Source: Lachnospiraceae bacterium (GTDB taxonomy: Bacteria; Bacillota; Clostridia; Lachnospirales; Lachnospiraceae). Taken from it: a DNA stretch of 64,000 nucleotides. The position numbers were made by a program, and so were the translations under genes. A model generated the notes under the pieces. That model worked only from the letters and a program-made list of their open reading frames with translations. It did not search any database and was not told the DNA's origin. Where the stretch lies: contig JAETTM010000005.1 in the NCBI GenBank assembly GCA_021769135.1, positions 43,164 through 107,163 on the forward strand, given 5' to 3'. Shown piece after piece: positions 1 to 64,000 of the stretch (position 1 is its first letter; each line of letters opens with the position of its first letter).

Positions 1-1
1 C

Positions 2-1468
2 GATACTAACCCAACAAAAGAGAAGACGGAATTCGTAGATTCCATTAAAGAGGATATCGCATGGCTGGGGGCGGACTGGGAGGACCGGCTGTTTTTTGCT
101 TCCGATTATTTCGATGAAATGTATGAAGGGGCTGTAAAGCTGATTAAAAAGGGGAAAGCTTACGTTTCGGATTTGACTGCGGAACAGATGCGGGAATACC
201 GGGGAACGCTGACAGAGCCGGGAAAGGATGATCCCAGCAGAGACAGGAGCGTAGAAGAGAATTTAAAGCTGTTTGAAGACATGAAAAACGGCGTATACAA
301 AGATGGAGAAAAGGTATTGCGGGCGAAAATCGATATGAAGTCCCCCAATATCAATATGCGCGATCCTATTATTTATCGTGTGGCCCATATGGCCCATCAT
401 AATACAGGGGACAAATGGTGCATTTATCCGATGTATGATTTCGCCCATCCTATCGAGGATGCAATAGAAGGGATTACCCATTCCATCTGCACGCTGGAAT
501 TCGAAGACCACAGGCCGTTGTATGACTGGGTAGTAAGGGAACTGGAATATCCCCATCCGCCCAGGCAGATTGAATTCGCAAAAATGTATTTGACGAATGT
601 GGTGACGGGCAAGAGGTATATTAAGAAGCTGGTGGAGGACGGCATTGTGGACGGCTGGGACGATCCCAGGCTTGTATCCATTGCGGCTTTGCGCAGAAGG
701 GGTTTTACGCCGGAATCCATTAAACGTTTTGTAGATTTGTGCGGCGTGTCCAAGAGCAATTCCTCGGTGGATTATGCTATGCTGGAATATTGCATCAGGG
801 AAGATTTAAAGCTAAAAAGGCCAAGGATGATGGCGGCATTAGATCCGGTAAAGCTGATTATCGATAATTATCCGGAAGGGCGGACAGAAATGCTGACCGT
901 ATCCAATAATATGGAAAATGAAGCGATGGGAACAAGGGAAGTTCCTTTTGGAAGGGAACTGTATATCGATAGGGAAGATTTTATGGAAGTGCCTCCCAAA
1001 AAATATTTCCGTCTGTATCCGGGGAACGAAGTCCGGCTGATGAATGCATATTTTGTAACATGCACGGGCTGTGTAAAAGACCAGGACGGGAAAGTGGTCG
1101 AAGTGCATTGCACCTATGATCCTGAAACGAAATGCGGAACCGGATTTACGGGCAGGAAAGTGAAGGGAACGATCCATTGGGTTCCGGCAGCTTCGGCGGT
1201 AAAAGCGGAAGTCAGGTTATATGAAAATATTATCGATGAAGAAAAAGGGGTATATAATGAAGACGGCTCCTTGAATTTAAACCCGAATTCACTGACGGTA
1301 CTGAAAGAATGTTATTTGGAACCTGCGCTTGCAGGGGCCAAGGCCTATGAGAGCTTCCAGTTTGTACGCCAGGGGTATTTTTGCGTGGACTGCAAAGATT
1401 CCAGGCCGGATGCGCTTGTTTTCAACAGGATTGTGTCGCTGAAAAGCTCTTATGTACTGCCTAAATAA
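2..1468 (+). CDS. glnS: Glutaminyl-tRNA synthetase, C-terminal part (5' end outside window)
   Basis: The frame is open from base 2, so about 488 residues are visible and the N-terminus with the HIGH motif lies upstream of the window. The enzyme charges tRNA-Gln with glutamine in the cytoplasm. The conserved class I block GWDDPR followed by [11 protein letters not shown] and the C-terminal beta-barrel anticodon-binding region identify it as GlnRS rather than GltX. The KMSKS-like segment just before GWDDPR reads VVTGKRY rather than the usual VMSKR. A 49-bp gap with a good Shine-Dalgarno separates it from the DUF2225 gene. The family call is sure; the true start cannot be seen. Confidence 0.95.
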
Positions 1469-1535
1469 GAGGCGTTCTGCTTGATGGATATAAGAACAAG
1501 AATGAAGACAGATACAAGTGTGGAGGAAAGAAAGC

Positions 1536-2408
1536 ATGGCTGGATTATTGTCCGGATTAGCCCGGTTTGGTTTGAGCGCTTTGGAAAGTATGGATTTGTA
1601 TGAAAAGTCAAAGGCGCAGGACAAGGCTGCGGAGGTGCAGGAAGTCAAAAAGGCACCGGTGGTAGAAGAGCAGGATTTCCTGTTCAGCAAATCGTATGTA
1701 TGCCCGATTTGCGGTAAAGAGATTAAAGCGCGTACGGTAAAAGCCGGGAGGGCCAGGCTGATAGGAAGCGATATGGATTTGCGTCCAAAGTACGAGAATT
1801 TGGACGTCTTGAAATATGATGTGATTGTATGCCCGCTCTGTGGTTATGCGGCATTGAGCCGGTTTTTCAAATTCCTTACTGCTCATCAGTCTAAGGCTAT
1901 TAAAGAGAATATTTCGGCTAAGTTTAAGCCTCTGGAGACGGAAGAAAAGGAGATTTATACCTATGACGAGGCTTTGGCCCGGTATAAGCTTGCCTTGGTG
2001 AATGCCATTGTCAAGCTGGCCAAGCCCAGCGAAAAAGCATACATTTGCCTGAAAACAGCGTGGTTATTGCGGGGTAAAGGGGAACATCTGGATAAAGAAG
2101 ATAAGCAATATGAGGAAAAGAAGAAAAAAATAGATAATGAGGAAAATGAATTCCTGAAGAACGCCTTTGACGGTTTCCTCACGGCGAGGCAGTCGGAACA
2201 TTTCCCCATATGCGGAATGGACGAATCCACGGTGGACTATTTGGTTTCCGTTATGGCGGTAAGGTTTGAGCAGTATGATGTGGCATCGAAGCTGATTGCC
2301 AATGTGATTTCTTCTCAGGCGGCAAATTCCAGAATGAAGGACAGGGCACGGGCTTTGAAGGAAGAGATTATGAAGCAGGTGAAGAAGCAAAACGCGGTGA
2401 AGGCCTAA
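1536..2408 (+). CDS. DUF2225 family protein
   Basis: A 290-residue protein of unknown function. I chose ATG at 1536 over an upstream GTG at 1518 because GGAGG at 1522-1526 sits 9 nt before it. Near residue 47 there is a CPICGKE zinc-ribbon half, and about 40 residues later a matching CPLCGY half, which is the DUF2225 arrangement. The rest is predicted helical and resembles tetratricopeptide-type repeats, with charged KEEKKKK-type linkers. It probably binds zinc and is cytoplasmic. It may be cotranscribed with glnS, since no terminator is visible between them. The cellular role is not known. Confidence 0.8.
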   Translation: MAGLLSGLARFGLSALESMDLYEKSKAQDKAAEVQEVKKAPVVEEQDFLFSKSYVCPICGKEIKARTVKAGRARLIGSDMDLRPKYENLDVLKYDVIVCPLCGYAALSRFFKFLTAHQSKAIKENISAKFKPLETEEKEIYTYDEALARYKLALVNAIVKLAKPSEKAYICLKTAWLLRGKGEHLDKEDKQYEEKKKKIDNEENEFLKNAFDGFLTARQSEHFPICGMDESTVDYLVSVMAVRFEQYDVASKLIANVISSQAANSRMKDRARALKEEIMKQVKKQNAVKA

Positions 2409-2433
2409 ACGGTATGCGCCGGAGTGGGGAAGC

Positions 2434-3891
2434 ATGAAGGATTTAACGATTACACTGCATCCGCATAGCGGAAAACATCTGTATGAACAGATTTATTTAC
2501 ATATTAAGAATGAGATAAGGAAAGGGAAGCTTCTGCAAGGCGAGAGGCTTCCCTCTACACGTTATCTGGCGGAATTCCTGCAGGTATCCAGAAGTACGGT
2601 GGAACTGGCCTACGAGCAGCTGCTTTCGGAAGGATATATCGAGGCAAGGCCCTATAGGGGATATTTTGTCTGTCCGGCGGAAGAACTTTATGATTTTGGG
2701 GAAGAGGGCTGCCAGGCGGGGATGGACAATAGGGCGAAAATCGATGACATGCCAAGTGATGCTGATATATGGAAAGCCGGTGAGGGGGAGGGGAAGCCGG
2801 CCTTCCAGTATGATTTTTCCCCCAATACGATCGATATGTCCGCATTTCCTTATGCTACGTGGAAGAAAATAACAAAGAATATCCTTGTGGATGCCAACAG
2901 TGAAATTTTTGCTTCCGGTTCGCCTAAAGGGGATTATATATTACGGGAGACGATTGCCCATTACCTCCACATATCCAGGGGGGTGAACTGTAGGCCGGAA
3001 CAGATTATTATAGGGGCAGGGAATGATTATCTGTTGATGCTGTTAGAAAAAATCCTGGGAAGGCATGTAAAGATTGCTATGGAAAACCCCACCTATCGGC
3101 GCGCTTACCGGATTTTCGATTCTTTTGCCTACCGCATCAGCCCTATAGCCATGGACAGAAGCGGGATGAGCGCCAAAGGGCTGCGGGCCAGCGAAGCGGA
3201 TGTGGCGTATGTAATGCCCTCCCACCAATACCCTACAGGGATTGTTATGCCTATAGGGCGGAGGATGGAATTGCTGAAGTGGGCGGGGGAAAAGGATGGC
3301 CGCTACCTGATAGAGGACGATTACGACAGTGAATTCCGTTTTAGGGGAAAGCCTGTGCCATCCCTGCAGGCGTCCGACAGGCTGGGAAAGGTAATTTATA
3401 TCGGAACTTTTTCTAAATCCATCGCGCCTGCTATCCGCATTGGCTATATGGTGCTCCCGCTTCCGCTTTTGCGCATATATGAAGAGAAATGTTCGTTTTA
3501 TTCCACTACGGTATCCAGAATCGATCAGAGGATATTGAACGAGTTTATTGGGAAGGGGCATTTCGAACGGCATCTGAACCGGATGAGGAAAATATACAGG
3601 GAAAAGCAGGACGAGCTGTTGGACGGGCTGAAAGGTATGGAAAAGTTCTTTGCCGTGTCCGGGGAGAATGCGGGGCTTCATATCCTTTTGCAGGATAAGC
3701 GGGGCAGGAGTGAGGAAGAGCTTACCGATGCTGCGGCTAAGGCGGGGGTAAGGGTATACGGGCTGTCGGAATTCTGCGTAGGCGAGATAGCGCCGCAGTG
3801 GAAGGCGGATACGGTGATTTTAGGCTATGCGTCTTTAAATAAGGAACAAATCAGGGAAGGGGCGAAGCGGCTGAGAAGCGTATGGGCATAG
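2434..3891 (+). CDS. MocR/PdxR-type transcriptional regulator (GntR HTH plus aminotransferase domain)
   Basis: A 485-residue protein with an N-terminal GntR-type winged helix (residues about 1-75, including LPSTRYLAEFLQVSRSTVELAYEQL) fused to a fold-type I aminotransferase domain. The PLP-binding lysine lies in TFSKSIAPAIR near residue 327, and the PLP-contacting EDDYDSEFR motif precedes it. MocR proteins use PLP or an amino-acid adduct as effector. Some (PdxR) activate vitamin B6 synthesis and others (GabR) control GABA use. No target operon is adjacent, so the specific effector cannot be named. The start is ATG with GGAG upstream, 25 bp after the DUF2225 stop. Confidence 0.9.
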   Translation: MKDLTITLHPHSGKHLYEQIYLHIKNEIRKGKLLQGERLPSTRYLAEFLQVSRSTVELAYEQLLSEGYIEARPYRGYFVCPAEELYDFGEEGCQAGMDNRAKIDDMPSDADIWKAGEGEGKPAFQYDFSPNTIDMSAFPYATWKKITKNILVDANSEIFASGSPKGDYILRETIAHYLHISRGVNCRPEQIIIGAGNDYLLMLLEKILGRHVKIAMENPTYRRAYRIFDSFAYRISPIAMDRSGMSAKGLRASEADVAYVMPSHQYPTGIVMPIGRRMELLKWAGEKDGRYLIEDDYDSEFRFRGKPVPSLQASDRLGKVIYIGTFSKSIAPAIRIGYMVLPLPLLRIYEEKCSFYSTTVSRIDQRILNEFIGKGHFERHLNRMRKIYREKQDELLDGLKGMEKFFAVSGENAGLHILLQDKRGRSEEELTDAAAKAGVRVYGLSEFCVGEIAPQWKADTVILGYASLNKEQIREGAKRLRSVWA

Positions 3892-3933
3892 GCCGCTGGG
3901 CCAATTCATTTACATCAAAACTTTTGCATCAAA

Positions 3934-3995
3934 AAGCCGCCGCCCTGCGTGGCCGGACAAAATGTCCGGCTGCTTCCGGGGCAGCGGCTTCTTTA
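3934..3995. terminator. Bidirectional intrinsic terminator
   Basis: A long hairpin with a near-perfect outer stem (AAGCCGCCGCC against GGCAGCGGCTT) and a perfect inner stem GCCGGACA/TGTCCGGC. A T-rich tract follows on the plus strand and TTTTT follows on the minus strand. It separates the MocR gene from the convergent acidic protein gene. Confidence 0.8.
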
Positions 3996-4050
3996 CAAGC
4001 CAAAATTGACGAAGAACCGAGGGTTCTTCATGAAGTGTCGAAGACACTTT

Positions 4051-4488
4051 TTAGATGGAATCGGCGGAATTGTCATCATCATCATCAAAGAATTCTTCTA
4101 CCTTTGCTTCGGCAGTTGCCGCTAAGTCTTTGGCTGCATCTTTCGCAGTTTCAGCAGCCTGTGAGATGCTTTCTTTTGCTTCCTCAACCGCAGCATCTGC
4201 CGCATCCTTTGCGGTTCCCGCCGCATCTTTCGCAGCTGTGGCTACATCCTGGGCAGCATCGGAAACGGCAGTTTCTGCTTTCTCCAAATCCAGCGAAACA
4301 TAGTTGCGGGAAGCGTCGTTGTCCTCTTCATCCCCATCCAAATCATCGTTGAAATTGTCAAAATCGTCATCGTCATCCATTTCATCGGAATGGGAGGAAT
4401 TCTTATTCTGTAAATAATAGTAAGCGCTTACCGCCGCCGCACCGGCGAGTGCAGAAAACATTAAAAATTTACCGAATTTTTTAGCCAT
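4051..4488 (-). CDS. Small acidic membrane-anchored protein with alanine-rich helix
   Basis: A 145-residue protein. Residues 7-27 form one hydrophobic segment (FLMFSALAGAAAVSAYYYL) with basic residues before it, so the N-terminus is probably inside. A strongly acidic Asp/Glu stretch follows (residues about 36-58). Then comes a long Ala/Lys/Asp-rich amphipathic helix with repeated AKDAA units like YtxH or LEA-type proteins, and an acidic tail. AAAGGAG lies 9 nt before the ATG. I do not recognise a defined family. It probably lies on the membrane and may act in envelope stress or as a scaffold, but nothing nearby supports a specific role. Confidence 0.7.
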   Translation of the reverse strand: MAKKFGKFLMFSALAGAAAVSAYYYLQNKNSSHSDEMDDDDDFDNFNDDLDGDEEDNDASRNYVSLDLEKAETAVSDAAQDVATAAKDAAGTAKDAADAAVEEAKESISQAAETAKDAAKDLAATAEAKVEEFFDDDDDNSADSI

Positions 4489-4711
4489 ACATGTACTCCT
4501 TTCAATTTTACGGTTATAGGAATATATTAATACTATTTTCTCAAATTGAAAAGGGATTATGTATAAAAAACTGTATTATTTTTGGAAATGGATTTTGCAG
4601 TTGTGCCCTGAGGGAAAATATGTTATATTAAATCCGACCCACAAAGTCAATGGAAACGGCCTTAGGCGCTGGAAATCCAACAGGAAAACGGAAGAACGAA
4701 AAGGAAAACAC

Positions 4712-5323
4712 ATGAACGAGAAATTTTTTGATTTAAAAACAGAGAAACAGGACAGGATGATTAACGCAGCCCTGAAAATATTCGCGAAAAACGGGTATCG
4801 GCATGCCAGCACTGACGATATAGTGGCGGAGGCCGGAATCAGCAAAGGGCTGCTGTTCCATTATTTTGAAAATAAGTTGGGGCTGTATACTTTTCTGTAT
4901 GACTACAGCGTGCGTTTTATGGTATTGGAATTGTCCGGCTGTGGGGCGGGGGAGGACGATTTCTTCGAACTGTTCAAGCGGCGGGAAGCGGCGAAGATGC
5001 AGGTGTTGAAAAAATATCCCTATATGCAGCTTTTCCTTGACAGCGTTCGTTTCGAAGATGTGGCGGAGGCGTTATATGCCACGGAAGAAAAGAAAAATGT
5101 GCTTCCGGAGACGCTGGAAGCAGTGATGAAGAGAGCGGATGTATCCCGGTTTAAACCTGAGGTTAAACCGGAAAAATTAAACCGGTTGATCGAGTATACT
5201 CTCCGTGGAATGATGGAAGACGGATTCCTGGAAAATTCATTCCAGCCGGACATCATGTATGAGGAGATAAATTCTTACCTCCTCATGTTGAAAAAACTTA
5301 CTTACCAGCAGCCGTTTCTTTAA
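4712..5323 (+). CDS. TetR/AcrR family transcriptional regulator
   Basis: A 203-residue protein. The frame is open further upstream, but the family N-terminus begins at ATG 4712, preceded by AAAGGAAA. The N-terminal HTH contains RMINAALKIFAKNGY, then TDDIVAEAGISKGLLFHYF, which is the classical TetR DNA-binding domain (residues about 10-60). The variable C-terminal region would bind a ligand. A possible promoter upstream is TTGTGC at 4601 with TATATT at 4624 (17-bp spacer). Its stop lies only 5 bp from the stop of the convergent DUF6062 gene, with no terminator between. The target and ligand are unknown. Confidence 0.9.
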   Translation: MNEKFFDLKTEKQDRMINAALKIFAKNGYRHASTDDIVAEAGISKGLLFHYFENKLGLYTFLYDYSVRFMVLELSGCGAGEDDFFELFKRREAAKMQVLKKYPYMQLFLDSVRFEDVAEALYATEEKKNVLPETLEAVMKRADVSRFKPEVKPEKLNRLIEYTLRGMMEDGFLENSFQPDIMYEEINSYLLMLKKLTYQQPFL

Positions 5324-5328
5324 GGTTT

Positions 5329-6090
5329 CTATTTATTCATTTTATAAGGGTCATCAGCCGGATAGCCGCTGGCCAGCTTCTGCATCCCCCTTTGGACGGC
5401 ATCTTTGGAATTTTTCCAGTCGGCATTCTGATTGCGGTAATCGAATTTTTCTACGAGCCAGGAGACGTCGTCGGAGAGACGCTGCATATTTTCTTCCATC
5501 AGTTCGAACATCAGCGGATAAAATTCCGCCTTTTCCTTGTCGTTCAGCCTTGATTCTGCGGCTTCGCATAAATCCCCGAAATGGGGGAGGCAGAAGCCCT
5601 TGCCGGATTTTATTTTCTTGCGGAAATCTTCGTCTTTTTTATACATAACGAAAAAAGTGTCCAGATAGCGGGCATAAGTGTCGGCAAAGCGGCGGCAGAT
5701 ATAGCAGGATTTTTCCTGTTCTTTCGCCCAAAGGCCGATGGGGTTTGGCTGGGCGGCGCTCTTTTTGAACTTGCCCATAAGGGGCGTTTTCTGGGGTGAG
5801 AAAGCCTTGAACTGGGCTTTCATTTCCCGGTTCATGTGCTCGAAATGGGTTTTCAGGATCCAGCCATTGCCCAAGGTATTGCCATAGTCGAACATTTTTT
5901 TGAAATGATTCCTGCAAAATCCGGTTTTGTCGGTGGCTTCCCGCACATCGCTTTCCATGTAAGAAGAGCCGGAACCCAGCACAAAATCCAGCAAATCCTG
6001 TTCCACATTTCGTTCAATAAAGCAGAAAGGGCATTCGTCATTAGCATTTATGGCATCGTTTAATGGAATCGTGTATAATTTTTCTTTCAT
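5329..6090 (-). CDS. DUF6062 family protein
   Basis: A 253-residue protein starting MKEKLYTIPLNDA at 6090, with GGAGG 9 nt upstream; the longer open frame upstream lacks a ribosome binding site. It is cysteine-rich in paired motifs: ECPFC near residue 18, FCRNHF, SCYICRRFAD near the middle and GFCLPHFGDLC. This suggests metal binding in two similar halves. I recognise the pattern as DUF6062, a Clostridia family of unknown function. The gene converges on the TetR gene and is divergent from the PfkB-like kinase. Confidence 0.75.
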   Translation of the reverse strand: MKEKLYTIPLNDAINANDECPFCFIERNVEQDLLDFVLGSGSSYMESDVREATDKTGFCRNHFKKMFDYGNTLGNGWILKTHFEHMNREMKAQFKAFSPQKTPLMGKFKKSAAQPNPIGLWAKEQEKSCYICRRFADTYARYLDTFFVMYKKDEDFRKKIKSGKGFCLPHFGDLCEAAESRLNDKEKAEFYPLMFELMEENMQRLSDDVSWLVEKFDYRNQNADWKNSKDAVQRGMQKLASGYPADDPYKMNK

Positions 6091-6163
6091 AATGATAATC
6101 CTCCGAAGGCGGCCGCTGGGCCAATATTCAGCAAGTTTACTGGTTTCGCGTTTACCTACTGCT

Positions 6164-6192
6164 ATTATACATGAAAGGAAAGAAGGAATAAA
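6164..6192 (-). promoter_or_regulatory. Candidate promoter of the DUF6062 gene
   Basis: On the minus strand there is a perfect TATAAT at 6169-6164 and a weak TTTATT -35 element 17 bp before it. The transcript would have a leader of about 70 nt ending in the GGAGG site. The 305-bp space 6091-6395 holds this promoter, the kinase promoter and one GGCCGCTGGGCCAAT motif (6111-6125); I see no gene in it. Confidence 0.4.
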
Positions 6193-6288
6193 TGGGTAAT
6201 ATGAGATTCGGGAAAAAATTTGCGGTAATTCGGCTTTCAATGTCATTTAGTCAACACCTTAGCCAGCTGCGGGAATGATAAAATCCTC

Positions 6289-6317
6289 TGTGCAGATGCC
6301 CGGTTCTGGTATATAAT
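6289..6317 (+). promoter_or_regulatory. Candidate promoter of the PfkB-like kinase gene
   Basis: TATAAT at 6312-6317 with a weak TGTGCA -35 element 17 bp upstream, about 75 bp before the kinase start. Only the -10 element is convincing. Confidence 0.35.
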
Positions 6318-6395
6318 AAAGATGTGATAGCCCAGACATTTGATTGTTCTGCGGAAATATCCAAAAAGAGATTCTGCTGGAAAAGGAGAGGGTTT

Positions 6396-7313
6396 ATGGG
6401 TAAATTTTTAGTGGCCGGTATTGTGCAAAGGGAAACAATTGTGAAAGTGGATAAGATTCCCATAGAGTATGCGCACGTTACCGGGAAACCGGATACTATT
6501 TTCAACAGCACGGGAGGGGATGCCTATAATGAATCTTTGGCATTAAAATGGCTGGGGAATTCTGTGGATTTGCTGACTATGGTAGGGAACGGGGAAAGCA
6601 TGGAGCTTATTAATCCGCCGGGGTGCGAGGTAAAGCTGGTGACGGATTACGTCCTTCCTAAGCTGGAATGTACGCCTACTGCGGTAGTCCTGTATGACGA
6701 GAGCCGGAAGCAGCAGATTTTTGAGGATATAAAGGATATCAGGGATGTGGAGTATGACTTGAATCTGTTTCGGGAGAGGGCGGCAAGGGCGGAAATGCTG
6801 GCGGTATCCAATGCCAATTTCTGCCGTCCTCTGATGTCCATAGGGAAAGAAATGCGGAAGCCGGTGGCGGTGAATATAAGGGAGTACCGGGAAGAAAAGG
6901 TCTGCTATAACGAAGATTTCCTGAAAGGGGCGGACATCATTTATATCAGCGATGACAGCCTGCGGGCAGAGCCTTACGATTTCGTGAAGGGGCTGGCGGT
7001 GAAATACCGGCCGGAAATTATCCTTTTAGGGCAGGGGGCCGCCGGCCTGATTTTATATGATAAAAATAAAAATATCATTGCCCACTACGATACGGTGAAA
7101 ACCCATAAGACGGTCAACACGGTAGGGGCCGGGAACGCGTTGTTTTCCTGTTTCCTCCATTTTTATAATAAGACGAAGGACTCTGTGTTTGCGGTGAAAA
7201 ACGCGCTGCTGTTCGCCTCCTTTAAAATCGGTTTTACGGGAACTTCCAGCGGCTTTATGACGGAGGAGGAGATTGGCCGTTGGAGGAACCTGATATGGAG
7301 GGACGGGAGATAG
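6396..7313 (+). CDS. PfkB/ribokinase-family carbohydrate kinase-like protein, catalytic Asp replaced
   Basis: A 305-residue protein, started at ATG 6396 with AAAGGAGAG upstream. The ribokinase fold is visible: N-terminal NSTGGDAYNESLALKWLG, middle sheets, and the C-terminal anion-hole segment NTVGAGNALFSCFLHFY. In active PfkB kinases this segment reads GAGD, and the Asp is the base that activates the sugar hydroxyl. Here it is GAGN (codon AAC). The length is normal and the frame intact, so this is a conserved-looking protein, not decay. It may be a sugar- or nucleoside-binding pseudokinase, or use another base. No pathway gene adjoins it. Confidence 0.75.
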   Translation: MGKFLVAGIVQRETIVKVDKIPIEYAHVTGKPDTIFNSTGGDAYNESLALKWLGNSVDLLTMVGNGESMELINPPGCEVKLVTDYVLPKLECTPTAVVLYDESRKQQIFEDIKDIRDVEYDLNLFRERAARAEMLAVSNANFCRPLMSIGKEMRKPVAVNIREYREEKVCYNEDFLKGADIIYISDDSLRAEPYDFVKGLAVKYRPEIILLGQGAAGLILYDKNKNIIAHYDTVKTHKTVNTVGAGNALFSCFLHFYNKTKDSVFAVKNALLFASFKIGFTGTSSGFMTEEEIGRWRNLIWRDGR

Positions 7314-7462
7314 GCTTCCATGTTTGGGGCTAAAACAAGATTTCCGTGTTTTGGATGAAAATCACCTTGACGGGGTTTCCCTGTTTATAATAAGATAGAA
7401 AGGACAGCATTCACGCTGGTGCCTGAACTTTAGCGGCGTCAGCCATATGGAGGGATATAGCA

Positions 7463-8842
7463 ATGAGTAAAAATAACCAAAAGGCCGCTGCCGCTGTTAT
7501 TGGCGAGGAAGGTATTTTCGATGCCAGACAGCTGGGAGTGCCTAAAATGCTGATTCTGGGGATTCAGCATATGTTCGCGATGTTCGGGGCTACGGTGCTT
7601 GTTCCGGCATTGACCGGGCTTAGCGTTTCTACGACACTGTTGTTTGCCGGTCTGGGAACGCTGCTGTTCCATTTCCTGGCAAAAGGGAGGGTTCCTGCTT
7701 TTTTGGGTTCGTCTTTCGCATATCTTGCGGGATATTGGGCAATTGCCCCTAATGGTGAGACGGAACTTCTTCCTTACGCATGCTTTGGAGTTGCCTGTTC
7801 AGGGCTGTTATATTTGATTTTGTCGGCATTGATTAAGGCTTTCGGTACAGGAAGGGTTATGAAATATTTTCCCCCGATTGTGACCGGGCCTATTATCATA
7901 GCGATTGGGCTGAACCTTTCCCAGTCCGCAATCAATAATTGCGAAGCGAACTGGTGGATTGCTCTGGTGGCGATTGCAATTGTGGTGGTATGTAATATAT
8001 GGGGAAAAGGCATGATAAAAATTGTGCCGATTATTCTCGGGGTGGTGGGTTCCTATTTGGTGGCCGCACTTACGGGAAATGTGGATTTTACGCCGGTAAG
8101 GGAGGCGGCCTGGATCGGGCTTCCTTTTGCCTGGGAGAAAACTGTATTTGCGGTTTTCCAAAAGCCTGATGTTTCGCTGCTTGTCACATCCGTGATAACG
8201 ATTATGCCGATTGCCCTTGCGACTATGGTAGAGCATATTGGCGATATGTCTGCAATTTCCTCCACAGTAGGGAAAAATTATATAAAGGATCCCGGACTGC
8301 ACCGGACGCTTTGCGGGGATGGCGTGGCAACGATTCTCGCTTCCTTATTCGGGGCTCCGGCCAATACGACTTATGGGGAGAACACGGGAGTCCTTTCGCT
8401 GACGAAAGTATATGACCCTAGGGTAATCCGCATTGCTGCAGGGTTTGCCATTCTGTTTTCCTTTTCCCCGAAGGTGGCGGCGGTAATTTCCGTTATGCCT
8501 ACGGCAACCCTTGGCGGCGTTTCCTTAGTGCTTTACGGTATGATATCTGCCGTTGGAGTGCGCAATGTGGTGGAAAATCAGGTGGATTTTTCTAAGAGCA
8601 GGAACGTTATTATCGCCGCGCTGATTCTTGTTCTTTCAATAGGGATTAATTTCAGCAATGACGGGGCGGTGGCGTTCAGGATAGGCAGCGTTGCCATTAA
8701 TCTGTCCGGCCTTGCGGTAGGGGCTTTGACTGGAATCGTTTTAAATGCAATCCTGCCGGGGAAAGATTATACTTTCGATGAGGACGTGCCTTCGGATACA
8801 TGTGTGGATATGAGCGGCGTGAGGAAAACCGTGAAAAGGTAA
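7463..8842 (+). CDS. uraA: Uracil/xanthine permease, NCS2 family
   Basis: A 459-residue integral membrane protein with about 12-14 hydrophobic segments. It belongs to the nucleobase:cation symporter-2 family: N-terminal GIQHMFAMFGATVLVPALTG, the VEHIGDMSA motif around residue 258, and GAPANTTYGENTGVLSLT, the substrate-site region with Glu. This pattern fits the uracil permease branch (UraA/PyrP). It would import uracil with protons. GGAGG lies 9 nt before ATG. Upstream TTGACG at 7367 with TAAGAT 18 bp later is a possible promoter. No pyr genes adjoin it. Substrate assignment to uracil over xanthine is probable, not proven. Confidence 0.88.
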   Translation: MSKNNQKAAAAVIGEEGIFDARQLGVPKMLILGIQHMFAMFGATVLVPALTGLSVSTTLLFAGLGTLLFHFLAKGRVPAFLGSSFAYLAGYWAIAPNGETELLPYACFGVACSGLLYLILSALIKAFGTGRVMKYFPPIVTGPIIIAIGLNLSQSAINNCEANWWIALVAIAIVVVCNIWGKGMIKIVPIILGVVGSYLVAALTGNVDFTPVREAAWIGLPFAWEKTVFAVFQKPDVSLLVTSVITIMPIALATMVEHIGDMSAISSTVGKNYIKDPGLHRTLCGDGVATILASLFGAPANTTYGENTGVLSLTKVYDPRVIRIAAGFAILFSFSPKVAAVISVMPTATLGGVSLVLYGMISAVGVRNVVENQVDFSKSRNVIIAALILVLSIGINFSNDGAVAFRIGSVAINLSGLAVGALTGIVLNAILPGKDYTFDEDVPSDTCVDMSGVRKTVKR

Positions 8843-8904
8843 AGATAAAGAAATGGAGATAAGGAATTGAAATGAAACCTTAATCGGAAAGGAAGGTGTA
8901 GTAA

Positions 8905-10320
8905 ATGATTAAATTTGGTACCGGAGGTTGGAGGGCGATTATCGGGGATGAATTTACGAAGGCAAATATCCAGCTGCTGTCCAAAGCTTTATGCAACAAG
9001 ATGAAAGCGGAGGGGAAAGCCGATAAGGGGATCGTAATCGGCTACGACAGAAGGTTCCTGGCCAAGGAAGCGATGCAGTGGGCAGGGGAAGTGTTTGCGG
9101 CGGAAGGGGTTACCGCTTATTTGATTAACAAATCTTCACCGACTCCTTTAATTATGTTTTATGTGATGAAGCATGAGTTCCCTTATGGGATGATGGTGAC
9201 GGCCAGCCATAATCCGGCTATTTATAACGGGATTAAAGTCTTTACCGCAGGCGGCAGGGATGCGGATGAAAGGCAGACGGAAGATATAGAACGGTATTTG
9301 GCAAATACGGAAGCGGGATCCGTCAAAGGGATGGAGTATGAAAAGGCGCTGGATTCCGGCCTGATTAAGGAAATTTATCCGTTGAACGAGTATTTGGACA
9401 ATATCATATCCGCAGTGAATATGGATGCCATAAGGGAGAAAGGGCTAAAAGTAGTGCTGGATCCTTTGTATGGGGTTAGCGAAACGTCCCTGGCAACGAT
9501 ATTACATACGGCCAGATGCGAGCTGACTGTGATTCACGACAGGCATGATACGCTTTTTGGCGGTAAACTGCCCGCTCCTAACGCGGCCACCCTCCGCCCC
9601 CTCCAGAATGCGGTAATCGATTATAAGGCGGATATCGGTATCGCTACGGACGGGGATGCGGATAGGATTGGCATAATCGACGATACGGGGCGTTTCCTGC
9701 ACCCCAATGATATTTTGGTATTGCTTTACTATTATCTGGTGAAATATAAAGGATGGAAAGGCCCGGTAGTGCGGAATATCGCCACGACCCATATGCTGGA
9801 TAAAGTGGCGGACAAGTTCGGGCAGAAGTGCTACGAAGTTCCGGTAGGGTTTAAACATATTTCTGCGAAGATGAATGAGACCGGGGCGATTATCGGCGGC
9901 GAGTCATCGGGAGGGCTGACGGTGCTCGGGCATATTAACGGGAAGGACGGCATTTATGCAGCGGCGCTTTTAGTGGAAATGATTGCCGTGACAGGAAAGA
10001 AATTATCCCGGATTTACAGGGAGATTGAAGAAGAATGCGGCTCTATTTTCATGGAGGAAAGGGATTACAAATTTAATCGGGAAAAGAAGGATGAGATGCA
10101 CAAGCTGCTCATGGAAGAGAAGAAGCTGCCGGAGCTTCCCTACGAAATCGACAGGGTTTCCTATTTGGACGGCAGCAAGGTATACTTTAAAAACGGCGGC
10201 TGGGTGATTGGAAGATTTTCCGGAACAGAACCTCTTATCCGTATATTCTGCGAAATGCCGGAACTAAGCATGGCAAAGCAGGTTTGCGATATTTATGAAG
10301 ATTTTTTGGGGTTAAAATAG
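8905..10320 (+). CDS. Phosphoglucomutase/phosphomannomutase family protein
   Basis: A 471-residue alpha-D-phosphohexomutase that moves phosphate between C1 and C6 of hexoses through a phosphoserine. Residues about 96-103 read VTASHNPA with the catalytic Ser. Metal-binding DGDADR is near residue 249, and the sugar-binding loop GGESSGG is near residue 332. C-terminal phosphate-contact residues lie in RFSGTEPLIRIF. The N-terminal KFGTGGWRAIIGDEF is typical of the PgcA-like clostridial branch. It follows the permease by 62 bp. Hexose specificity cannot be read from the sequence. Confidence 0.92.
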   Translation: MIKFGTGGWRAIIGDEFTKANIQLLSKALCNKMKAEGKADKGIVIGYDRRFLAKEAMQWAGEVFAAEGVTAYLINKSSPTPLIMFYVMKHEFPYGMMVTASHNPAIYNGIKVFTAGGRDADERQTEDIERYLANTEAGSVKGMEYEKALDSGLIKEIYPLNEYLDNIISAVNMDAIREKGLKVVLDPLYGVSETSLATILHTARCELTVIHDRHDTLFGGKLPAPNAATLRPLQNAVIDYKADIGIATDGDADRIGIIDDTGRFLHPNDILVLLYYYLVKYKGWKGPVVRNIATTHMLDKVADKFGQKCYEVPVGFKHISAKMNETGAIIGGESSGGLTVLGHINGKDGIYAAALLVEMIAVTGKKLSRIYREIEEECGSIFMEERDYKFNREKKDEMHKLLMEEKKLPELPYEIDRVSYLDGSKVYFKNGGWVIGRFSGTEPLIRIFCEMPELSMAKQVCDIYEDFLGLK

Positions 10321-10448
10321 GGAAAAACAGAAAAAGTATTGACATATTCTTCAATATGGTGAAAACTATAGATAAAGGCCATAAGGTTCCTTTGCCAGCA
10401 TATCGACGGCAGGGCATATGGCTAATAAGAGAAAATGAGGATGAGTAG

Positions 10449-11816
10449 ATGGCATTTGGAAAGAAAAAAACGGTACTTATGAAAGCAGTTTCGGAGATGA
10501 AGGATGCGGATTACTCTCAGATACCGGAACTAGGGGGAATGTATAAAAGATTATCCAGCGGGAGAAAGCAGTTTACGGAAGTACTGGATAAGAACATTAA
10601 AGCGGTGATGTTGATTAGTTCCCTCGATTTGACAATGCAGCATCATACGGAACAGATTATGGAGATATCCCACAGCGTGGCGGCAGCTACGGAAGCTATT
10701 TTCGGTGCGGTGGATAACTCATCGTTTGCTGACGGAAGGGCGAATAACCAGCAGGAGGAGCTGACGAATACGATTATTCACGTTTCGGAAGAGATGAGCG
10801 AGGTATATAAGAAAATAGAAGTGGGGCAGGATGAGTTGACAGCGATTAAAGAACTGTCCCGACAGACCATTGAGATTTCCCAGGAAATGCAGAGGGATAT
10901 GAATGAGCTGTTCGAAGTGATTAACCAGATGAATGAAGTGATTGCAGGGATAGACGCTATATCGATGCAGACGAACCTGTTGGCGTTGAACGCTTCCATT
11001 GAGGCCGCCCGGGCTGGGGAAGCGGGTAAAGGCTTTGCAATTGTGGCGGATGAAATACGCGGGCTGGCAGAGCAGACCCAGAGGCTGACGGGAGATATGG
11101 GAAATTTTGTGGAGGGCATTAAAGATGCATCCCAGAAGAGCACGAGGAGCGCTACGAGTACCATTGAGGCTTTGGGCGATATGACGGAGAAAATTGAGAA
11201 TGTGTGGGAGATAAACAATGAAAATAAATCCCATGTATCCAAGGTGGACGAATCTATCAGCTCCCTTGCGGCAGTCAGCGAAGAAATCAGCAGTTCTATG
11301 GCTGAAATGGAAAATCAGCTGAAAAGCAACACGGTAGTGATGCGGGATGTAAGCAATCAGCTGAAAAAAGCGGTGGAACCGGTGGAAGAGATAGAACAGA
11401 CGCTGGATAACGCGGTAAAACAGATGGGGGATATGACAGAAGATGCTTTCTACCATTTGGAGAACCAGGAATTTTCCAAGTATTTGAGCAATGCTATTAA
11501 TGCGCATAGGTTATGGCTTGGCAATCTGAAGAAGATGGTTGACAACAGGGCGATTGTGCCGTTGCAGCTAAATTCTTCCAAGTGCGGCTTTGGGCACTTC
11601 TATTATGCCATGACACCCAAAATACCGGGAGTGAAGCCTGTTTGGGATGCTTTAGGCCCTAAACATCAGCAGTTCCATCAATATGGAGGTGCGGTTATGG
11701 ATGCCTTGCGAGATGATGACTATGCAAAGGCTGAAAGCATATATCGGGAAGCGGAAGCTTATTCAAGGGAATTGATTAAAGATATGGAGACTATTATACA
11801 GCTTTCCAGGGCTTAA
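10449..11816 (+). CDS. Soluble methyl-accepting chemotaxis protein with C-terminal CZB domain
   Basis: A 455-residue protein with no transmembrane segment. The signalling hairpin tip reads [20 protein letters not shown] then [17 protein letters not shown] (residues about 172-200), which binds CheA/CheW. Heptad coiled coils flank it. Residues about 345-450 form a chemoreceptor zinc-binding (CZB) domain: [23 protein letters not shown], and HQQFHQYGG with the His/Cys ligands. CZB domains sense zinc or oxidation state (hypochlorous acid in TlpD). As a cytoplasmic receptor it would sense an internal signal. No chemotaxis genes are adjacent. The upstream TTGACA at 10339 lacks a well-spaced -10. Confidence 0.88.
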
Positions 11817-11849
11817 GAAGAGATGAAGTATAAATAAAGTATGGCGGAC

Positions 11850-11913
11850 GTAACAGTTCAGCCGAAAGGCTGAACTGTTACTGGCGGACAGCGGGTTTCG
11901 TTGTCCGCTTTTT
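11850..11913 (+). terminator. Tandem hairpins ending in an intrinsic terminator
   Basis: The first hairpin is a perfect 14-bp stem (GTAACAGTTCAGCC, loop GAAA, 11850-11881). The second is GCGGACA/TGTCCGC (11884-11908) followed by TTTTT. It terminates the chemoreceptor gene. A second GCGGAC at 11844 could compete for the TGTCCGC arm. Confidence 0.75.
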
Positions 11914-11941
11914 ACCTTGTGGGAAACGGCGGCGGAAATTG

Positions 11942-12745
11942 ATGAAAGTGAATGAAGATAGGAAAGGCTTATTGAAGGGTATTGAGTGTTTTGCCCTGGA
12001 TATGGATGGAACGATATATTCGGGCGAGCGGTGGATAGACGGGGCTAAGGATTTCCTGGAAGCGATAGAGCGGCTGGGAAAAAGATATGTGTTTGTCACC
12101 AATAACTCTTCCAAAAGCCCGGAGGTTTATGTGGAGAAGCTGGAACGGATGGGGCTGGAAGCCGGGGTTGATAAAATCATCACTTCGGGCCAGGCGGCCA
12201 TCGCTTTTTTGAAAAAGCATTATCCGGGCCAGCGGATATTTCTGTTAGGAAATGATTTGCTGAAGGCGGAGTTTGCGGACGAGGGGCTTTGCCTGGAAGA
12301 AGAAAGCCCGGATGTGGTAGTGACGGCCTTCGATACAACGCTGGATTATAAGAAGATGTGTAAAGTATGCGATTTCGTGCGGAGAGGGCTGCCTTACATT
12401 GCCACTCATCCCGATTATAACTGCCCTACGGAGGACGGATTTATTCCGGATGCGGGGGCAATCCATGCTTTTATCCATGCCTCGACGGGCAGATATCCGG
12501 ACAGGATTATCGGCAAGCCTAATGGGGATATTATTGATTACCTTGTGGAAAGGACCGGTGCGGAGAGGGAGAAGATTGCTATGGTAGGGGACCGGCTCTA
12601 TACGGATATTGCGGCGGGGAAGAAGAACGGGCTAAAGGGCGTGCTGGTGTTAAGCGGGGAAGCATCCATAAGGGATTTGGTGGAATCGGAGGTGCAGCCG
12701 GATTTGGCGTTTGCATCGGTGAAGGAAATGATCCCATTCCTTTGA
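11942..12745 (+). CDS. HAD superfamily IIA phosphatase (NagD-like)
   Basis: A 267-residue protein. The nucleophile motif is DMDGTIYSGE (about residue 19), with FVTNNSSKSPEVY as motif II. IGKPNGDIIDYL supplies the Lys, and MVGDRLYTDIAAGKKNGLKGVLVLSGE supplies motif III. The cap domain between motifs II and III places it in subfamily IIA with NagD and p-nitrophenyl phosphatases. These remove phosphate from nucleoside or sugar phosphates in the cytoplasm. I took ATG 11942; a TTG lies directly before it and the ribosome binding site is weak. The true substrate is unknown. Confidence 0.88.
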   Translation: MKVNEDRKGLLKGIECFALDMDGTIYSGERWIDGAKDFLEAIERLGKRYVFVTNNSSKSPEVYVEKLERMGLEAGVDKIITSGQAAIAFLKKHYPGQRIFLLGNDLLKAEFADEGLCLEEESPDVVVTAFDTTLDYKKMCKVCDFVRRGLPYIATHPDYNCPTEDGFIPDAGAIHAFIHASTGRYPDRIIGKPNGDIIDYLVERTGAEREKIAMVGDRLYTDIAAGKKNGLKGVLVLSGEASIRDLVESEVQPDLAFASVKEMIPFL

Positions 12746-12793
12746 GGATTCGGCCATCGAAGGCTCTGGCCGGGGAAAAAGTAGAAGAAAGGC

Positions 12794-15700
12794 ATGGATG
12801 TGGGTATGGAACTTAGATTTTATTTCGGGGCTTCGGGAGCCGGGAAAAGTACAAAACTGCATAATGAAATCGTAAGGCGTTCCATGGAAGAGCCGAAAAC
12901 CAATTTTCTTGTAATCGTGCCCGACCAGTTCACGATGCAGACCCAGATGGATCTTGTAAAAGCCCATCCTAAGAAAGGGATTATGAATATCGATGTACTC
13001 AGCTTCGGCAGGCTTTCCCACAGGATATTGGAGGAAGTGGGCGGCGACGGGCGCACGGTATTGGACGATACGGGAAAGAGCCTGGTGCTTCGCAAGGTGG
13101 CGGAAAACATCAGTGAGGAGATGCCGGTAATCGGCGGAAATTTAGGTAAAATAGGGTATATCCATGAAGTTAAATCGGCGCTTTCCGAGTTTATGCAATA
13201 TGGCATCGGCATAAAAGAGCTGGATGAACTGACGGAATTTGCGAAAAAGAGGGGAGCGCTGTACCATAAGCTGAAGGATTTAGGGGTGCTTTACAGGAAT
13301 TTCCTTCAATTTATCCAGGAAAAATATATTACTACGGAAGAGACTTTGGACATGCTTTGCCGTTTGCTTCCCCAGTCTGAGCTGGTAAGGAACAGCGTGG
13401 TGGCGTTCGATGGCTTTACCGGGTTCACGCCTGTTCAGAACCGGCTGATTCAGCGGATTATGTGCCTGGCAAAAGAGGTAATCGTAACGGCGGTGATGGA
13501 GGGCGGGGAGAAAAACCCCTATGCGCAAGGCGGGGAGCAGCAGCTTTTTTATTTAAGCAAAAAGACGGCATCGGATTTGATAAAGCTGGCGAAGGAGGAA
13601 AATGTTCCCCGGGGGAAGGATATTTTTATCCGTCCAAAGGAACTGCCCAGGTTTGCCGGGAACAGGGAAATGCAGCATTTGGAGAAATATTTGTTCCGTT
13701 ATCCGGCGAAGCCTTACAACGGGGAAAACAAGGCGCTGCATTTGCTGGAAGCTTCTTCCCCAAGGGAAGAGGTGAGGCAGATTTGCATTAAAATACGGGA
13801 ATTAACCCGTAAAGGGGATTATTGCTATCGTGATTTTGCGATTGTAGCGGGCAATCTGGAGACTTATGCCTCCCATGTGGAAGCGGAGGCGGAAAAATTC
13901 GGCATTCCGGTTTATATGGATTATACGAAGGGGATTCTTTTAAACCCCTTTATCGAATACATACGAAGCGCATGGAAGCTGGTAACGGATAATTTCACTT
14001 ATGAATCGGTATTCCATTATTTGCGCAGCGGGCTGACAGGGTTCGATAGGGAAGATACGGACAAGCTGGAAAACTATGTCATGGCCTGCGGCATCAGCGG
14101 AAAGAAGAAATGGTCTTCCCTTTTTACCGCTTTGCCGGGAGGGATGGAAGAGGAAGAACTGGCAGCCCTCAACGAAATGAGACAGAAGATGATGGAGCAG
14201 CTGTCGCCCCTGCTGGAGAAAGGGATGGAGACGGCCGGGGAGAAAATAAGGGCGTTGTACTATTTTATTACCCGGAACCAGGTGCAGGAAAAGCTTGCGG
14301 TTTATGAAAGGATGTTCGAAGGGGAAGGGGATATGTCCAGGGCGAGGGAGTACGGGCAGATTTACCGCCTGGTGATGGACCTTTTAGACCAGATAGAAAG
14401 CCTGCTGTCCGGGGAAAAGATGGGCAGGAAGGAGTTCGCCGATATTCTGGATGCCGGCTTTGGGGAGATTCAGGTAGGAACAATCCCCCAAAATGTGGAC
14501 CGGGTGGTAACAGGGGATATCGAAAGGACGAGGTTGAGGGAAATCAAGGTTTTATTTTTTGTGGGCGTTAATGATGGGAATATTCCGAAAAACGCCGGAG
14601 GCGGAGGGATTATTTCCGATATTGACAGAGAGTTTCTGAAGGAATCCTCCTATGAACTGGCGCCGTCGCCCAGGCAGCAAATGTATATCCAGCGCCTCTA
14701 CTTATATATGAACATGACCAAGCCTTCGGAGCAGCTATATCTTTCTTACAGCAAAGTGAATAACGAAGGAAAAAGCGTGCGTCCGGCATATTTAATCGAT
14801 ACGATAAAGAAGCTGTTTCCGGAACTGTCGGTAGAAAGGCCGGAGCAGAGGGAATTTGAGGAACAGATAGAGTCAAAGCGGGCCGGGTTGGATTATTTTA
14901 CCGGCCTGCTGCGGGAGTATGCGGCTGGAATGCTGAGCGGGGAGGAAGAGAAACGGTTTTTTACCCTGTATCACCTTTATCATGGGGATGAGGAATACCG
15001 GGAGGAAATGGAACGCCTGGTGGATGGGGCGTTTATCCGCTATAAAGGGAAGCCTTTGGGAAAAGAAATTGCCCATCTGCTGTATGGGCAGCAGCTGCTA
15101 AGCAGCGTCAGCCGTCTGGAAAAATATGCGTCCTGTGCCTATGCCCATTTCCTCCAATACGGCCTTTCCCTGAAGGAAAGGGAAGAATATGGATTTGAGG
15201 CGGTGGATATGGGGAATGTATTCCACGGAGTGCTGGAAAATTTCGCCGGGAAGCTGCAGGAAAGGGGCTATAGCTGGTTTGACTTTGAAGAGGAAGCCGG
15301 GGAACGGATACTAGATGAAACCATGGAAGAATATGCGGCGGCCTATGGGGAGACGGTCCTTTACAGCAGCGCGAGGAATGAATATGCTATCGAACGGATG
15401 AAGCGAATTTTGAAGAGGGCGGTCCATACCTTGCAGTATCAGCTGAAAAAAGGAAGCTTTATCCCTGAAAATGTGGAGGTTTCCTTCACCCTGGCGGAGG
15501 ATTTGGAATCGGTGAATATTGCCCTGTCAAAGGAAGAGAAGATGAAGCTGAGGGGCAGAATCGACCGCATCGATACCTATGAAAAGGACGGCAATGTATA
15601 TGTGAAAATCATCGACTATAAGTCGGGGAACAAGAAATTCCAGCTGGCGGCGCTGTATTACGGGCTGCAGCTGCAGCTGGTGGTATATATGAATGCGGCG

Positions 15701-16219
15701 GTGGAAATAGAGCGGCAGAGAAATCCGGGGAAAAAGGTAATACCGGCGGCGCTGCTGTATTATCATGTGGCGGATCCGGTGGTGAAATTTGACGGGGAGA
15801 TGAGCCCGGAGGAATTGGACGTGCAGTTGAAGAAAGAACTGCGGATGACAGGGATTGTAAATGACGATGATTCGGTTATCTCCTATCTGGACAGGGAGTT
15901 CGTGGAGGAATCGGATATTTTGCCGTTGGAGAGGAAGAAGGACGGTTCGCTGAGCGCCAGGTCCAGCGTGGTGAGCGAAGAGGAAATACAGGAAATCTCC
16001 CGGTATGTGAATTTGAAGATAAGGGAAATCGGCTCTGAAATACTGGAAGGAAAGATTGATGTGAACCCGTACAGGCAGGGGGCGGAGACGGCCTGCGATT
16101 ATTGCAGCTTTCAGTCGGTATGCGGATTTGACGGAAGGATTCCGGGGTACAGCTATCGGGAATTGGAAGCGCTGAAAGAGGATGAGGCGATGCAGTTGAT
16201 ATCATCGAACAAATGCTAG
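12794..16219 (+). CDS. addB: ATP-dependent helicase/deoxyribonuclease subunit B
   Basis: A 1141-residue protein that pairs with AddA in double-strand break end resection and Chi recognition. The N-terminus has the Walker A motif GASGAGKST. The C-terminus has the RecB-type nuclease block GRIDRI with KIIDYKSGNKKF. The four cysteines of the iron-sulfur cluster are visible: one in EKYASCAYAHFLQ and three in ACDYCSFQSVCGF close to the end. Start 12794 has GAAAGG very close; ATG 12806 (MELRFYFG) is an equally good family start. addA follows after 76 bp, so the two form an operon. Confidence 0.93.
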   Translation: MDVGMELRFYFGASGAGKSTKLHNEIVRRSMEEPKTNFLVIVPDQFTMQTQMDLVKAHPKKGIMNIDVLSFGRLSHRILEEVGGDGRTVLDDTGKSLVLRKVAENISEEMPVIGGNLGKIGYIHEVKSALSEFMQYGIGIKELDELTEFAKKRGALYHKLKDLGVLYRNFLQFIQEKYITTEETLDMLCRLLPQSELVRNSVVAFDGFTGFTPVQNRLIQRIMCLAKEVIVTAVMEGGEKNPYAQGGEQQLFYLSKKTASDLIKLAKEENVPRGKDIFIRPKELPRFAGNREMQHLEKYLFRYPAKPYNGENKALHLLEASSPREEVRQICIKIRELTRKGDYCYRDFAIVAGNLETYASHVEAEAEKFGIPVYMDYTKGILLNPFIEYIRSAWKLVTDNFTYESVFHYLRSGLTGFDREDTDKLENYVMACGISGKKKWSSLFTALPGGMEEEELAALNEMRQKMMEQLSPLLEKGMETAGEKIRALYYFITRNQVQEKLAVYERMFEGEGDMSRAREYGQIYRLVMDLLDQIESLLSGEKMGRKEFADILDAGFGEIQVGTIPQNVDRVVTGDIERTRLREIKVLFFVGVNDGNIPKNAGGGGIISDIDREFLKESSYELAPSPRQQMYIQRLYLYMNMTKPSEQLYLSYSKVNNEGKSVRPAYLIDTIKKLFPELSVERPEQREFEEQIESKRAGLDYFTGLLREYAAGMLSGEEEKRFFTLYHLYHGDEEYREEMERLVDGAFIRYKGKPLGKEIAHLLYGQQLLSSVSRLEKYASCAYAHFLQYGLSLKEREEYGFEAVDMGNVFHGVLENFAGKLQERGYSWFDFEEEAGERILDETMEEYAAAYGETVLYSSARNEYAIERMKRILKRAVHTLQYQLKKGSFIPENVEVSFTLAEDLESVNIALSKEEKMKLRGRIDRIDTYEKDGNVYVKIIDYKSGNKKFQLAALYYGLQLQLVVYMNAAVEIERQRNPGKKVIPAALLYYHVADPVVKFDGEMSPEELDVQLKKELRMTGIVNDDDSVISYLDREFVEESDILPLERKKDGSLSARSSVVSEEEIQEISRYVNLKIREIGSEILEGKIDVNPYRQGAETACDYCSFQSVCGFDGRIPGYSYRELEALKEDEAMQLISSNKC

Positions 16220-16295
16220 AACGCTGGCACGCGAAGCAGCAGAGAAAAATGCGGCTGAGTTTGGATGGAAGCGCCACACGGAAATGAGGTTTTAT

Positions 16296-19200
16296 ATGGG
16301 AGTGAAATACACGCCACAACAGCAGCAGGTAATCGATACCAGGGGATGCAATCTTCTTGTGTCGGCGGCGGCCGGTTCGGGGAAAACGGCTGTCCTTACG
16401 GAGCGCATCGTAAAAATGATAAGCGATGAGACAAAGCCGGTAGATATCGACCGGCTGCTCGTAGTGACCTTTACCAATGCGGCTGCGGCAGAAATGAGGG
16501 AGAGAATCGGGGAAGCGATTGGGAAAAGGCTGGAAGCGCAGCCGGATAACGAGCATCTGCAAAAGCAGGCTACCCTGGTGCATAATGCCCAGATTACAAC
16601 GATTGATAGTTTCTGTATGTTTGTGATTCGGAATAATTTCAACGATATCGGGCTGGACCCGGGATTCCGCGTGGCGGATGAAGGGGAGTTAAAGCTGTTA
16701 AAGCAGGATGTAATGAAAGAACTGTTGGAGGAAAGGTTTGCCGGGCGTGATGAGGACTTTTTGCATTGCGTGGAATACTTTAGCACGGGAAACCGGGATG
16801 ATGCCATTGAGGGGCATATTTTGAAGCTTTATCAGTTCGCGGAAAGCAACCCCTGGCCGGAAGAGTGGCTGGAAGAGAGGAAAGGGGATTACGGAATCAG
16901 GGATTTGGATGAACTGGAAAGGGCAAAGTTCGTCCGGTTCGGGCTGGAACAGGCGGGGAGGATGGCCGAAGACTGTCTGTTGAGGATGGAAGACTGCATT
17001 AAAATATGCCAACAGCCGGACGGCCCTTATATGTATGGGGAAATATTGGAAAAAGAGGCCGAAGCCTTACAGAAGCTGACCGGGGTGAAAAGATACGGGG
17101 AAGGCTATGCCCTTTTTCAGGGGATGACTTTCGGCAGGCTGCCATCAAAAAAAGACAGCTCCGTTTCTGCGCAAAAGCGGGAAATGGTACAGGAAATCCG
17201 CAAAGGGATCAAAGGAACAATAAAAAATATCTGCGGGAAATTTTTCCCTGCCCCTCCGGAAACGGCGCTGGAATATATAAAAGGCAGCAGCGGCGCGGTG
17301 CGCACGCTGATTGATTTGACGCTGGCATTCAAGGAAGCTTTGGACAGGAAGAAGAGGGAAAGCAATATTATCGATTTTTCGGATATGGAGCATCTGGCCT
17401 TGTCCATATTGGTGAGGAAGACGGAAGGGAACAGGGAATTAAAATCTTATGTGCCCAGCCCGGCGGCCCTGGATTACCGGGAATATTTTGAAGAAATTTT
17501 AATCGACGAATATCAGGACAGCAATCTGGTGCAGGAGATGATTCTGGAAAGCATTTCCGGGGAGGAAAACGGGAAATTCAACCGTTTCATGGTGGGGGAT
17601 GTGAAGCAGAGTATCTACAAATTCCGCCTGGCCAGGCCGGAAATTTTCATGGAAAAATATGAAGAATACGGAAAAGAAAAGGCGGAAAACGGAAAAGAAA
17701 AAGCAGAAAACGGGAACGAAAGGGCAAAAAAAAGGCGGATAGATTTGCACAAAAATTTCCGCAGCAGACAGGAAGTGCTGGATAGCGTGAACTTTATCTT
17801 TTCCCGCATTATGGGGAAACGCCTGGGGGGCATAGAGTATGATGAAGATGCGGCGCTTTATCCGGGAGCCTCATATCCTGCGCACGGGGAAGAGGGGGGA
17901 AAATCGCCTAACTGCACGGAACTGCTGCTGATTCGGAAGGAAGCGGAAGAAGAGAACGGGGAAGGCGGCGGAGCCGGGCCAGGGCAGCAGGAGGGAAAGA
18001 AATTGTCGGACAGGCAGCGGGAGGCATATGCGGTTGCAAAGCGAATTAAAGAGCTGGCAGGGCATTTCCTGGTGACGGACAAAGAGAGCGGGGAACTGCG
18101 AAAGGCATCTTATAAAGATATTGTAATTTTGCTGCGCACCAATGCGGGTTGGGATGAAGACTTTAAGAGCATCCTGAAAGAGGAAGGGATTCCATCCCAT
18201 GTCCTCTCAAGGACAGGATATTTTGCGGCGAAAGAAATCCGCGTGTTGCTGCAATTATTGCGGGTATTGGATAACCCCAATCAGGATATCCCACTTTTCG
18301 GCGTACTGCAATCCTTTTTCGGCGGTTTTACCGATGAGGAAACGGCATATATCAGAGGGATAGCGGAGGACAGGAAGAAGAGCCTGTATTTTTGCCTGAA
18401 GGAGGGAGTGAAGGAAGAAGGCAGAGCGGGAAGGGAAGGAGAAACAGAGGAGCGTAGAGAAGAGGAAAATGGCGAACCTAAATTGAAAAAAGGGCTGAAA
18501 GAAAAAATATCCGCCTTTCTTAATTTTCTGGATGAATATAGGGATAAGACGGTATATTTGCCGATTCATGATTTGCTTCAGGATATAATCACCCGGACCG
18601 GCTATGGGAACTATGTGGCGGCGCTGCCCGGAGGGAGCCAAAGGCAGGCCAATGTGCAGATGCTTCTGGAAAAAGCATCGGCTTTCCAGCAGACCAGCTA
18701 TTATGGGCTGTTTCATTTTGTACGCTACATGGAACAGCTGGAAAAATATGATGTGGATTATGGGGAAGCCAACATTCTGGATGAAAATGCGGATGTAGTG
18801 AGGATTATGAGCATCCATAAGAGCAAAGGGCTGGAATTTCCGATTTGTTTTGTATGCGGCCTTGCCAAAAAGTTCAATATGCAGGATATGAACGGGAAAA
18901 TGATTGCGGATGTGGGCATGGGCATCGGCGTGGATTATGTGGACGTGGAGCATAGGTTGCAGGGGAAGACGCTTAGAAAAAATATGATTGGCGAGAAAAT
19001 GCGCCTGGATAACCTGGGGGAAGAACTGCGCGTTCTTTATGTGGCATTGACCCGCGCCAGGGAAAAGCTGATTATGACAGGCATCATTGACAAACCGGAA
19101 AAGAAGCTGGCCATGCTGCTTCCCGTAGCGGGCCGGGGAAACGGGCAGCTGGCTTATGGGGAATTGGCGGGGGCGGGGAATTATCTTGACTTTCTACTGC

Positions 19201-20171
19201 CTGCCCTTTGCGTGCATGAGGGATTTGCGCCCCTTTGGAATACCTGCGGGCTGGAAGCTCCGGAGAACGGACGGAACAGGGGAGAAGAAACGGCAGAAAA
19301 TGGCATTGGAGGAAAAGAAGAAAGATGGGATGGCTGGGAAGGGCAGATGGAAATAAAAATCCTTGGGGAAGAGGATTTCCTGGCGGCAGATATCAAAGAG
19401 CAGATAGCGGCGGAAGGAGCAAGGAACAGGCTGGAACGCTCCGATGCGTTGACCGATACGGACAGCGAGCTTATGACCCGTATGTCGGAAAAATTTGCCC
19501 ATCCGTATAAACATGGCAATCTTGCGGATTTATATACGAAGACAACGGTGTCGGAATTGAAGAAGGCCGGACAGGAAGAGGAGCAGGACTTTTCTTTCCG
19601 GCTATACGAAGAGGAAACGGTCATTCCGTATATCCCCAAGTTTATGAGGGAAGAAGAAAGCATTGGAGGGGCAGGAAGGGGAACCGCTTTCCATAAGGTG
19701 ATGGAACAGATGGACTTTGGGGCGGATGCGGAGCCGGTAGAAGCGCAGATTGAGAGGTTATGGCGGGAAGGGATGCTGAGCGAGGAACACAGGCAGGCCT
19801 TATCGATTCCGGCCATTAAAAAGTTCCTTTCTACGAATTTGGCAAGGCGTATGGCAGCGGCGGAAAAGAAGGGGCGCCTTTACCGGGAACAGCCATTTGT
19901 ATTGGGGCTTCCGGCAGAGGAACTGAACGAAAAATTCCCTTCCGATGAACTGGTGCTCATTCAGGGAATTATCGACGTTTACTTTGAGGAGGACGGGGAA
20001 ATTGTAGTGGCGGATTACAAGACGGACAGGGTGGACTCCGGGGAAGAACTGGCGCAAAAATACGAAAAGCAGCTGGAATATTACGCCAGAGCAGTAAACC
20101 GCCTTACCGGCAAAAAAGTGAAGCAAAAAATTATTTATTCCTTTAGACTTCATAAAGAAATTGTGTTATGA
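16296..20171 (+). CDS. addA: ATP-dependent helicase/nuclease subunit A
   Basis: A 1291-residue UvrD-like (SF1A) helicase with a C-terminal RecB-type nuclease. The start at 16296 (MGVKYTPQQQQVID) has GAGG 6 nt upstream; an ATG at 16284 overlaps that site. Walker A is AAAGSGKT near residue 25, Walker B is IDEYQDSN, motif IV/V includes MSIHKSKGLEFPICFVCG, and motif VI is LRVLYVALTRAREKL. The nuclease motif is near the end (GIIDVYFEEDGEIVVADYKTD split over Asp and Lys residues). The linkers are unusually rich in Glu/Lys/Gly. A terminator follows directly, then the prophage junction. Confidence 0.93.
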   Translation: MGVKYTPQQQQVIDTRGCNLLVSAAAGSGKTAVLTERIVKMISDETKPVDIDRLLVVTFTNAAAAEMRERIGEAIGKRLEAQPDNEHLQKQATLVHNAQITTIDSFCMFVIRNNFNDIGLDPGFRVADEGELKLLKQDVMKELLEERFAGRDEDFLHCVEYFSTGNRDDAIEGHILKLYQFAESNPWPEEWLEERKGDYGIRDLDELERAKFVRFGLEQAGRMAEDCLLRMEDCIKICQQPDGPYMYGEILEKEAEALQKLTGVKRYGEGYALFQGMTFGRLPSKKDSSVSAQKREMVQEIRKGIKGTIKNICGKFFPAPPETALEYIKGSSGAVRTLIDLTLAFKEALDRKKRESNIIDFSDMEHLALSILVRKTEGNRELKSYVPSPAALDYREYFEEILIDEYQDSNLVQEMILESISGEENGKFNRFMVGDVKQSIYKFRLARPEIFMEKYEEYGKEKAENGKEKAENGNERAKKRRIDLHKNFRSRQEVLDSVNFIFSRIMGKRLGGIEYDEDAALYPGASYPAHGEEGGKSPNCTELLLIRKEAEEENGEGGGAGPGQQEGKKLSDRQREAYAVAKRIKELAGHFLVTDKESGELRKASYKDIVILLRTNAGWDEDFKSILKEEGIPSHVLSRTGYFAAKEIRVLLQLLRVLDNPNQDIPLFGVLQSFFGGFTDEETAYIRGIAEDRKKSLYFCLKEGVKEEGRAGREGETEERREEENGEPKLKKGLKEKISAFLNFLDEYRDKTVYLPIHDLLQDIITRTGYGNYVAALPGGSQRQANVQMLLEKASAFQQTSYYGLFHFVRYMEQLEKYDVDYGEANILDENADVVRIMSIHKSKGLEFPICFVCGLAKKFNMQDMNGKMIADVGMGIGVDYVDVEHRLQGKTLRKNMIGEKMRLDNLGEELRVLYVALTRAREKLIMTGIIDKPEKKLAMLLPVAGRGNGQLAYGELAGAGNYLDFLLPALCVHEGFAPLWNTCGLEAPENGRNRGEETAENGIGGKEERWDGWEGQMEIKILGEEDFLAADIKEQIAAEGARNRLERSDALTDTDSELMTRMSEKFAHPYKHGNLADLYTKTTVSELKKAGQEEEQDFSFRLYEEETVIPYIPKFMREEESIGGAGRGTAFHKVMEQMDFGADAEPVEAQIERLWREGMLSEEHRQALSIPAIKKFLSTNLARRMAAAEKKGRLYREQPFVLGLPAEELNEKFPSDELVLIQGIIDVYFEEDGEIVVADYKTDRVDSGEELAQKYEKQLEYYARAVNRLTGKKVKQKIIYSFRLHKEIVL

Positions 20172-20180
20172 TGATTTTTC

Positions 20181-20225
20181 AAAAGCCGGAAACGCTGTAT
20201 TTACAAGGGTTTCCGGCTTTTCTTG
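20181..20225 (+). terminator. Intrinsic terminator of addBA
   Basis: A perfect 13-bp stem (AAAAGCCGGAAAC against GTTTCCGGCTTTT) ending in TTTTCTTGTTTC, 10 bp after the addA stop. The candidate attL begins inside its T tract. Confidence 0.88.
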
Positions 20226-20242
20226 TTTCTAATTTGTTACTA
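20223..20242. repeat. Candidate attL (20-bp direct repeat)
   Basis: TTGTTTCTAATTTGTTACTA occurs here and again at 63721-63740. The copies flank the integrase at one end and the lysis genes at the other, as expected of attL and attR. After one mismatch the similarity resumes (AGGGTA in both). This copy lies between the addA terminator and the integrase stop. Confidence 0.85.
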
Positions 20243-20244
20243 GT

Positions 20245-21261
20245 TTAGGGTAAAAGTTCAACCGTTTCCCGCAGCTGTTCCAGGGTTTTGTGATTATATA
20301 CCCTGTTCCCCACGTCCTTTGACTTATGGCCCATCAGCAGGTCAATGCACTTCCTGTTCCCACCAGCATTGTCAAGGTTCGTTTCAAAAGTGTGCCTTGC
20401 TTCATGGGGCGTTTTATCGGCACCGATTTTTTGCATGACTTCATTCCAGAACGTGTAATATTTTGATTGCGACAGCTTTTTCCCCTGATAGGTAAACAGG
20501 TACGGCCCGCCCTGCTGGATACGATTTTCCACAAAGGGCCATATCCGGGTATGGATGGGTACAATGCGCCCTTTACCTGATGCCGTTTTCACGCCGCCTT
20601 GAAGGTAACGTTCAGCCACGTTCACCTGTTCAAGTTTCATGTTCAGTAGTTCAGTAAGCCGAAAACCGGTATAAATGTAAATCAGCACCGTATCCACCCA
20701 TTCTTGATTGGATATCTTCCATAAAGCGTCTATCTGTTCCGGCGTGAATGGCTCCCTTTTCGTATCCGGGATAGGTGGGGCCGTAGTCAGCTGTGAATAC
20801 ATTTTGTCAATGATATCCAGTTCAAAAGCGAAACGGTCAAGATGCCCAAAGAGGTTCTTAATTGCTGCTTGCGTGGAATAGCTAAGCCCGCAGTTGTCAA
20901 TGCAGTCTTGCATCTGGTACGCTTTAAGGGCACGGTATTTTACGCCATAATATTTTGAACAGTGCTTGTATGCGGCTTTTAGGCATCCTTGAATTGAAGT
21001 TCCTAGTTTGGGGGCCTTTATTTTCAGCCAGCGTTGATATAATGCGGCAAGGGTGACTTTTTCCCGGTCAACCTCCCACGGGTTATCGTTGTACTGTGCC
21101 AACAGGATTAAGGCTTCCGCTTTCGTAAACGCGTAAGCCACGGGAACCTGTCTGGCATGCCCTTCCTGGTCATATAGGGTGACCTTGACCACATAAGGGC
21201 GTGAACGTTTCCCTGATAGTTTGGTTACGCATCCGTAACCGTTTGGATTCCGTCTCGGCAT
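20245..21261 (-). CDS. int: Phage tyrosine integrase
   Basis: A 338-residue site-specific recombinase. The catalytic residues are all present: R201 in YTGFRLTEL, K230 in SGKGRIVP, H286 and R289 in PHEARHTF, H312 in MGHKSKD and the nucleophile Y322 in RVYNHKTL. An N-terminal arm-type DNA-binding part (residues 1-60) precedes a core-binding domain (about 66-165). Its stop lies 3 bp from candidate attL and it faces that end, the normal arrangement. Its Shine-Dalgarno lies inside one of three related repeats (21268-21343), which suggests feedback control. It integrates and excises the prophage. Confidence 0.95.
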   Translation of the reverse strand: MPRRNPNGYGCVTKLSGKRSRPYVVKVTLYDQEGHARQVPVAYAFTKAEALILLAQYNDNPWEVDREKVTLAALYQRWLKIKAPKLGTSIQGCLKAAYKHCSKYYGVKYRALKAYQMQDCIDNCGLSYSTQAAIKNLFGHLDRFAFELDIIDKMYSQLTTAPPIPDTKREPFTPEQIDALWKISNQEWVDTVLIYIYTGFRLTELLNMKLEQVNVAERYLQGGVKTASGKGRIVPIHTRIWPFVENRIQQGGPYLFTYQGKKLSQSKYYTFWNEVMQKIGADKTPHEARHTFETNLDNAGGNRKCIDLLMGHKSKDVGNRVYNHKTLEQLRETVELLP

Positions 21262-21267
21262 AAAAAA

Positions 21268-21343
21268 TCATTCCTTTCTTGTGTTCAAAGGAATGAAATG
21301 GTATAATAACCTTGCATTGTGTATTGACCATTTCATTCTTTTG
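21268..21343. promoter_or_regulatory. Repeat-rich control region with overlapping divergent promoters
   Basis: AAAGGAATGA occurs inverted at 21268-21277 and direct at 21287-21296. A one-mismatch inverted copy lies within 21327-21343, so CAAAGGAATGAAATGGT and its near-complement form a 17-bp inverted repeat. The plus strand shows TTGTGT at 21279 and an extended TATAAT at 21302 (17-bp spacer). The minus strand shows TGGTCA, 16 bp, then TATTAT over the same -10, pointing into int. These could be integrase arm sites, Xis sites or a repressor operator. Confidence 0.5.
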
Positions 21344-21396
21344 GTTAGTAGCAATCGGAACGCTGGAAGCTGCGACTTCCGGCGTTCTATTTTGTT
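21314..21396 (+). ncRNA. Candidate small RNA transcribed away from int
   Basis: The plus promoter at 21279-21307 would start a transcript near 21314. It would run into a terminator hairpin at 21358-21387 (12-bp stem with one G-U pair, loop CTGCGA) followed by TATTTTGTT. No convincing reading frame lies within. It is either a short regulatory RNA or a terminated leader. Support is from motif spacing only. Confidence 0.35.
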
Positions 21397-21464
21397 ACAG
21401 TTGTTACACATCATTACAGTTAATTGGGGATGTTCTTATAATTTAATTTTTTTATTTTTATAAA

Positions 21465-21518
21465 TTATGGTGTTAAATATGACCATGTGGAGCCGCGTTT
21501 CCTTGTTCCGCTTTTCAT
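21465..21518 (-). pseudogene. 17-codon relic resembling the N-terminus of another tyrosine integrase
   Basis: A strong AAGGAGG site precedes an ATG whose product is MKSGTRKRGSTWSYLTP. The RKRGSTWSY core is typical of the arm-binding N-terminus of clostridial phage integrases, but the frame stops after 17 codons and AT-rich DNA follows. It could be the stub of a displaced integrase or a short leader peptide. It lies upstream of and in the same orientation as the intact int. Confidence 0.4.
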
Positions 21519-21551
21519 AGTTCCATCCTCCTTTTTTGGGTATAAAAATAA

Positions 21552-21673
21552 CAGCCAGCGCATTTTACGCTTGCAGGCTGCCCCCGGAGGTGGTACAATA
21601 ATTTTGGATTTTTGGTATCGCCTTCGGGGGATATCTTAGGCCGCACGGTGCTGGTAACACTGGGCGGTCTTTT
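21552..21673 (+). ncRNA. Candidate structured RNA with three consecutive hairpins
   Basis: Hairpin 1 pairs CAGCC-AGCG with CGCT-GGCTG (21552-21580). Hairpin 2 is a 16-bp stem, CCCCCGGAGGTGGTAC against GTATCGCCTTCGGGGG (21581-21630), with three G-U pairs and an 18-nt loop. Hairpin 3 (21639-21669) pairs 11 of 12 positions and is followed by TCTTTTATC. The wobble pairs are G-U on the plus strand but A-C on the minus strand, so the plus strand is the likely RNA. TATAAA at 21541-21546 could be its -10. No reading frame is evident. The space 21519-21738 holds only this. Confidence 0.5.
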
Positions 21674-21738
21674 ATCATATTAAATTCGAACACGCTTATA
21701 GTGACTTAGGGAACAAAAGAAGCCACGTTCACCAAAAG

Positions 21739-22659
21739 TCATGGTGCTAGTGTAATAACTTCCTTTGCAAAATCATCGGCCATAAATTCATTGCAGTCAT
21801 ATGCCCTGAACAGAAACTCAATTTCTCCAACATCTGTAATTCCGTTTTCGGCCAATGAACTATCCGACCATGATATAGAACTGAATGCGCATTTTCCTGG
21901 CATTACAGAAGAAGCATAAAAGGGGTCTACCATATATCCGTTGACAGATGCTTCATCAACGCTGAACATAACTTCTTTGTCGGATTTGTTGACTAAAAAC
22001 AAATTGACTGTATAGCCCCAGACACTATCGGGGTCATACCCGGTCACTATAACAGTGACATACTCATTGTCTATGATTATATTATCCGTACTTTGCGCTT
22101 CTCTAACAAATTTTGTTGCATTCTCTTCTCCATAGGGGTACACATGTACCGTTTCTTCTGCAACGGCATCTGCTGTCCAATCATTACTGTCATAGACACG
22201 AAAAGAAATTTCAATATCGGTAAATTCGCCAATATCATTCTCATTTGTGAAGCTGATATCATTATTAGACTTCTTGCCAGCGGCAACTTCAGTAGCGAAA
22301 AAGGGGTCGCATTGGACACCGTTTATGGCAGCATTAGAAACAGAAAACATATAAGTTTTGTCAGGAGATTTATTTTCCAAATAAGCTTTTAAAGTGTATC
22401 CAAATAAATTTCCTGAATCAATATCCGTAATTTTTACAGTACATTCACCATTATCAATTACGGTTATTTCCTCGAAAGCAGAAATTGCTTTTTGCTCTTC
22501 TGCATCACCCGCGTTGGTAGTTTCCGCGCTTAGGCTTTCTGAATTATCTTCTGATGCATTTTCAGGAGCACTAGTTGATTCCGGAGTGTTGTTAGGGCTT
22601 CCACAGCCTGATATTGCTATGGAGAGCATTAATAGTAAGGCAATAATTTTTTTCTTCAC
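21739..22659 (-). CDS. Putative cargo lipoprotein with duplicated domain
   Basis: A 306-residue protein with a lipoprotein signal: basic MKKK, a hydrophobic stretch, then AISGC (lipobox cysteine at residue 19). A low-complexity Ser/Glu/Asn linker follows to about residue 60. Then there are two copies of a roughly 110-residue domain. Each copy has NGECTVKITDID or NEYVTVIVTGYD, then GYTLKAYLENKS or GYTVNLFLVNKS, a VNG-DPF(F/Y)A block and a (S/L)FRVYD or LFRAYD end. It would sit on the outer face of the membrane. Position next to int and reverse orientation suggest a lysogenic conversion gene. No named family is recognised. Confidence 0.7.
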   Translation of the reverse strand: MKKKIIALLLMLSIAISGCGSPNNTPESTSAPENASEDNSESLSAETTNAGDAEEQKAISAFEEITVIDNGECTVKITDIDSGNLFGYTLKAYLENKSPDKTYMFSVSNAAINGVQCDPFFATEVAAGKKSNNDISFTNENDIGEFTDIEISFRVYDSNDWTADAVAEETVHVYPYGEENATKFVREAQSTDNIIIDNEYVTVIVTGYDPDSVWGYTVNLFLVNKSDKEVMFSVDEASVNGYMVDPFYASSVMPGKCAFSSISWSDSSLAENGITDVGEIEFLFRAYDCNEFMADDFAKEVITLAP

Positions 22660-22727
22660 TTAAAATTCCTCTTTTCTTTAGATTTTTTATTAAATCGCCA
22701 GTGGCGGTTTAAACGGTCCAGCTTAGT

Positions 22728-22949
22728 TCAGGCACCATGGGCAAACAGTTCTATCAAATCGGCAGAACAGTGCCGGTCATAGTCGCCATTTTTAATATGG
22801 TCCATTTCATGCTTATATGCCATAAGCTGCTGGTTGCTCCCCATCTTTGAATTAATGATGATGGTGAAACTCATATCGTTGTTGGAAACCACGAAAGACC
22901 GTATTGTGGTGGGCATGTCCGCATAATATGTAAAAATCCCTTCTTCCAT
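22728..22949 (-). CDS. Small ImmA/IrrE-like metallopeptidase-type protein
   Basis: A 73-residue protein with a short helix containing KHEMDHIKNGD, an HExxH-type zinc site like that of ImmA/IrrE proteins, which cleave or modulate phage and ICE repressors. It is shorter than typical ImmA (about 130-170 residues). It lies directly downstream of the repressor gene in the same orientation, the usual ImmA position. A run of nine G residues lies between its ribosome binding site and start (22955-22964). The role in cutting the repressor is inferred from context. Confidence 0.6.
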   Translation of the reverse strand: MEEGIFTYYADMPTTIRSFVVSNNDMSFTIIINSKMGSNQQLMAYKHEMDHIKNGDYDRHCSADLIELFAHGA

Positions 22950-22977
22950 AAGAATTCCCCCCCCCTCCCTCTGAATA

Positions 22978-23355
22978 TCATTCCTTGCTGCTTATTCGGT
23001 CAATCATTTCCTTTACGAATTGGATGTCATCCTTTTTTACGTTCCTGGTTGCATCGAAAAGGACTTTGTATTCAGGATGCTCATAAAGGAACTGTGCCAT
23101 TTCTCTTGCATCTGCGTTGAAATAGTATGAAGATTCTGGTAATACCGTAGTTTGGTTTGTTCTCCCTATAAGATAATCAGTGTCAACATTAAAAAAATCT
23201 GCAATTAATTCCAATGTCTCAAAATCTGGTTCTCTTGCGCCGGTTTCATACATTCCTATTGTACTTCTTGATATTCCAAGTTTTTCAGCCAATTCTTGCT
23301 GCGTGTATCCGCTGGACTGGCGCAAGCTCTTGAAAATATTAAAAAAATTTCCCAT
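22978..23355 (-). CDS. Phage repressor, XRE-family HTH
   Basis: A 125-residue protein starting at 23355 with AGGAGG upstream. Residues about 5-60 are an XRE helix-turn-helix: FKSLRQSSGYTQQELAEKLG then ISRSTIGMYETGAREPDFE. The C-terminal half may mediate dimerisation. It is divergent from the Cro-like gene, and three TCAC-N5-GTGA-type sites lie between them. It probably maintains lysogeny and is followed by an ImmA-like gene that could inactivate it, in place of RecA-stimulated self-cleavage; no LexA-type peptidase domain is present. Confidence 0.85.
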   Translation of the reverse strand: MGNFFNIFKSLRQSSGYTQQELAEKLGISRSTIGMYETGAREPDFETLELIADFFNVDTDYLIGRTNQTTVLPESSYYFNADAREMAQFLYEHPEYKVLFDATRNVKKDDIQFVKEMIDRISSKE

Positions 23356-23382
23356 TAGGTTTTCCTCCTGAAACAAAGGATA

Positions 23383-23488
23383 ACACAAAGCGTGATAAAA
23401 GTAAATTGTAAAAATGTCACAAACTGTGAAAAAGTATATTGACATAGTAAAGGTGGTATGATAGCATGTAATTAGTCACGAATAGTGA
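23383..23488. promoter_or_regulatory. Lysogeny switch region with three operator-like sites
   Basis: TCAC-N5-GTGA occurs at 23417-23429 (displayed as TCACAaacTGTGA) and at 23476-23488. ACAC-N5-GTGA, one base off, lies at 23383-23395. TTGACA at 23439-23444 and an extended TATGAT at 23457-23462 lie between the sites and point toward the Cro-like gene, although their mutual spacing is only 12 bp. The arrangement resembles a lambda-type operator region read by the flanking XRE proteins. Confidence 0.6.
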
Positions 23489-23507
23489 CAATAAAAAGGA
23501 GGCTCTT

Positions 23508-23732
23508 ATGAAAGGATTCGGAAAGATTCTTGTAGAACTAAGAGGGGGTAATACGCAAGAAAAAGTAGCGAAAGACCTTGGCATAGCTACTTCGACCCTT
23601 GGAATGTACGAAACAGAGAGACGGGTTCCGAGAGACTCTATAAAATTGAGAATCTCTGAATATTACCAAAAGCCTGTGCAGTATATTTTTTTTAACCCAG
23701 AATGTCACGAAAGAGGACAAAACAATGGGTAA
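23508..23732 (+). CDS. Cro-like XRE-family regulator
   Basis: A 74-residue protein that is almost entirely a helix-turn-helix: NTQEKVAKDLGIATSTLGMY then ETERRVPRDS. It starts 20 bp after the third operator-like site with AAAAAGGAGG upstream. It is divergent from the repressor and first in the rightward early transcript. Size and position are those of a Cro-type repressor, which would favour lytic growth by shutting off the repressor gene. The short Asn/Glu-rich tail has no recognised function. Confidence 0.8.
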   Translation: MKGFGKILVELRGGNTQEKVAKDLGIATSTLGMYETERRVPRDSIKLRISEYYQKPVQYIFFNPECHERGQNNG

Positions 23733-23762
23733 AAAGAGAAGTAGGAGGGAGGTGGAGAAAAG

Positions 23763-24032
23763 ATGGGAACAAAAAGGTTTAAGTCAATCCATATTGATAC
23801 TGAAAAAAGTATTTATTTGCTGAATGGGAAAAAGATGGATTGCGTGCAGTACTTGGCTTTGGAATTTGAAAAAGGCGAATGGTCGCTGTCCATAACAAAG
23901 GATGAATTTTATTACAGACAGCAACCGGTTAGGCTAAGGTATGAACTTGGGCTAAAAGCCTGTTTAAAAGAATGGACGAGACGGTTCCGGTTACCCATGG
24001 ATTGCGTTCCATGGACGGCCAAAAATTTTTAA
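23763..24032 (+). CDS. Hypothetical phage protein
   Basis: An 89-residue soluble protein with good GGAGGTGGAG upstream, 30 bp after the Cro-like gene. The sequence has alternating short strands (KSIHIDTEKSIYLLNGKK, EKGEWSLSITKDEFYY) and a basic C-terminus (KEWTRRFRLP). I do not recognise a family. Its place in the early left operon suggests a small regulatory or host-takeover role, but this is only positional. Confidence 0.55.
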   Translation: MGTKRFKSIHIDTEKSIYLLNGKKMDCVQYLALEFEKGEWSLSITKDEFYYRQQPVRLRYELGLKACLKEWTRRFRLPMDCVPWTAKNF

Positions 24033-24094
24033 GTCAATCCTTTTTGTGCGGGAACAAGATTGGCATAATTAGGCTGGCAGAAGAGAGGTGAACA

Positions 24095-25165
24095 ATGGCA
24101 GAAAATTGTTTAGAACGGATGGAGCGGATTGACGGAAAGCGAAAAATTGCGGACTTTATTGTGAAACAGAAACAGGATTACGGCTTTAAAGTCCATTATG
24201 CCGCTATCCGGGCAAGGGAATTTGTGGAAGGGTGTGGCACAAGGGGGCTGGGCTATCACGTATCAGTTGGGGGGCTTGATTCCATTACTTTATTCTTATT
24301 TTTGAAGTCTATCGGAATTTATGCGCCGGGGATAAGTGTTTCATATCTTGAAGATGCAAGTATCCAGAAAATCCATAAACAGCTTGGAATCGAATGCTTG
24401 AAATCGGCGATAAAACCAGATGGAACGCACTGGAACAAAGCGCAGATTATTCAGGAGTTTGGATTTCCTGTTTTATCAAAAGAAATTGCTGGAAAAATAG
24501 AAACACTTGCTAATCCAACAGACAAAAACAAAACAGTGAGGCATGCCATTGTCACCGGGGAAACGGGAGCATATGGGGGATTCCAAAAAAACAGCAGAAT
24601 GAAGATGCCGCAGAAGTGGCTTGAAAAATTTGGCGGTTATGCGAATGAAGAAGAAAAGACTGAATATCAGATACCGGATTTTAAGGTTTCTTCAAAATGC
24701 TGCTATTACCTGAAAGAAAAACCGTGCGATGATTGGGCAAAAGAAAACAACAGTGTTCCATTTTTAGGCCTTATGGCTTCGGAAGGCGGCAGGAGGGCAA
24801 AAAGTCTGATGATTAACGGATGTAATTATTTTGGGAAATCAACTATCCGTTCAGCTCCGTTTGCAATTTTTAATAGACAAGATTTGTTGCAGCTTGCGCT
24901 TGATTTGAATGTTCCAGTACCGGAGATATACGGAACTATTGAAAGAAAAAAGGATGGAACACTCTACACAACAAAGGCCCAAAGGACTGGATGTAGTATG
25001 TGCGGTTTTGGGATTCACCTTGAAAAACGTCCGCACAGATTTGACCAGTTAAAAGAAAGAAACCCTAAAGAATGGCATTTTTGGATGTATGAATGTTGCA
25101 CTGATGAAAATGGTGAAAAATATGGTTGGGCAAAAGTTCTTGATTACATAGGCATTGGGTATTGA
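24095..25165 (+). CDS. PAPS reductase-like PP-loop protein of phage type
   Basis: A 356-residue protein. Residues about 52-62 read HVSVGGLDSIT, an SGGxDS-type PP-loop that binds and pyrophosphorylates with ATP. After about 90 residues comes HAIVTGETGAYGG, and later KCCYYLKEKPCDDW with paired cysteines. GCSMCGFGIH near residue 309 may help bind a metal or iron-sulfur cluster. Such proteins are common in phages and related to CysH and DndC, but no dnd or ssp genes are nearby, so phosphorothioation cannot be claimed. GAGAGGTG precedes the ATG. Confidence 0.75.
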   Translation: MAENCLERMERIDGKRKIADFIVKQKQDYGFKVHYAAIRAREFVEGCGTRGLGYHVSVGGLDSITLFLFLKSIGIYAPGISVSYLEDASIQKIHKQLGIECLKSAIKPDGTHWNKAQIIQEFGFPVLSKEIAGKIETLANPTDKNKTVRHAIVTGETGAYGGFQKNSRMKMPQKWLEKFGGYANEEEKTEYQIPDFKVSSKCCYYLKEKPCDDWAKENNSVPFLGLMASEGGRRAKSLMINGCNYFGKSTIRSAPFAIFNRQDLLQLALDLNVPVPEIYGTIERKKDGTLYTTKAQRTGCSMCGFGIHLEKRPHRFDQLKERNPKEWHFWMYECCTDENGEKYGWAKVLDYIGIGY

Positions 25166-25179
25166 AGGGAAGGTGGTCA

Positions 25180-25287
25180 GTGAAACATATTGAATTTGCA
25201 CGGACTGAACAGGTTTTAAGTTTTGATTCCCCCCCCCGGCAGGGTAAAGCCGTGGGAGAAAGAAGGAAGATATGGCATTGGATTTAA
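25180..25287 (+). CDS. Possible 35-residue peptide containing a poly-C tract
   Basis: GTG 25180 follows GGAAGGTGG and opens a 35-codon frame with a run of nine C residues (25229-25237). It overlaps the next gene by 16 bp in another frame. Coding is uncertain; only the ribosome binding site and context support it. Confidence 0.25.
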   Translation: MKHIEFARTEQVLSFDSPPRQGKAVGERRKIWHWI

Positions 25288-25460
25288 TTCTTAAAACGGG
25301 CCTAATTAACAGTGACACGGAAATCATTATCCGTGACCAGGATTCCCATGTGGTTGCACAGGGCAATTGGTGCCAGGACAACATCCTGGGCTATGCATAT
25401 GCTGATATTGAAAGTTTCACATGGCAGGATGACAACAAATTATTTATCGATCTGAAATAG
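25272..25460 (+). CDS. Hypothetical phage protein
   Basis: A 62-residue acidic protein (MALDLILKTGLINSDTEIII, then a DNKLFIDLK end) predicted to be mostly beta strands. It has AGAAGGAAG upstream and lies in the early operon between the PP-loop protein and a small Cys-rich protein. No family recognised. Confidence 0.5.
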   Translation: MALDLILKTGLINSDTEIIIRDQDSHVVAQGNWCQDNILGYAYADIESFTWQDDNKLFIDLK

Positions 25461-25481
25461 GCAGGCGGAAAGGATAGGGAT

Positions 25482-25610
25482 ATGGAAGGAAAATATTTTG
25501 ACTGCGCCACATGCAGGCACCGCGGCATACATTTCCCGGGCATGGGCGATGATGAAATATCCATGCAGGAATGCCTCTGCGATGGCGAGGATTATGAGGT
25601 GGACGAATGA
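25482..25610 (+). CDS. Small cysteine-rich protein
   Basis: A 42-residue product with CATCRHRG near the N-terminus and CLCDGED near the C-terminus, so a possible one-metal zinc knuckle. GGAAAGGATAGGG precedes the ATG. Its stop overlaps the next start as ATGA (25607), which suggests translational coupling with the XRE protein. Similar short Cys pairs are common in early regions of clostridial phages; function unknown. Confidence 0.5.
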   Translation: MEGKYFDCATCRHRGIHFPGMGDDEISMQECLCDGEDYEVDE

Positions 25611-26176
25611 AAGAAGGGATAGGGATGTTTCCAAAGAACCTGAAAAGGATTATGAAAGAAAAAGGCATCACCGGCGCAGCGCTGGCGGAGGCGGCCGGGT
25701 TCAGCAAGGCGGCGGTCAGCCAGTACATACACGGGGTCAATGCCCCTTCCCAGGAGCGGGTGGAAGCCATGGCAGGAGTGCTGGGGGTATCGGTGGAAGA
25801 ACTGGTGGGCATGGACAGCCCGCCGGAACGGCCCACGGGCCCGCCGTACGGGTGTGCTATACAGCCGGCTTGGCCTGGGAAAACAACAATGACATGCCAG
25901 GAAGCCGCCGCCCTGCTGCACAAGCACCAGAGCTATATCAGGCAAGGGCTCCAGGAGGGCAGGCCGGGCTTCGAATTCGGGTCGGCGGTCAAGCTTTCCG
26001 GAAAATGGTCATACTGCATCTATGCAAGGAAGTTCACGGAAGTCACGGGGATTCCCGTGCCGGGAGTCATGGAAGGGGGTGAGGGGCATGGGGAAGATGA
26101 AGGCAAAACTGGCGGCATTCCTGCTTCTTTTGCTGGCGGCGGTGCCTGTGCAGGAAGCCCGGGCAGCATCCATTGA
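25607..26176 (+). CDS. XRE-family regulator with a second DNA-binding-like segment
   Basis: A 189-residue protein. Residues about 8-70 are an XRE helix-turn-helix (LKRIMKEKGITGAALAEAAG, then FSKAAVSQYIHG). Residues about 95-150 (MTCQEAAALLHKHQSYIRQG, then LSGKWSYCIYARKF) look like an excisionase/MerR-type winged helix. The C-terminal 30 residues are Gly-rich and are read from DNA that also encodes the start of the next gene (26088 onward), so they may be a non-functional extension. It could be an early activator or excisionase; neither is proven. Confidence 0.65.
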   Translation: MKEGIGMFPKNLKRIMKEKGITGAALAEAAGFSKAAVSQYIHGVNAPSQERVEAMAGVLGVSVEELVGMDSPPERPTGPPYGCAIQPAWPGKTTMTCQEAAALLHKHQSYIRQGLQEGRPGFEFGSAVKLSGKWSYCIYARKFTEVTGIPVPGVMEGGEGHGEDEGKTGGIPASFAGGGACAGSPGSIH

Positions 26177-26576
26177 AGTTCCGGAGGATATCCGGCAAAT
26201 ATCGGATGAGCTGGGCATGCGGTACAATATCTGCCCGGAATTGCTCCAGGCCGTGTGCTTCAAAGAAAGCAGCTTCGACCCGCATGCGGAAAATGGCGCA
26301 TGTGTCGGGGTTATGCAGATAAACCCGGGATGGCACAAGGAGAGGATGGAGCGGTTGGGCGTAAAGGATTTGACGGATACCAGGGGGAATATGCTGGTTG
26401 GGGCTGACTACCTGTCTGAACTGGCAAAGCAGTATGAGGACATCGGTATCGTGCTGATGGCATACAATGGTGATTCCAGCATATGGGATGTCATGGGCGG
26501 CACGGCGGGCATTTCCAGGTACGCCAGCGAAATACTCGCGATATCTGCGGAACTGGAAAGGGGGAACGGGAAATGA
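26088..26576 (+). CDS. Secreted lytic transglycosylase-like protein
   Basis: A 162-residue protein with a signal peptide (LAAFLLLLLAAVPVQEARAA, cleavage near residue 24). Its SLT-type domain contains the catalytic Glu in CFKESSFDPHAENGACVGVM, then QINPGWHKERM, and a later ADYLSELAKQY and MAYNGD. It would cut glycan strands outside the membrane. GGAAGGGGGTGAGGGGC precedes ATG 26088; a longer upstream frame lacks a site and a signal sequence. Its place in the early region, far from lysis and tail genes, is odd for a phage muramidase. The next gene start overlaps its stop (ATGA). Confidence 0.75.
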   Translation: MGKMKAKLAAFLLLLLAAVPVQEARAASIEVPEDIRQISDELGMRYNICPELLQAVCFKESSFDPHAENGACVGVMQINPGWHKERMERLGVKDLTDTRGNMLVGADYLSELAKQYEDIGIVLMAYNGDSSIWDVMGGTAGISRYASEILAISAELERGNGK

Positions 26577-26683
26577 CGGCGGACGATGGAAGGAACAATG
26601 GGGGATGGCTCTTGGCAGCGGGGGGTGCCCTGACGCTGGCAGCATTGCTGGCGGGGATGCTGTTCGGGAAGCCTATCATATGA
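26573..26683 (+). CDS. Small single-span membrane protein
   Basis: A 36-residue peptide starting inside the stop of the transglycosylase gene (ATGA). Residues 12-31 (WLLAAGGALTLAALLAGMLF) form one membrane helix. Coupled translation with a secreted murein hydrolase suggests they work together at the envelope, perhaps as anchor or small holin-like partner, but this is inference from position. Confidence 0.5.
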   Translation: MTADDGRNNGGWLLAAGGALTLAALLAGMLFGKPII

Positions 26684-26699
26684 AAGGAGGGGCAAAGGG

Positions 26700-26813
26700 A
26701 TGCAGTACAGAACTTGCCCATATTGCGGCGCAAGCCTTGACCCAGGGGAAATGTGCGACTGCATGGATGAAACGGATGAAACAGGGCAGGCCGATGACGG
26801 CGGCCAGGCCTAA
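26700..26813 (+). CDS. Small zinc-ribbon protein
   Basis: A 37-residue peptide: RTCPYCGASLDPGEMCDCMD forms a C-X2-C...C-X-C zinc knuckle, followed by an acidic tail. AAAGGAGGGG lies 7 nt before ATG. Such one-knuckle proteins recur before the DUF2800/DUF2815 genes in related phages. Function unknown. Confidence 0.6.
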   Translation: MQYRTCPYCGASLDPGEMCDCMDETDETGQADDGGQA

Positions 26814-26845
26814 GCATTAAGGAAGAGATAAAGGAGGATATACCA

Positions 26846-27364
26846 GTGAATGAATTCAAAATTAAAATCAGCATTGAGGGGATTAAGGAACTGACGGAAG
26901 CGGTGCTCGCATTGGCAGGGGCAGGGATAGAGAGCGGACAGGCTGTGCCTGCGGGAACGGCACCTGTACAGCCGGCACCCGCGCCGGTGTCTGCACAGCA
27001 GGCGGCAATGCCGATGCAGCAGATGGCCGCGCCGATGCAGCAGCAGGCACAGCCATGGAATATGCCGGCACCGGGGGCATCGTCCCAGGGCTGCGGGCAG
27101 CCGCCCCAGCAACAGGGTACGGCAATGGGCGCGGGCATGCAGCCCTTGCCGGGGCAGGCAGGCGTTCTGCCGACCACGGCGGTGCCACAGGAGTACACGA
27201 TTGAACAATTGCAGGTGGCGGCCGCCGGGCTTTCCAGCATGGGGAAGATGCCCCAGGTGGTTGGCATCCTGCAGCAGTTCGGGATCCAGGCGATGACGGA
27301 GCTGCCAAGGGAGCGGTACGGTGAGTTTGCCATTGCATTAAGAGAGGCGGGTGCGCAAATCTGA
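26846..27364 (+). CDS. Hypothetical protein with Pro/Gln/Met-rich linker
   Basis: A 172-residue protein. An N-terminal strand-helix (residues 1-30) and a C-terminal helical part (from about 115, TIEQLQVAAAGLSSMGKMPQ) are joined by a disordered linker of Pro, Gln, Ala and Met (residues about 40-110). AAGGAGG precedes the GTG or ATG at 26846. The stop overlaps the DUF2800 start (ATG 27364). The layout suggests a tether in the replication module, perhaps an ssDNA-binding partner. No family name is certain. Confidence 0.6.
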   Translation: MNEFKIKISIEGIKELTEAVLALAGAGIESGQAVPAGTAPVQPAPAPVSAQQAAMPMQQMAAPMQQQAQPWNMPAPGASSQGCGQPPQQQGTAMGAGMQPLPGQAGVLPTTAVPQEYTIEQLQVAAAGLSSMGKMPQVVGILQQFGIQAMTELPRERYGEFAIALREAGAQI

Positions 27365-28620
27365 TGGGGAAGAAGAACGAGGAAAGGGCACATGCGCTGC
27401 TGTCAGCGTCGAGTGCAAAGAAATGGATACACTGCCCCCCGTCGGCCAGGCTGGAAGACGGCATACCGGAAGAGGAATCCCCCTATGCAAAAGAGGGGTC
27501 GCTTGCCCACCAGTTCTGCGAACTGAAGCTGCAGAAGCTGTTCACGGACAAGAACATGACAACGAGGGCATATAAGGGGCGGCTGAAAAAACTGCAGCAG
27601 GACGGCTCCTATGCGCCGGAGATGGAAGGGTTTGCGGACGAATATGCGGACTACGTGTCCAGCATCGCATTCGGTTTCCCAGGCACGCCTTTCGTCGCGG
27701 TCGAAAAAAGGCTCGATTATAGCCCATGGGCCCCGGAAGGGTTCGGAACTGGCGACTGCGTCATCATCTACGGGAAGGACCTGCATATCATTGACTTTAA
27801 ATACGGCAAGGGGGTGCCGGTAAAGGCGGAAGGGAACTACCAGCTGGCGCTCTATGCCCTGGGGGCCTACCATGAGTTCGGCATGCTGTTCCCGGTGGAG
27901 GACGTGCACCTGCATATCTTCCAGCCGCGGATACCGAACAACTCATCCTGGAGCACCACGCTGAAAGAGCTGCTTGCCTGGGGGGAGGCCGTTGTGAAGC
28001 CTGCCGCCGAGAAGGCCTTCAAGGGAGAAGGGGAATTCCGCCCGGCAGACTACTGCAAAGGCGACGGGGAGAACTACTGCAAAAACGGGTTCTGCAAAGC
28101 CTACGGGAGATGCCGTGCCACCATGGAGAGGAACATGGGGCTTTTCAAGGAAGCCTGGGATGGGGGCCAGAACAGGAAGAAGCTGCCGCCCCTCATCTCC
28201 TGGGGGGAGGCCGGGGAACTGCTGAAAAAGGCCATGTTCCTAAAAGCCTGGGTGCAGGAGCTGGAAAACGCCGCCTTGAACGAAATCGTGTCGGGAGGGG
28301 AAGTGCCCGGCTGGAAGGCCGTCGAGGGGCGGAGCAACCGGAAGCTTTCCGATGCCGATGCGGCATTCGCGGAACTGGCCCAAGCGGGGTACGAAGAGGC
28401 CGTCCTATATAAAAGGGAGCCCATAGCGCTGGGGGAACTGGAAAAAATAGTGGACAAGGAACATAGGCAGGGCATCCTGTCAAAATACATTATAAAGCCG
28501 CAGGGGAAGCCCACCCTGGCACCGGAGGACGATGCAAGGCCTGTAATGGAACTCCGGAGGGTGTCGGCAGAAGAAGCCTTTGGCGGAGAAAACGCATATC
28601 CAGGCAAAGGAGGGAAATGA
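27364..28620 (+). CDS. DUF2800 protein, PD-(D/E)XK nuclease-like
   Basis: A 418-residue protein matching the DUF2800 pattern. N-terminal LSASSAKKWIHCPPSARLE is followed by EGSLAHQFCELKL, a motif like the Cas4/RecB nuclease entry. VIIYGKDLHIIDFKYGKG with the D...K pair follows, then a QLALYALGA helix. This is the PD-(D/E)XK core (residues about 20-180). A cysteine set (YCKGDGENYCKNGFCKAYG) near residue 230 may bind an iron-sulfur cluster as in Cas4 and AddB. It probably processes DNA ends during phage replication or recombination. It is translationally coupled to its upstream neighbour. Confidence 0.85.
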   Translation: MGKKNEERAHALLSASSAKKWIHCPPSARLEDGIPEEESPYAKEGSLAHQFCELKLQKLFTDKNMTTRAYKGRLKKLQQDGSYAPEMEGFADEYADYVSSIAFGFPGTPFVAVEKRLDYSPWAPEGFGTGDCVIIYGKDLHIIDFKYGKGVPVKAEGNYQLALYALGAYHEFGMLFPVEDVHLHIFQPRIPNNSSWSTTLKELLAWGEAVVKPAAEKAFKGEGEFRPADYCKGDGENYCKNGFCKAYGRCRATMERNMGLFKEAWDGGQNRKKLPPLISWGEAGELLKKAMFLKAWVQELENAALNEIVSGGEVPGWKAVEGRSNRKLSDADAAFAELAQAGYEEAVLYKREPIALGELEKIVDKEHRQGILSKYIIKPQGKPTLAPEDDARPVMELRRVSAEEAFGGENAYPGKGGK

Positions 28621-28621
28621 T

Positions 28622-29368
28622 ATGGCGATTACAACAGGTGTAGTGAGGGCAAGCTATGTGAACATATTCCAGCCGCGGGCATCGCAGAACGGCGGCGACC
28701 CCAAATATTCCGTGACGCTGCTGATACCGAAGAACGATACGGCGACAATCAACAGCATCTATGCGGAAATAGAAAAAGCGAAGCAGGAAGGGGCGCAGAG
28801 GGTATTCGGGGGGAGCATCCCGCCCATGTGCAAAATCCCGCTTTATGACGGCGATGGGGTAAGGCCGTCCGGGGAGCCCTTCGGGGAAGAATGCCGGGGG
28901 CATCTGGTAATGACGGCATCCGCAAAGCAGCAGCCGGTCATTGTGGACATGGGCCTGCAAAACATCATCAACCCTGCAGACATATACAGCGGATGCTACA
29001 TCAGGGCGAACATCAGTTTTTTTGCATATAATACAAACGGCAACAAGGGGATTGGGTGCGGCCTGAACTGCGTGCAGAAGTATGAGGACGGGGAGCCGCT
29101 GACGGCCAGGGTATCCGCGGAAGAGGCTTTCGGCGGGAGCAATGCCCTTGGGGCCACGCCGGGGCAAGGCTGGGCGCCAGGGCAGCCCATGCAGATGCCG
29201 GGGCAAGGGGCATACCCGCAGCAGCCGATAACGTACCACCAACAAATGCCGGCAGCATATCCGCAGCAAATGGCCGCGCCGGCACCGTACATTCAGCCGC
29301 CTGCCCAGCAGATTGACCCGATTACGGGCAGGCCGATGCTCACAGGGGGAGTGATGGGATTGCAATGA
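28622..29368 (+). CDS. DUF2815 family, probable phage ssDNA-binding protein
   Basis: A 248-residue protein started at ATG 28622 with GGAGGGAAATG upstream. The first 170 residues follow the DUF2815 pattern (VRASYVNIFQPRASQNGGDP then KYSVTLLIPKND, later GHLVMTASAKQQPVIVD). I take these as an OB-fold ssDNA-binding protein related to phage recombination/replication modules. The C-terminus is a Pro/Gln/Met-rich disordered tail (residues about 180-235), like SSB tails that recruit partners. It overlaps the DNA polymerase start by 4 bp. Confidence 0.8.
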   Translation: MAITTGVVRASYVNIFQPRASQNGGDPKYSVTLLIPKNDTATINSIYAEIEKAKQEGAQRVFGGSIPPMCKIPLYDGDGVRPSGEPFGEECRGHLVMTASAKQQPVIVDMGLQNIINPADIYSGCYIRANISFFAYNTNGNKGIGCGLNCVQKYEDGEPLTARVSAEEAFGGSNALGATPGQGWAPGQPMQMPGQGAYPQQPITYHQQMPAAYPQQMAAPAPYIQPPAQQIDPITGRPMLTGGVMGLQ

Positions 29369-31329
29369 GGACCCTCCATATAGACCTTGAAACCTATTCG
29401 GATATTGACATTGCGAAAGCCGGCCTATACAAGTATGTGCAGTCGCCGGCCTTCGAAATCCTTCTATTTGCCTATTCCTATGATTACGGGCCGGTCCAGG
29501 TCATTGACCTGGCGGCAGGGGAACAGGTGCCCGCCATGGTTGTGGGTGACCTGGGGGACCCGGCGGTGGGAAAGGTGGCCCACAATGCGGCCTTTGAGAT
29601 AAACTGCCTGAAAAAGTATTTCCATACGGAGGCATGCCAGTGGCATTGTACCATGGTGCATGCGTACTACTGTGGGCTCCCAGGCCAGCTTGGGCAGCTG
29701 GGGAAGGCATTGGGGCTGCCGGAAAGCCGCCAGAAGATGGCGGTGGGGCGGCAGCTTATCAAATACTTCTGCGTGCCTTGTACGCCCACAAAAGGCAACT
29801 ACGGGAGGACGAGGAACCGCTGGTACCATGACAGGGAGAAATGGGGCCTGTTCAAATCCTACTGTGCCAGGGATGTGGAAACGGAAATGGAGGTACATAG
29901 GATATTGGTCCAGCACCCGTTCCCGGAAGCGGAACATTTCAACTGGGTGCTGGATCAGGAAATCAACCAGGGCGGCGTGGCGGTGGACCAGGATCTGGTC
30001 CGCGGCGCACTGGACATCTCCCGCAGGATGCAGGGCGAACTGTCCGGCAGGGCGAGGGAGCTTACGGGGCTGGGCAACCCCAACAGCGTTGCGCAGCTGA
30101 AGCAGTGGATCAGGGATAACTCCAGCCTGGAATTGGAAGACCTGAAGAAGCAGACGGTGGCGGAAGTGCTGGCGGGCAAGTCGGGCGACGGGCTCGTCAG
30201 GGAAGTGCTCCGGATAAGGAAGGAGCTGGGGAAGACGTCGGTAAAGAAATACGAGGCCATGGAGGCATGCATGTGCGGCGACGGGCGCATCAGGGGGCTC
30301 CTGCAGTTCTACGGGGCCAACCGGACAGGGCGCTGGGCGGGGAGGCTGGTACAGGTGCAGAACCTCCCGAGGAACTACATAGGAACGCTGGATACGGCAA
30401 GGGAGCTGGTGAAGAAAAGGCAGACTGATGCCCTTAGGGCCATCTATGGGAACGTGCCTGATACCCTCTCGCAGCTGATACGCACCGCGTTCATCCCCGG
30501 GGAGGGCAAACGGTTCCTGGTAGCGGACTTTTCGGCCATAGAGGCCAGGGTGCTTTCGTGGCTGGCGGGCGAACAGTGGCGGCTTGACGTGTTCAGGACC
30601 CATGGGAAAATATACGAGGCTTCCGCTTCAGCCATGTTCGGCGTGGACATCGGCCTGATAAAAAAAGGGAACCCTGAATATGCGCTCCGGGGCAAGGGGA
30701 AGATAGCGGAGCTGGCTCTGGGCTACCAGGGGGGCAAAGGCTCCCTGGTCTCCATGGGGGCGCTGGGCATGGGGCTGGCCGAGGAAGAGCTCCCCGACAT
30801 CGTAAGGCGGTGGAGGGGGAGCAACCGGCGTATCGTGGACTTCTGGTATACCGTGGAACAATACGCGCTGGATACCGTGAAGCACGGCACGGCCGGGTAT
30901 ATGCCGTGCGGCATCGCCTTTGGCCGGGATGAGGACTATTTTTACATCGTGCTGCCATGCGGGCGGAGGCTCTACTATTATAAGCCGGAGGTGCGCGTGA
31001 ACGAACTTGGCAGGGATGCGGTCCATTTCATGGGCGTCAACCAGAAGACGAAGAAATGGGAAGCCATAGCGACCTATGGCGGGAAGCTTGTGGAGAACAT
31101 CGTGCAGGCGGTGGCGCGTGACCTGCTGGCCAATTCCCTGATGAACCTGTACCGTGCAGGGTTCAAAATACGCTTCCACATCCATGACGAGGTGATATTG
31201 GAAGAGCCCGAAGGCTCCGGCAGGACGCTGGAAGAGGCAATAGGCGTCATGTGCCGGCTCCCCGGGTGGGCGGAAGGGCTGCCCCTGGACGCGGACGGGT
31301 TTGAAGCCCATTATTATAAGAAGGATTAG
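29365..31329 (+). CDS. Phage DNA polymerase, family A
   Basis: A 654-residue replicative polymerase. The N-terminal 3'-5' exonuclease domain starts HIDLETYSD (Asp and Glu metal ligands) and continues VGKVAHNAAFEINCL and YCARDVETEM. The polymerase motif A is ADFSAIEARVLSWLAGE (about residue 388), motif B includes GKGKIAELALGYQGGKG, and motif C is HIHDEVILEEPEG (about residue 608). It copies phage DNA and proofreads. No 5'-3' exonuclease domain is present. ATGA overlap couples it to DUF2815; the helicase-primase gene follows 11 bp later. Confidence 0.93.
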   Translation: MRTLHIDLETYSDIDIAKAGLYKYVQSPAFEILLFAYSYDYGPVQVIDLAAGEQVPAMVVGDLGDPAVGKVAHNAAFEINCLKKYFHTEACQWHCTMVHAYYCGLPGQLGQLGKALGLPESRQKMAVGRQLIKYFCVPCTPTKGNYGRTRNRWYHDREKWGLFKSYCARDVETEMEVHRILVQHPFPEAEHFNWVLDQEINQGGVAVDQDLVRGALDISRRMQGELSGRARELTGLGNPNSVAQLKQWIRDNSSLELEDLKKQTVAEVLAGKSGDGLVREVLRIRKELGKTSVKKYEAMEACMCGDGRIRGLLQFYGANRTGRWAGRLVQVQNLPRNYIGTLDTARELVKKRQTDALRAIYGNVPDTLSQLIRTAFIPGEGKRFLVADFSAIEARVLSWLAGEQWRLDVFRTHGKIYEASASAMFGVDIGLIKKGNPEYALRGKGKIAELALGYQGGKGSLVSMGALGMGLAEEELPDIVRRWRGSNRRIVDFWYTVEQYALDTVKHGTAGYMPCGIAFGRDEDYFYIVLPCGRRLYYYKPEVRVNELGRDAVHFMGVNQKTKKWEAIATYGGKLVENIVQAVARDLLANSLMNLYRAGFKIRFHIHDEVILEEPEGSGRTLEEAIGVMCRLPGWAEGLPLDADGFEAHYYKKD

Positions 31330-31340
31330 GAGGGGGAGGC

Positions 31341-33776
31341 ATGTTGCAGAACAACAGGCTTATAAGGATTACAACGGGGGCGAGCAGGAAGGCGACCGCC
31401 TGGGTCGGCCAGGAGCTGTACTGGTCGGATTTCCTGCAGAGGCTTTCGCAGCCGGTGAGGACGCAGGAAAGCCTGGGGGAGTACAAGGCGCTCCCCAGGC
31501 CGGAGCAGGACAGGCTGAAAGACGTGGGGGGCTATGTGGGGGGCACCCTGAAAGGGCCGCGCCGCAAAAACGAGAACGCCGGGGAGCGCGACCTCATTAC
31601 CCTGGACGCGGACACGATTGAGCCGGGCGGCACCCAGAGGGTGCTCAACACGGTGGCTGCGATGGGGTGCGCCTATGCCGTATATTCCACAAGGAAGCAC
31701 GAGGGCGCCGCGCCGCGGCTGCGCATCATCATACCGCTGGACGGGCCGTGCTCCGCGGACGAATACGAGCCCATAGCCCGCAAGGCGGCAAGCTTCATCG
31801 GGATGCAGATTTTCGACCCGACGACCTTCGAGCCGGTCAGGCTGATGTACTGGCCCAGCTGCAGCCGCGACAGCGAGTACGTTTTTGCATACGAGGACAA
31901 GCCGTTCCTTTCCCGCAGCGGGATGCTGGGGTACTACCGCGACTGGCGGGATGTGTCGGAATGGCCGGAAGTGCCGGGCGCGGCAAAGGTGCGCGACCGG
32001 TCGGCGAGGAAGCAGGGCGACCCGCTGGGGAAAAAGGGGATTGTGGGGGCGTTCTGCAGGAGCTTCACCATAGAAGAGGCGATGGGGCAGTTCATACCGG
32101 GCACCTACGAGCCTTGCGCCGAGCCGGGCCGGTTCACGTTCGTGGAAGGGAGCACGGTGGGAGGGGCGGTCCTCTACGAGGGCGGGAAGTTCCTGTACAG
32201 CCACCATGCCACGGACCCTTGTTCCGGCAGGCTGGTCAACGCCTTCGACATGGTAAGGCTGCACCTGTTCGGCAGTGAGGACGATGGGGCGAAGCCGGAC
32301 ACGCCGGCTGCCAATATGCCCTCATTCCGGAAGATGTGCGAATTCGCGTCGGAAATCCCCGCCATAGCGGACGCGATGGCCAAGGAGCGGTACGAGGCGG
32401 CGGCAAGCAGCTTTTCAGGGGGCCTTCCCGCCGGCCAGGCGCAGGGGGATGCCGGGTGGGTGCTGAAGCTGCAGGCGAACCCGAAGACGGGTGCGCCGCT
32501 GAATACCATCCAGAACGTGCAGATTATATTGGAAAATGACCCCCTGCTGAAAGGGCGCATATACCATGACGAGATGGCCGACAGGCCGATGGTGTCTGCA
32601 CCGCTGCCCTGGGAGCCGCAAAGCGGCCCCTACGTGGAAAGGCAATGGGAGGACGAGGACGATTCCGGGCTCCGGGGCTACCTGGAGGCGGTCTACCAGA
32701 TAACCGGGAAAGAAAAAGTAGCCGACGGGTTCGCGGTGTTCGCCATGAACCACAGGGTACATAAGCTGAAGGACTACCTGGCCGGCCTGGCCTGGGATGG
32801 GGTGCCCCGAGTGGACACCCTCCTGGTGGACTATTTCGGGGCGGAGGACAACGCCTATACCAGGGAGGCCATACGCAAGACCCTGGTGGGGGCCGTGGCG
32901 CGGGTATTCAGCCCCGGCGTCAAGTTCGACACGATGCTTATCCTGGCCGGGCGGCAGGGGATAGGGAAGAGCTCCTTCTTCCGCTTCCTGGGCATGGGCT
33001 GGTATTCCGACTCCCTGTGCACCTTCGAGGGGAAGGACGCGGCGGAGCTCCTGCAGGGCTACTGGATTATAGAGGCCGGGGAGCTGAACGGCATGACGAA
33101 ATCCGAGATGAATACCGTCAAGCAATTTTTGAGCAAATGCGATGACGTGTACCGGGCGGCATATGGCAAGCGGACGGTGAAGCACCCAAGGCAGTGCATC
33201 ATAGTGGGAACAACCAACGAGTCGGAATTCCTGAAGGACTATACGGGCAACCGCCGGTTCTGGCCGGTGGACTTGTCGGGGAACAGCTGCAAGCACGTGA
33301 GGCGCGACATGCCCGCGGAGGTGGCCCAGATATGGGCGGAGGCCGTGGCGCTTTACCGGCTGGGGGAGCCCCTGATATTGTCGCCGGGGGCGGAAAAAAT
33401 GGCCGAGAATGCGCAGGAGGTGCACCGGGAGGCATCCTACTCCGAAGGGGCTATTGTGGAGTTCCTGGGGAGGAAGGTGCCCAAGGACTGGTACAGGCGG
33501 AGCATGTACGAGCGGAGGGCGTGGCTGGATTCCGAATTCGACCAGAAGCAGGCGGACGAAAGCCAGCTGATGTACAGGGACCGGATATGCGCATGGGAAA
33601 TATGGAACGAGTGCTTCAAGATGCCGGGGTACAACCGGATGAGGAAGTCGGACTCCAAGGAAATCAATGGCATACTGGAAAGGCTGCCGGGGTGGGAAAG
33701 GCAAAAAAGCCCATTGCGTTTCGGGGGCGAGTACGGTTCGCAAAGGGGATTCCAGAGGGCAACATCCGGCGTGTAA
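31341..33776 (+). CDS. VapE-type primase/helicase
   Basis: An 811-residue protein. The N-terminal half (to about residue 300) resembles primase-polymerase domains: ERDLITLDADTIE with acidic metal ligands, then APRLRIIIPLDGP. The C-terminal half is the virulence-associated E P-loop ATPase: Walker A AGRQGIGKSSFFRFLG (about residue 537), WIIEAGELNGMTKSEMNTVK as Walker B region, IIVGTTNESEFLKDYTGNRR as sensor. It would prime and unwind at the phage origin. The iteron-like gap that follows fits. AGGAGGGGGAGG precedes the ATG. Confidence 0.9.
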   Translation: MLQNNRLIRITTGASRKATAWVGQELYWSDFLQRLSQPVRTQESLGEYKALPRPEQDRLKDVGGYVGGTLKGPRRKNENAGERDLITLDADTIEPGGTQRVLNTVAAMGCAYAVYSTRKHEGAAPRLRIIIPLDGPCSADEYEPIARKAASFIGMQIFDPTTFEPVRLMYWPSCSRDSEYVFAYEDKPFLSRSGMLGYYRDWRDVSEWPEVPGAAKVRDRSARKQGDPLGKKGIVGAFCRSFTIEEAMGQFIPGTYEPCAEPGRFTFVEGSTVGGAVLYEGGKFLYSHHATDPCSGRLVNAFDMVRLHLFGSEDDGAKPDTPAANMPSFRKMCEFASEIPAIADAMAKERYEAAASSFSGGLPAGQAQGDAGWVLKLQANPKTGAPLNTIQNVQIILENDPLLKGRIYHDEMADRPMVSAPLPWEPQSGPYVERQWEDEDDSGLRGYLEAVYQITGKEKVADGFAVFAMNHRVHKLKDYLAGLAWDGVPRVDTLLVDYFGAEDNAYTREAIRKTLVGAVARVFSPGVKFDTMLILAGRQGIGKSSFFRFLGMGWYSDSLCTFEGKDAAELLQGYWIIEAGELNGMTKSEMNTVKQFLSKCDDVYRAAYGKRTVKHPRQCIIVGTTNESEFLKDYTGNRRFWPVDLSGNSCKHVRRDMPAEVAQIWAEAVALYRLGEPLILSPGAEKMAENAQEVHREASYSEGAIVEFLGRKVPKDWYRRSMYERRAWLDSEFDQKQADESQLMYRDRICAWEIWNECFKMPGYNRMRKSDSKEINGILERLPGWERQKSPLRFGGEYGSQRGFQRATSGV

Positions 33777-33990
33777 ACAAATTATTGGGCGAAAAGAGTT
33801 TACAAGGGGGCTGTAAACGTGCAAACAGGGAAAAACATTTGCATGTTAACGCCGGAAGGCCGATAAATACGGGTAGAAAAGGGATTTATAAACATGTAAA
33901 CATTATTACTTATATAAATAAAAAATAAAGGGAAATAAGGGGTATATATACCCTTGTACCCTTGATATAGGGTATATATATAGGAAAAAA
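33772..33990. other. Candidate phage replication origin (iterons and AT-rich palindromes)
   Basis: TGTAAAC occurs at 33772, 33812 and 33895 and inverted at 33798, with degenerate copies between. Then comes an AT-rich tract (33901-33940) and GGGTATATATACCC, a perfect 14-bp palindrome, followed by a second GGGTATATATATA. The space between the primase/helicase and VRR-NUC genes has no reading frame. Iterons beside a helicase-primase gene and an easily melted tract are origin-like. This is pattern only. Confidence 0.4.
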
Positions 33991-34017
33991 TATCGGAATG
34001 TCGCAGGAGGGCAAAGC

Positions 34018-34380
34018 ATGAGAGAGAGCGAACTGGAAAAAAAATTTTGCAGGCTTGCCGCGCAGGCAGGCGGCAGGGCGTACAAGTTTGTGTCGCCGGG
34101 GTGCGCAGGCGTGCCTGACCGCATCGTGGTCCTCCCTGGCGGGCGGGTGGGCTTCGTGGAGCTGAAGCGCGAGGGCGAAATGCCGAGGAAGCTGCAGCAG
34201 TTCCGCCGGGCCGAGCTGGAAAGGCTGGGATGCTACACGGCGGTAGTGGACAGCGTGGAGGGCGCGGAGGCCGCCATACGGGGGCTGGCCAGGCAGGGCC
34301 CGCAGGCGCCGGCGCGTGACAGGCTGTTCCTGGAGATGGTGAACCAGGCGCCGGGGCGGGCAGGGGGTGTGCTGCCATGA
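34018..34380 (+). CDS. VRR-NUC domain nuclease
   Basis: A 120-residue protein with the VRR-NUC (FAN1/PD-(D/E)XK) pattern over residues 1-95: MRESELEKKFCRLA, then SPGCAGVPDRIVVLPGGRVG with the catalytic Asp, FVELKREGEMPRKLQQFR with E-x-K, and helix RAELERLG. It is a single-domain structure-selective nuclease and is typically found next to a SNF2 helicase in phages, as here (4-bp overlap). It likely resolves branched DNA in replication or packaging. GCAGGAGGG precedes the ATG. Confidence 0.88.
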   Translation: MRESELEKKFCRLAAQAGGRAYKFVSPGCAGVPDRIVVLPGGRVGFVELKREGEMPRKLQQFRRAELERLGCYTAVVDSVEGAEAAIRGLARQGPQAPARDRLFLEMVNQAPGRAGGVLP

Positions 34381-35825
34381 AGTTCATACCGCACGATTAC
34401 CAGAGGTACTGCATCACCCGCATTATCCAGGACGAATGCCTGGCGCTGTTCCTGGACATGGGCCTGGGGAAGACGGTCATAACGCTGACCGCGGTGTGCG
34501 ACCTGATTTTCAACCGCTTCCAGGTCGGCAGGTGCCTGGTGATAGCCCCGAAGAAGGTGGCGGAGGACACCTGGACCAGGGAGCAGGGGAAATGGGACCA
34601 CCTGAAACTGCTTAAGGTCCAGCCGGTGCTTGGGCCGAAGCCCCGGCGCGTCAAAGCCCTGAACAGCCCCGGCAACATTTTCGTGGTCAACCGGGAAAAC
34701 GTGCCATGGCTGGTGGACTACTACCGGAATGCCTGGCCGTTCGACATGGTGGTCATCGACGAGTCGAGCAGCTTCAAGAGCCACCAGGCAAAAAGGTTCA
34801 AGAGCCTGAAAAACGTCCGCAGGCACATCAGGCGGCTGGTGGAGCTGACCGGCACGCCGTCGCCGAACGGCCTGACCGACCTGTGGGCACAGGTATACCT
34901 CCTGGACGGGGGGCAGCGCCTGGGGAGGACGCTTACCGAGTACCGGAACAACTACTTCTTCCCGGCGGCCAGGAACGCGACCACGGTTTTCTCCTATGAG
35001 CCGCGTCCGGGGGCGGAGGAAGAGATACAGGGGCTTATCCGGGATATCTGCATCAGCCTGTCGGCCAAGGACTACCTGGACCTGCCGGAAAGGGTGGAGG
35101 ACATCAGGTACATACAGCTGGATGCCAAGGCGCGGAAAGCGTACGGGGAGATGGAGCGGGAGCGGATACTGGAACTCCCGGACGGGGTGCTGGATGCCGG
35201 GAGCGCGGCGGTCCTGTCGGGGAAGCTGCTGCAGCTTGCAAACGGGGCGGTATACCATACGGCGGAGTCCGTTTCCGGCGATGAAGCCACCCTGTCCAGG
35301 GAAGTTGTGGAGATACACGGCAACAAGCTGGAAGGGTTCATGGAACTGGTGGAAGAGCTGGGAGGGAACCATGCGCTTGTATTCTACAATTTCCAGCATG
35401 ACCTGGAAAGGCTCCGCCGGGCGCTTGGGAAGACGGGGCTGGCGGTCAGGGAGCTGAAAGGCCCTGCGGACATTACGGACTGGAACGGGGGGCGAATAGA
35501 CATCCTCCTGGCGCACCCGGCCAGCGTGGCGTACGGGCTGAACCTTCAGCAGGGAGGGAACCATGTCATTTGGTTCGGCCTGAACTGGAGCCTGGAGCTT
35601 TTCCAGCAGGCCAATGCCAGGCTCCACCGGCAGGGGCAGGAGCATACGGTGTTCATCCACTACCTCCTTGCGGCAGGAACGGTGGATGAAGACGTCATGG
35701 ACGCGCTGCGGCGCAAGGACAATTGCCAGGCGGCACTCCTGGAGGCGCTTAAGGCAAGGGTAGGGAAATATTTCCAGGGGAAAAACCAGGGAGGGGGAAA
35801 CAAGGATGGAAAATATCAGGATTAA
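34377..35825 (+). CDS. SNF2-type DEAD/DEAH helicase of phage
   Basis: A 482-residue two-lobe helicase. The Q-like motif is DYQRYCITRII, Walker A DMGLGKTVITL (about residue 31), motif Ia VIAPKKVAEDTW, DEAD-type box VVIDESSSFK, motif III LTGTPSPNG, motif V ILLAHPASVAYGLNLQQGGN and motif VI QQANARLHRQGQ. It is short, with no accessory domain, and couples to VRR-NUC by overlap. It probably translocates on phage DNA with the nuclease. Confidence 0.9.
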   Translation: MKFIPHDYQRYCITRIIQDECLALFLDMGLGKTVITLTAVCDLIFNRFQVGRCLVIAPKKVAEDTWTREQGKWDHLKLLKVQPVLGPKPRRVKALNSPGNIFVVNRENVPWLVDYYRNAWPFDMVVIDESSSFKSHQAKRFKSLKNVRRHIRRLVELTGTPSPNGLTDLWAQVYLLDGGQRLGRTLTEYRNNYFFPAARNATTVFSYEPRPGAEEEIQGLIRDICISLSAKDYLDLPERVEDIRYIQLDAKARKAYGEMERERILELPDGVLDAGSAAVLSGKLLQLANGAVYHTAESVSGDEATLSREVVEIHGNKLEGFMELVEELGGNHALVFYNFQHDLERLRRALGKTGLAVRELKGPADITDWNGGRIDILLAHPASVAYGLNLQQGGNHVIWFGLNWSLELFQQANARLHRQGQEHTVFIHYLLAAGTVDEDVMDALRRKDNCQAALLEALKARVGKYFQGKNQGGGNKDGKYQD

Positions 35826-36246
35826 GGGTGTCCGCGAATGCGCGGACCTGGACCGGAAGGTCTTCCTGCAGAACGGGGCAATAGTAGTCCAGAAAGAAGG
35901 GGGCCAGGCCATAGGGGCCTACCTGGTTATCCCCTTCAGGGACCATAAAAACAGGTACCCTGGCGGCAGCACCACTGCCTACTGCGCACTGGTGGACCTG
36001 GACACCGGGAAGCTGGCCTTTGAGGAAAGGTGCAGCAGGGCAACCACGGAACGGAGGGTTCTAAGGCACCTGACAAGGGCAGGGTTCTCCTACCCGTATG
36101 ACCCGGATTCCCGTGAGCAGGATGCAAAGTTTTACGGCATGCGCGTCCAGGTTTATATGAACGGGTGCTACAAGATGGAGATTGAGCTTGGGGAGGAATA
36201 CATGGCCGGGAGGAAACGAAAAGGGGGCGGGAAGGCATGGACATGA
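35806..36246 (+). CDS. Hypothetical phage protein
   Basis: A 146-residue protein overlapping the helicase gene end by 20 bp. It has strand-rich text (FLQNGAIVVQKEGGQAIGAY, then CALVDLDTGKLAFEERC) and a basic tail (GRKRKGGGKAWT). No motif is recognised. It is the first of three small genes between the helicase and the HNH gene, all tightly overlapping, so it belongs to the replication operon. Confidence 0.6.
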   Translation: MENIRIKGVRECADLDRKVFLQNGAIVVQKEGGQAIGAYLVIPFRDHKNRYPGGSTTAYCALVDLDTGKLAFEERCSRATTERRVLRHLTRAGFSYPYDPDSREQDAKFYGMRVQVYMNGCYKMEIELGEEYMAGRKRKGGGKAWT

Positions 36247-36611
36247 CGGGGAAAAGGCCGAGCGAAATAATAGCGGGGTTCCTGGAATTCCTTGAAGCGT
36301 CGAAAAGCGAATACGAGTCCGCCTACAGCGACGTGGGGAGGGAGGACAGCAAAACGCAGACGTTCCTGCACGATATTGAACTGGCACCCAATAGGGGCGA
36401 ACGGGATAAGGTCTGCACAAAGCTCCAACAGAGCCGCCGGACAAGGCGGAAGGCAAAGGATAGGGCGCAGCTGTACGAGCACGTATGCAGCTTCTATACG
36501 GACAAGCAGAACCAGAACCTGGTAAAAGCCCTGCGCCGGCTACAGAATGACCAGGCCGCAAGGGAGAAGTACCTGTTCGGGAACCGGGAGTTCAAAAACA
36601 GGGTGGATTAG
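36237..36611 (+). CDS. Hypothetical phage protein, helical
   Basis: A 124-residue charged, mainly helical protein (GFLEFLEASKSEYESAYSDV, later KLQQSRRTRRKAKDRAQLYE). It overlaps the previous gene by 10 bp. The middle is rich in Arg/Lys and could bind nucleic acid. No family recognised with confidence. Confidence 0.6.
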   Translation: MDMTGKRPSEIIAGFLEFLEASKSEYESAYSDVGREDSKTQTFLHDIELAPNRGERDKVCTKLQQSRRTRRKAKDRAQLYEHVCSFYTDKQNQNLVKALRRLQNDQAAREKYLFGNREFKNRVD

Positions 36612-36626
36612 GAAGGAGGGCACGGG

Positions 36627-36866
36627 ATGAAGAACACGCTTGGGGATTTGAACAATCTCTTGTTTGCCCAGCTGGAAAAGCTGGGGGATGACGATATAGA
36701 AGGAGAAGAATTGGAAGGAGAGATAAGGCGTTCGGAAGCAATGGCAAAGGTAAGTGAACAGATAATTAAGACTGGTGAACTACAGCTGAAAGCTATCCAG
36801 CATATGGACGAATATGGTTACGAGAGGGAGAAGGCTGTGCCGGAAATGCTAGAAGTGCGGAGGTGA
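36627..36866 (+). CDS. Hypothetical phage protein, helical, conserved before HNH/terminase
   Basis: A 79-residue helical protein (LNNLLFAQLEKLGDDDIEGE, then KVSEQIIKTGELQLKAIQHM). GGAAGGAGG precedes the ATG. This small protein type is widespread in Firmicutes phages just before late regulators and terminase genes. Function unknown. Confidence 0.65.
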   Translation: MKNTLGDLNNLLFAQLEKLGDDDIEGEELEGEIRRSEAMAKVSEQIIKTGELQLKAIQHMDEYGYEREKAVPEMLEVRR

Positions 36867-36873
36867 TTGGTAA

Positions 36874-37683
36874 ATGGGAAAATGGCCGGCAGAAGTCAGG
36901 GGATGGATGGGTGAGAATACTGTAGGAAGAACTACGAAAGAGTTGACAGTGCTTATCAACCAACAGGGGTTTGACGAGAAGTACGGTATGGTATTTACGG
37001 AAGGAATTGTCAAATCGGCAAAGAGCCGTTATGGCTTCAAAAGTGGTACGCCTACTGGGAATCCGAAAGGGTATTCTGCCAAATATCCGGAAGGGATGGA
37101 GGGATATATCCGGGATATAGCAGAGGGAAAAGGGGCAAAAGAGATTGCAGAGTTAGTATCGGGGCATTTCGGTATCCAGTTTTCCGTCTCCGAATGCAGG
37201 AACTATAAAAAGAACCACAATATAGTTAGCGGCCTTGACTGCCGGTTTAAGGAGGGCCATGAGCCGGCCAATAAAGGGAAGGAAATGAACCCGGAGCAAT
37301 ATGAGAAGTGCAGGCACACAATGTTTCGCAAAGGTGATGTTCCTGCAAACCACATGGAGGTTGGAGAATATACCCATACCACTGACGGCTATCTCATTCA
37401 GAAAGTGCAGGAGAAGGGAACGCAGAGGGAGCGGTTTGAATTTGTCCACCGGAAAGTATGGGAAACGCATAACGGCCCGATTCCGGTGGGCAAAAGGGTA
37501 AGCTTCCTGGATGGGGATAAGGATAACTGTAGCATCGAGAATCTTGTATTAATAGATAACAGTGAGAATTTGGAATTGAACCGAAGCCGTCTTAGGTTTC
37601 CAAATGCCGAATTGACAAAATCCGGAGTAGCGATTGCAAAAGTGAAAGTAGCGGCACGGAGAAGGAGGCCCCGTTGTGAGTAA
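36874..37683 (+). CDS. HNH endonuclease
   Basis: A 269-residue protein. Residues about 190-235 hold the HNH_3 motif: EFVHRKVWETHNGPIPVGKR then VSFLDGDKDNCSIENLVLID. The N-terminal part (EVRGWMGENTVGRTTKELTV) looks like the helix-turn-helix that homing-type HNH proteins use for target binding. HNH proteins beside terminase can be needed for cos cleavage; free-standing homing nucleases look the same. Local base composition is more AT-rich than the replication genes before it, which hints at separate acquisition. Confidence 0.8.
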   Translation: MGKWPAEVRGWMGENTVGRTTKELTVLINQQGFDEKYGMVFTEGIVKSAKSRYGFKSGTPTGNPKGYSAKYPEGMEGYIRDIAEGKGAKEIAELVSGHFGIQFSVSECRNYKKNHNIVSGLDCRFKEGHEPANKGKEMNPEQYEKCRHTMFRKGDVPANHMEVGEYTHTTDGYLIQKVQEKGTQRERFEFVHRKVWETHNGPIPVGKRVSFLDGDKDNCSIENLVLIDNSENLELNRSRLRFPNAELTKSGVAIAKVKVAARRRRPRCE

Positions 37684-38092
37684 AAAAATATTATGGGATT
37701 ACATTGACGCCTGTGAGCTTATAAAAGAAACGGAAGAGGACATAAGGAGGATGAGAAAGGGGGAAACGGTCCATGACAAAGTCAGCGGGAGCAATCCGGA
37801 ATTCCCTTACCAGGCACAGAATTTTAGCATATCAGGGGTAGCGGAACGCAGGATGGGCAATGCGGAATTGGAGAGGGAAAGGCAACTCCTGCATCAACGG
37901 AAAGAGAATGCGGAAAAAATAAGGTTGAAGGTAGAGAAGATAATGGAACGCGCACCGGCAAGGATGCAGAGGATTATCCGCTTCAAAATATTACAGCGGA
38001 TGACATGGGGAGAAGTAGCAGCCCACATGGGAGGGAAATGCACGGGGGAGAGCGTCAGGAAAGAGTTTGACAGGTTTTTTGAAAAAAATTAA
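37676..38092 (+). CDS. Probable late-gene transcriptional regulator (ArpU/RinA-like)
   Basis: A 138-residue basic helical protein. The C-terminal 45 residues (MQRIIRFKILQRMTWGEVAA, then HMGGKCTGESVRKEFDRFFE) look like a sigma region 4-type helix-turn-helix. It stands directly before the terminase genes, where ArpU/RinA/LtrC activators of late transcription normally are. No recognised domain name is certain. It overlaps the HNH gene by 8 bp. Confidence 0.6.
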   Translation: MSKKILWDYIDACELIKETEEDIRRMRKGETVHDKVSGSNPEFPYQAQNFSISGVAERRMGNAELERERQLLHQRKENAEKIRLKVEKIMERAPARMQRIIRFKILQRMTWGEVAAHMGGKCTGESVRKEFDRFFEKN

Positions 38093-38205
38093 AAGTTTGT
38101 CCGTTTTGTCCGCACTGTCCGGTTTTTATGTGGTAATATGTTATTGGTCGGTAGTAGATGTGACAGCCAAATGTATAATTGCTTCTATTCTTGCCCTGAT
38201 AGAAA

Positions 38206-38238
38206 TGCCGTACACTTTTAGCAGTGTGCGGTATTTTT
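38206..38238 (+). terminator. Intrinsic terminator
   Basis: The stem TGCCGTACAC/GTGTGCGGTA with TTTTTAT closes the early/replication transcription unit. The 305-bp interval 38093-38397 holds this hairpin, the next one and no convincing gene; a 67-codon frame in it has no supported start. Confidence 0.7.
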
Positions 38239-38331
38239 ATTGTAAAGTTTTTGCCGATATAGTAATATAAAGAGAAAAAAAGTCTATTACAGAATTGTTG
38301 GCGAATGTATAAATATGATTGGAAGATTCGG

Positions 38332-38362
38332 AAAGGGAGATAGCCCCGGCTATCTCTTTTCC
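38332..38362 (+). terminator. Hairpin upstream of terS
   Basis: The perfect GAGATAGCC/GGCTATCTC stem is followed by TTTTCC. It lies 35 bp before terS and could terminate incoming transcription or attenuate the late operon. Confidence 0.5.
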
Positions 38363-38397
38363 TTTTCCCCTAAACAAATGATTGAGAGGTGGTGATG

Positions 38398-39129
38398 ATG
38401 GCAAGGCCAAGGAGCCCCAGCAGGGATAGGGCGATGCAGCTCTGGCTGGACAGCGGGAAGAAAAGGATGCTTAAGGATATCGCCAAAGAACTTGAGGTAT
38501 CCGAAGAGCAAATAAGGAAGTGGAAGAACCAGGATAAATGGGATAAGGTAACGTTACCGAATGCCAATGGTAACGTTACTAAACATAGAGGCGGCCAGCC
38601 GGGCAACCGGAACGCTGCCGGGCACGGAGCGCCAAAGAAGAACAGCAATGCAGAGAAGCACGGCCTTTTCCGGAAATACCTTCCGGAAGAGGCTTTTTCC
38701 ATCATACAGGAGATGCCCGAGGGGCCGCTGGATGTCCTATGGGACCAGATACGGATTGCCTATGCGGCCATCATCCGTGCGCAGCAGATTATGTATGTGC
38801 GCGACCGGGAGGACAAGACAATTGAGAAGGTTGAAGAAAAGATGGGTAATGTTATCGGTGAAAAATGGGAGGTGCAGCAGGCCTGGGATAAGCAGGCCAA
38901 TTTCCTGAAATCCCAGGCACGCGCCCAGGCCGAGCTCCGGGGCATGATAAAGCAGTACAATGAGCTGCTGCATGAGAACTGGGAGCTTGCCAGCGAAGAA
39001 CAGAGGGCCCGCATCAAGAAGATGGAAGCGGAAACGGAACGCATCAGGAACAGCAGCAGCGAAGCGGAAGGGGATGATGGTGTTGAAATCGTCAACGATT
39101 GCAAGGAAGAAGAAGCAGGTACGGATTAG
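38398..39129 (+). CDS. Terminase small subunit
   Basis: A 243-residue DNA-packaging protein. The N-terminal helix-turn-helix (RDRAMQLWLDSGKKRMLKDI, AKELEVSEEQIRKWK) recognises the pac/cos site. The middle GNRNAAGHGAPKKNSNAEKH then GLFRKYLPEE is typical of YqaS-type small terminases, and the rest is a coiled coil for oligomerisation. The start ATG 38398 has GAGAGG 8 nt upstream; three start codons stand in tandem here. It overlaps terL by 56 bp. Confidence 0.88.
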   Translation: MARPRSPSRDRAMQLWLDSGKKRMLKDIAKELEVSEEQIRKWKNQDKWDKVTLPNANGNVTKHRGGQPGNRNAAGHGAPKKNSNAEKHGLFRKYLPEEAFSIIQEMPEGPLDVLWDQIRIAYAAIIRAQQIMYVRDREDKTIEKVEEKMGNVIGEKWEVQQAWDKQANFLKSQARAQAELRGMIKQYNELLHENWELASEEQRARIKKMEAETERIRNSSSEAEGDDGVEIVNDCKEEEAGTD

Positions 39130-40456
39130 CGAGACCATAATACCGAAATACCACGGCATATTCAATAACCGTACCTATAAACATATTATACTGACTTCCG
39201 GCCGTGCAGGCACGAAGTCCAGCTTTGCCGGTGTGCGTGGCATCTACCAGATTGTCAGCGACGCTTCCGGCTCCGTGGTTGTGCTGCGCAAGCACCACAA
39301 CAAGCTGCGTAAGACCGTATACAAGGAAATGCTCCGGGGCATCAACCGGCTGGGCATTCCGAAAAACCGGTTCTGGATTACGAAGTCTCCGATGGAGATT
39401 ACATACAAAAAGCACGGAACTACAATGTATTTTACGGGCTCCGACAGCATAGACGATACGAAGGGGATTATTGATGAGGACAAGCCGATAAAGCTGGTCA
39501 TACTGGACGAATTGACGGAATTCTTTGACGATGGGGAAGGGGAGGAAGAACTGCTGAATATTGAAGCTACCTTTGCCAGGGGGAACAAGGGCGATTTCCA
39601 GATGCTCTACCTGTTCAACCCGCCGAAGAACCCCAACAGCGATGTCATGAAGTGGCTGGCAAAGATGAGGCGACGGCCTGACTGCATCCACATCCACACG
39701 GACTACAGGGATGTGCCCCCTGAATGGCTGGGGCCAGACCTGATACAGTCGGCGGAGACCCTCCATGACACAGATGAGCGCATGTACAGGTGGGTATGGC
39801 TGGGTGAGGCCGTGGGGATTGACGATGCGATATATTACATGTTTAATGCAGGGCACACGAAGGGCGCCCCGGTTCCGAATGAGGACCGTTTCCCTATTAT
39901 AGCAATTGGTGGGGATTATGGGCAGCAGAATGCAACAACCTTCCAGGCGGCCGGGCTGGACATGGCCATGAGGAAGCTCCGCGGCCTGGGCGAGTATTAC
40001 CACAGCGGCCGGGAAGCAGGGAAGCAGAAAAGCCCATCGGAATATGCGCAAGATTTTGTACAGTTCGTTGTAGGCCTGGGCGAAAAATACGGGATGGAAA
40101 ATACCCGCTTCGTGCTGTTTCTTGACCCTTCCGCCCAAGGCCTGCAGGAGGAAATAAAGAGGGCATGCAGGGCGGCAGGCGTGCCGGTTTCCGTCCGGGA
40201 TGCCGAAAACGATGTAAAACTGGGCATTAGCCGGGTACAAAAGGCGCTTTCCTTCCATATTTTAAGCGTATCCCCGGAACAGAAGAACGCCATCAATGAG
40301 TTCGGGATTTACGAATATGACCCGGATTCCATTGAAAAAGGGAAGGAAGAGCCCATTAAGGTGGATGACCACTGCATGGATGCTATCCGCTATATGGTAA
40401 TGGGCATGTGGACAAGGATTAAGCGCTGGCTGCCAGTGCAGGAAAGGGATGGCTAA
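39074..40456 (+). CDS. Terminase large subunit
   Basis: A 460-residue packaging ATPase/nuclease. Start ATG 39074 with GGAAGGGG upstream lies inside terS. The ATPase shows TSGRAGTKSSFAGV as the phage Walker A variant and KLVILDELTEFFDD as Walker B. The C-terminal RNase H-like nuclease has IAIGGDYGQQNATTF (Asp), FLDPSAQGL and KVDDHCMDAIRYMV as metal ligands. It pumps DNA into the procapsid through the portal. It overlaps the portal gene by 8 bp. Confidence 0.93.
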   Translation: MMVLKSSTIARKKKQVRISETIIPKYHGIFNNRTYKHIILTSGRAGTKSSFAGVRGIYQIVSDASGSVVVLRKHHNKLRKTVYKEMLRGINRLGIPKNRFWITKSPMEITYKKHGTTMYFTGSDSIDDTKGIIDEDKPIKLVILDELTEFFDDGEGEEELLNIEATFARGNKGDFQMLYLFNPPKNPNSDVMKWLAKMRRRPDCIHIHTDYRDVPPEWLGPDLIQSAETLHDTDERMYRWVWLGEAVGIDDAIYYMFNAGHTKGAPVPNEDRFPIIAIGGDYGQQNATTFQAAGLDMAMRKLRGLGEYYHSGREAGKQKSPSEYAQDFVQFVVGLGEKYGMENTRFVLFLDPSAQGLQEEIKRACRAAGVPVSVRDAENDVKLGISRVQKALSFHILSVSPEQKNAINEFGIYEYDPDSIEKGKEEPIKVDDHCMDAIRYMVMGMWTRIKRWLPVQERDG

Positions 40457-41921
40457 TAAAGGGATGGACATTTTCAGTTATTTCAGGGATAAGGGGATTG
40501 ACACGCCGGATGCGAGCTTTTATAGGCAGATAGAGGTCTGGCGCAGCTGGTACAATTCAAATGTGAAGAAATTCCATAAATACAGGGTGTACCGCGGGAA
40601 CGGGTCATACGTCAACTGCCAGCGGTATTCCCTGGGGATGGCCAAAAAGGCATGCGAAGACATGGCGGACTTGCTGCTGAACGAGCGGGTGGCAATCGCC
40701 ATTGCGGACCAGGCTACGGACGCCTTTGTTAAGGGGGTCCTGGAAGCCAACACATGGGAAGAGCTGGGCAACGAATACCAGGAGTGGAAGGCCGCGCTGG
40801 GCACGGCGGCCTATGTGGTGTACATCAAGGATGCCATGGTGGACGAAGCCGGGAACATGGTAGGCGGCAGCGTGGGCATCAATTATGTGGAGGCGGCCAA
40901 CATCTACCCTACAAGCTGGCAGAACAAGGTGGTCACGGAATGCATATTCACGTTCCCCAAAACTTATAAGCGCAAGAAATACATCCATTTCCAGTACCAT
41001 AAAATGGAGGATGTGCGGGGGGAGGGCAGGAGGCAGTACGTGGTCGAGAATACAGTTGTTGAAGATACCGCAGGTGCGGGGAGGGAGCTGGCACCGGAGC
41101 AGTGGGAAGAAATACCCGCATTCAAGGGGCTGGCCGGGCGAACTGAAACCGGTTCGGACAAGCCGCTTTTTATCATAGACCGGCTGAATACGGTGAACAA
41201 CGCCGACGAGGACGCCACGAACCCGATGGGGGTTTCGCTGTTTGCCGGCGGCATTGATTCCGTAAGGAAGATAGACCTGGAATATGACAGCTACGCGAAC
41301 GAGTTCTCCCTGGGGCGCAAACGCCTATTCGTGGCCCCCGAATTTTTGAGCAACGAGGACGGTTCGCCGGTATTCGACCCGGACGATTCCGTTTTTTACG
41401 AGCTCCCGGATGAATATTTCAAAAGCGCCGAATCAAAGGAGGCAATCCGGGAAGTGAACATGGAGCTGCGCGTGGAAGAACATAGCAAGGCCATCAGCGA
41501 TGACCTGAACTGGTTCTCCTTCAAGTGCGGCTTCGGCACTGACCGATACAAGTTCGAGGGCGGACAGGTCAAGACGGCCACGGAGGTAATCAGCAAAAAC
41601 TCCGACATGTACCGCACCTTGCAGAAGCATGAGCTTGTATTGAACCGGGTCCTGGTCCAGCTGGTTCAGACCATCGTCCGCGCAGGCATCAGCATAGGGG
41701 TACCGGGGCTTAAAGAAGATACGGAAGTCACGATTGCCTTTGACGATTCAATTATTGAGGACAAAACCACGGAACGGCAGAATGACCGGCAGGACGTGGC
41801 GATGGGGGCCATGTCCTTGGCCGAATATAGGGCGAAGTGGTACGGGGAGACGTTGGAGGAAGCAAAAAAGAATCTCCCTGAACAATTTGACAACGGGGGC
41901 AATGGGGGCGCTATTCCGTGA
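40449..41921 (+). CDS. Phage portal protein (SPP1 gp6-like)
   Basis: A 490-residue protein of the SPP1-type portal family: the N-terminal arm, NCQRYSLGMAKKACEDMADL, LLNERVAIAI, a middle wing region and the stem/crown with KTATEVISKNSDMYRTLQKH. Twelve copies form the DNA entry ring of the head. Gene order terL-portal-MuF is normal, but here a 2.6-kb island separates the portal from the MuF gene. Confidence 0.92.
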   Translation: MANKGMDIFSYFRDKGIDTPDASFYRQIEVWRSWYNSNVKKFHKYRVYRGNGSYVNCQRYSLGMAKKACEDMADLLLNERVAIAIADQATDAFVKGVLEANTWEELGNEYQEWKAALGTAAYVVYIKDAMVDEAGNMVGGSVGINYVEAANIYPTSWQNKVVTECIFTFPKTYKRKKYIHFQYHKMEDVRGEGRRQYVVENTVVEDTAGAGRELAPEQWEEIPAFKGLAGRTETGSDKPLFIIDRLNTVNNADEDATNPMGVSLFAGGIDSVRKIDLEYDSYANEFSLGRKRLFVAPEFLSNEDGSPVFDPDDSVFYELPDEYFKSAESKEAIREVNMELRVEEHSKAISDDLNWFSFKCGFGTDRYKFEGGQVKTATEVISKNSDMYRTLQKHELVLNRVLVQLVQTIVRAGISIGVPGLKEDTEVTIAFDDSIIEDKTTERQNDRQDVAMGAMSLAEYRAKWYGETLEEAKKNLPEQFDNGGNGGAIP

Positions 41922-41968
41922 TAAAAAAAAGAAGATAAAGTTATTTCATAGAAGGGAAGTGGAAATGA

Positions 41969-42112
41969 ATGGAAAAAGTAGATAAGCTGATTGAGGACTT
42001 GGCTGTCCACATAAGCGGCATCATAGAAAGCGGTGATGACATGGAACATGAGATTGGGGAGAAGACAAGCGCCCTTGCTGAACTGGTGTCGGCAAGGGCG
42101 CTTATGAACTAG
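41969..42112 (+). CDS. Small hypothetical phage protein
   Basis: A 47-residue acidic helical peptide (MEKVDKLIEDLAVHISGIIE, then SARALMN). An overlapping ATG at 41965 leads only to a six-codon frame. Its stop overlaps the stop of the convergent minus-strand gene in CTAG (42109-42112). It may act as a small regulator; nothing specific is recognised. Confidence 0.5.
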   Translation: MEKVDKLIEDLAVHISGIIESGDDMEHEIGEKTSALAELVSARALMN

Positions 42113-42267
42113 CGCTCCTTGGAGTTCAGTTCAAATAGCTTGTCATAGACTGCCTGCATAAAATCGGCTACGGATTTCCCGCCGTTTGCATCGACAGTGA
42201 TGCCAGTGTTGGACATTCTGGCAACGGTGATTTCTACTGTTTTATCAATTAAGGTGCTGTTGTTCAT
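42109..42267 (-). CDS. Small hypothetical protein on opposite strand
   Basis: A 52-residue protein starting MNNSTLIDKTVEITVARM with AAAGGAGGGG upstream, ending FMQAVYDKLFELNSKER. It is one of few leftward genes in the late region, so it probably has its own promoter. Short proteins of this type recur in Lachnospiraceae prophages. Its stop overlaps the convergent gene's stop. Function unknown. Confidence 0.6.
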   Translation of the reverse strand: MNNSTLIDKTVEITVARMSNTGITVDANGGKSVADFMQAVYDKLFELNSKER

Positions 42268-42403
42268 AATGTAATTCCCCTCCTTTCCCCTTTGTACTTG
42301 GCTGCGGCAACAGCCTGTACTTAGGATTATAATGGGGCGGAGGGGGATTTTCAATGGAGGAAGGTACTTAATGTCGGAATGTAGCGTATCTTGTCGGATT
42401 CCC

Positions 42404-42433
42404 TTGACTTTTGCGGGATGGGTATGGGATAAT
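42404..42433 (+). promoter_or_regulatory. Promoter of the small membrane protein gene
   Basis: TTGACT, an 18-bp spacer and GATAAT (42428-42433), about 30 bp before the ATG at 42465. It suggests expression in the lysogen independent of the late operon. Confidence 0.6.
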
Positions 42434-42464
42434 GGGGGAGTAAATTATGTAGGAGGGTTTGCCA

Positions 42465-42821
42465 ATGAAGACTTGGAAACTTGTATCGGGGATTTTATCC
42501 ATTATCCTTTTCCTCATCGTGTCGGTACAGTCATGTGCCGCGGGAGTTGTGAATGCGATTGAGGAGAACGGGCAGTCCAGCGGGAGCGCGGGGATTATCG
42601 TTGCGATTATGCTCCTTTCGGGTGGCATCGTGTCCATCGCGACGAGGAAAAGCAACGGGAAGGGTGGCAACATCGCCTTGATAGTCCTTTTCGGTATTGC
42701 GGCCCTGGTGGGCTTCACGATGGCGGGCAACTACAGCGACCTGGTAATCTGGGCCGTATGGTGCCTGGTCAATGCGGCGCTGGCGGTTGTGGCGCTGGTC
42801 AAGGGGAAGAAAACTGAATAG
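42465..42821 (+). CDS. Small integral membrane protein
   Basis: A 118-residue protein with four hydrophobic segments: about residues 6-28, 41-55 (GIIVAIMLLSGGIVSIA), 68-85 and 90-112. Short charged ends lie between. AGGAGGG precedes ATG 42465. Similar proteins occur widely in Lachnospiraceae chromosomes, so this looks like cargo. It has its own promoter and stands in the island between portal and MuF genes. Function unknown. Confidence 0.65.
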   Translation: MKTWKLVSGILSIILFLIVSVQSCAAGVVNAIEENGQSSGSAGIIVAIMLLSGGIVSIATRKSNGKGGNIALIVLFGIAALVGFTMAGNYSDLVIWAVWCLVNAALAVVALVKGKKTE

Positions 42822-42890
42822 CCGGAAGGCAGGGGAAGGCGGCGGGAAAAATCCGCTGTCTTTTTCTTTTGGAATTGTCTTTGGCCAGGT

Positions 42891-42920
42891 ATAAATAAAA
42901 GGCATCAAATAAATGATGCC
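42891..42920 (-). terminator. Intrinsic terminator of the tRNA-like unit
   Basis: On the minus strand GGCATCA-TTTATT-TGATGCC is followed by TTTTATTTAT. It lies 8 nt after the tRNA-like fold. Confidence 0.8.
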
Positions 42921-42927
42921 TTGGGGT

Positions 42928-42999
42928 TTTCGTAGCGGGATTCGAACCCGCATATGATTGTTCGGTAGACAATTGCTTTATCCATTAAGCTATACGTCC
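42928..42999 (-). tRNA. tRNA-like RNA with incomplete acceptor stem (apparent anticodon ACC)
   Basis: On the minus strand the D stem GCTT/AAGC, anticodon stem ATTGT/ACAAT with loop CTACCGA, five-base variable region and T arm GCGGG-TTCGAAT-CCCGC are all correct. Positions 8 and 9 are T and A. The acceptor stem pairs only in the inner four positions (CGTA/TACG); the outer GGA faces AAA, and no CCA follows. ACC (Gly) is rare as a bacterial anticodon. The unit has its own promoter and terminator. It may be a decayed tRNA or a tRNA mimic. Confidence 0.55.
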
Positions 43000-43013
43000 A
43001 TTTGGATAGGAAC

Positions 43014-43042
43014 ATAATAACAAATTTTTGTAGGATTGTCAA
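43014..43042 (-). promoter_or_regulatory. Promoter of the tRNA-like unit
   Basis: On the minus strand TTGACA (43042-43037), a 17-bp spacer and TATTAT (43019-43014). The start would be about 7 nt before the tRNA-like fold. It is one of the best sigma-A matches in the window. Confidence 0.75.
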
Positions 43043-43050
43043 ATTAGGTA

Positions 43051-43093
43051 TTGACTTTCTGTAGCAACAATATTATATTTATTGTAGCGACAA
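43051..43093 (+). promoter_or_regulatory. Promoter and twin operator-like repeats of the RHH gene
   Basis: TTGACT at 43051 and TATATT at 43074 (17-bp spacer). Direct repeats TGTAGCRACAA at 43060-43070 and 43083-43093 bracket the -10 element; each contains a TGT/ACA dyad. This is the pattern of an autoregulated ribbon-helix-helix gene. Confidence 0.65.
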
Positions 43094-43112
43094 AAAGAAA
43101 GGAGGAAAGAGT

Positions 43113-43292
43113 GTGTCGCCCAAAACAGGAAGACCCAAATCTGACAACAGTAAAGATACAATGCTTAGGGTTCGCATTGATGAAGATACAGTGCGCAAAC
43201 TGGAAACTGTATCAAGAGAATTAGGCATAACGAAGTCAGAAGTAGTCAGAAATGGCATAGAAAATGAATATCAAAGGGTATTAAAAAAATAG
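43113..43292 (+). CDS. Ribbon-helix-helix (CopG-like) regulator
   Basis: A 59-residue DNA-binding protein starting at GTG 43113 with AGGAGG 7 nt upstream. The basic N-terminal tail (SPKTGRPKSDNSKD) precedes the strand TMLRVRID and helices TVRKLETVSRELG and TKSEVVRNGIENEY, the RHH fold of CopG/MetJ/Arc proteins. It would dimerise and bind the TGTAGC repeats over its own promoter. It is divergent from the tRNA-like unit, so it may control both. A terminator follows at once. Confidence 0.75.
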   Translation: MSPKTGRPKSDNSKDTMLRVRIDEDTVRKLETVSRELGITKSEVVRNGIENEYQRVLKK

Positions 43293-43329
43293 TAGTTGGC
43301 AAGTTTGGCGACCAGCAACTACTACTTTT
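43290..43329 (+). terminator. Intrinsic terminator of the RHH gene
   Basis: The nine-base perfect stem TAGTAGTTG/CAACTACTA with CTTTTT overlaps the stop codon, so the RHH gene is a separate transcript. Confidence 0.8.
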
Positions 43330-43336
43330 TACCATC

Positions 43337-43385
43337 AGAAGTTTTACCATCTGATAAATTTATCATACCAGATGAGAGAACTTCT
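43337..43385. other. Nested hairpin before the antirepressor pair
   Basis: Outer arms AGAAGTT/AACTTCT enclose CATCTG/CAGATG. A further CTTTCAA/TTTGAAAG pair surrounds the next ribosome binding site. It may be a regulatory leader or the edge of the island. Confidence 0.35.
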
Positions 43386-43413
43386 TTCAAGAAAATTTTG
43401 AAAGGAGATTTTT

Positions 43414-43644
43414 ATGCAGAAAATTAAAGATTACATTGACCGCTTCTTTAAGAACAAGGCGATGGATGCCAACTATGCGCTTAGGACATGCGAAGTGGTA
43501 GAGCTTATCAAAGAGATGCATTGGGCGGATACGAACAAGCTGTACGATGCCATTGCCGCGCTTTTCCGCTACGGGTATGCAAAAGGCTACCGGGCGGCTA
43601 AGGCAGAGATGAAGAAGAAGGCGGGTGCGGCCTATGCAAAATGA
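43414..43644 (+). CDS. Hypothetical phage protein
   Basis: A 76-residue helical protein (QKIKDYIDRFFKNKAMDANY, then ALFRYGYAKGYRAAKAEMKK). GAAAGGAG precedes the ATG. It overlaps the antirepressor by 11 bp. Similar proteins with a GYxxGYRAAKAE-type segment accompany antirepressors in clostridial phages. Function unknown. Confidence 0.6.
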   Translation: MQKIKDYIDRFFKNKAMDANYALRTCEVVELIKEMHWADTNKLYDAIAALFRYGYAKGYRAAKAEMKKKAGAAYAK

Positions 43645-44473
43645 ACTGAAACGTATTGAGGGCGGCCTGGTTCCTGTATACGAGACCGACATAGGGGAAA
43701 GGGTTGTTTACGGCTCGGAGCTCCATGAAGTGCTGGGTGCGCCAAGTGTATATCGTGAATGGATTAAACGTCGCTTTTCTGATATTGATGCGGTAGAAAA
43801 TGAGGATTTCCAAGGTGTAGAAATTTCTACACCTTCTCGCCAGACCAGAAAAGACCACATCATTAAGCTGGACACCGCCAAGGAGATGGCCATGTTGGAG
43901 CGCAATGAGAAGGGTAAGCAGGTGCGCCGGTACTTCATAGAGATCGAGAAGAAGTACCGGATGCCCAGAGTGCCCGTCACGCCGATGCCGCCCATCCGCG
44001 ACCCGATGCAGGACTTGTCGCCCCAGCTGCAGCTGCTAATCAGCATGGAATTGAAGCAGAAGGAGACGGACCGGAAGGTGGCGGAGCTGGAAGGGATGGC
44101 AAGGCGGCAGGGCGAGGCGATGCAGGCGGTCAAGGAGGCCATGGCGGACATCGGCCAGGGGAAGGAGTTCAGCCAATGGGTCACCGCATCCATAAAAAGG
44201 GTTGCGGAGAGCAAGGCGTTCGAGGAAAACCCGTACCGGTATCAGGAGGCATGGGTGGAAAGCTACAGGCGGCTGACGGACAAGGCGGCATGTGACCTTG
44301 ACGTCCTGCTGAAAAATGCGAAGAAGAGGGCGCAGAGGAACGGCGCGACCAAGGCGCAGGTAAAGGACATCAGCAAGCTTTCGGTGATATCCAATGATAA
44401 AAGGCTCAAGGCGCTGTACATATCCACAATACAGGAAATGGTGGTAGGGTACTGCGTAGACATAGGGGGCTGA
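43634..44473 (+). CDS. Phage antirepressor (AntA/AntB N-domain, ORF6C C-domain)
   Basis: A 279-residue protein. The N-terminal AntA/AntB-type domain (VYGSELHEVLGAPSVYREWI, later IIKLDTAKEMAMLERNEKGK and RRYFIEIEKKYR) covers residues about 20-110. A coiled coil follows, and the C-terminal ORF6C domain contains YRYQEAWVESYRRLTDKAAC then DISKLSVISNDKRLKALY. Antirepressors counter the lysogenic repressor. Its place among head genes rather than in the early region is unusual. The preferred start is ATG 43634 inside the previous gene; GTG 43625 is possible. Confidence 0.82.
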   Translation: MQNELKRIEGGLVPVYETDIGERVVYGSELHEVLGAPSVYREWIKRRFSDIDAVENEDFQGVEISTPSRQTRKDHIIKLDTAKEMAMLERNEKGKQVRRYFIEIEKKYRMPRVPVTPMPPIRDPMQDLSPQLQLLISMELKQKETDRKVAELEGMARRQGEAMQAVKEAMADIGQGKEFSQWVTASIKRVAESKAFEENPYRYQEAWVESYRRLTDKAACDLDVLLKNAKKRAQRNGATKAQVKDISKLSVISNDKRLKALYISTIQEMVVGYCVDIGG

Positions 44474-44499
44474 CAAATATAAGAAAATATAGTTTAACG

Positions 44500-44534
44500 G
44501 GGGAGGGGCCTTTAACGGGCCTCTTCCTTTTTTC
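44500..44534 (+). terminator. Imperfect terminator after the antirepressor
   Basis: GGGGAGGGGCC-TTTAAC-GGGCCTCTTCC followed by CTTTTTTC. The stem has an internal mismatch but a good T tract, closing the island before the MuF gene. Confidence 0.55.
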
Positions 44535-44554
44535 AGGCAATCGGGGGCCCATCC

Positions 44555-46066
44555 ATGAAACAGGAATACCAGTCGATGCTCCAGGCCGGCATAGAAAAGA
44601 AGTACCGGGTGCTGGAAGAGGAAATTGAAAAGGATATTATACGCCGCATCCAAAAGGCGGGGAAAATCACCTCCGCGGCGGACTGGCAACTGCAGCGCTA
44701 CATGGTGCTTGGGCACAGCACGGAGGACGTGGAGGCCATCGTCCGGCAGGCCGTGGGCGGCAGCTGGGCGGACACCTTCAAGCTGTACGATGAAGTCATA
44801 GAACAGGAATATGTCAGGAGCAAGGCCATATATGAACAGGTCAATGCCTATTTCGTGCCTTACGAGCAGAACTATGAGCTGCAGCAGATTACCAACGCCC
44901 TTATCCAGCAGTCCAATGACGAACTTTCAAACATAAGCGGGTCTCTGGGCTTCATGGTGGACGTGGGGGGCGGCAGGAGGGTATTCACGCCGCTTTCGGA
45001 AATTTACAACGGCTATCTGGACAATGCCATCACTATGATGGCCTCCGGGGCATTCGACTACAATACGCTCATCCGCCAGGTGGCTGCCGGGCTGGCTGCA
45101 TCCGGGCTTCGAACGGTGGACTACGCCTCCGGGCACAGCAGCCGGGTGGACGTGGCCGCCAGGAGGGCGTTGCTGACCGGGATGGGGCAGCTGGCCGGGC
45201 AGATATCCCGGATGAACGGGCAGGCGCTTGGCACGGACAAGTATGAAGTTGACTGGCATCCCGGCGCACGGCCCGACCATGCAAAATGGCAGGGCCGCGT
45301 CTGGACATGGCAGCAGCTCGTGGATGTGTGCGGGCTGGGAAGCGGCGCAGGCCTGCTGGGCTGGAACTGCCGCCATTCCTACTACCCTTTCCTGGAAGGG
45401 GTTTCCGTCAGGAACTATTCCGATGAATGGCTGGCGGAAATGGACAGGAAGGAAGCCCGGAAGGTTCCGTACAGGGGAAAGGAATATAATGCTTATGAAG
45501 CCACGCAGAAACAGCGGCAAATGGAAACCGCGATGCGGGCGCAGCGGGAAAAGGCACAGATGCTGAAACAGGGCGGCGCCCATCCGGATGATGTGCTGGT
45601 TGCGCGCTGCAAATACCAGGCCATGTTGGACGAGTATAAGGAATTCAGCAGGAAGTTCAAGCTGCCGGAGCAGCGGGAGCGGATATACTATGACCTCCGC
45701 GGCCGTGTTGCACCTTCGCAGCGCACATATAAGGAATATAAGATAGCAGAGGAAAACCGCGGGAAGGTGGTAATACCGGATGCAAAGATTAATAGCTTTT
45801 TTCTTAAACCGGGGGCAAAGCATGCAGAGGAATTTTTTGACGTTGGGTATACTGAAAAGGATGGCAAGCGGCTGCGCAGGGATATCCTGGCACAGTATAA
45901 CGAAAACAGGGCAGTGGATAAAAAGGAATTGACGGATGGTGCGGAGCGGTTTAGTATTTTTATGGAACTCGGGTCTGCCGGGAAACGGAAAACGTTCCGT
46001 ATTGTATGGCAAAAGGATTCGGCAGATGCAAAGCCCCGGCTTATAACCGGCCACAGGGAGGGATGA
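44555..46066 (+). CDS. MuF-type minor capsid protein with toxin-like C-terminal domain
   Basis: A 503-residue protein. Residues about 1-310 are phage minor capsid protein 2/MuF: helical N-part, then SSRVDVAARRALLTGMGQLA, VDWHPGARPDHAKWQGRVW and GLLGWNCRHSYYPFLEGV, typical of SPP1 gp7-type head proteins that enter with DNA. The last 95 residues (KINSFFLKPGAKHAEEFFDV, FRIVWQKDSADAKPRLITGH) resemble DUF6883, seen at toxin C-termini. MuF proteins with polymorphic toxin tails are known in Firmicutes prophages. The next gene, 2 bp on, is a candidate immunity protein. Confidence 0.78.
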   Translation: MKQEYQSMLQAGIEKKYRVLEEEIEKDIIRRIQKAGKITSAADWQLQRYMVLGHSTEDVEAIVRQAVGGSWADTFKLYDEVIEQEYVRSKAIYEQVNAYFVPYEQNYELQQITNALIQQSNDELSNISGSLGFMVDVGGGRRVFTPLSEIYNGYLDNAITMMASGAFDYNTLIRQVAAGLAASGLRTVDYASGHSSRVDVAARRALLTGMGQLAGQISRMNGQALGTDKYEVDWHPGARPDHAKWQGRVWTWQQLVDVCGLGSGAGLLGWNCRHSYYPFLEGVSVRNYSDEWLAEMDRKEARKVPYRGKEYNAYEATQKQRQMETAMRAQREKAQMLKQGGAHPDDVLVARCKYQAMLDEYKEFSRKFKLPEQRERIYYDLRGRVAPSQRTYKEYKIAEENRGKVVIPDAKINSFFLKPGAKHAEEFFDVGYTEKDGKRLRRDILAQYNENRAVDKKELTDGAERFSIFMELGSAGKRKTFRIVWQKDSADAKPRLITGHREG

Positions 46067-46068
46067 AC

Positions 46069-46257
46069 ATGAAAATCAATGATACTGTACGGATTAAAAG
46101 CGAAAATGTCACAGGGATTATAGTTGACATTTCAAAAAGGAACGGAAAAGTTTATTATACTGTGGAATCATCGGTAAAGGGGGCCATAGAGGGGAAGGAT
46201 GGCGGCGAATGGCCATTATATGACTGCGAAAAAGGGGATATTGAAGTGCTGACATAA
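46069..46257 (+). CDS. Small protein, candidate immunity partner of the MuF toxin domain
   Basis: A 62-residue protein (MKINDTVRIKSENVTGIIVD, acidic end GEWPLYDCEKGDIEVLT) that looks like a small SH3/KOW-type barrel, similar to DUF4926 proteins. Start ATG 46069 has GGGAGGG upstream; an ATG at 46063 overlaps the MuF stop. Tight coupling to a toxin-tailed protein and small acidic character suggest immunity. The family likeness is from memory of the pattern only. Confidence 0.5.
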   Translation: MKINDTVRIKSENVTGIIVDISKRNGKVYYTVESSVKGAIEGKDGGEWPLYDCEKGDIEVLT

Positions 46258-46267
46258 GGAGGAAAAT

Positions 46268-46552
46268 ATGATAACAGTTTTAACGACGCCAAACAAGATA
46301 CATGTATCCGGCCATGCCAATACCGCCCCGCGGGGCGAGGATATTGTCTGCAGCGCCGTTTCCGCCCTTACCCTTACGTTGATAAGGGGGCTTAAGGGAA
46401 TCGCCAGTGTGGAACTAAGCGAAAGCGAGGAGCCAGGCAATATCTGTATTGAATGGCAGGAAATCAATGACACCGGCAAAGCCCTGGTCGATACATGGTT
46501 TTTGGGCATCTGTGGGATAGCCGCAGAATATCCGGTAATAGAATTTTTATAG
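46268..46552 (+). CDS. Phage-encoded Prp-type cysteine protease
   Basis: A 94-residue protein of the ribosomal-processing cysteine protease family. It has the catalytic pair H16 in VSGHANTAPRGED and C28 in IVCSAVSALT, 12 residues apart as in host Prp. Host Prp removes the N-terminal extension of ribosomal protein L27 at a LQFF-type site, and in staphylococcal phage 80alpha it also trims capsid and scaffold. Here the two genes that follow, scaffold and major capsid, carry DLQLF and NLQLF near their N-termini, so this protease is probably their maturation enzyme. AAGGAGG precedes the ATG. Confidence 0.82.
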   Translation: MITVLTTPNKIHVSGHANTAPRGEDIVCSAVSALTLTLIRGLKGIASVELSESEEPGNICIEWQEINDTGKALVDTWFLGICGIAAEYPVIEFL

Positions 46553-46583
46553 TGGGCGGTATAAAATATAGCGAGTGAATGAC

Positions 46584-46607
46584 GCATCCTTTGCAGGGTG
46601 CTTTTTT
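46584..46607 (+). terminator. Intrinsic terminator before the scaffold gene
   Basis: The stem GCATCC-TTTGCA-GGGTGC is followed by TTTTTT. It may reduce read-through so that capsid genes depend on another start, or set expression ratios in the head operon. Confidence 0.7.
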
Positions 46608-46661
46608 CATGCCTGACGGGGCAGTAAATACGGGGAAAACATAGGAAAGTGAGGATGGAAC

Positions 46662-47255
46662 ATGAAGAAGAGGCATTTTGATTTGCAGCTTTTCACCGAT
46701 GGCGGTGATGGAGGCACCGGCGCTTCGGGCGCTGGGGCAGGGGCGGCAGGGAATGGCGGAGGCCAGGGCAATACCGGTGGCGCGACCTATACCCATGAAC
46801 AGGTTGACCAGATAGCGGAGGCCAGGGCAGGCCTTGCGACAAAAGCGGCACTGGCGGACTATTTCAAAAAGCAGGGTGTGAGCGAGGATGAAGCGGCAGC
46901 GGCACTGGCGGATTTCAAGGCAAAGAAAGCGGCTGGCCAGCCCGACGTGTCCGCTGTGGAAAAGGAGCGCGACGAGGCGCTTGCCAAAGTGGAGGAAATG
47001 GAAAACCTCAATTACTTGCGCGACAAGGGAGTGAAAGCGGAAGACCTGGACTACGTGCTTTTCAGGGCCCAAAAAAACGTGGACGAAAAGACGGGATTCA
47101 AGAAAGCGGCTGACGCTTTCCTGAAGGAGAACCCGCGTTTCACGGGGCAGGGCTACAGGGTTGTCTCCACTGGGAAGCCCGATGGGGGGCCCGGAACGGG
47201 CCAAACTGCGCATGACACAATCAATGCTTCCATACGCTCGGCGTTTGGGAGGTAA
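46662..47255 (+). CDS. Capsid scaffold protein
   Basis: A 197-residue protein just before the major capsid gene. After MKKRHFDLQLF there is a Gly-rich disordered stretch (residues 12-40), then a long charged coiled coil (DQIAEARAGLATKAALADYF, KERDEALAKVEEMENLNYLR) and a C-terminal tail for capsid binding (HDTINASIRSAFGR). It directs procapsid assembly. The LQLF segment is a probable Prp cleavage site. AAAGTGAGGA precedes the ATG. Confidence 0.82.
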   Translation: MKKRHFDLQLFTDGGDGGTGASGAGAGAAGNGGGQGNTGGATYTHEQVDQIAEARAGLATKAALADYFKKQGVSEDEAAAALADFKAKKAAGQPDVSAVEKERDEALAKVEEMENLNYLRDKGVKAEDLDYVLFRAQKNVDEKTGFKKAADAFLKENPRFTGQGYRVVSTGKPDGGPGTGQTAHDTINASIRSAFGR

Positions 47256-47273
47256 AGAAGGGAGAAAACGGAT

Positions 47274-48404
47274 ATGAACAAAAACAGGAAACTATTCAAC
47301 CTACAGTTGTTTACCGGCGGCACATCCATCACCAGAAGCAATGCGGAAGCGCTGATACCGGTGCAGGAGAGCCATGACATTATCCAGGGGGTGGTGGAAC
47401 AGTCAGCTGTATTACAGCGTGGCCGCAGGCTTCCGAACATGACGGCGGCCCAGTACAGGATGCCCGTCCTTGACATGCTCCCGGTAGCGTATTTTGTTAA
47501 CGGTGAAGGCAGCGATGCAAAGAAAAGGACCACAAAAATGGCATGGGATAAAAAGGTGATTTATGCGGAAGAGATTGCGGTTATCGTACCAATTTCCGAA
47601 GCTGTGCTTGACGATGCGGCTTATGATATCTGGGGCGAAGTACGGCCCCGCCTTATTGAAGCGTTCGGACAAAAGATTGACGGCGCTATTTTATTCGGGG
47701 TAGAAAAGCCTTCCACGTGGCGGGATGACGTAGTGACTACAGCGGTAGACGCCGGGGCTTACGTGAAACTGGGCTCCGATTTGTATGATTCCATCCTGGG
47801 CGAGAGCGGCGTTATTGCGAAAGTGGAGGAAAGCAGCTATTTTGTGAACGGCCATATGGCAGACATTACTATGAGGGCCAAACTGCGCGGCCTGAAAGAT
47901 ACAACGGGCCAGCCAGTGTTCAAGTCTGACATGCAGTCAGGTACATCCTATACACTGGACGGTTCGCCGATGAACTTCCCCCGGAACGGTGCCTTTGACA
48001 AGTCCAAAGCACTGATGATAAGCGGGGATTTTTCCCAGCTGGCTTATTCCATTAGGCAGGATATCACCTTCAAGATTTTTGACCAGGGCGTGATTCAGAA
48101 TCCGGCCACCGGGGAGATTGAATATAACCTGATGCAGAATGACATGGTGGCGCTGCGGGCTGTTATGCGCCTGGGCTGGGAAATACCGAACCCGATTAAC
48201 GCCATGGTTCCCGACAAGACAAAGCGCTGCCCGTTCGCCATCCTGACCACCACGGAGCCGGTCAAGTCAAGCTATACCAGCGAAGAGCTGAATGCCTTGA
48301 CGGTTGACCAGATAAAGGCCATCGCCGTGGCCAAAGGCTATACGATTACAAAGACAACCAAGGCTGAAATCATTGCGGAGTTTTTGTCTTTGCAGGGCGC
48401 GTAA
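47274..48404 (+). CDS. Major capsid protein (HK97 fold)
   Basis: A 376-residue protein. N-terminal RKLFNLQLFTGGTS carries a probable Prp site at residues 8-13. The HK97-type core follows (PVLDMLPVAYFVNGEGSDAK, EIAVIVPISEAVLDDAAYDI, ITFKIFDQGVIQNPATGEIE). The C-terminal 35 residues (LNALTVDQIKAIAVAKGYTI then EIIAEFLSLQGA) look like a HeH/SAP helical extension. It forms the head shell. GAAGGGAG precedes the ATG. Confidence 0.92.
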   Translation: MNKNRKLFNLQLFTGGTSITRSNAEALIPVQESHDIIQGVVEQSAVLQRGRRLPNMTAAQYRMPVLDMLPVAYFVNGEGSDAKKRTTKMAWDKKVIYAEEIAVIVPISEAVLDDAAYDIWGEVRPRLIEAFGQKIDGAILFGVEKPSTWRDDVVTTAVDAGAYVKLGSDLYDSILGESGVIAKVEESSYFVNGHMADITMRAKLRGLKDTTGQPVFKSDMQSGTSYTLDGSPMNFPRNGAFDKSKALMISGDFSQLAYSIRQDITFKIFDQGVIQNPATGEIEYNLMQNDMVALRAVMRLGWEIPNPINAMVPDKTKRCPFAILTTTEPVKSSYTSEELNALTVDQIKAIAVAKGYTITKTTKAEIIAEFLSLQGA

Positions 48405-48419
48405 GGGAGGTTGGAGGCG

Positions 48420-48845
48420 GTGTATGTTGATTTTGCATATTATTCCGACACATATGGAGGTTCGCTCCTGACGGAGGCCGAATTTTCCGGTGCGGCCAGG
48501 GATGCAGAAAACTATATCCGTTACCTGACATACTTAAACGGTGACATTTTTGCAGATATGGCGCAGGCAGGCGTTATAAAAAGCGCCGTCTGTGCCGCTG
48601 CGGATGCCTGCTATATGGCCAGGAGGGAACAGGAGCAGGGCGGGAACTTGAAATCCGAAAGCAAGGATGGCCTTTCAGTGTCATTCGTTGTGGCACGGAA
48701 GGACGGGGAATCGGTTGACGGCTATGCGAAGCGGTGCATGTACCAGGCGGTCAGGCCCCAACTGCTGCCTACCGGCTGGCTTTCGCGGCGGGGAAAGGTG
48801 GGATGTACACATGGTAACGAATGTGGAGGCTATAACTGTCTTTAA
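48420..48845 (+). CDS. Head-tail connector protein
   Basis: A 141-residue protein. I chose GTG 48420 (VYVDFAYYSDTYGGS) with AAGGGAGG 9 nt upstream; a TTG at 48411 is open but abuts that site. The sequence, LTEAEFSGAARDAENYIRYL then VKSAVCAAADACYMARREQE-like helices, fits the gp6/gp15-type adaptor that binds under the portal. It overlaps the next gene by 35 bp. Confidence 0.7.
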   Translation: MYVDFAYYSDTYGGSLLTEAEFSGAARDAENYIRYLTYLNGDIFADMAQAGVIKSAVCAAADACYMARREQEQGGNLKSESKDGLSVSFVVARKDGESVDGYAKRCMYQAVRPQLLPTGWLSRRGKVGCTHGNECGGYNCL

Positions 48846-49260
48846 CGGCAGGACGGACAAAGAGACAAGGAGGAAAATCTTTATCCCTACGGTAATCCGG
48901 AACGTGTCCTATACGGGGGCCAAAGGGGCCACGGTCACGAACAACGGGGTATGGAGCGATGACGTACAGTGTAAGGTAAGGGTTCCGCTGTCCGCTGCGG
49001 TCCAGGATGGCCGGTCATACATGCCTTGCCTGAAATATGCGAAGCTGGGCGATGAAGAAGCGGCGGAACACTGGACCATCAGGAAAGAGGACCTGCTTAT
49101 CCGCGGCATATATTCCGGTGGGAAAACGGTGCTGTATGAAGACGAACTGGCCGCATACGCAAAGGAACAGGGGATCGATTTGATAAAAATTACGGAGTAT
49201 GCCGATGACACGGACGGGGGCAGCCCCTATACGAGGCATTGGCGGATTGGGGGGAAATGA
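48811..49260 (+). CDS. Minor capsid/head completion protein (Minor_capsid_1-like)
   Basis: A 149-residue protein starting MVTNVEAITVFNGRTDKETR. The pattern of early strands, VRNVSYTGAKGATVTNNGVW, and an end of HWRIGGK is typical of the head-closure protein that follows the connector in clostridial siphophages. The start overlaps the connector gene; the stop overlaps the next ATG. Identity is from synteny plus pattern. Confidence 0.68.
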   Translation: MVTNVEAITVFNGRTDKETRRKIFIPTVIRNVSYTGAKGATVTNNGVWSDDVQCKVRVPLSAAVQDGRSYMPCLKYAKLGDEEAAEHWTIRKEDLLIRGIYSGGKTVLYEDELAAYAKEQGIDLIKITEYADDTDGGSPYTRHWRIGGK

Positions 49261-49640
49261 TGGCAGGGGCACATCATGTCCGCAGGCCGCAGGATTTGAC
49301 TATCCAGTATAATGGAGGCCAGGTAAAAATGTGCTGGGATGGCGGGTTCAGCGAAACACGCAGCAGGATGTTCAACAGGAAGCAGATGGTTGTTGACAGC
49401 GAAGTGCTGCGGTATTGTACGCCATTGATACCATTCCAGACTGGGGCGCTGATGCGCTCCGGGATAACCGGCACGGTAGTCGGCAGCGGGAGCGTCAAAT
49501 ATACGGCCCCGCATGCCCGGAACCAGTATTACCATACGGCGCAGACACGCTCCTATGATTCGCGCCGGGGCGCAAAATGGTTCGAGCGGATGAAAACGGC
49601 CCATAAGGCGGATATCAAGAGGGCCGCGGAAAGGGGGTAG
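49257..49640 (+). CDS. Minor capsid protein (Minor_capsid_2-like)
   Basis: A 127-residue protein. LRYCTPLIPFQTGALMRSGI is the recognisable conserved core (a PxxTGxL element seen in HK97 gp10-type proteins), followed by APHARNQYYHTAQTRSYDSR and KWFERMKTAHKADI. It belongs to the neck, between head closure and tail terminator. ATG 49257 overlaps the previous stop (ATGA). Confidence 0.7.
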   Translation: MMAGAHHVRRPQDLTIQYNGGQVKMCWDGGFSETRSRMFNRKQMVVDSEVLRYCTPLIPFQTGALMRSGITGTVVGSGSVKYTAPHARNQYYHTAQTRSYDSRRGAKWFERMKTAHKADIKRAAERG

Positions 49641-49644
49641 CATT

Positions 49645-50088
49645 TTGGTCAATTCAATAATGGAAGGGCTGGCAAACTATTTTTTGCAGTGCCCGCTTTT
49701 AAAGGACGGCGTATTCCGTGTGGATGCGCTGGGCGGTGAACCGGTGGAGTATGCGCTTGAATCGGCCATCACCTCCCCGGTAATACGGACCTATATTGAC
49801 GGGTCCAGCATCCGGCAGTACCAGTTCAACTTTAACAGCCGGGAGGCTTATTCCATGGACCGGGTTATGGCAATCCAAAGCGAAAGCTTTTATGAAGATT
49901 TATGCAACTGGGTGGAGGGGCAGAGCATGGCGGGGAACCTCCCCGAAATGCCGGGGGGCTGCGAAGCGCAGGCCCTGTCTGTCCTTGCGCCGGGGTTTAT
50001 GCTGGATGCAACAATGGAGAACGCCTATTACCAGGTCCAGCTTGTACTGCAATATTTTAAGGGGGCACCGGGCAGAAAAACGCCATGA
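49645..50088 (+). CDS. Tail terminator/minor capsid protein (Minor_capsid_3-like)
   Basis: A 147-residue protein started at TTG 49645 with AAAGGGGG upstream. VNSIMEGLANYFLQCPLLKD then GSSIRQYQFNFNSREAYSMD, and a C-terminal AYYQVQLVLQYFKG, match proteins that stand immediately before the major tail protein. It probably caps the tail tube. Confidence 0.7.
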   Translation: MVNSIMEGLANYFLQCPLLKDGVFRVDALGGEPVEYALESAITSPVIRTYIDGSSIRQYQFNFNSREAYSMDRVMAIQSESFYEDLCNWVEGQSMAGNLPEMPGGCEAQALSVLAPGFMLDATMENAYYQVQLVLQYFKGAPGRKTP

Positions 50089-50118
50089 GGTGTCTAGGAA
50101 AAAAGGAGAACAATTTAT

Positions 50119-50655
50119 ATGAGCGAAAAAGACATGAGCAGGAATGTAACAAAAAGGCATGACTTTGCGGACTACCTGGGGCTCCAGGAAGGAGGGGAGT
50201 CTGTTTTCGTGCTGATGGGGACCGGCTTTACTACGCTGGATGAGAACCCTGGGGCGAAGACTTCCAAAAAGAAGTACGTCAATGAAGCGGCAAGTTCCTC
50301 TTCCATAACAAGCTACGAGACGGTATTCCCGTTTGAGTCGGACCTGATTGTCCAGCAGGAGGCAGTGCTGGCCCTGTACAGGGTAGGCCGCAACCACTGC
50401 ACCGGGTCCGATGCGGAGTTCCCGTACGTTAGGGTAGAACTCTGGGATAAGGCGGACGGCAAAGCGAATGAGTTTGCAGCAAGGCTGTTCACCGTTTCGG
50501 CAGAGATTTCAAGCATCAGCGGGGAGGATGAGATTGCCGTCTCCGGGAACCTGAACGCGGTAGGCGACCCGATAGATGGCACGTTCAACACGGAAACCAG
50601 GGTTTTCACCCCGGCATCAGCAGAGGGCGGCCAGGAAAGCGCGGGCGGGGCATAA
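50119..50655 (+). CDS. Major tail tube protein
   Basis: A 178-residue protein. It begins with a flexible N-terminus, then FVLMGTGFTTLDENPGAKTS, KKKYVNEAASSSSITSYET and a strand-rich core ending NLNAVGDPIDGTFNTETRVF, and a disordered Ala/Gly tail. This layout is characteristic of clostridial siphovirus tail tube proteins. It stacks as hexamers to form the non-contractile tail. AAAAAGGAG precedes the ATG. Confidence 0.85.
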   Translation: MSEKDMSRNVTKRHDFADYLGLQEGGESVFVLMGTGFTTLDENPGAKTSKKKYVNEAASSSSITSYETVFPFESDLIVQQEAVLALYRVGRNHCTGSDAEFPYVRVELWDKADGKANEFAARLFTVSAEISSISGEDEIAVSGNLNAVGDPIDGTFNTETRVFTPASAEGGQESAGGA

Positions 50656-50711
50656 AGCAGCCTTGCCCGTACATGGAACAATGCAACTTTAACCAACAGG
50701 AGGGATAATAC

Positions 50712-51146
50712 ATGAACGTTTTAGGGGTAGAATTGGAATACGATTTTTTTGATGCGGACCAGCTTGAAATATATGAGCGGGAGAACAAAAAAGTTGCGGA
50801 GGATATCGGGGATATGGAACAGTATGAGGGCAAGAGTACCGCTGATGCCATCCGGATACAGTGCCGCATTGTGGACAATTTTTTTGACGCGGTATTCGGG
50901 GAGGGAACGGCAAAGAAGCTTTTCCATGGGAAGGCCAATATCCTTGAACACATGGATGCTTTCGGAACTGTAGCGCAGGGGGCAGGCAACGCCAGGGCGG
51001 AGTTTGAAGCCATTGAGGATAAATACACGCCCAACCGTGCCGAAAGGCGGCAGGAGGAAAAGGATGCCCGGCAGTTCCAGAAACAGAAATCCCGTAACTA
51101 TTACCATAATGCCGCAGGGCGCAACGGGAAGGGGCACAGCCATTGA
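50712..51146 (+). CDS. Tail assembly chaperone (DUF6673-like)
   Basis: A 144-residue helical acidic-then-basic protein located between the tail tube and tape measure genes, the position of gpG-type chaperones. LEYDFFDADQLEIYERENKK then RIQCRIVDNFFDAVFGEGTA is the recognisable core. AGGAGGG precedes the ATG. It overlaps the Gp15 gene by 4 bp; no convincing slippery sequence for a frameshift fusion was seen. Confidence 0.75.
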   Translation: MNVLGVELEYDFFDADQLEIYERENKKVAEDIGDMEQYEGKSTADAIRIQCRIVDNFFDAVFGEGTAKKLFHGKANILEHMDAFGTVAQGAGNARAEFEAIEDKYTPNRAERRQEEKDARQFQKQKSRNYYHNAAGRNGKGHSH

Positions 51147-51778
51147 ATATCTTGATAGACGAAATCGGATGCCCGAATCAGGCAACGGTTAGCGGCAGGA
51201 AGTACTGGATACGGACAGACTTCCGGATATCTATCCTTTTTGAATTGCTGATGCAGGATAGCGGCCTGGATGCCAAGGAAAAAGTGAGGAAAGGGCTTGG
51301 GTTGTATTACCCGGCCATCCCCGATGACTTAAGCGCGGCCGTTGACGCTGCCCTGTGGTTCTACCGGTGTGGCAGGGTGGAAACTACGCAGCAGAAAAGG
51401 GCGGCCGCAAGGCGGGGGAGGGCCCAGGCATATTCTTTTGACCATGATGCGGGCCTTATATATGCCGCTTTCCGTCTGGCATACAATATAGACATTCAGG
51501 ACATAGGGTATATGCATTGGTGGAAATTCAGGTTCCTGTTCAATTCGCTTCCAAAGGATTGCGAGTTTGTACGGGCGATGGAGTACCGCAGCATTGACAT
51601 AACCGACAAGATGTCAAAGGAGCAGAAAGATTTTTACAAGAAAATGAAACGCCTGTATGCCCTGCCCTTGACAAAGGAAGAGGACAACAGGCAGGCGGCA
51701 ATAGAAAATGCCCTCCTGAACGGCGGGAACGTGGCAGGGGTCCTAGAATGGGGGGATGCTTTATCGGAGGGAAAATAA
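51143..51778 (+). CDS. Bacteriophage Gp15 family protein (second tail chaperone)
   Basis: A 211-residue protein started at TTG 51143 in the stop of the upstream gene. The Gp15 pattern is clear: DFRISILFELLMQDSGLDAK, YPAIPDDLSAAVDAALWFYR, FDHDAGLIYAAFRLAYNIDI and MHWWKFRFLFNSLPKDCEFV. These proteins replace the gpT part in Firmicutes phages and help load the tape measure during tail assembly. Confidence 0.85.
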   Translation: MNILIDEIGCPNQATVSGRKYWIRTDFRISILFELLMQDSGLDAKEKVRKGLGLYYPAIPDDLSAAVDAALWFYRCGRVETTQQKRAAARRGRAQAYSFDHDAGLIYAAFRLAYNIDIQDIGYMHWWKFRFLFNSLPKDCEFVRAMEYRSIDITDKMSKEQKDFYKKMKRLYALPLTKEEDNRQAAIENALLNGGNVAGVLEWGDALSEGK

Positions 51779-51942
51779 AGGGCAGGGAAGCTGCCCGGGT
51801 ACGGTGCCCGGTATGCGGGTATGAAATGCCCATCTCCTACAAGGGGGATGCGGAATGCGATGGCGTGACAGTTCCATGCAAAGGGCGTGGCTGCCATGCC
51901 GTTTTTAACCTGAAAATAATAAACGGGAAGCAGGTGAAGTAA
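51748..51942 (+). CDS. Small zinc-ribbon protein
   Basis: A 64-residue protein overlapping the Gp15 gene end by 31 bp. RCPVCGYEMPISYKGDAECD then VTVPCKGRGCHAVFNLKI gives four to five cysteines in a zinc-ribbon, somewhat like Mu Com. Proteins of this kind stand before tape-measure genes in related prophages. Function unknown; a role in translation or assembly is possible. Confidence 0.6.
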   Translation: MGGCFIGGKIKGREAARVRCPVCGYEMPISYKGDAECDGVTVPCKGRGCHAVFNLKIINGKQVK

Positions 51943-51997
51943 ATCAGGTAGAGCCATTATGAGCCGATGATTTCTGATCATGAAAGGGGTGGGAACA

Positions 51998-54900
51998 TTG
52001 GCGAATGACGGCACTCTGAAATTTGACACCCTGATAGACTCAAAAGGTTTCCAGAAGGGGATAGATTCTATCGGGGGTATCGCGCAGAAGGGCATGCAGG
52101 CCACGTCTGCAATCCTCACAGGCGCGACAACAGCCATTGTGGGACTTGGCACGGCGGCTGCAAAGGTAGGCGTTGACTTTGAAGCGGCAATGTCGAACGT
52201 GGAAGCCATTTCAGGGGCATCGGGGAAAGAACTGGAAGCCCTTACTGAAAAGGCAAAGGAAATGGGCGCGGCAACAAAGTTCTCCGCAAAGGAATCCGCA
52301 AATGCCTTTGAGTATATGGCAATGGCGGGGTGGAAGACGGAGGACATGCTGGGCGGCATCGAAGGCATCATGAACCTGGCGGCAGCTTCGGGGGAGGACC
52401 TGGCGGCAACGTCCGATATTGTGACGGATGCCCTTACGGCTTTTGGCATGTCGGCGAAGGATTCAACGCACTTTGCAGACGTGCTTGCAAAGGCATCATC
52501 AAACGCCAATACAAATGTGGGCATGATGGGGGAGACGTTCAAGTATGTTGCCCCTGTAGCTGGAACGTTGGGCTTTTCCGCAGAAGATACGGCCATAGCA
52601 ATCGGCCTGATGGCGAATGCGGGGATTAAAGGCTCACAGGCCGGTACAGCATTGCGGGGAACGCTGACCAGGCTGGCCAAGCCGACCAAGGACATGCAGG
52701 CCATCATGGATGAATTCGGGATATCCCTGTTCAATTCGGACGGGTCCGCGAAGTCGCTTATGGAGGTCATGAAGTACCTCCGTCAGGAAATCGGGGGTTG
52801 CGATGAATCCGTGCAGTCTTATGTTGCATCCACCCTTTTCGGACAGGAGGCCATGTCCGGCATGCTGGCTATCATCAACGCATCGGAGGACGACTTTAGC
52901 AGCCTGGCCAAATCCATATACAACTGTGACGGGGCTGCCATAAAGATGGCGGAAACCATGAGCAATAACCTGCAGGGGCAGATTACCATACTGAAATCCG
53001 GGTTGGAAGGGCTTGGGATTTCATTGTATGAGAATATGAAGACCCCCTGCATGGAGATTGTGAAAGAGGCACAGGCCATGGTGCAGGAGCTTCAGTATGC
53101 CTTCAATGACGGCGGCCTGGACAGCCTGGTAACTACGTTTGGCAGCATCCTCTCCCGGATTGTGGAGGGCGTGGCCAATGCGGCGCCGGATTTGATAGAG
53201 GCAGCAGCGGGGCTTGTAGGCTCATTCTGCGAATCGCTGAAAAGCAGCCCGTCAATAGGGGATGCGGCATCCAGCCTGATAACTTCTTTGGTTACCGGGC
53301 TTTTTTCATGCGCGGATGATATCTGGACTACGGCGATTGTCCTGGCAGGAAAAATGGCTGACGGCCTGGCAGAAGGGGCACCGCAAATGGCGCAGGCAGC
53401 TGCCCGTTGCATAGCGGATATCATAGAATGCATAGATGAATGGGCCCCGGATTTCATTGATGCCGGGAAGCGTATCATCCAGGGGATAATCCAGGGAATC
53501 GGGGAAGAGTTCCCATCACTGGGCGCTTTTTTAAGCGGCGTGTTTGAAGGGTTCACCACTACCCTGGAACAACCGGTATTGGAGGGTATTGTCGGCATAG
53601 TTGAGGGCATATTTGATGCCTTGGGCAATGCCGACCCGGCCACCATGGAGGCTTTGGGTAAAGCGGTAGGCACTATAGCTGCAGCTATGGTTACGATGCA
53701 CATGGCCAAAACAGCTGCATCAAACATCAAAGGGGTAGTAACCGCGCTAGGCTCCATGGCAGGCGGAATAAAGGCCGCAGCGGGGGCAATCCCGAAGCTG
53801 GTGGAGGGTTTCCAGCTGCTGGCAGGGGGCGTGGGCACTTTTTCGGAAGTCCTGGCACTTGAATTCCCTAAACTGGCCGGGAACATATCAAAGATAGGCT
53901 CCGCACTTTCTACCGTAAAAACGGTAGTTGCCAGCATAGGCCCTGCCGTGGCAGGGATAGCATCGGTGATAGGCGGCGCGGTTCTGGCGGTAACGAACTT
54001 CTTTGACATGCTCCAAAACGGCTTCAGCTGGCTGAAAGAAGCGTTGATGGTAGCTGGCATTGCCATAGCGGCCATAGGGGCAGTCATCTTGGGGGCACCG
54101 GCCCTGATTGCCGGCGTAATAGCGGCAATTGTGGCGGCAGTCGCCACCCTGATAGTGGTCATAAAGGAGCACTGGGAGCAGATAGCCAGCTTTTTTGTCA
54201 GCATAGGCACCGCAATAGCCGAGTTTTTCCAGTCCATACCGGGCACTGTGAAGGGCCTGGTGGACCAGGTTGTGCTATTTTTTGCTGAATTGCCAGGGCG
54301 CATCGGCACATGGTTGGACAGTGCAGTCAGCACCGCAATAAACTGGGGAAGCCAAATGCTGTCCGTTGCGGTTGGGGCGGCAAAAAGCGTTATTGACAGC
54401 GTATCAACCTTCTTCGCCGAACTGCCGAACAAAATAGCCTATTGGCTGGGCTTTGCACTGGGCAAGGCTATCCAATGGGGGATTGACCTGGCAAACTGGG
54501 TTACTACGGAAGTTCCAAACATTATCGCAAGCATTGTCACGTTCTTTGCAGAACTGCCCGGGAAAATCTGGACATGGCTGGTCAATACGGTAAACAGGGT
54601 CATCCAATGGGGGATTAACCTTCATAATACTGCGTCCACGTGGGTAACGAATACAATAAACGCGGTTGTGAAATTCTTCTCCGAACTGCCCGGGAAAGTC
54701 TGGACGTGGCTGGTAAGTACTGTAAACAAAGTCACACAGTGGGGTAAAAACCTGCTGGCATCCGCCAGCTCCGCAGCACAGAACGCCATTAATAAGGTGG
54801 TGGAGTGGTTCCAGCAGTTGCCTGGGAAAATCTGGACGTGGCTAGTCAATACGGTTGCGAAAGTAACCCAGTTTGCGGCGGACCTGAAAGCGAAGGCAGC

Positions 54901-55450
54901 CGAAGCGGCGCAGGGGTTTGTCTCCAAGCTGGTGGACGGGGTGAAGGGCCTGCCGGACAAATTCAGGGAAATAGGGTCCAATATCGTATCCGGAATCTGG
55001 AACGGCATCTCATCCGGCTGGGATTGGCTGGTCAACAAGGTCAAGGGGCTGGCGGACAGCCTCTTCCAGGGCGCAAAAGATGCGCTGGGAATCAATTCCC
55101 CGTCAAAGGTCTTTGCGCAGGAAGTCGGGCAGTGGATACCGCCTGGCATCGGCGTAGGCATGGAAAAGGCCATGCCGGATTTGCAGAGGCTGGTTGATTC
55201 TGAAATGGAGGAACTGGCCGGGCGGATGCAGGCGGCAGTAGCAATAGAGACCGGAGGGATTACGGTCCGTACCAGGGCAAAGGCAGAGCACAGCGCCGAT
55301 ACGGAATACCCGAATGGGGGCGGCGACACGTACATAGATAACCATATAGAACAGGAGAACAACTACCATACGGACGTGGTGACGAAAAGCGAAGTAAGCA
55401 GGGCACAGCGGGAAGCCGCAAGGAACCTGTTAGGAGGTGTGAAAAAATAG
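51998..55450 (+). CDS. Tail tape measure protein
   Basis: A 1150-residue protein. I chose TTG 51998 (ANDGTLKFDTLIDSKGFQKG) after AAAGGGGTGGG; ATG 51980 has no site. Residues about 40-330 are the TP901 tape-measure core (DFEAAMSNVEAISGASGKEL, EYMAMAGWKTEDMLGGIEGI). The middle has hydrophobic helices (AIAAIGAVILGAPALIAGVI) that may insert into the host membrane. Residues about 750-980 hold five or more repeats of about 37 residues centred on FFAELPGKIWTWLVNTVN. The C-terminus (NSPSKVFAQEVGQWIPPGIG) is family-typical. It sets tail length and helps DNA entry. Confidence 0.92.
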   Translation: MANDGTLKFDTLIDSKGFQKGIDSIGGIAQKGMQATSAILTGATTAIVGLGTAAAKVGVDFEAAMSNVEAISGASGKELEALTEKAKEMGAATKFSAKESANAFEYMAMAGWKTEDMLGGIEGIMNLAAASGEDLAATSDIVTDALTAFGMSAKDSTHFADVLAKASSNANTNVGMMGETFKYVAPVAGTLGFSAEDTAIAIGLMANAGIKGSQAGTALRGTLTRLAKPTKDMQAIMDEFGISLFNSDGSAKSLMEVMKYLRQEIGGCDESVQSYVASTLFGQEAMSGMLAIINASEDDFSSLAKSIYNCDGAAIKMAETMSNNLQGQITILKSGLEGLGISLYENMKTPCMEIVKEAQAMVQELQYAFNDGGLDSLVTTFGSILSRIVEGVANAAPDLIEAAAGLVGSFCESLKSSPSIGDAASSLITSLVTGLFSCADDIWTTAIVLAGKMADGLAEGAPQMAQAAARCIADIIECIDEWAPDFIDAGKRIIQGIIQGIGEEFPSLGAFLSGVFEGFTTTLEQPVLEGIVGIVEGIFDALGNADPATMEALGKAVGTIAAAMVTMHMAKTAASNIKGVVTALGSMAGGIKAAAGAIPKLVEGFQLLAGGVGTFSEVLALEFPKLAGNISKIGSALSTVKTVVASIGPAVAGIASVIGGAVLAVTNFFDMLQNGFSWLKEALMVAGIAIAAIGAVILGAPALIAGVIAAIVAAVATLIVVIKEHWEQIASFFVSIGTAIAEFFQSIPGTVKGLVDQVVLFFAELPGRIGTWLDSAVSTAINWGSQMLSVAVGAAKSVIDSVSTFFAELPNKIAYWLGFALGKAIQWGIDLANWVTTEVPNIIASIVTFFAELPGKIWTWLVNTVNRVIQWGINLHNTASTWVTNTINAVVKFFSELPGKVWTWLVSTVNKVTQWGKNLLASASSAAQNAINKVVEWFQQLPGKIWTWLVNTVAKVTQFAADLKAKAAEAAQGFVSKLVDGVKGLPDKFREIGSNIVSGIWNGISSGWDWLVNKVKGLADSLFQGAKDALGINSPSKVFAQEVGQWIPPGIGVGMEKAMPDLQRLVDSEMEELAGRMQAAVAIETGGITVRTRAKAEHSADTEYPNGGGDTYIDNHIEQENNYHTDVVTKSEVSRAQREAARNLLGGVKK

Positions 55451-56370
55451 TGGCGAACTTTATAGATTTGGCGTTGGAATGCAATGGGGTATGCATGCAG
55501 TTCGGCATGTCGGAATCCGGGAGGAAAAGGGAGTTCGGGATTACAAAGGTCGAAGGCCTGGAAGCATCGGAGCTGGAAGTCAGTACCACGGACAATGCCC
55601 TGGTAGACGGGTCAACCGTGGACGGGAAAAGGATAAAGGAGCGTATTATACATATTGAGGCGACATTACGCGATGACAGGAACAATGAGACGAACCGGCA
55701 GCGCATTATCAAGTTCTTCAACCCGAAGTATACAGGGAAGCTGACGGTTAACTACGGCGGGGTAAAGAGGAATATCGGGTATGAGCTGGAGGGGTGGAAT
55801 TTCGTGGCCGGGAGCAACGTGTACAATCAGCTGGCAATTGTGGCCGACCTGAAATGCCCTGACCCATTCATGAAAAACATTGACAATTTTGGGCAGAACA
55901 TGGCAAACATCAGCAGGCATATCGCTTTCCCTTGGAGGGTAGTGGCCCGGAAAGTAACGGTACCGGCCCCCTATAAAGGCCTGGCCCTCCCGGGGCAGAT
56001 TACCGGGTACAGGACGCTGAAAAAGGAAGTGCACCTACCAAATGACGGGGATGTGCCGACCGGCGTACAGATTCAATTCATCGCAGCCAGGGGCCCGGTC
56101 CGAAACCCGAAGATAACGATACTGGGGGAAGTGCAGCATTTCATGAGGGTGGCCATCGACATGGCGGAGGGGGATATCCTGCTGGTGGACACGGATGAAA
56201 GGCACCAAGTCATAGAACTGAACGGGGTAAACGTATACCAGAAGATAGACCGGAGGTCGGAGCCGTTTGAAATCCAGGTGGGCAGCAACTACCTGGAATA
56301 TGACGCGGATGAGAACTATACAAACCTGGACGTAAAGCTTTTTTATACGCCCAAATACCTGGGGGTATAA
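55450..56370 (+). CDS. Distal tail protein (Dit)
   Basis: A 306-residue baseplate hub protein started at GTG 55450, overlapping the tape measure stop. Typical Dit features are seen: NTD strand pattern with VDGSTVDGKRIKERIIHIEA, DRNNETNRQRIIKFFNPKYT, KLTVNYGGVKRNIGYELEGW and CPDPFMKN. The C-terminal galectin-like part covers about residues 190-306. It joins the tail tube to the tip proteins. Confidence 0.87.
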   Translation: MANFIDLALECNGVCMQFGMSESGRKREFGITKVEGLEASELEVSTTDNALVDGSTVDGKRIKERIIHIEATLRDDRNNETNRQRIIKFFNPKYTGKLTVNYGGVKRNIGYELEGWNFVAGSNVYNQLAIVADLKCPDPFMKNIDNFGQNMANISRHIAFPWRVVARKVTVPAPYKGLALPGQITGYRTLKKEVHLPNDGDVPTGVQIQFIAARGPVRNPKITILGEVQHFMRVAIDMAEGDILLVDTDERHQVIELNGVNVYQKIDRRSEPFEIQVGSNYLEYDADENYTNLDVKLFYTPKYLGV

Positions 56371-56384
56371 CGGAGGGGATGACA

Positions 56385-57479
56385 ATGAGGCTTATTGTGC
56401 TGGACAGCAATTTTGACACTATCGGGGGCGTGCCCCTGTTCTCCACACTTATCTGGGTACGGAGGTACGAAAAGCTGGGCTATTTTGAACTGTATACATC
56501 TAAGGACTATTTCAGCCTGCTGGATTCCGGGCGTTACCTGTACCGCAATGACGCCGATGCGCTGGGCGTGATTGATGAGGTCAACTATGCACAGGACAAG
56601 AAGGGGAACAAGGAGGCCTATGCGAAAGGGAACTTTGCGGAAGCCTTGCTTACAGACAGGGTAATCTCATCAACGGCAGTAATGAAAGGGAACGTGGAAA
56701 CGTCCATGAGGTGGCTTGTCAACAGGGAAGCCATTAGCCCGTCTGATGCCGACCGTGCCATCCAGAGGCTGGTTTTAGGGGATGTATCCGGGATAGCGGG
56801 GGAGCTGGACATGCAGGCAACGGGGGATAACTTAAGCGAAAAGCTGTATGACATAGGGAACACACGCGGCATCAGCCACCGGGTACGCTATGACTACCTA
56901 AAGAACAGGCTCTTGTTTGAAGTATGGCAGGGCAAAGACCGGCGTGACAGCCAGACGGCAAACAGCTGGGCAATATTCTCCAATTCCTTCTGCAATATAA
57001 AAGATGTAGTCTACAGCCGCAACGGCAGCTCGTATAAAAACTTTGCCTATGTGGCCGGCGCTGGGGAGGGCGCGGAACGGGTTGTTGTAACTGTTGACCT
57101 AAGGCAGCCCGGTGAGGAAAGGAAAGAAATCTGGGTGGATGCCCGCGACATACAGCAGGAGGACAGCGACGGCAATGCTATCCCCCTGGACATATATAGG
57201 GCGCAGCTTGCCCAACGTGGCATGGAAAAGCTTGCAGAATACAGGAAGGTGGAAACCATAAACAGCAGTATTGACCCAAAGGCCAATCTGGTATACAAGA
57301 AAGACTTTGACCTGGGCGACTACTGCACGTACGTAAATACGGAGGTTATGATTTCCGCTGATAAACGTATTACGGAAGTGATGGAAACATATGAGGGCGG
57401 GGCAATGGGATTGGAAGTGACATTCGGCACGGGCGAGGTATCAACGGTGCAACAGATGATAAAGAGGGAGGTGAAATAG
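56385..57479 (+). CDS. Tail-tip protein (siphovirus ReqiPepy6 Gp37-like)
   Basis: A 364-residue protein. ATG 56385 has GGAGGGG 6 nt upstream; ATG 56379 abuts it. STLIWVRRYEKLGYFELYTS, YLYRNDADALGVIDEVNYAQ and EVMETYEGGAMGLEVTFGTG fit the Gp37-like family that forms the tail-tip hub (the Tal/gp27-like fold). It stands between Dit and the upper baseplate protein as expected. No peptidase or lysozyme domain is fused. Confidence 0.8.
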   Translation: MRLIVLDSNFDTIGGVPLFSTLIWVRRYEKLGYFELYTSKDYFSLLDSGRYLYRNDADALGVIDEVNYAQDKKGNKEAYAKGNFAEALLTDRVISSTAVMKGNVETSMRWLVNREAISPSDADRAIQRLVLGDVSGIAGELDMQATGDNLSEKLYDIGNTRGISHRVRYDYLKNRLLFEVWQGKDRRDSQTANSWAIFSNSFCNIKDVVYSRNGSSYKNFAYVAGAGEGAERVVVTVDLRQPGEERKEIWVDARDIQQEDSDGNAIPLDIYRAQLAQRGMEKLAEYRKVETINSSIDPKANLVYKKDFDLGDYCTYVNTEVMISADKRITEVMETYEGGAMGLEVTFGTGEVSTVQQMIKREVK

Positions 57480-57484
57480 GGGTG

Positions 57485-58528
57485 ATGAGGTACGGCTTTT
57501 TTGATAGTGAGATTATAGGGTATGATGAGGAGGGCATGCCGATTTTTGACCGGGCGGAGTCTTCCGATTTCCTGGCGATGTTTATTTCAAGGATTATAAG
57601 CGATGGCGTGCTGGGCCAGCCCGGGAATTGCTTCCAGGTTACTGCATACACCGGAATGAAGGTAAAAGTGAAGCCTGGCTTTGGCATTGTCAGGGGGAGG
57701 TTTGCGGAGGATGTGGAAGAGGCTGAAATTGAAGTTCCGGCCGCACCGGCTGGGTACAGGCGCATTGACAGGGTAATCCTAAGGGCAAACTACCTGGAGA
57801 GGGTGTGCGAAATTATATTAAGGGAAGGCGTGGCCGGGGCACGGCCGGTCCCCCCGGAACTGGTACGCCCTGAATCCGGGGATTATTACGAACTATGCCT
57901 TGCGAATATCAGCATCGCGGCTGGCCAGGAATCGGTGGCGCAGGCAGATATCACGGATACAAGGTATGACAGCAGGGTGTGTGGTGTGGTCACGCAGGTA
58001 ATAGACCACTTGGACACGTCCGTATTTTTTGCGCAGCTTGACAGCTTTTATACGGAGTTTGTTGCAAAGTCTAATACAAGCTATGCGGAATTCCTCCGGA
58101 TGGCCCAGGAGGCCTATGATACAATCAGCGCTAACATGGAAAGCTATTATGCAGGATTGATGGCGCAGGGGAAAGCGCTACACGATGAATACAAGGCGGA
58201 CATTTCCGGATACATAGCGGCGCTGAAAAGCAAAGGGGATGCAGACTTGGCAGAAATCACGCAGGAGCTGCTAGACTTTAAAAATGCGAACGAAGCTGCA
58301 TTTTTAGCATGGTTTGAAGCCATCAAGGGCTTGCTGGGGCAGTATGAGGCAGGGGAGCTGATAACAATAATCAATGCTTTGGTTTCACGCCTGGATGACA
58401 TGGAAGAGATGATTTTTACGGGCATGGCATCGGCAAAACTCATCATCGATGATGAAGGTAATTATCTGGCAACGGAAGCCGGGGTGGCAATCTTGGCCGA
58501 CTGGCGGATATGCCAGTGTGGATGTTGA
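57485..58528 (+). CDS. Baseplate/tail-fibre base protein
   Basis: A 347-residue protein. N-terminal FFDSEIIGYDEEGMPIFDRA leads into a jelly-roll-like domain (NCFQVTAYTGMKVKVKPGFG, GYRRIDRVILRANYLERVCE, residues about 35-150), usual in phage baseplate upper proteins. Then a long helical coiled coil (residues about 175-310) suggests a trimeric stalk. The C-terminus ends ILADWRICQCGC. It likely docks the variable fibre two genes downstream. Confidence 0.72.
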   Translation: MRYGFFDSEIIGYDEEGMPIFDRAESSDFLAMFISRIISDGVLGQPGNCFQVTAYTGMKVKVKPGFGIVRGRFAEDVEEAEIEVPAAPAGYRRIDRVILRANYLERVCEIILREGVAGARPVPPELVRPESGDYYELCLANISIAAGQESVAQADITDTRYDSRVCGVVTQVIDHLDTSVFFAQLDSFYTEFVAKSNTSYAEFLRMAQEAYDTISANMESYYAGLMAQGKALHDEYKADISGYIAALKSKGDADLAEITQELLDFKNANEAAFLAWFEAIKGLLGQYEAGELITIINALVSRLDDMEEMIFTGMASAKLIIDDEGNYLATEAGVAILADWRICQCGC

Positions 58529-58556
58529 GTATAAAGGGAAGGAGGATTTTTAGGAA

Positions 58557-58796
58557 ATGAATCAAGGGATACCTATTCAGCAGCTGACGGAGGCGTCAGC
58601 GATTCCGGCAGGAAGTATGTTTCTAGTGCGGATGGGAGACGGCACGGGAACAAAAAGAGTGAAAAAGGAAGTGCTATTGGAACAGATGGAAACGGACATG
58701 ACAATGGGCTATGAGGATACGCTGGCTTTCCTGGATGCGGAAGAAGATACGGGGGGAGAAAGTGGAACCGAAAACAATGAAAGCGGGGTGGAATAA
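58557..58796 (+). CDS. Small protein upstream of the variable fibre
   Basis: A 79-residue acidic protein (IPIQQLTEASAIPAGSMFLV, RMGDGTGTKRVKKEVLLEQM, Glu/Gly/Asn-rich tail). AAGGAGG precedes the ATG. The N-terminal part looks like the short adhesive modules found at the start of phage fibre proteins (SIPxGAxFLVxxxxGT). Its stop directly abuts the fibre ATG, so it may be a fibre connector. Confidence 0.6.
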   Translation: MNQGIPIQQLTEASAIPAGSMFLVRMGDGTGTKRVKKEVLLEQMETDMTMGYEDTLAFLDAEEDTGGESGTENNESGVE

Positions 58797-59306
58797 ATGG
58801 GATTATTAGACCCGAAAGCACTAAGGGATTGGATTAAGTCGCGTGCGGTAAATAATTTGATGGCTACAGCAAAGGGGTTCTTTTTGGATGCACGCTTGGG
58901 TCCAGCGATACAGGGTAAGATTGATGAAGTGAAGACGGAAGTTGAAGAGATAAACGGCAATTTAGGGTATCTGTTTGCACCCCTCAAACAAATAACAGGA
59001 GCTTTTACTCCAACGGCTCCTGGTATTTCGGAAGCTATGTGGAGTTATACTGCTACAAAAGATACTATTGTAATGTTATATGCAACAGTTGGCAATCAAA
59101 ATCCAAATGATATTTTTTCACTCGCCATCAATGCTAAAGGGTATCAGTTACAAGTTTCGCAGGATACCGTTGATCCTGGTGGCGGATGGAAATATTTAAA
59201 TAGTAGTGCTGTCATAGGGCTTCGCGCAGGAGAAACTATAAATGTTGGGCTATTATCAGTTAACCGTGGACAGCTCCAATACAGTATTATCACTAATATA
59301 AGTTAA
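58797..59306 (+). CDS. Tail fibre protein with recombination-swappable C-terminus (expressed version A)
   Basis: A 169-residue protein. Residues 1-56 are constant: a helical stalk (LLDPKALRDWIKSRAVNNLM, ARLGPAIQGKIDEVKTEVEE) ending in EINGNL, which is encoded by site 1. Residues 57-169 are the variable tip A, strand-rich (TKDTIVMLYATVGNQNPNDI, INVGLLSVNRGQLQYSIITN), with more AT-rich DNA than the stalk. Three other tips stored downstream begin with the same EINGNL in frame. It is probably the receptor-binding fibre tip. Lengths after switching would be 139 (B), 145 (C) and 160 (D) residues. Confidence 0.75.
   Translation: MGLLDPKALRDWIKSRAVNNLMATAKGFFLDARLGPAIQGKIDEVKTEVEEINGNLGYLFAPLKQITGAFTPTAPGISEAMWSYTATKDTIVMLYATVGNQNPNDIFSLAINAKGYQLQVSQDTVDPGGGWKYLNSSAVIGLRAGETINVGLLSVNRGQLQYSIITNIS
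58947..58967 (+). repeat. Inversion site 1 (at the constant/variable junction)
   Basis: GAGATAAACGGCAATTTA plus GGG, encoding EINGNLG in the fibre frame. Direct orientation. It shares 21 bp with site 2. The core contains TAAA-N6-TTTA, a short dyad such as tyrosine recombinases use. Confidence 0.85.
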
Positions 59307-59340
59307 TTTCCTTCATATAGCATTTGTAATAAAAAAAATT

Positions 59341-59592
59341 TTACTGGACTTTTATAAGCCCAGCAAGTGCAACCCAATGCGTGCCATTTGCGGGTGTACT
59401 AATCATGTATCCATTTATTTGTATTTTGCCATTTGCAGCACTTGCAAGTCCATTAAAATCGGGAATCCAGATACCCCATACAGCCAACGATGTTGCCAAT
59501 ACGGTTTTTCCAGGTATATCTACAATCCCGATGCCATTGACAAATTCAAGGTTAAAGCTGTTGCTGTATGGCATCCAGCCACTTAGGTTCCC
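59341..59592 (-). other. Silent fibre C-terminal cassette B (promoterless, no start)
   Basis: Read on the minus strand from site 2, the frame continues EINGNL with 83 residues (GNLSGWMPYSNSFNLEFVNG ... NGTHWVALAGLIKVQ) and a stop at 59341. There is no ribosome binding site. It faces tip A tail-to-tail with 34 bp between the stops. One inversion between sites 1 and 2 (664 bp) would fuse it to the fibre stalk. It is Gly/Ile-rich and predicted to be a beta-rich receptor-binding domain. Confidence 0.75.
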
Positions 59593-59610
59593 TAAATTGC
59601 CGTTTATCTC
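59590..59610 (-). repeat. Inversion site 2 (inverted)
   Basis: The complement reads GAGATAAACGGCAATTTA plus GGG, identical over 21 bp to site 1 and in opposite orientation. It opens cassette B in frame. Confidence 0.85.
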
Positions 59611-59637
59611 ACTATCTGCTTAGTACCCCTAAGCTGG

Positions 59638-59643
59638 TATAAT
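59638..59643 (+). promoter_or_regulatory. Extended -10 promoter of the recombinase gene
   Basis: TGGTATAAT, an extended -10 element, lies 22 bp before the recombinase start; no clear -35 is seen. It is inside the region bounded by sites 1 and 4, so an outer inversion would turn it together with the gene. Confidence 0.5.
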
Positions 59644-59664
59644 GGGATAAAAAACGGGAGGTAT

Positions 59665-60654
59665 ATGCGGATGGTATCACAGGTTGTAGACAAGGTTTTA
59701 CAAGCGATGATGGGAAAAGGCATGGATGAACTGAAAAGTGTCCTATATTGCGTGCTTGCAGGATATGATATCACAAAAAAGAGCACAGAACTACAGAAAA
59801 TAGAAAGAGGCTGGGAGGAAGAATTATGTGCCTTTCTGGTGAGAAAGCGGGTAGAGGGCCGGTCTGATGGCACAATTAGCCAATATAGCCTTCACCTTAG
59901 GCGGATGTTGCAATACATAAACAAGCCCGTCAAAGAAATCAGCGATGCAGATTTGTTTTCCTATATTGCGGTGTACAAGAAAAAGAGGAACGTATCAAGT
60001 GTTTACCTGAACAATATCCGGCTGGTATGCAGTTCCTTCTTTAGCTGGCTAAATAATAAAGGGTATATAAATAAGAACCCGGCAGCAGGGCTTGACCCTA
60101 TAAAGACGGAGAAAAGGATTAAAAAGCCACTGTCAGATACGGAATTAGAGATTTTACGCAGAAAATGCAGAATTGAAAGGGATATTGCCCTCATAGAATG
60201 CTTGTACAGCACCGGTGTCAGAGTATCGGAACTGGTGTCGCTTAATAAATCGGACATTGATTTTGAGAACATGAAGGCAATTGTGTACGGGAAAGGAGCA
60301 AAAGAGCGGGAAACATACCTGACAGCTGCAGCCTGTATGCACCTTAAGGAGTACATTGATTCCAGGGAGGATAGTAGTGATGCACTTTTTGTCAGTTTAA
60401 GGGCCCCACACACCCGGCTTACAGTTTCCGGCGTGGAAGAAATACTACGGAAGTTGGGTAGGCGTACGGGGATAAATAAAGTGCATCCGCACCGTTTCCG
60501 GAGAACGATGGCCACAAACATCTTGAATAAGGGGATGCCAATTGAAGAAGTAAAAGAAATCTTGGGGCATGTAAAATTAGATACAACGCTGATTTATTGT
60601 CAGGTGAACAAAGAAAACGTGCGGCATAACCATAAAAAATACATGTCCGCATAA
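59665..60654 (+). CDS. Tyrosine recombinase of the fibre shufflon
   Basis: A 329-residue recombinase of the XerC/D-integrase fold. The full catalytic set is present: R186 in YSTGVRVSEL, K210 in YGKGAKERE, H276 and R279 in HPHRFRRTMAT, H302 in ILGHVKLDT and the nucleophile Y311 in TLIYCQV. A SAM-like core-binding domain (about 52-140) precedes it, with an extra 50-residue N-terminal helix. GGGAGG is 3 nt before ATG 59665; ATG 59671 is better spaced. It lies between sites 2 and 3, like rci beside the R64 shufflon, and is the obvious inversion enzyme. It is unrelated in detail to the prophage integrase. Confidence 0.9.
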   Translation: MRMVSQVVDKVLQAMMGKGMDELKSVLYCVLAGYDITKKSTELQKIERGWEEELCAFLVRKRVEGRSDGTISQYSLHLRRMLQYINKPVKEISDADLFSYIAVYKKKRNVSSVYLNNIRLVCSSFFSWLNNKGYINKNPAAGLDPIKTEKRIKKPLSDTELEILRRKCRIERDIALIECLYSTGVRVSELVSLNKSDIDFENMKAIVYGKGAKERETYLTAAACMHLKEYIDSREDSSDALFVSLRAPHTRLTVSGVEEILRKLGRRTGINKVHPHRFRRTMATNILNKGMPIEEVKEILGHVKLDTTLIYCQVNKENVRHNHKKYMSA

Positions 60655-60669
60655 AATATGTTGCTGTGT

Positions 60670-60695
60670 AGGCCTGCTACATGGCAGGCCTGTTT
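60670..60695 (+). terminator. Terminator of the recombinase gene
   Basis: The perfect eight-base stem AGGCCTGC/GCAGGCCT is followed by GTTTTG, 15 bp after the stop. It keeps recombinase transcription from entering cassette C. Confidence 0.75.
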
Positions 60696-60767
60696 TGCGT
60701 GGAAAAATACGGGAAAGGGGGCGATGGACCTATGGATGGGGATGGAAGATTGAAAAAATAAAATAAA

Positions 60768-60785
60768 GAGATAAACGGCAATTTA
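60768..60785 (+). repeat. Inversion site 3 (direct)
   Basis: GAGATAAACGGCAATTTA followed by GTA; the same orientation as site 1. It opens cassette C in frame. Upstream DNA is A-rich and does not encode the fibre stalk. Confidence 0.85.
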
Positions 60786-61055
60786 GTAAATCGCGACAAA
60801 GGAACTTATTACATCACAGCACAATTTACAAAAGATGTGCAGTATAGCAACTATTATGTAGCGATATACAATCTGCAAACACATAATGTTCCGGCAAAAG
60901 TAACAATTTTGGCAGTTACTGCAATCGGTCGCGTTTCATTTCCGGTAGACGATTTTGAAATAAGCCTTACTGACGCTCCTGGTTCAATCGTAATTAAGAC
61001 TACAAACCCCGCGGTGGCTGGTTTTTGGTGCGTTTTTCGGGTAGTGATAAATTAA
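60786..61055 (+). other. Silent fibre C-terminal cassette C
   Basis: From site 3 the frame gives 89 residues (VNRDKGTYYITAQFTKDVQY ... AVAGFWCVFRVVIN) and a stop at 61053-61055. There is no promoter, start or ribosome binding site. It is in the same orientation as the fibre, so two inversions (sites 3-4, then 1-4) would be needed to express it. Its stop overlaps that of cassette D in TTAA. Confidence 0.72.
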
Positions 61056-61366
61056 TTGTAGCAATATGAGCCCGTAAAAAACATCAAATCACATGAGCCG
61101 TCTCCAAGACTGCCATAGTACTTAATGCTGCCATCGGTATCAATAACCAGCTGCGCCATAAAAAGTTGATTATTCCGTTGCGCTATACCATATAAGGATT
61201 TTCGTGCTTTAGGTGCATATCGCATATTAATATTGTAAATCAAAGTATTTGTTGCAAAAGGAACATCACTATGCATTCCGCAAGTTATATTCACCGTTTT
61301 AGCACTGGGATTGCATGTGATACAACCGCTGCCCTGTCCACAAAAATTAGGCTCCAATACAATACT
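61052..61366 (-). other. Silent fibre C-terminal cassette D
   Basis: Read on the minus strand from site 4, the frame gives 104 residues (SIVLEPNFCGQGSGCITCNP ... DLMFFTGSYCYN) with six cysteines, unlike the other tips. It faces cassette C and shares its stop region (TTAA). One inversion between sites 1 and 4 would fuse it to the stalk and flip the recombinase gene. Confidence 0.72.
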
Positions 61367-61384
61367 TAAATTGCCGTTTATCTC
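61367..61384 (-). repeat. Inversion site 4 (inverted, outer boundary)
   Basis: The complement reads GAGATAAACGGCAATTTA. The similarity to site 1 extends outward over AAGTTGA, suggesting that sites 1 and 4 are the original outer pair. No repeat is found beyond it. Confidence 0.82.
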
Positions 61385-61445
61385 ATCAACTTGCTAAAAA
61401 AGGCCTTGTCGGGCTTTATTTTTATGAAGAAAGGAAGAAAAGAAC

Positions 61446-61856
61446 ATGGACAAAGACAAATTAGTATTAAAAGATGGCACCAAAATAACCCTTGAAACCG
61501 GGGCAAGCCTGGGGAGCCTTACGGTTATATCAGATAACAAGTCAACAATGCTAGGCACGTGGGAAAAACTGACAAAAGATAACCTGGCAGAAGTATGCAT
61601 CCAGAACAGTGCAGGCCTGGCAGTGGGGAGGTACAAGGACTTGGTGCTTATTTCCGAAACTTCCATTGTGCAGCAGGACGGCACAGTACATACAACCTTC
61701 CGATTAAAGGAGAAAGACGCATTGGAAAAACGTATGGATGCGGTAGAAGCCGGGCAGGAAATACAAGATGAGACGATAGCAAGCCTGGCAGATGAACTAA
61801 CTGATACACAGCTTGGGCTTGCAGAAGCCTATGAACTGGCAGGGGGTGGAATCTGA
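61446..61856 (+). CDS. Hypothetical tail-region protein before the lysis genes
   Basis: A 136-residue protein. The N-terminal half is strand-rich (KLVLKDGTKITLETGASLGS, LTVISDNKSTMLGTWEKLTK); the C-terminal half is a coiled coil (EKRMDAVEAGQEIQDETIAS). It has AGAAAGGAAG upstream and overlaps the next gene by one base. Proteins of this layout lie between fibre and holin genes in related prophages and are probably fibre-associated or assembly factors. Confidence 0.62.
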   Translation: MDKDKLVLKDGTKITLETGASLGSLTVISDNKSTMLGTWEKLTKDNLAEVCIQNSAGLAVGRYKDLVLISETSIVQQDGTVHTTFRLKEKDALEKRMDAVEAGQEIQDETIASLADELTDTQLGLAEAYELAGGGI

Positions 61857-61972
61857 TGGGCATGGCAAAAGTATATGCGGATTTAATCCGGAAGGGGAAA
61901 AAGGTGCTAGATGATGTGCCACAAAAATTACAGAAGGAAGTCAAGGCGCTTTTAGCAGGGGGTAGAAAATGA
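61856..61972 (+). CDS. CD1375-like small protein, copy 1
   Basis: A 38-residue peptide (MGMAKVYADLIRKGKKVLDD, then VPQKLQKEVKALLAGGRK). It matches the short (A)KVYADLI-KGKK-DVP pattern that precedes holin genes in many clostridial phages. The start overlaps the previous stop. It is paralogous to the next gene. Function unknown. Confidence 0.65.
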   Translation: MGMAKVYADLIRKGKKVLDDVPQKLQKEVKALLAGGRK

Positions 61973-62022
61973 TTCTGTTAAAAGCCCTTCTTTATTTTAT
62001 ATCGGGAAAGGGGGTGTACGAT

Positions 62023-62151
62023 ATGGCAATTGTGTATGCGCTGCTGATTATCAAAGGAAAAAAAGTTTTTGCAGACGTACCGGCAAAGCTGAAAGACCAG
62101 GTCAAGGAAGTTCTGATTGACATGGAAGTGCCTGAACTGGCCGCAGATTAA
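62023..62151 (+). CDS. CD1375-like small protein, copy 2
   Basis: A 42-residue peptide (MAIVYALLIIKGKKVFADVP, then AKLKDQVKEVLIDMEVPELA). GGGAAAGGGGG lies 8 nt before ATG 62023. An upstream ATG at 61969 would add 18 residues and overlaps the copy 1 stop. It shares the VYA-LI-KGKK-DVP-KL pattern with copy 1, so a tandem duplication. Confidence 0.65.
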   Translation: MAIVYALLIIKGKKVFADVPAKLKDQVKEVLIDMEVPELAAD

Positions 62152-62190
62152 TTTTTTCAACCACATGGACAAATTATCAAAGACATACGT

Positions 62191-62235
62191 AAAAGCACCT
62201 ATATGACGTTATATAAGAGTCAAACGGGTGCTTTT
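62191..62235 (+). terminator. Terminator before the holin gene
   Basis: AAAAGCACC pairs with GGTGCTTTT around an inner TATA-TGACGT-TATA stem, followed by TTTTTCG. It lies just before the holin ribosome binding site, so it could attenuate lysis gene expression. Confidence 0.65.
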
Positions 62236-62260
62236 TCGTGTGCAGAAAGGATGGAAAGAC

Positions 62261-62689
62261 ATGAAAATGAAACTTTTAACTTTTATCGGCGTAGTGGGAA
62301 GCTGGATTGCTTCCCTGTTCGGAGGCTGGGATGCCGCACTGACCACCCTGATTATGTTCATGGCCGTGGACTATTTCACCGGCTTAATTGTTGCGGGCGT
62401 GTTCCACAAGTCAGAAAAGACACAGAATGGTACACTGGAAAGCCGTGCCGGTTGGAAAGGCCTTTGCAGGAAAGGTGTAACGTTGCTTATTGTGCTTGTG
62501 GCGTGCCGACTGGATTTGGTCATGGGCTCTAATTTCATCAGGGATGCGGTAGTAATAGCCTTTATAGCAAACGAGACCATTTCTATCATTGAAAATGCCG
62601 GCTTAATGGGTGTACCTATTCCGGCAGTTATCACAAGGGCAATAGAGGTGCTGAAAGAGAAGTCGGAAGGTGGTGATGGGGATGAGTAG
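62261..62689 (+). CDS. Phage holin, toxin secretion/lysis family
   Basis: A 142-residue membrane protein starting MKMKLLTFIGVVGSWIASLF. It has about three hydrophobic spans (residues 5-22, 28-50 with MFMAVDYFTGLIVAGVF, 70-92 with GVTLLIVLVACRLDLVMG). The motif DYFTGL and later AFIANETISIIENAGLMGVP are typical of holin family 4/TIGR01593. It opens the membrane for the endolysin at lysis. GAAAGGA precedes the start; the endolysin gene overlaps its end. Confidence 0.9.
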   Translation: MKMKLLTFIGVVGSWIASLFGGWDAALTTLIMFMAVDYFTGLIVAGVFHKSEKTQNGTLESRAGWKGLCRKGVTLLIVLVACRLDLVMGSNFIRDAVVIAFIANETISIIENAGLMGVPIPAVITRAIEVLKEKSEGGDGDE

Positions 62690-63695
62690 GGAAATGCTTT
62701 ATGAAGGGCCCGATATATCCTATCACAATGGCAATGTCAACATTAAAAAGGTCCGGGATGCGGGATGCAAGCGTGTAGGAATCCGTGCAGGGTATGGCAG
62801 GAACAATGTTGACCAGAAATATATAGTAAATGCCTTGGCTTGCTACAACCTGGGTGTGGATGTTATGCTGTACTGGTTTTCTTATGCCTATTCTACAGCC
62901 ATGGCAGCAACTGAAGCGGATTATGCTATAGGGCAGGCAGCAAAGTATTGGAAGCAATGCCCAATCGCATTTGATTTTGAATATGACAGCGTTAATTATG
63001 GCCGGAAAAATGGAGTGAATATTACAAAGCAATTGGCTACGGATATGGCGATTGCCTTTCTCAAACGCATTCAGGAAAAGGGGTACGTTCCTGTCCTGTA
63101 TACAAACCGCGATTATTTAAGGAATTATTTTGACATGGGCAGGATTGCTGCAGAACTTGGGGTAGTATATGTCTGGTATGCAAGGTATACATCATCCCTC
63201 CCGGCTACCGAAGAGGATGCGGCGGACATTTGGCAATATACATCTACCGGGAAAATCCCAGGGGCATCCGGCAATGTAGACATGAACCGTTTCTACACTA
63301 ATTTTCTTGGCCAGGATACAGTGAAAACTGACAGGGAGGAAAAATGCAATTTGAACATCCGTGGATTCCAGCAGGCGGCAAATGCGGATGGATACAGGGA
63401 TGCAGATGGGAATGAATTAGCAGAGGATGGAATTGACGGGGAAAGGACACAATATGTACGCAGCCTGATAACGCTGGCAGGAAAGAGCAATGGGGAATAT
63501 ACAGTAGGTTCGTCCGGCAATGTAGTCAAATGGTGGCAGGGGAGATGCAATGAAATCTTAGGGCACAGCCAGGTAGTGGATGGGCTGTATGGAAAAGCTT
63601 CCCGTAAAGAAACCACTGCCGTACAGGAAAAATTGAACTTGACGGTTGACGGGATTGCCGGGAGGAACAGCATACAAGCAGCATTTTATAATTAG
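62676..63695 (+). CDS. Endolysin, GH25 lysozyme with C-terminal peptidoglycan-binding repeats
   Basis: A 339-residue muramidase. The GH25 catalytic domain covers residues about 5-200: EGPDISYHNGNVNIKKVRDA with catalytic Asp, VGIRAGYG, and PIAFDFEYDS with the DxE acid. It ends near DIWQYTSTGKIPG. The C-terminal part has a PG-binding-like module (GNVVKWWQGRCNEILGHSQV, LNLTVDGIAGRNSIQAAFYN). There is no signal peptide, so export is through the holin. ATG 62676 lies 5 nt after GGAAGG; ATG 62682 is possible. Confidence 0.92.
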   Translation: MGMSREMLYEGPDISYHNGNVNIKKVRDAGCKRVGIRAGYGRNNVDQKYIVNALACYNLGVDVMLYWFSYAYSTAMAATEADYAIGQAAKYWKQCPIAFDFEYDSVNYGRKNGVNITKQLATDMAIAFLKRIQEKGYVPVLYTNRDYLRNYFDMGRIAAELGVVYVWYARYTSSLPATEEDAADIWQYTSTGKIPGASGNVDMNRFYTNFLGQDTVKTDREEKCNLNIRGFQQAANADGYRDADGNELAEDGIDGERTQYVRSLITLAGKSNGEYTVGSSGNVVKWWQGRCNEILGHSQVVDGLYGKASRKETTAVQEKLNLTVDGIAGRNSIQAAFYN

Positions 63696-63720
63696 TTTAT
63701 GTGGCTGGGCAAGATAAAAT

Positions 63721-63740
63721 TTGTTTCTAATTTGTTACTA
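63721..63740. repeat. Candidate attR (20-bp direct repeat)
   Basis: TTGTTTCTAATTTGTTACTA, identical to the copy at 20223-20242, 25 bp after the endolysin stop. Host DNA resumes after it. Confidence 0.85.
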
Positions 63741-63815
63741 ATTGAGGGTATTTGACGGGTTCTTAGAGGGATTAAACTGTTAAACTTTTCCCATAAATAC
63801 AGTATTTACGCGATA

Positions 63816-63844
63816 TTGTAATGAACGCTGTTTTGTGTTATGAT
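63816..63844 (+). promoter_or_regulatory. Candidate host promoter downstream of attR
   Basis: TTGTAA, a 17-bp spacer and TATGAT (63839-63844) point to the right, toward a gene beyond the window. The rest of 63741-64000 is AT-rich; an 18-codon frame at 63931-63987 after AAAGGAC is the only other signal and is not convincing as a gene. Confidence 0.5.
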
Positions 63845-64000
63845 AAATTTGTATAGTTTTAAACGGTTTGACAGTTGTGGAGAAATAAGTTTGAAACAAA
63901 TAAGTAGAAGACAACCAAGAAATAAAGGACATGGCAAATAGACCATCTTCCGGTGGTTTAAAAATCAAATATAGACACAACACCTAATCAGGTAACTGGA

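What the first reader, a model, noticed from the sequence alone, without database searches (positions are those of the whole stretch)
58797..61384. Shufflon-like multiple inversion system on a prophage tail fibre
Four copies of an 18-bp site (58947, 59590, 60768, 61367) alternate in orientation (+,-,+,-). Each opens a frame that continues EINGNL into a different C-terminus of 83-113 residues. Only the first is joined to the constant 56-residue stalk; the other three have no start codon, ribosome binding site or promoter. A complete tyrosine recombinase lies inside. The organisation parallels the R64 PilV shufflon with Rci, but on a Firmicutes siphovirus-type prophage. It predicts four fibre tips and host-range switching within one lysogen population.
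Basis: partly seen in the sequence, partly recalled or inferred. Interest (0 to 1): 0.95.

Follow-up and report, generated by a model that had tools for sequence, protein, structure and literature searches.

The report
Four-tip phage tail-fibre shuffling switch
A dormant bacterial virus, likely of a gut Lachnospiraceae bacterium, carries four interchangeable tail-fibre tips placed around a DNA-flipping enzyme gene that is predicted to swap which tip is used and so would change which cells the virus can attach to; related sequences show the same kinds of tip joined to the fibre in one place and detached or flipped in another.

Summary
Four exact 18-bp sites alternate in orientation (58947+, 59593-, 60768+, 61367-), are the only copies in the genome, and each opens a frame EINGNL plus a different 83-113-residue tip. 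Only the first is joined to the 56-residue stalk. A 329-aa XerA-like tyrosine recombinase lies between sites 2 and 3. Relatives support shuffling: a database protein carries the identical stalk (56/56) joined to a homologue (83%) of silent tip 2; the tip in use here occurs without a stalk in three other proteins; two Hungatella hathewayi prophages carry one cassette in opposite orientations, with 0 mismatches and breakpoints inside the sites. The four-site layout with a central recombinase recurs in 19 of 75 related loci, against 0 of 75 in the all-flipped control. The closest published system is the Rin shufflon of Bifidobacterium prophages; R64/Rci is more distant (its extra C-terminal domain is missing here). 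So: a real, probably active tail-tip shufflon, a Firmicutes variant with the recombinase inside the array. By enumeration, inversion alone gives 16 states, all keeping the recombinase central, whereas every direct-site deletion would remove it. Not shown: inversion within one population, enzyme activity on these sites, host-range change.

The parts
58797..59306 (+). Tail-fibre gene with start (169 aa): 56-residue stalk ending EINGNL, then tip 1 (113 aa)
   Evidence: homologue P0121 80% over 99%; AlphaFold model: two helices (low confidence) then a beta jelly roll
58947..58964 (+). Site 1, at the stalk/tip junction; core TAAA-CGGCAA-TTTA
59341..59592 (-). Silent tip 2 (83 aa after EINGNL), tail to tail with tip 1
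   Evidence: homologue joined to the identical stalk in P0125 and to a similar stalk in P0128, P0129
59593..59610 (-). Site 2
59665..60654 (+). Tyrosine recombinase (329 aa; homologues of 327 aa suggest the start is ATG at 59671), core-binding and catalytic domains, conserved N-terminal extension, no C-terminal extension
   Evidence: PF00589 1.9e-38, PF13495 2.4e-10; NCBIfam XerA 246 bits, cut-off 220; PDB relatives include XerA and XerD; conserved R186, K210, H274, R277, H302, Y311
60768..60785 (+). Site 3
60786..61055 (+). Silent tip 3 (89 aa after EINGNL)
   Evidence: no Pfam match above cut-off; not searched in the protein database
61052..61366 (-). Silent tip 4 (104 aa after EINGNL), tail to tail with tip 3
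   Evidence: homologues without stalk: P0134 (86%), P0135 (93% over 66%, a shorter ORF)
61367..61384 (-). Site 4
51980..58796 (+). Upstream tail genes: tape measure, Dit-like, Gp37-like, a structural protein, small ORF
   Evidence: tape measure; others
62228..63695 (+). Downstream holin and GH25 endolysin
20245..21261 (-). Separate prophage integrase, only 20% identical over 164 aligned columns to the shufflon recombinase

Best explanation
The locus at 58797-61384 is a tail-fibre shufflon: one stalk-plus-tip gene and three stalkless tip cassettes carry four identical 18-bp sites in alternating orientation around a tyrosine recombinase gene, and that recombinase is predicted to invert the DNA between opposed sites and so exchange the tip joined to the stalk. 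Shown by sequence: sites, frames, layout, and exchanged or inverted forms in relatives. Inferred: the recombinase acts on these sites (TAAA/TTTA arms around an asymmetric 6-bp spacer), inversion happens within one lysogen or during growth, and the tips are receptor-binding heads, so that swapping changes adsorption. By enumeration, inversion alone reaches 16 arrangements; each tip is joined to the stalk in 4 of them; tips 2 and 4 are one inversion away and tip 3 two. The recombinase segment stays in the middle of all 16, while any deletion between directly repeated sites would take the recombinase out and is predicted to freeze the locus.
For: Sites exact, alternating and unique in the genome. 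P0125 has the stalk 56/56 identical joined to a tip 83% identical to silent tip 2; P0128 and P0129 (stalk 50 and 48 of 56) likewise. The tip joined here occurs without stalk in P0122 (96%), P0123 and P0124; tip 4 without stalk in P0134. Hungatella hathewayi L031 versus L033: recombinase segment 97.5% collinear, next cassette inverted over 547 columns with 0 mismatches and 5 gap positions, breakpoints in the sites. The L107 silent tip at site 3 equals the L108 stalk-joined tip at site 1, 97.3% over 408 bp. Layout: 19 of 75 loci with a recombinase of at least 40% identity (at most 2 mismatches in all) against 0 of 75 all-flipped controls, and 1 of 79 loci below 40%. Recombinase orientation relative to the stalk gene differs between relatives: stalk at site 4 in 3 of 13 (L099, L173, L203). 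State count.
Against: No reads were available, so no inversion is shown within one population. The exchanged forms come from related, not identical, phages: P0125's tip is 83% identical; the Hungatella recombinases are 42% identical to this one; L031/L033 match only from site 2 onwards, and the 500 bp of stalk gene upstream of site 1 in L107 have no match in L108, so these pairs are mosaic relatives rather than one phage in two states. 56 of the 75 loci examined do not show four sites at this threshold; at looser thresholds the all-flipped control is no longer empty (2 of 75 at 3 mismatches, 5 of 75 at 4; observed 23 and 27). Nothing shows that tips bind receptors; the tip 2-type model has no confident fold match.
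Confidence: 0.92

Rival explanations
1. A frozen shufflon: the sites and recombinase once worked, but this copy no longer inverts, and the silent tips are relics.
For: No read data here; a decayed relative exists (L163: recombinase cut short, cassette between sites 3 and 4 missing with a near-palindromic junction).
Against: All four sites are identical over 18 bp, all four frames are open, and the recombinase is full length with its catalytic residues; a relic would be expected to lose some of these.
Confidence: 0.06
2. The repeats are a conserved protein motif (EINGNL linker) spread by ordinary recombination or gene conversion, and the recombinase lies nearby by chance.
For: The site is coding in frame, and stalk/tip combinations differ between mosaic relatives.
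Against: The prophage has its own integrase at 20245-21261. The silent copies are not joined to a stalk yet are identical at third codon positions too. Sites differ in sequence between loci but match within a locus, with the same geometry around the recombinase. The Hungatella cassette is inverted exactly between sites.
Confidence: 0.02

Closest known systems
Rin shufflon of Bifidobacterium prophages (PMC6109161, shufflon section read in full, other passages seen; also reported in Eggerthella lenta, PMC8778435, passages seen)
   Same: Prophage; tyrosine recombinase distinct from the integrase; constant receptor-binding-protein N-terminus with exchangeable C-termini of about 95-100 residues; short asymmetric sites at each variable cassette; site-bounded inversions between relatives.
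   Different: Rin flanks the array, with tandemly oriented Rv genes and an 11-bp rix site; here the recombinase is between sites 2 and 3, the tips are tail-to-tail pairs, sites strictly alternate, the stalk is 56 rather than 168 residues, and the host is likely a Firmicute.
R64 PilV shufflon with Rci (PMC11852207, abstract, outline and passages seen)
   Same: Constant N-terminus, exchangeable C-termini, several inverted sites, tyrosine recombinase.
   Different: Plasmid pilus adhesin rather than phage fibre; seven sfx sites (12-bp left arm, 7-bp core, 12-bp right arm) with rci adjacent to the array; Rci has an additional C-terminal domain thought to restrict it to inversion, absent here (18 residues after the catalytic Tyr).
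Min/Gin/Cin tail-fibre inversion of coliphages p15B, Mu and P1 (as described in PMC6109161)
   Same: Phage tail-fibre switching by inversion.
   Different: Serine recombinases; this one is a tyrosine recombinase (PF00589).

Membership tests
Shufflon (multi-site inversion of alternative C-termini) | Three or more matching sites, at least one pair opposed, each at the start of an alternative C-terminus in one shared frame | tested here: met
Shufflon (multi-site inversion of alternative C-termini) | Linked site-specific recombinase with intact catalytic residues | tested here: met
Shufflon (multi-site inversion of alternative C-termini) | Rearranged forms bounded by the sites | tested here: met
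   Between relatives only: L031/L033 inversion, P0125 stalk-tip 2 junction
Shufflon (multi-site inversion of alternative C-termini) | Inversion within one clone or in virions | not testable with these tools
   No reads held
Rin shufflon (Bifidobacterium type) | Phage tail-fibre or receptor-binding target with a tyrosine recombinase distinct from the integrase | tested here: met
   receptor binding itself is inferred
Rin shufflon (Bifidobacterium type) | Recombinase flanking the array, tandemly oriented Rv genes | tested here: not met
   Recombinase between sites 2 and 3, tail-to-tail tips
Rin shufflon (Bifidobacterium type) | rix site TTCCCTAACCC | tested here: not met
   21 matches with up to 2 mismatches in the window, none in 58797-61384, shuffles give 26.1 on average
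Rin shufflon (Bifidobacterium type) | Recombinase orthologous to Rin | not tested
   The Rin protein sequence was not compared
R64/Rci shufflon | Rci-type C-terminal domain | tested here: not met
   Catalytic Tyr311 of 329 residues; alignments to XerC/XerA-like chains run to residue 323-325; feature taken from PMC11852207
R64/Rci shufflon | sfx site, 12-bp left arm / 7-bp core / 12-bp right arm with conserved core and right arm | tested here: not met
   In this window the invariant stretch is 8 bp + 6-bp spacer CGGCAA + 4 bp, reaching further on the stalk side
Serine invertase (Gin/Cin/Min) | Serine recombinase domain | tested here: not met
   The Pfam and NCBIfam matches of the recombinase are tyrosine-recombinase models plus a few weak unrelated ones

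The most novel reading that the evidence does not exclude
A previously unreported, Lachnospiraceae-wide class of prophage tail shufflon in which the recombinase gene is held at the centre of four strictly alternating sites. All 16 inversion states keep it there and give each of four tips an equal share, while every deletion excises the recombinase itself. Errors are thus self-limiting and leave a locked fibre gene, which would replace the C-terminal domain that enforces inversion in Rci. The module is shared by phages with long flexible and with contractile-type tails.
Probability: 0.45. Interest if true: 0.75.

Novelty: new variant of a known kind. Interest (0 to 1): 0.63.

Why it matters
Tail-fibre switching by phage tyrosine recombinases has been reported, in what I could read, only for prophages of Bifidobacterium and Eggerthella. 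Here a related layout appears in several genomes of the Lachnospiraceae (a recombinase relative in 43 of 397 family genomes, own included, at E<=1e-75; the four-site layout was counted separately), and the two tips that were modelled differ in their fold matches. That makes multi-receptor prophages in dominant gut Firmicutes directly testable. The central recombinase also gives a concrete answer to test for the question raised in PMC6109161: how armless recombinases avoid deleting the array.

Tried and rejected
Rejected: chance repeats; the recombinase being the integrase; serine invertase; Rci membership. No Rfam match in 57000-64000. Promoter-like matches were no better than shuffles. DNA of the locus has no match in the phage collection by blastn; the recombinase has 8 distant relatives there. 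In Terrisporobacter phage TPELB_ph1 (34% recombinase next to tail and holin genes) no repeated site set was evident. The tail-fibre protein was found in no other genome of 397 in the family, so exchanged forms with this stalk come only from the protein database.

Census caveats: 41 loci with short flanks were left out, as were loci whose recombinase runs off their start, and loci with identical recombinase stretches were counted once. Two partly flipped controls give 4 and 3 of 75 at 2 mismatches; they keep some true site pairs. At 3 and 4 mismatches the all-flipped control gives 2 and 5 of 75 (observed 23 and 27). No separate control was run for the open-frame condition. L036, L149 and L034 listed there are probably not this kind. 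Earlier counts with narrower windows and without removal of duplicates: at most 4 mismatches in 17 of 63, against 0 of 63 in both controls.

The exact 18-mer in two IMG/VR contigs was not a lead: one copy in each; L013 shows no array; L014 was not read further. Structure models have modest confidence and small alignments of 5 and 4 sequences; TM-scores of tip 1 to TNF/C1q-like heads, by query length, are about 0.3-0.5.

Full report
Observation. The window holds four exact copies of GAGATAAACGGCAATTTA at 58947 (+), 59593 (-), 60768 (+) and 61367 (-). Up to 2 mismatches, these are the only copies in the 4.43-Mb genome. In one shared frame each copy reads EINGNL and continues for 113, 83, 89 and 104 further residues. 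Only copy 1 is preceded by an open frame with a start (50 codons before the site); the others meet a stop 3, 2 and 3 codons upstream. The four tips show no detectable similarity: global identities 19-27%, with alignment scores of zero or below. Tips 1/2 and 3/4 are tail-to-tail pairs. The tips are AT-richer (38.7-43.3% GC) than the tail genes upstream (53.0%); the genes downstream have 45.7%.

Recombinase. ORF 59665-60654 matches the catalytic domain PF00589 (1.9e-38) and the core-binding domain PF13495 and passes the NCBIfam cut-off for XerA-type recombinases. Solved relatives include XerA and XerD. In 20 aligned family members R186, K210, H274, R277 and H302 are invariant and Y311 is kept in at least 90%. 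Most of the 120 listed homologues are 327 aa, so translation probably starts at 59671, behind GGGAGG at 59656 and a TATAAT at 59638 (read from the sequence; function inferred). Residues 1-50 form a conserved extension without a Pfam match above its cut-off; only 18 residues follow the tyrosine.

Setting. An integrase (20245-21261), regulator, DNA polymerase, helicase/primase, terminase, portal, major head protein, tape measure, Dit-like and Gp37-like tail genes, holin and GH25 endolysin mark a siphovirus-like prophage. The window ends at the contig end. The integrase shares only 20% identity over 164 columns with the shufflon recombinase.

Exchanged junctions. Searching the stalk-joined fibre gave 13 proteins. 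Ten carry the stalk: P0121 with tip 1; P0125, P0128 and P0129 with a tip 2 homologue; P0126, P0127, P0130, P0131 and P0132 with other tips (two match Gp53-like_C); P0133 departs from the stalk before the site. Three carry tip 1 with no stalk (P0122-P0124). P0125's stalk is identical to the window's at 56 of 56 residues and its tip is 83% identical to silent tip 2. Searching silent tip 4 gave two proteins, both without stalk. So the tip joined here is unjoined in some relatives, and a tip unjoined here is joined in others.

Inversions. In Hungatella hathewayi DSM 13479 two prophages (L031, L033) share the recombinase segment at 97.5%, collinear. The following cassette is inverted between sites 3 and 4 over 547 columns with 0 mismatches and 5 gap positions; sequence beyond site 4 resumes in the same direction at 87.8%. 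Upstream of site 2 they do not match at the 88% cut-off. L107 and L108 (recombinase segments 96.9% identical) carry the same tip (97.3% over 408 bp) at silent site 3 in one and stalk-joined site 1 in the other, but the 500 bp upstream of site 1 show no match. These pairs are therefore mosaic relatives: they show that cassettes move and flip at the sites, not that one phage switched. L163, a relative of L107, lacks the cassette between sites 3 and 4, has a near-palindromic fused site there, and has a shortened recombinase: a possible locked derivative.

How general. I tested the layout + - [recombinase] + - with a 14-mer scan of four windows around each recombinase. With at most 2 mismatches in total, 19 of 75 loci whose recombinase is at least 40% identical to this one fit, against 0 of 75 when all three partner windows are flipped; below 40% identity, 1 of 79 fit. 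At 3 and 4 mismatches 23 and 27 of 75 fit against 2 and 5. Thirteen of the 75 (at most 4 mismatches) have all four frames open for at least 60 codons. By the longer upstream open frame, the stalk gene is on the site-1 side in 10 of these and on the site-4 side in 3 (L099, L173, L203), so the recombinase points either way relative to the fibre gene, as inversion of a recombinase-bearing segment would give. L015 (79% recombinase, with baseplate wedge genes) is also opposed. Sites differ between loci but match within one; TAAA-N6-TTTA is found in at least 2 of the 4 copies in 13 of 23 loci. A recombinase relative (not the whole layout) occurs in 37 of 195 relatives at E<=1e-30 and in 43 of 397 family genomes at E<=1e-75, the own genome counted in both.

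Tips. The model of the stalk-joined fibre has two helices (low confidence) and a beta jelly roll (block pLDDT 68-88) resembling trimeric TNF/C1q-like heads (best PDB E 2.6e-5, TM by query length 0.32-0.47 in the 50 rows shown) and phage C1q-domain proteins. The P0125 model, with a tip 2-type head, is also beta but has no PDB match below E 0.001. Receptor binding is inferred.

Mechanism. Inversion between opposed sites alone connects 16 arrangements, each tip being first in 4 of them, with the recombinase segment in the middle of all 16. From the present state tips 2 and 4 need one inversion and tip 3 two. Both possible deletions between direct sites (1-3 and 2-4) remove the recombinase. In Rci, inversion-only action is attributed to an extra C-terminal domain and asymmetric arms (PMC11852207, passages). 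That domain is absent here, so I propose, untested, that the layout makes deletion self-limiting.

Known work. PMC6109161 (shufflon section read in full; [quoted passage not shown] PMC8778435 (passages) reports a Rin-type locus in Eggerthella lenta. PMC5903667 (passages) reports prophage inversions around tail fibres in 4 species of Proteobacteria. My searches, of which I saw listings and the passages named here, found no such system described in Firmicutes prophages; the library holds open-licence PMC papers only, so a report outside it may exist.

Noticed in passing
L175, L176, L210, L213, L214: A related version with one long ORF (about 190-240 codons) per cassette: in L213 the stalk reads on into a 189-codon tip, in its close relative L176 the stalk frame stops 6 codons after the site, as if on and off states.
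   Followed up: partly
L138, L151, L154, L166: Relatives with the recombinase at one end and six copies of a 13-mer (AAAGAGTCATTTA or AAAGAGCTATTTA) on both strands, closer to the Rin layout.
   Followed up: no
L163:1400-2520: Possible locked derivative: cassette between sites 3 and 4 missing with a near-palindromic junction, recombinase shortened.
   Followed up: partly
L107, L017: Some relatives carry similar tips at two sites of one array (L107 sites 1 and 4, 89% identical; L017 sites 1 and 3, 69%), so tips also duplicate and diverge.
   Followed up: no
L222 (Terrisporobacter phage TPELB_ph1): A second tyrosine recombinase, 34% identical, between tail genes and holin in a phage whose record names particle-protected DNA as source; annotated integrase, no site set evident.
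   Followed up: partly
window 24095-25165: Phosphoadenosine phosphosulfate reductase-like gene in the early region of the prophage.
   Followed up: no
window 59665-59820: Conserved N-terminal extension (about 50 residues) of the recombinase family with no Pfam match above its cut-off; could be a regulatory or directionality domain.
   Followed up: no
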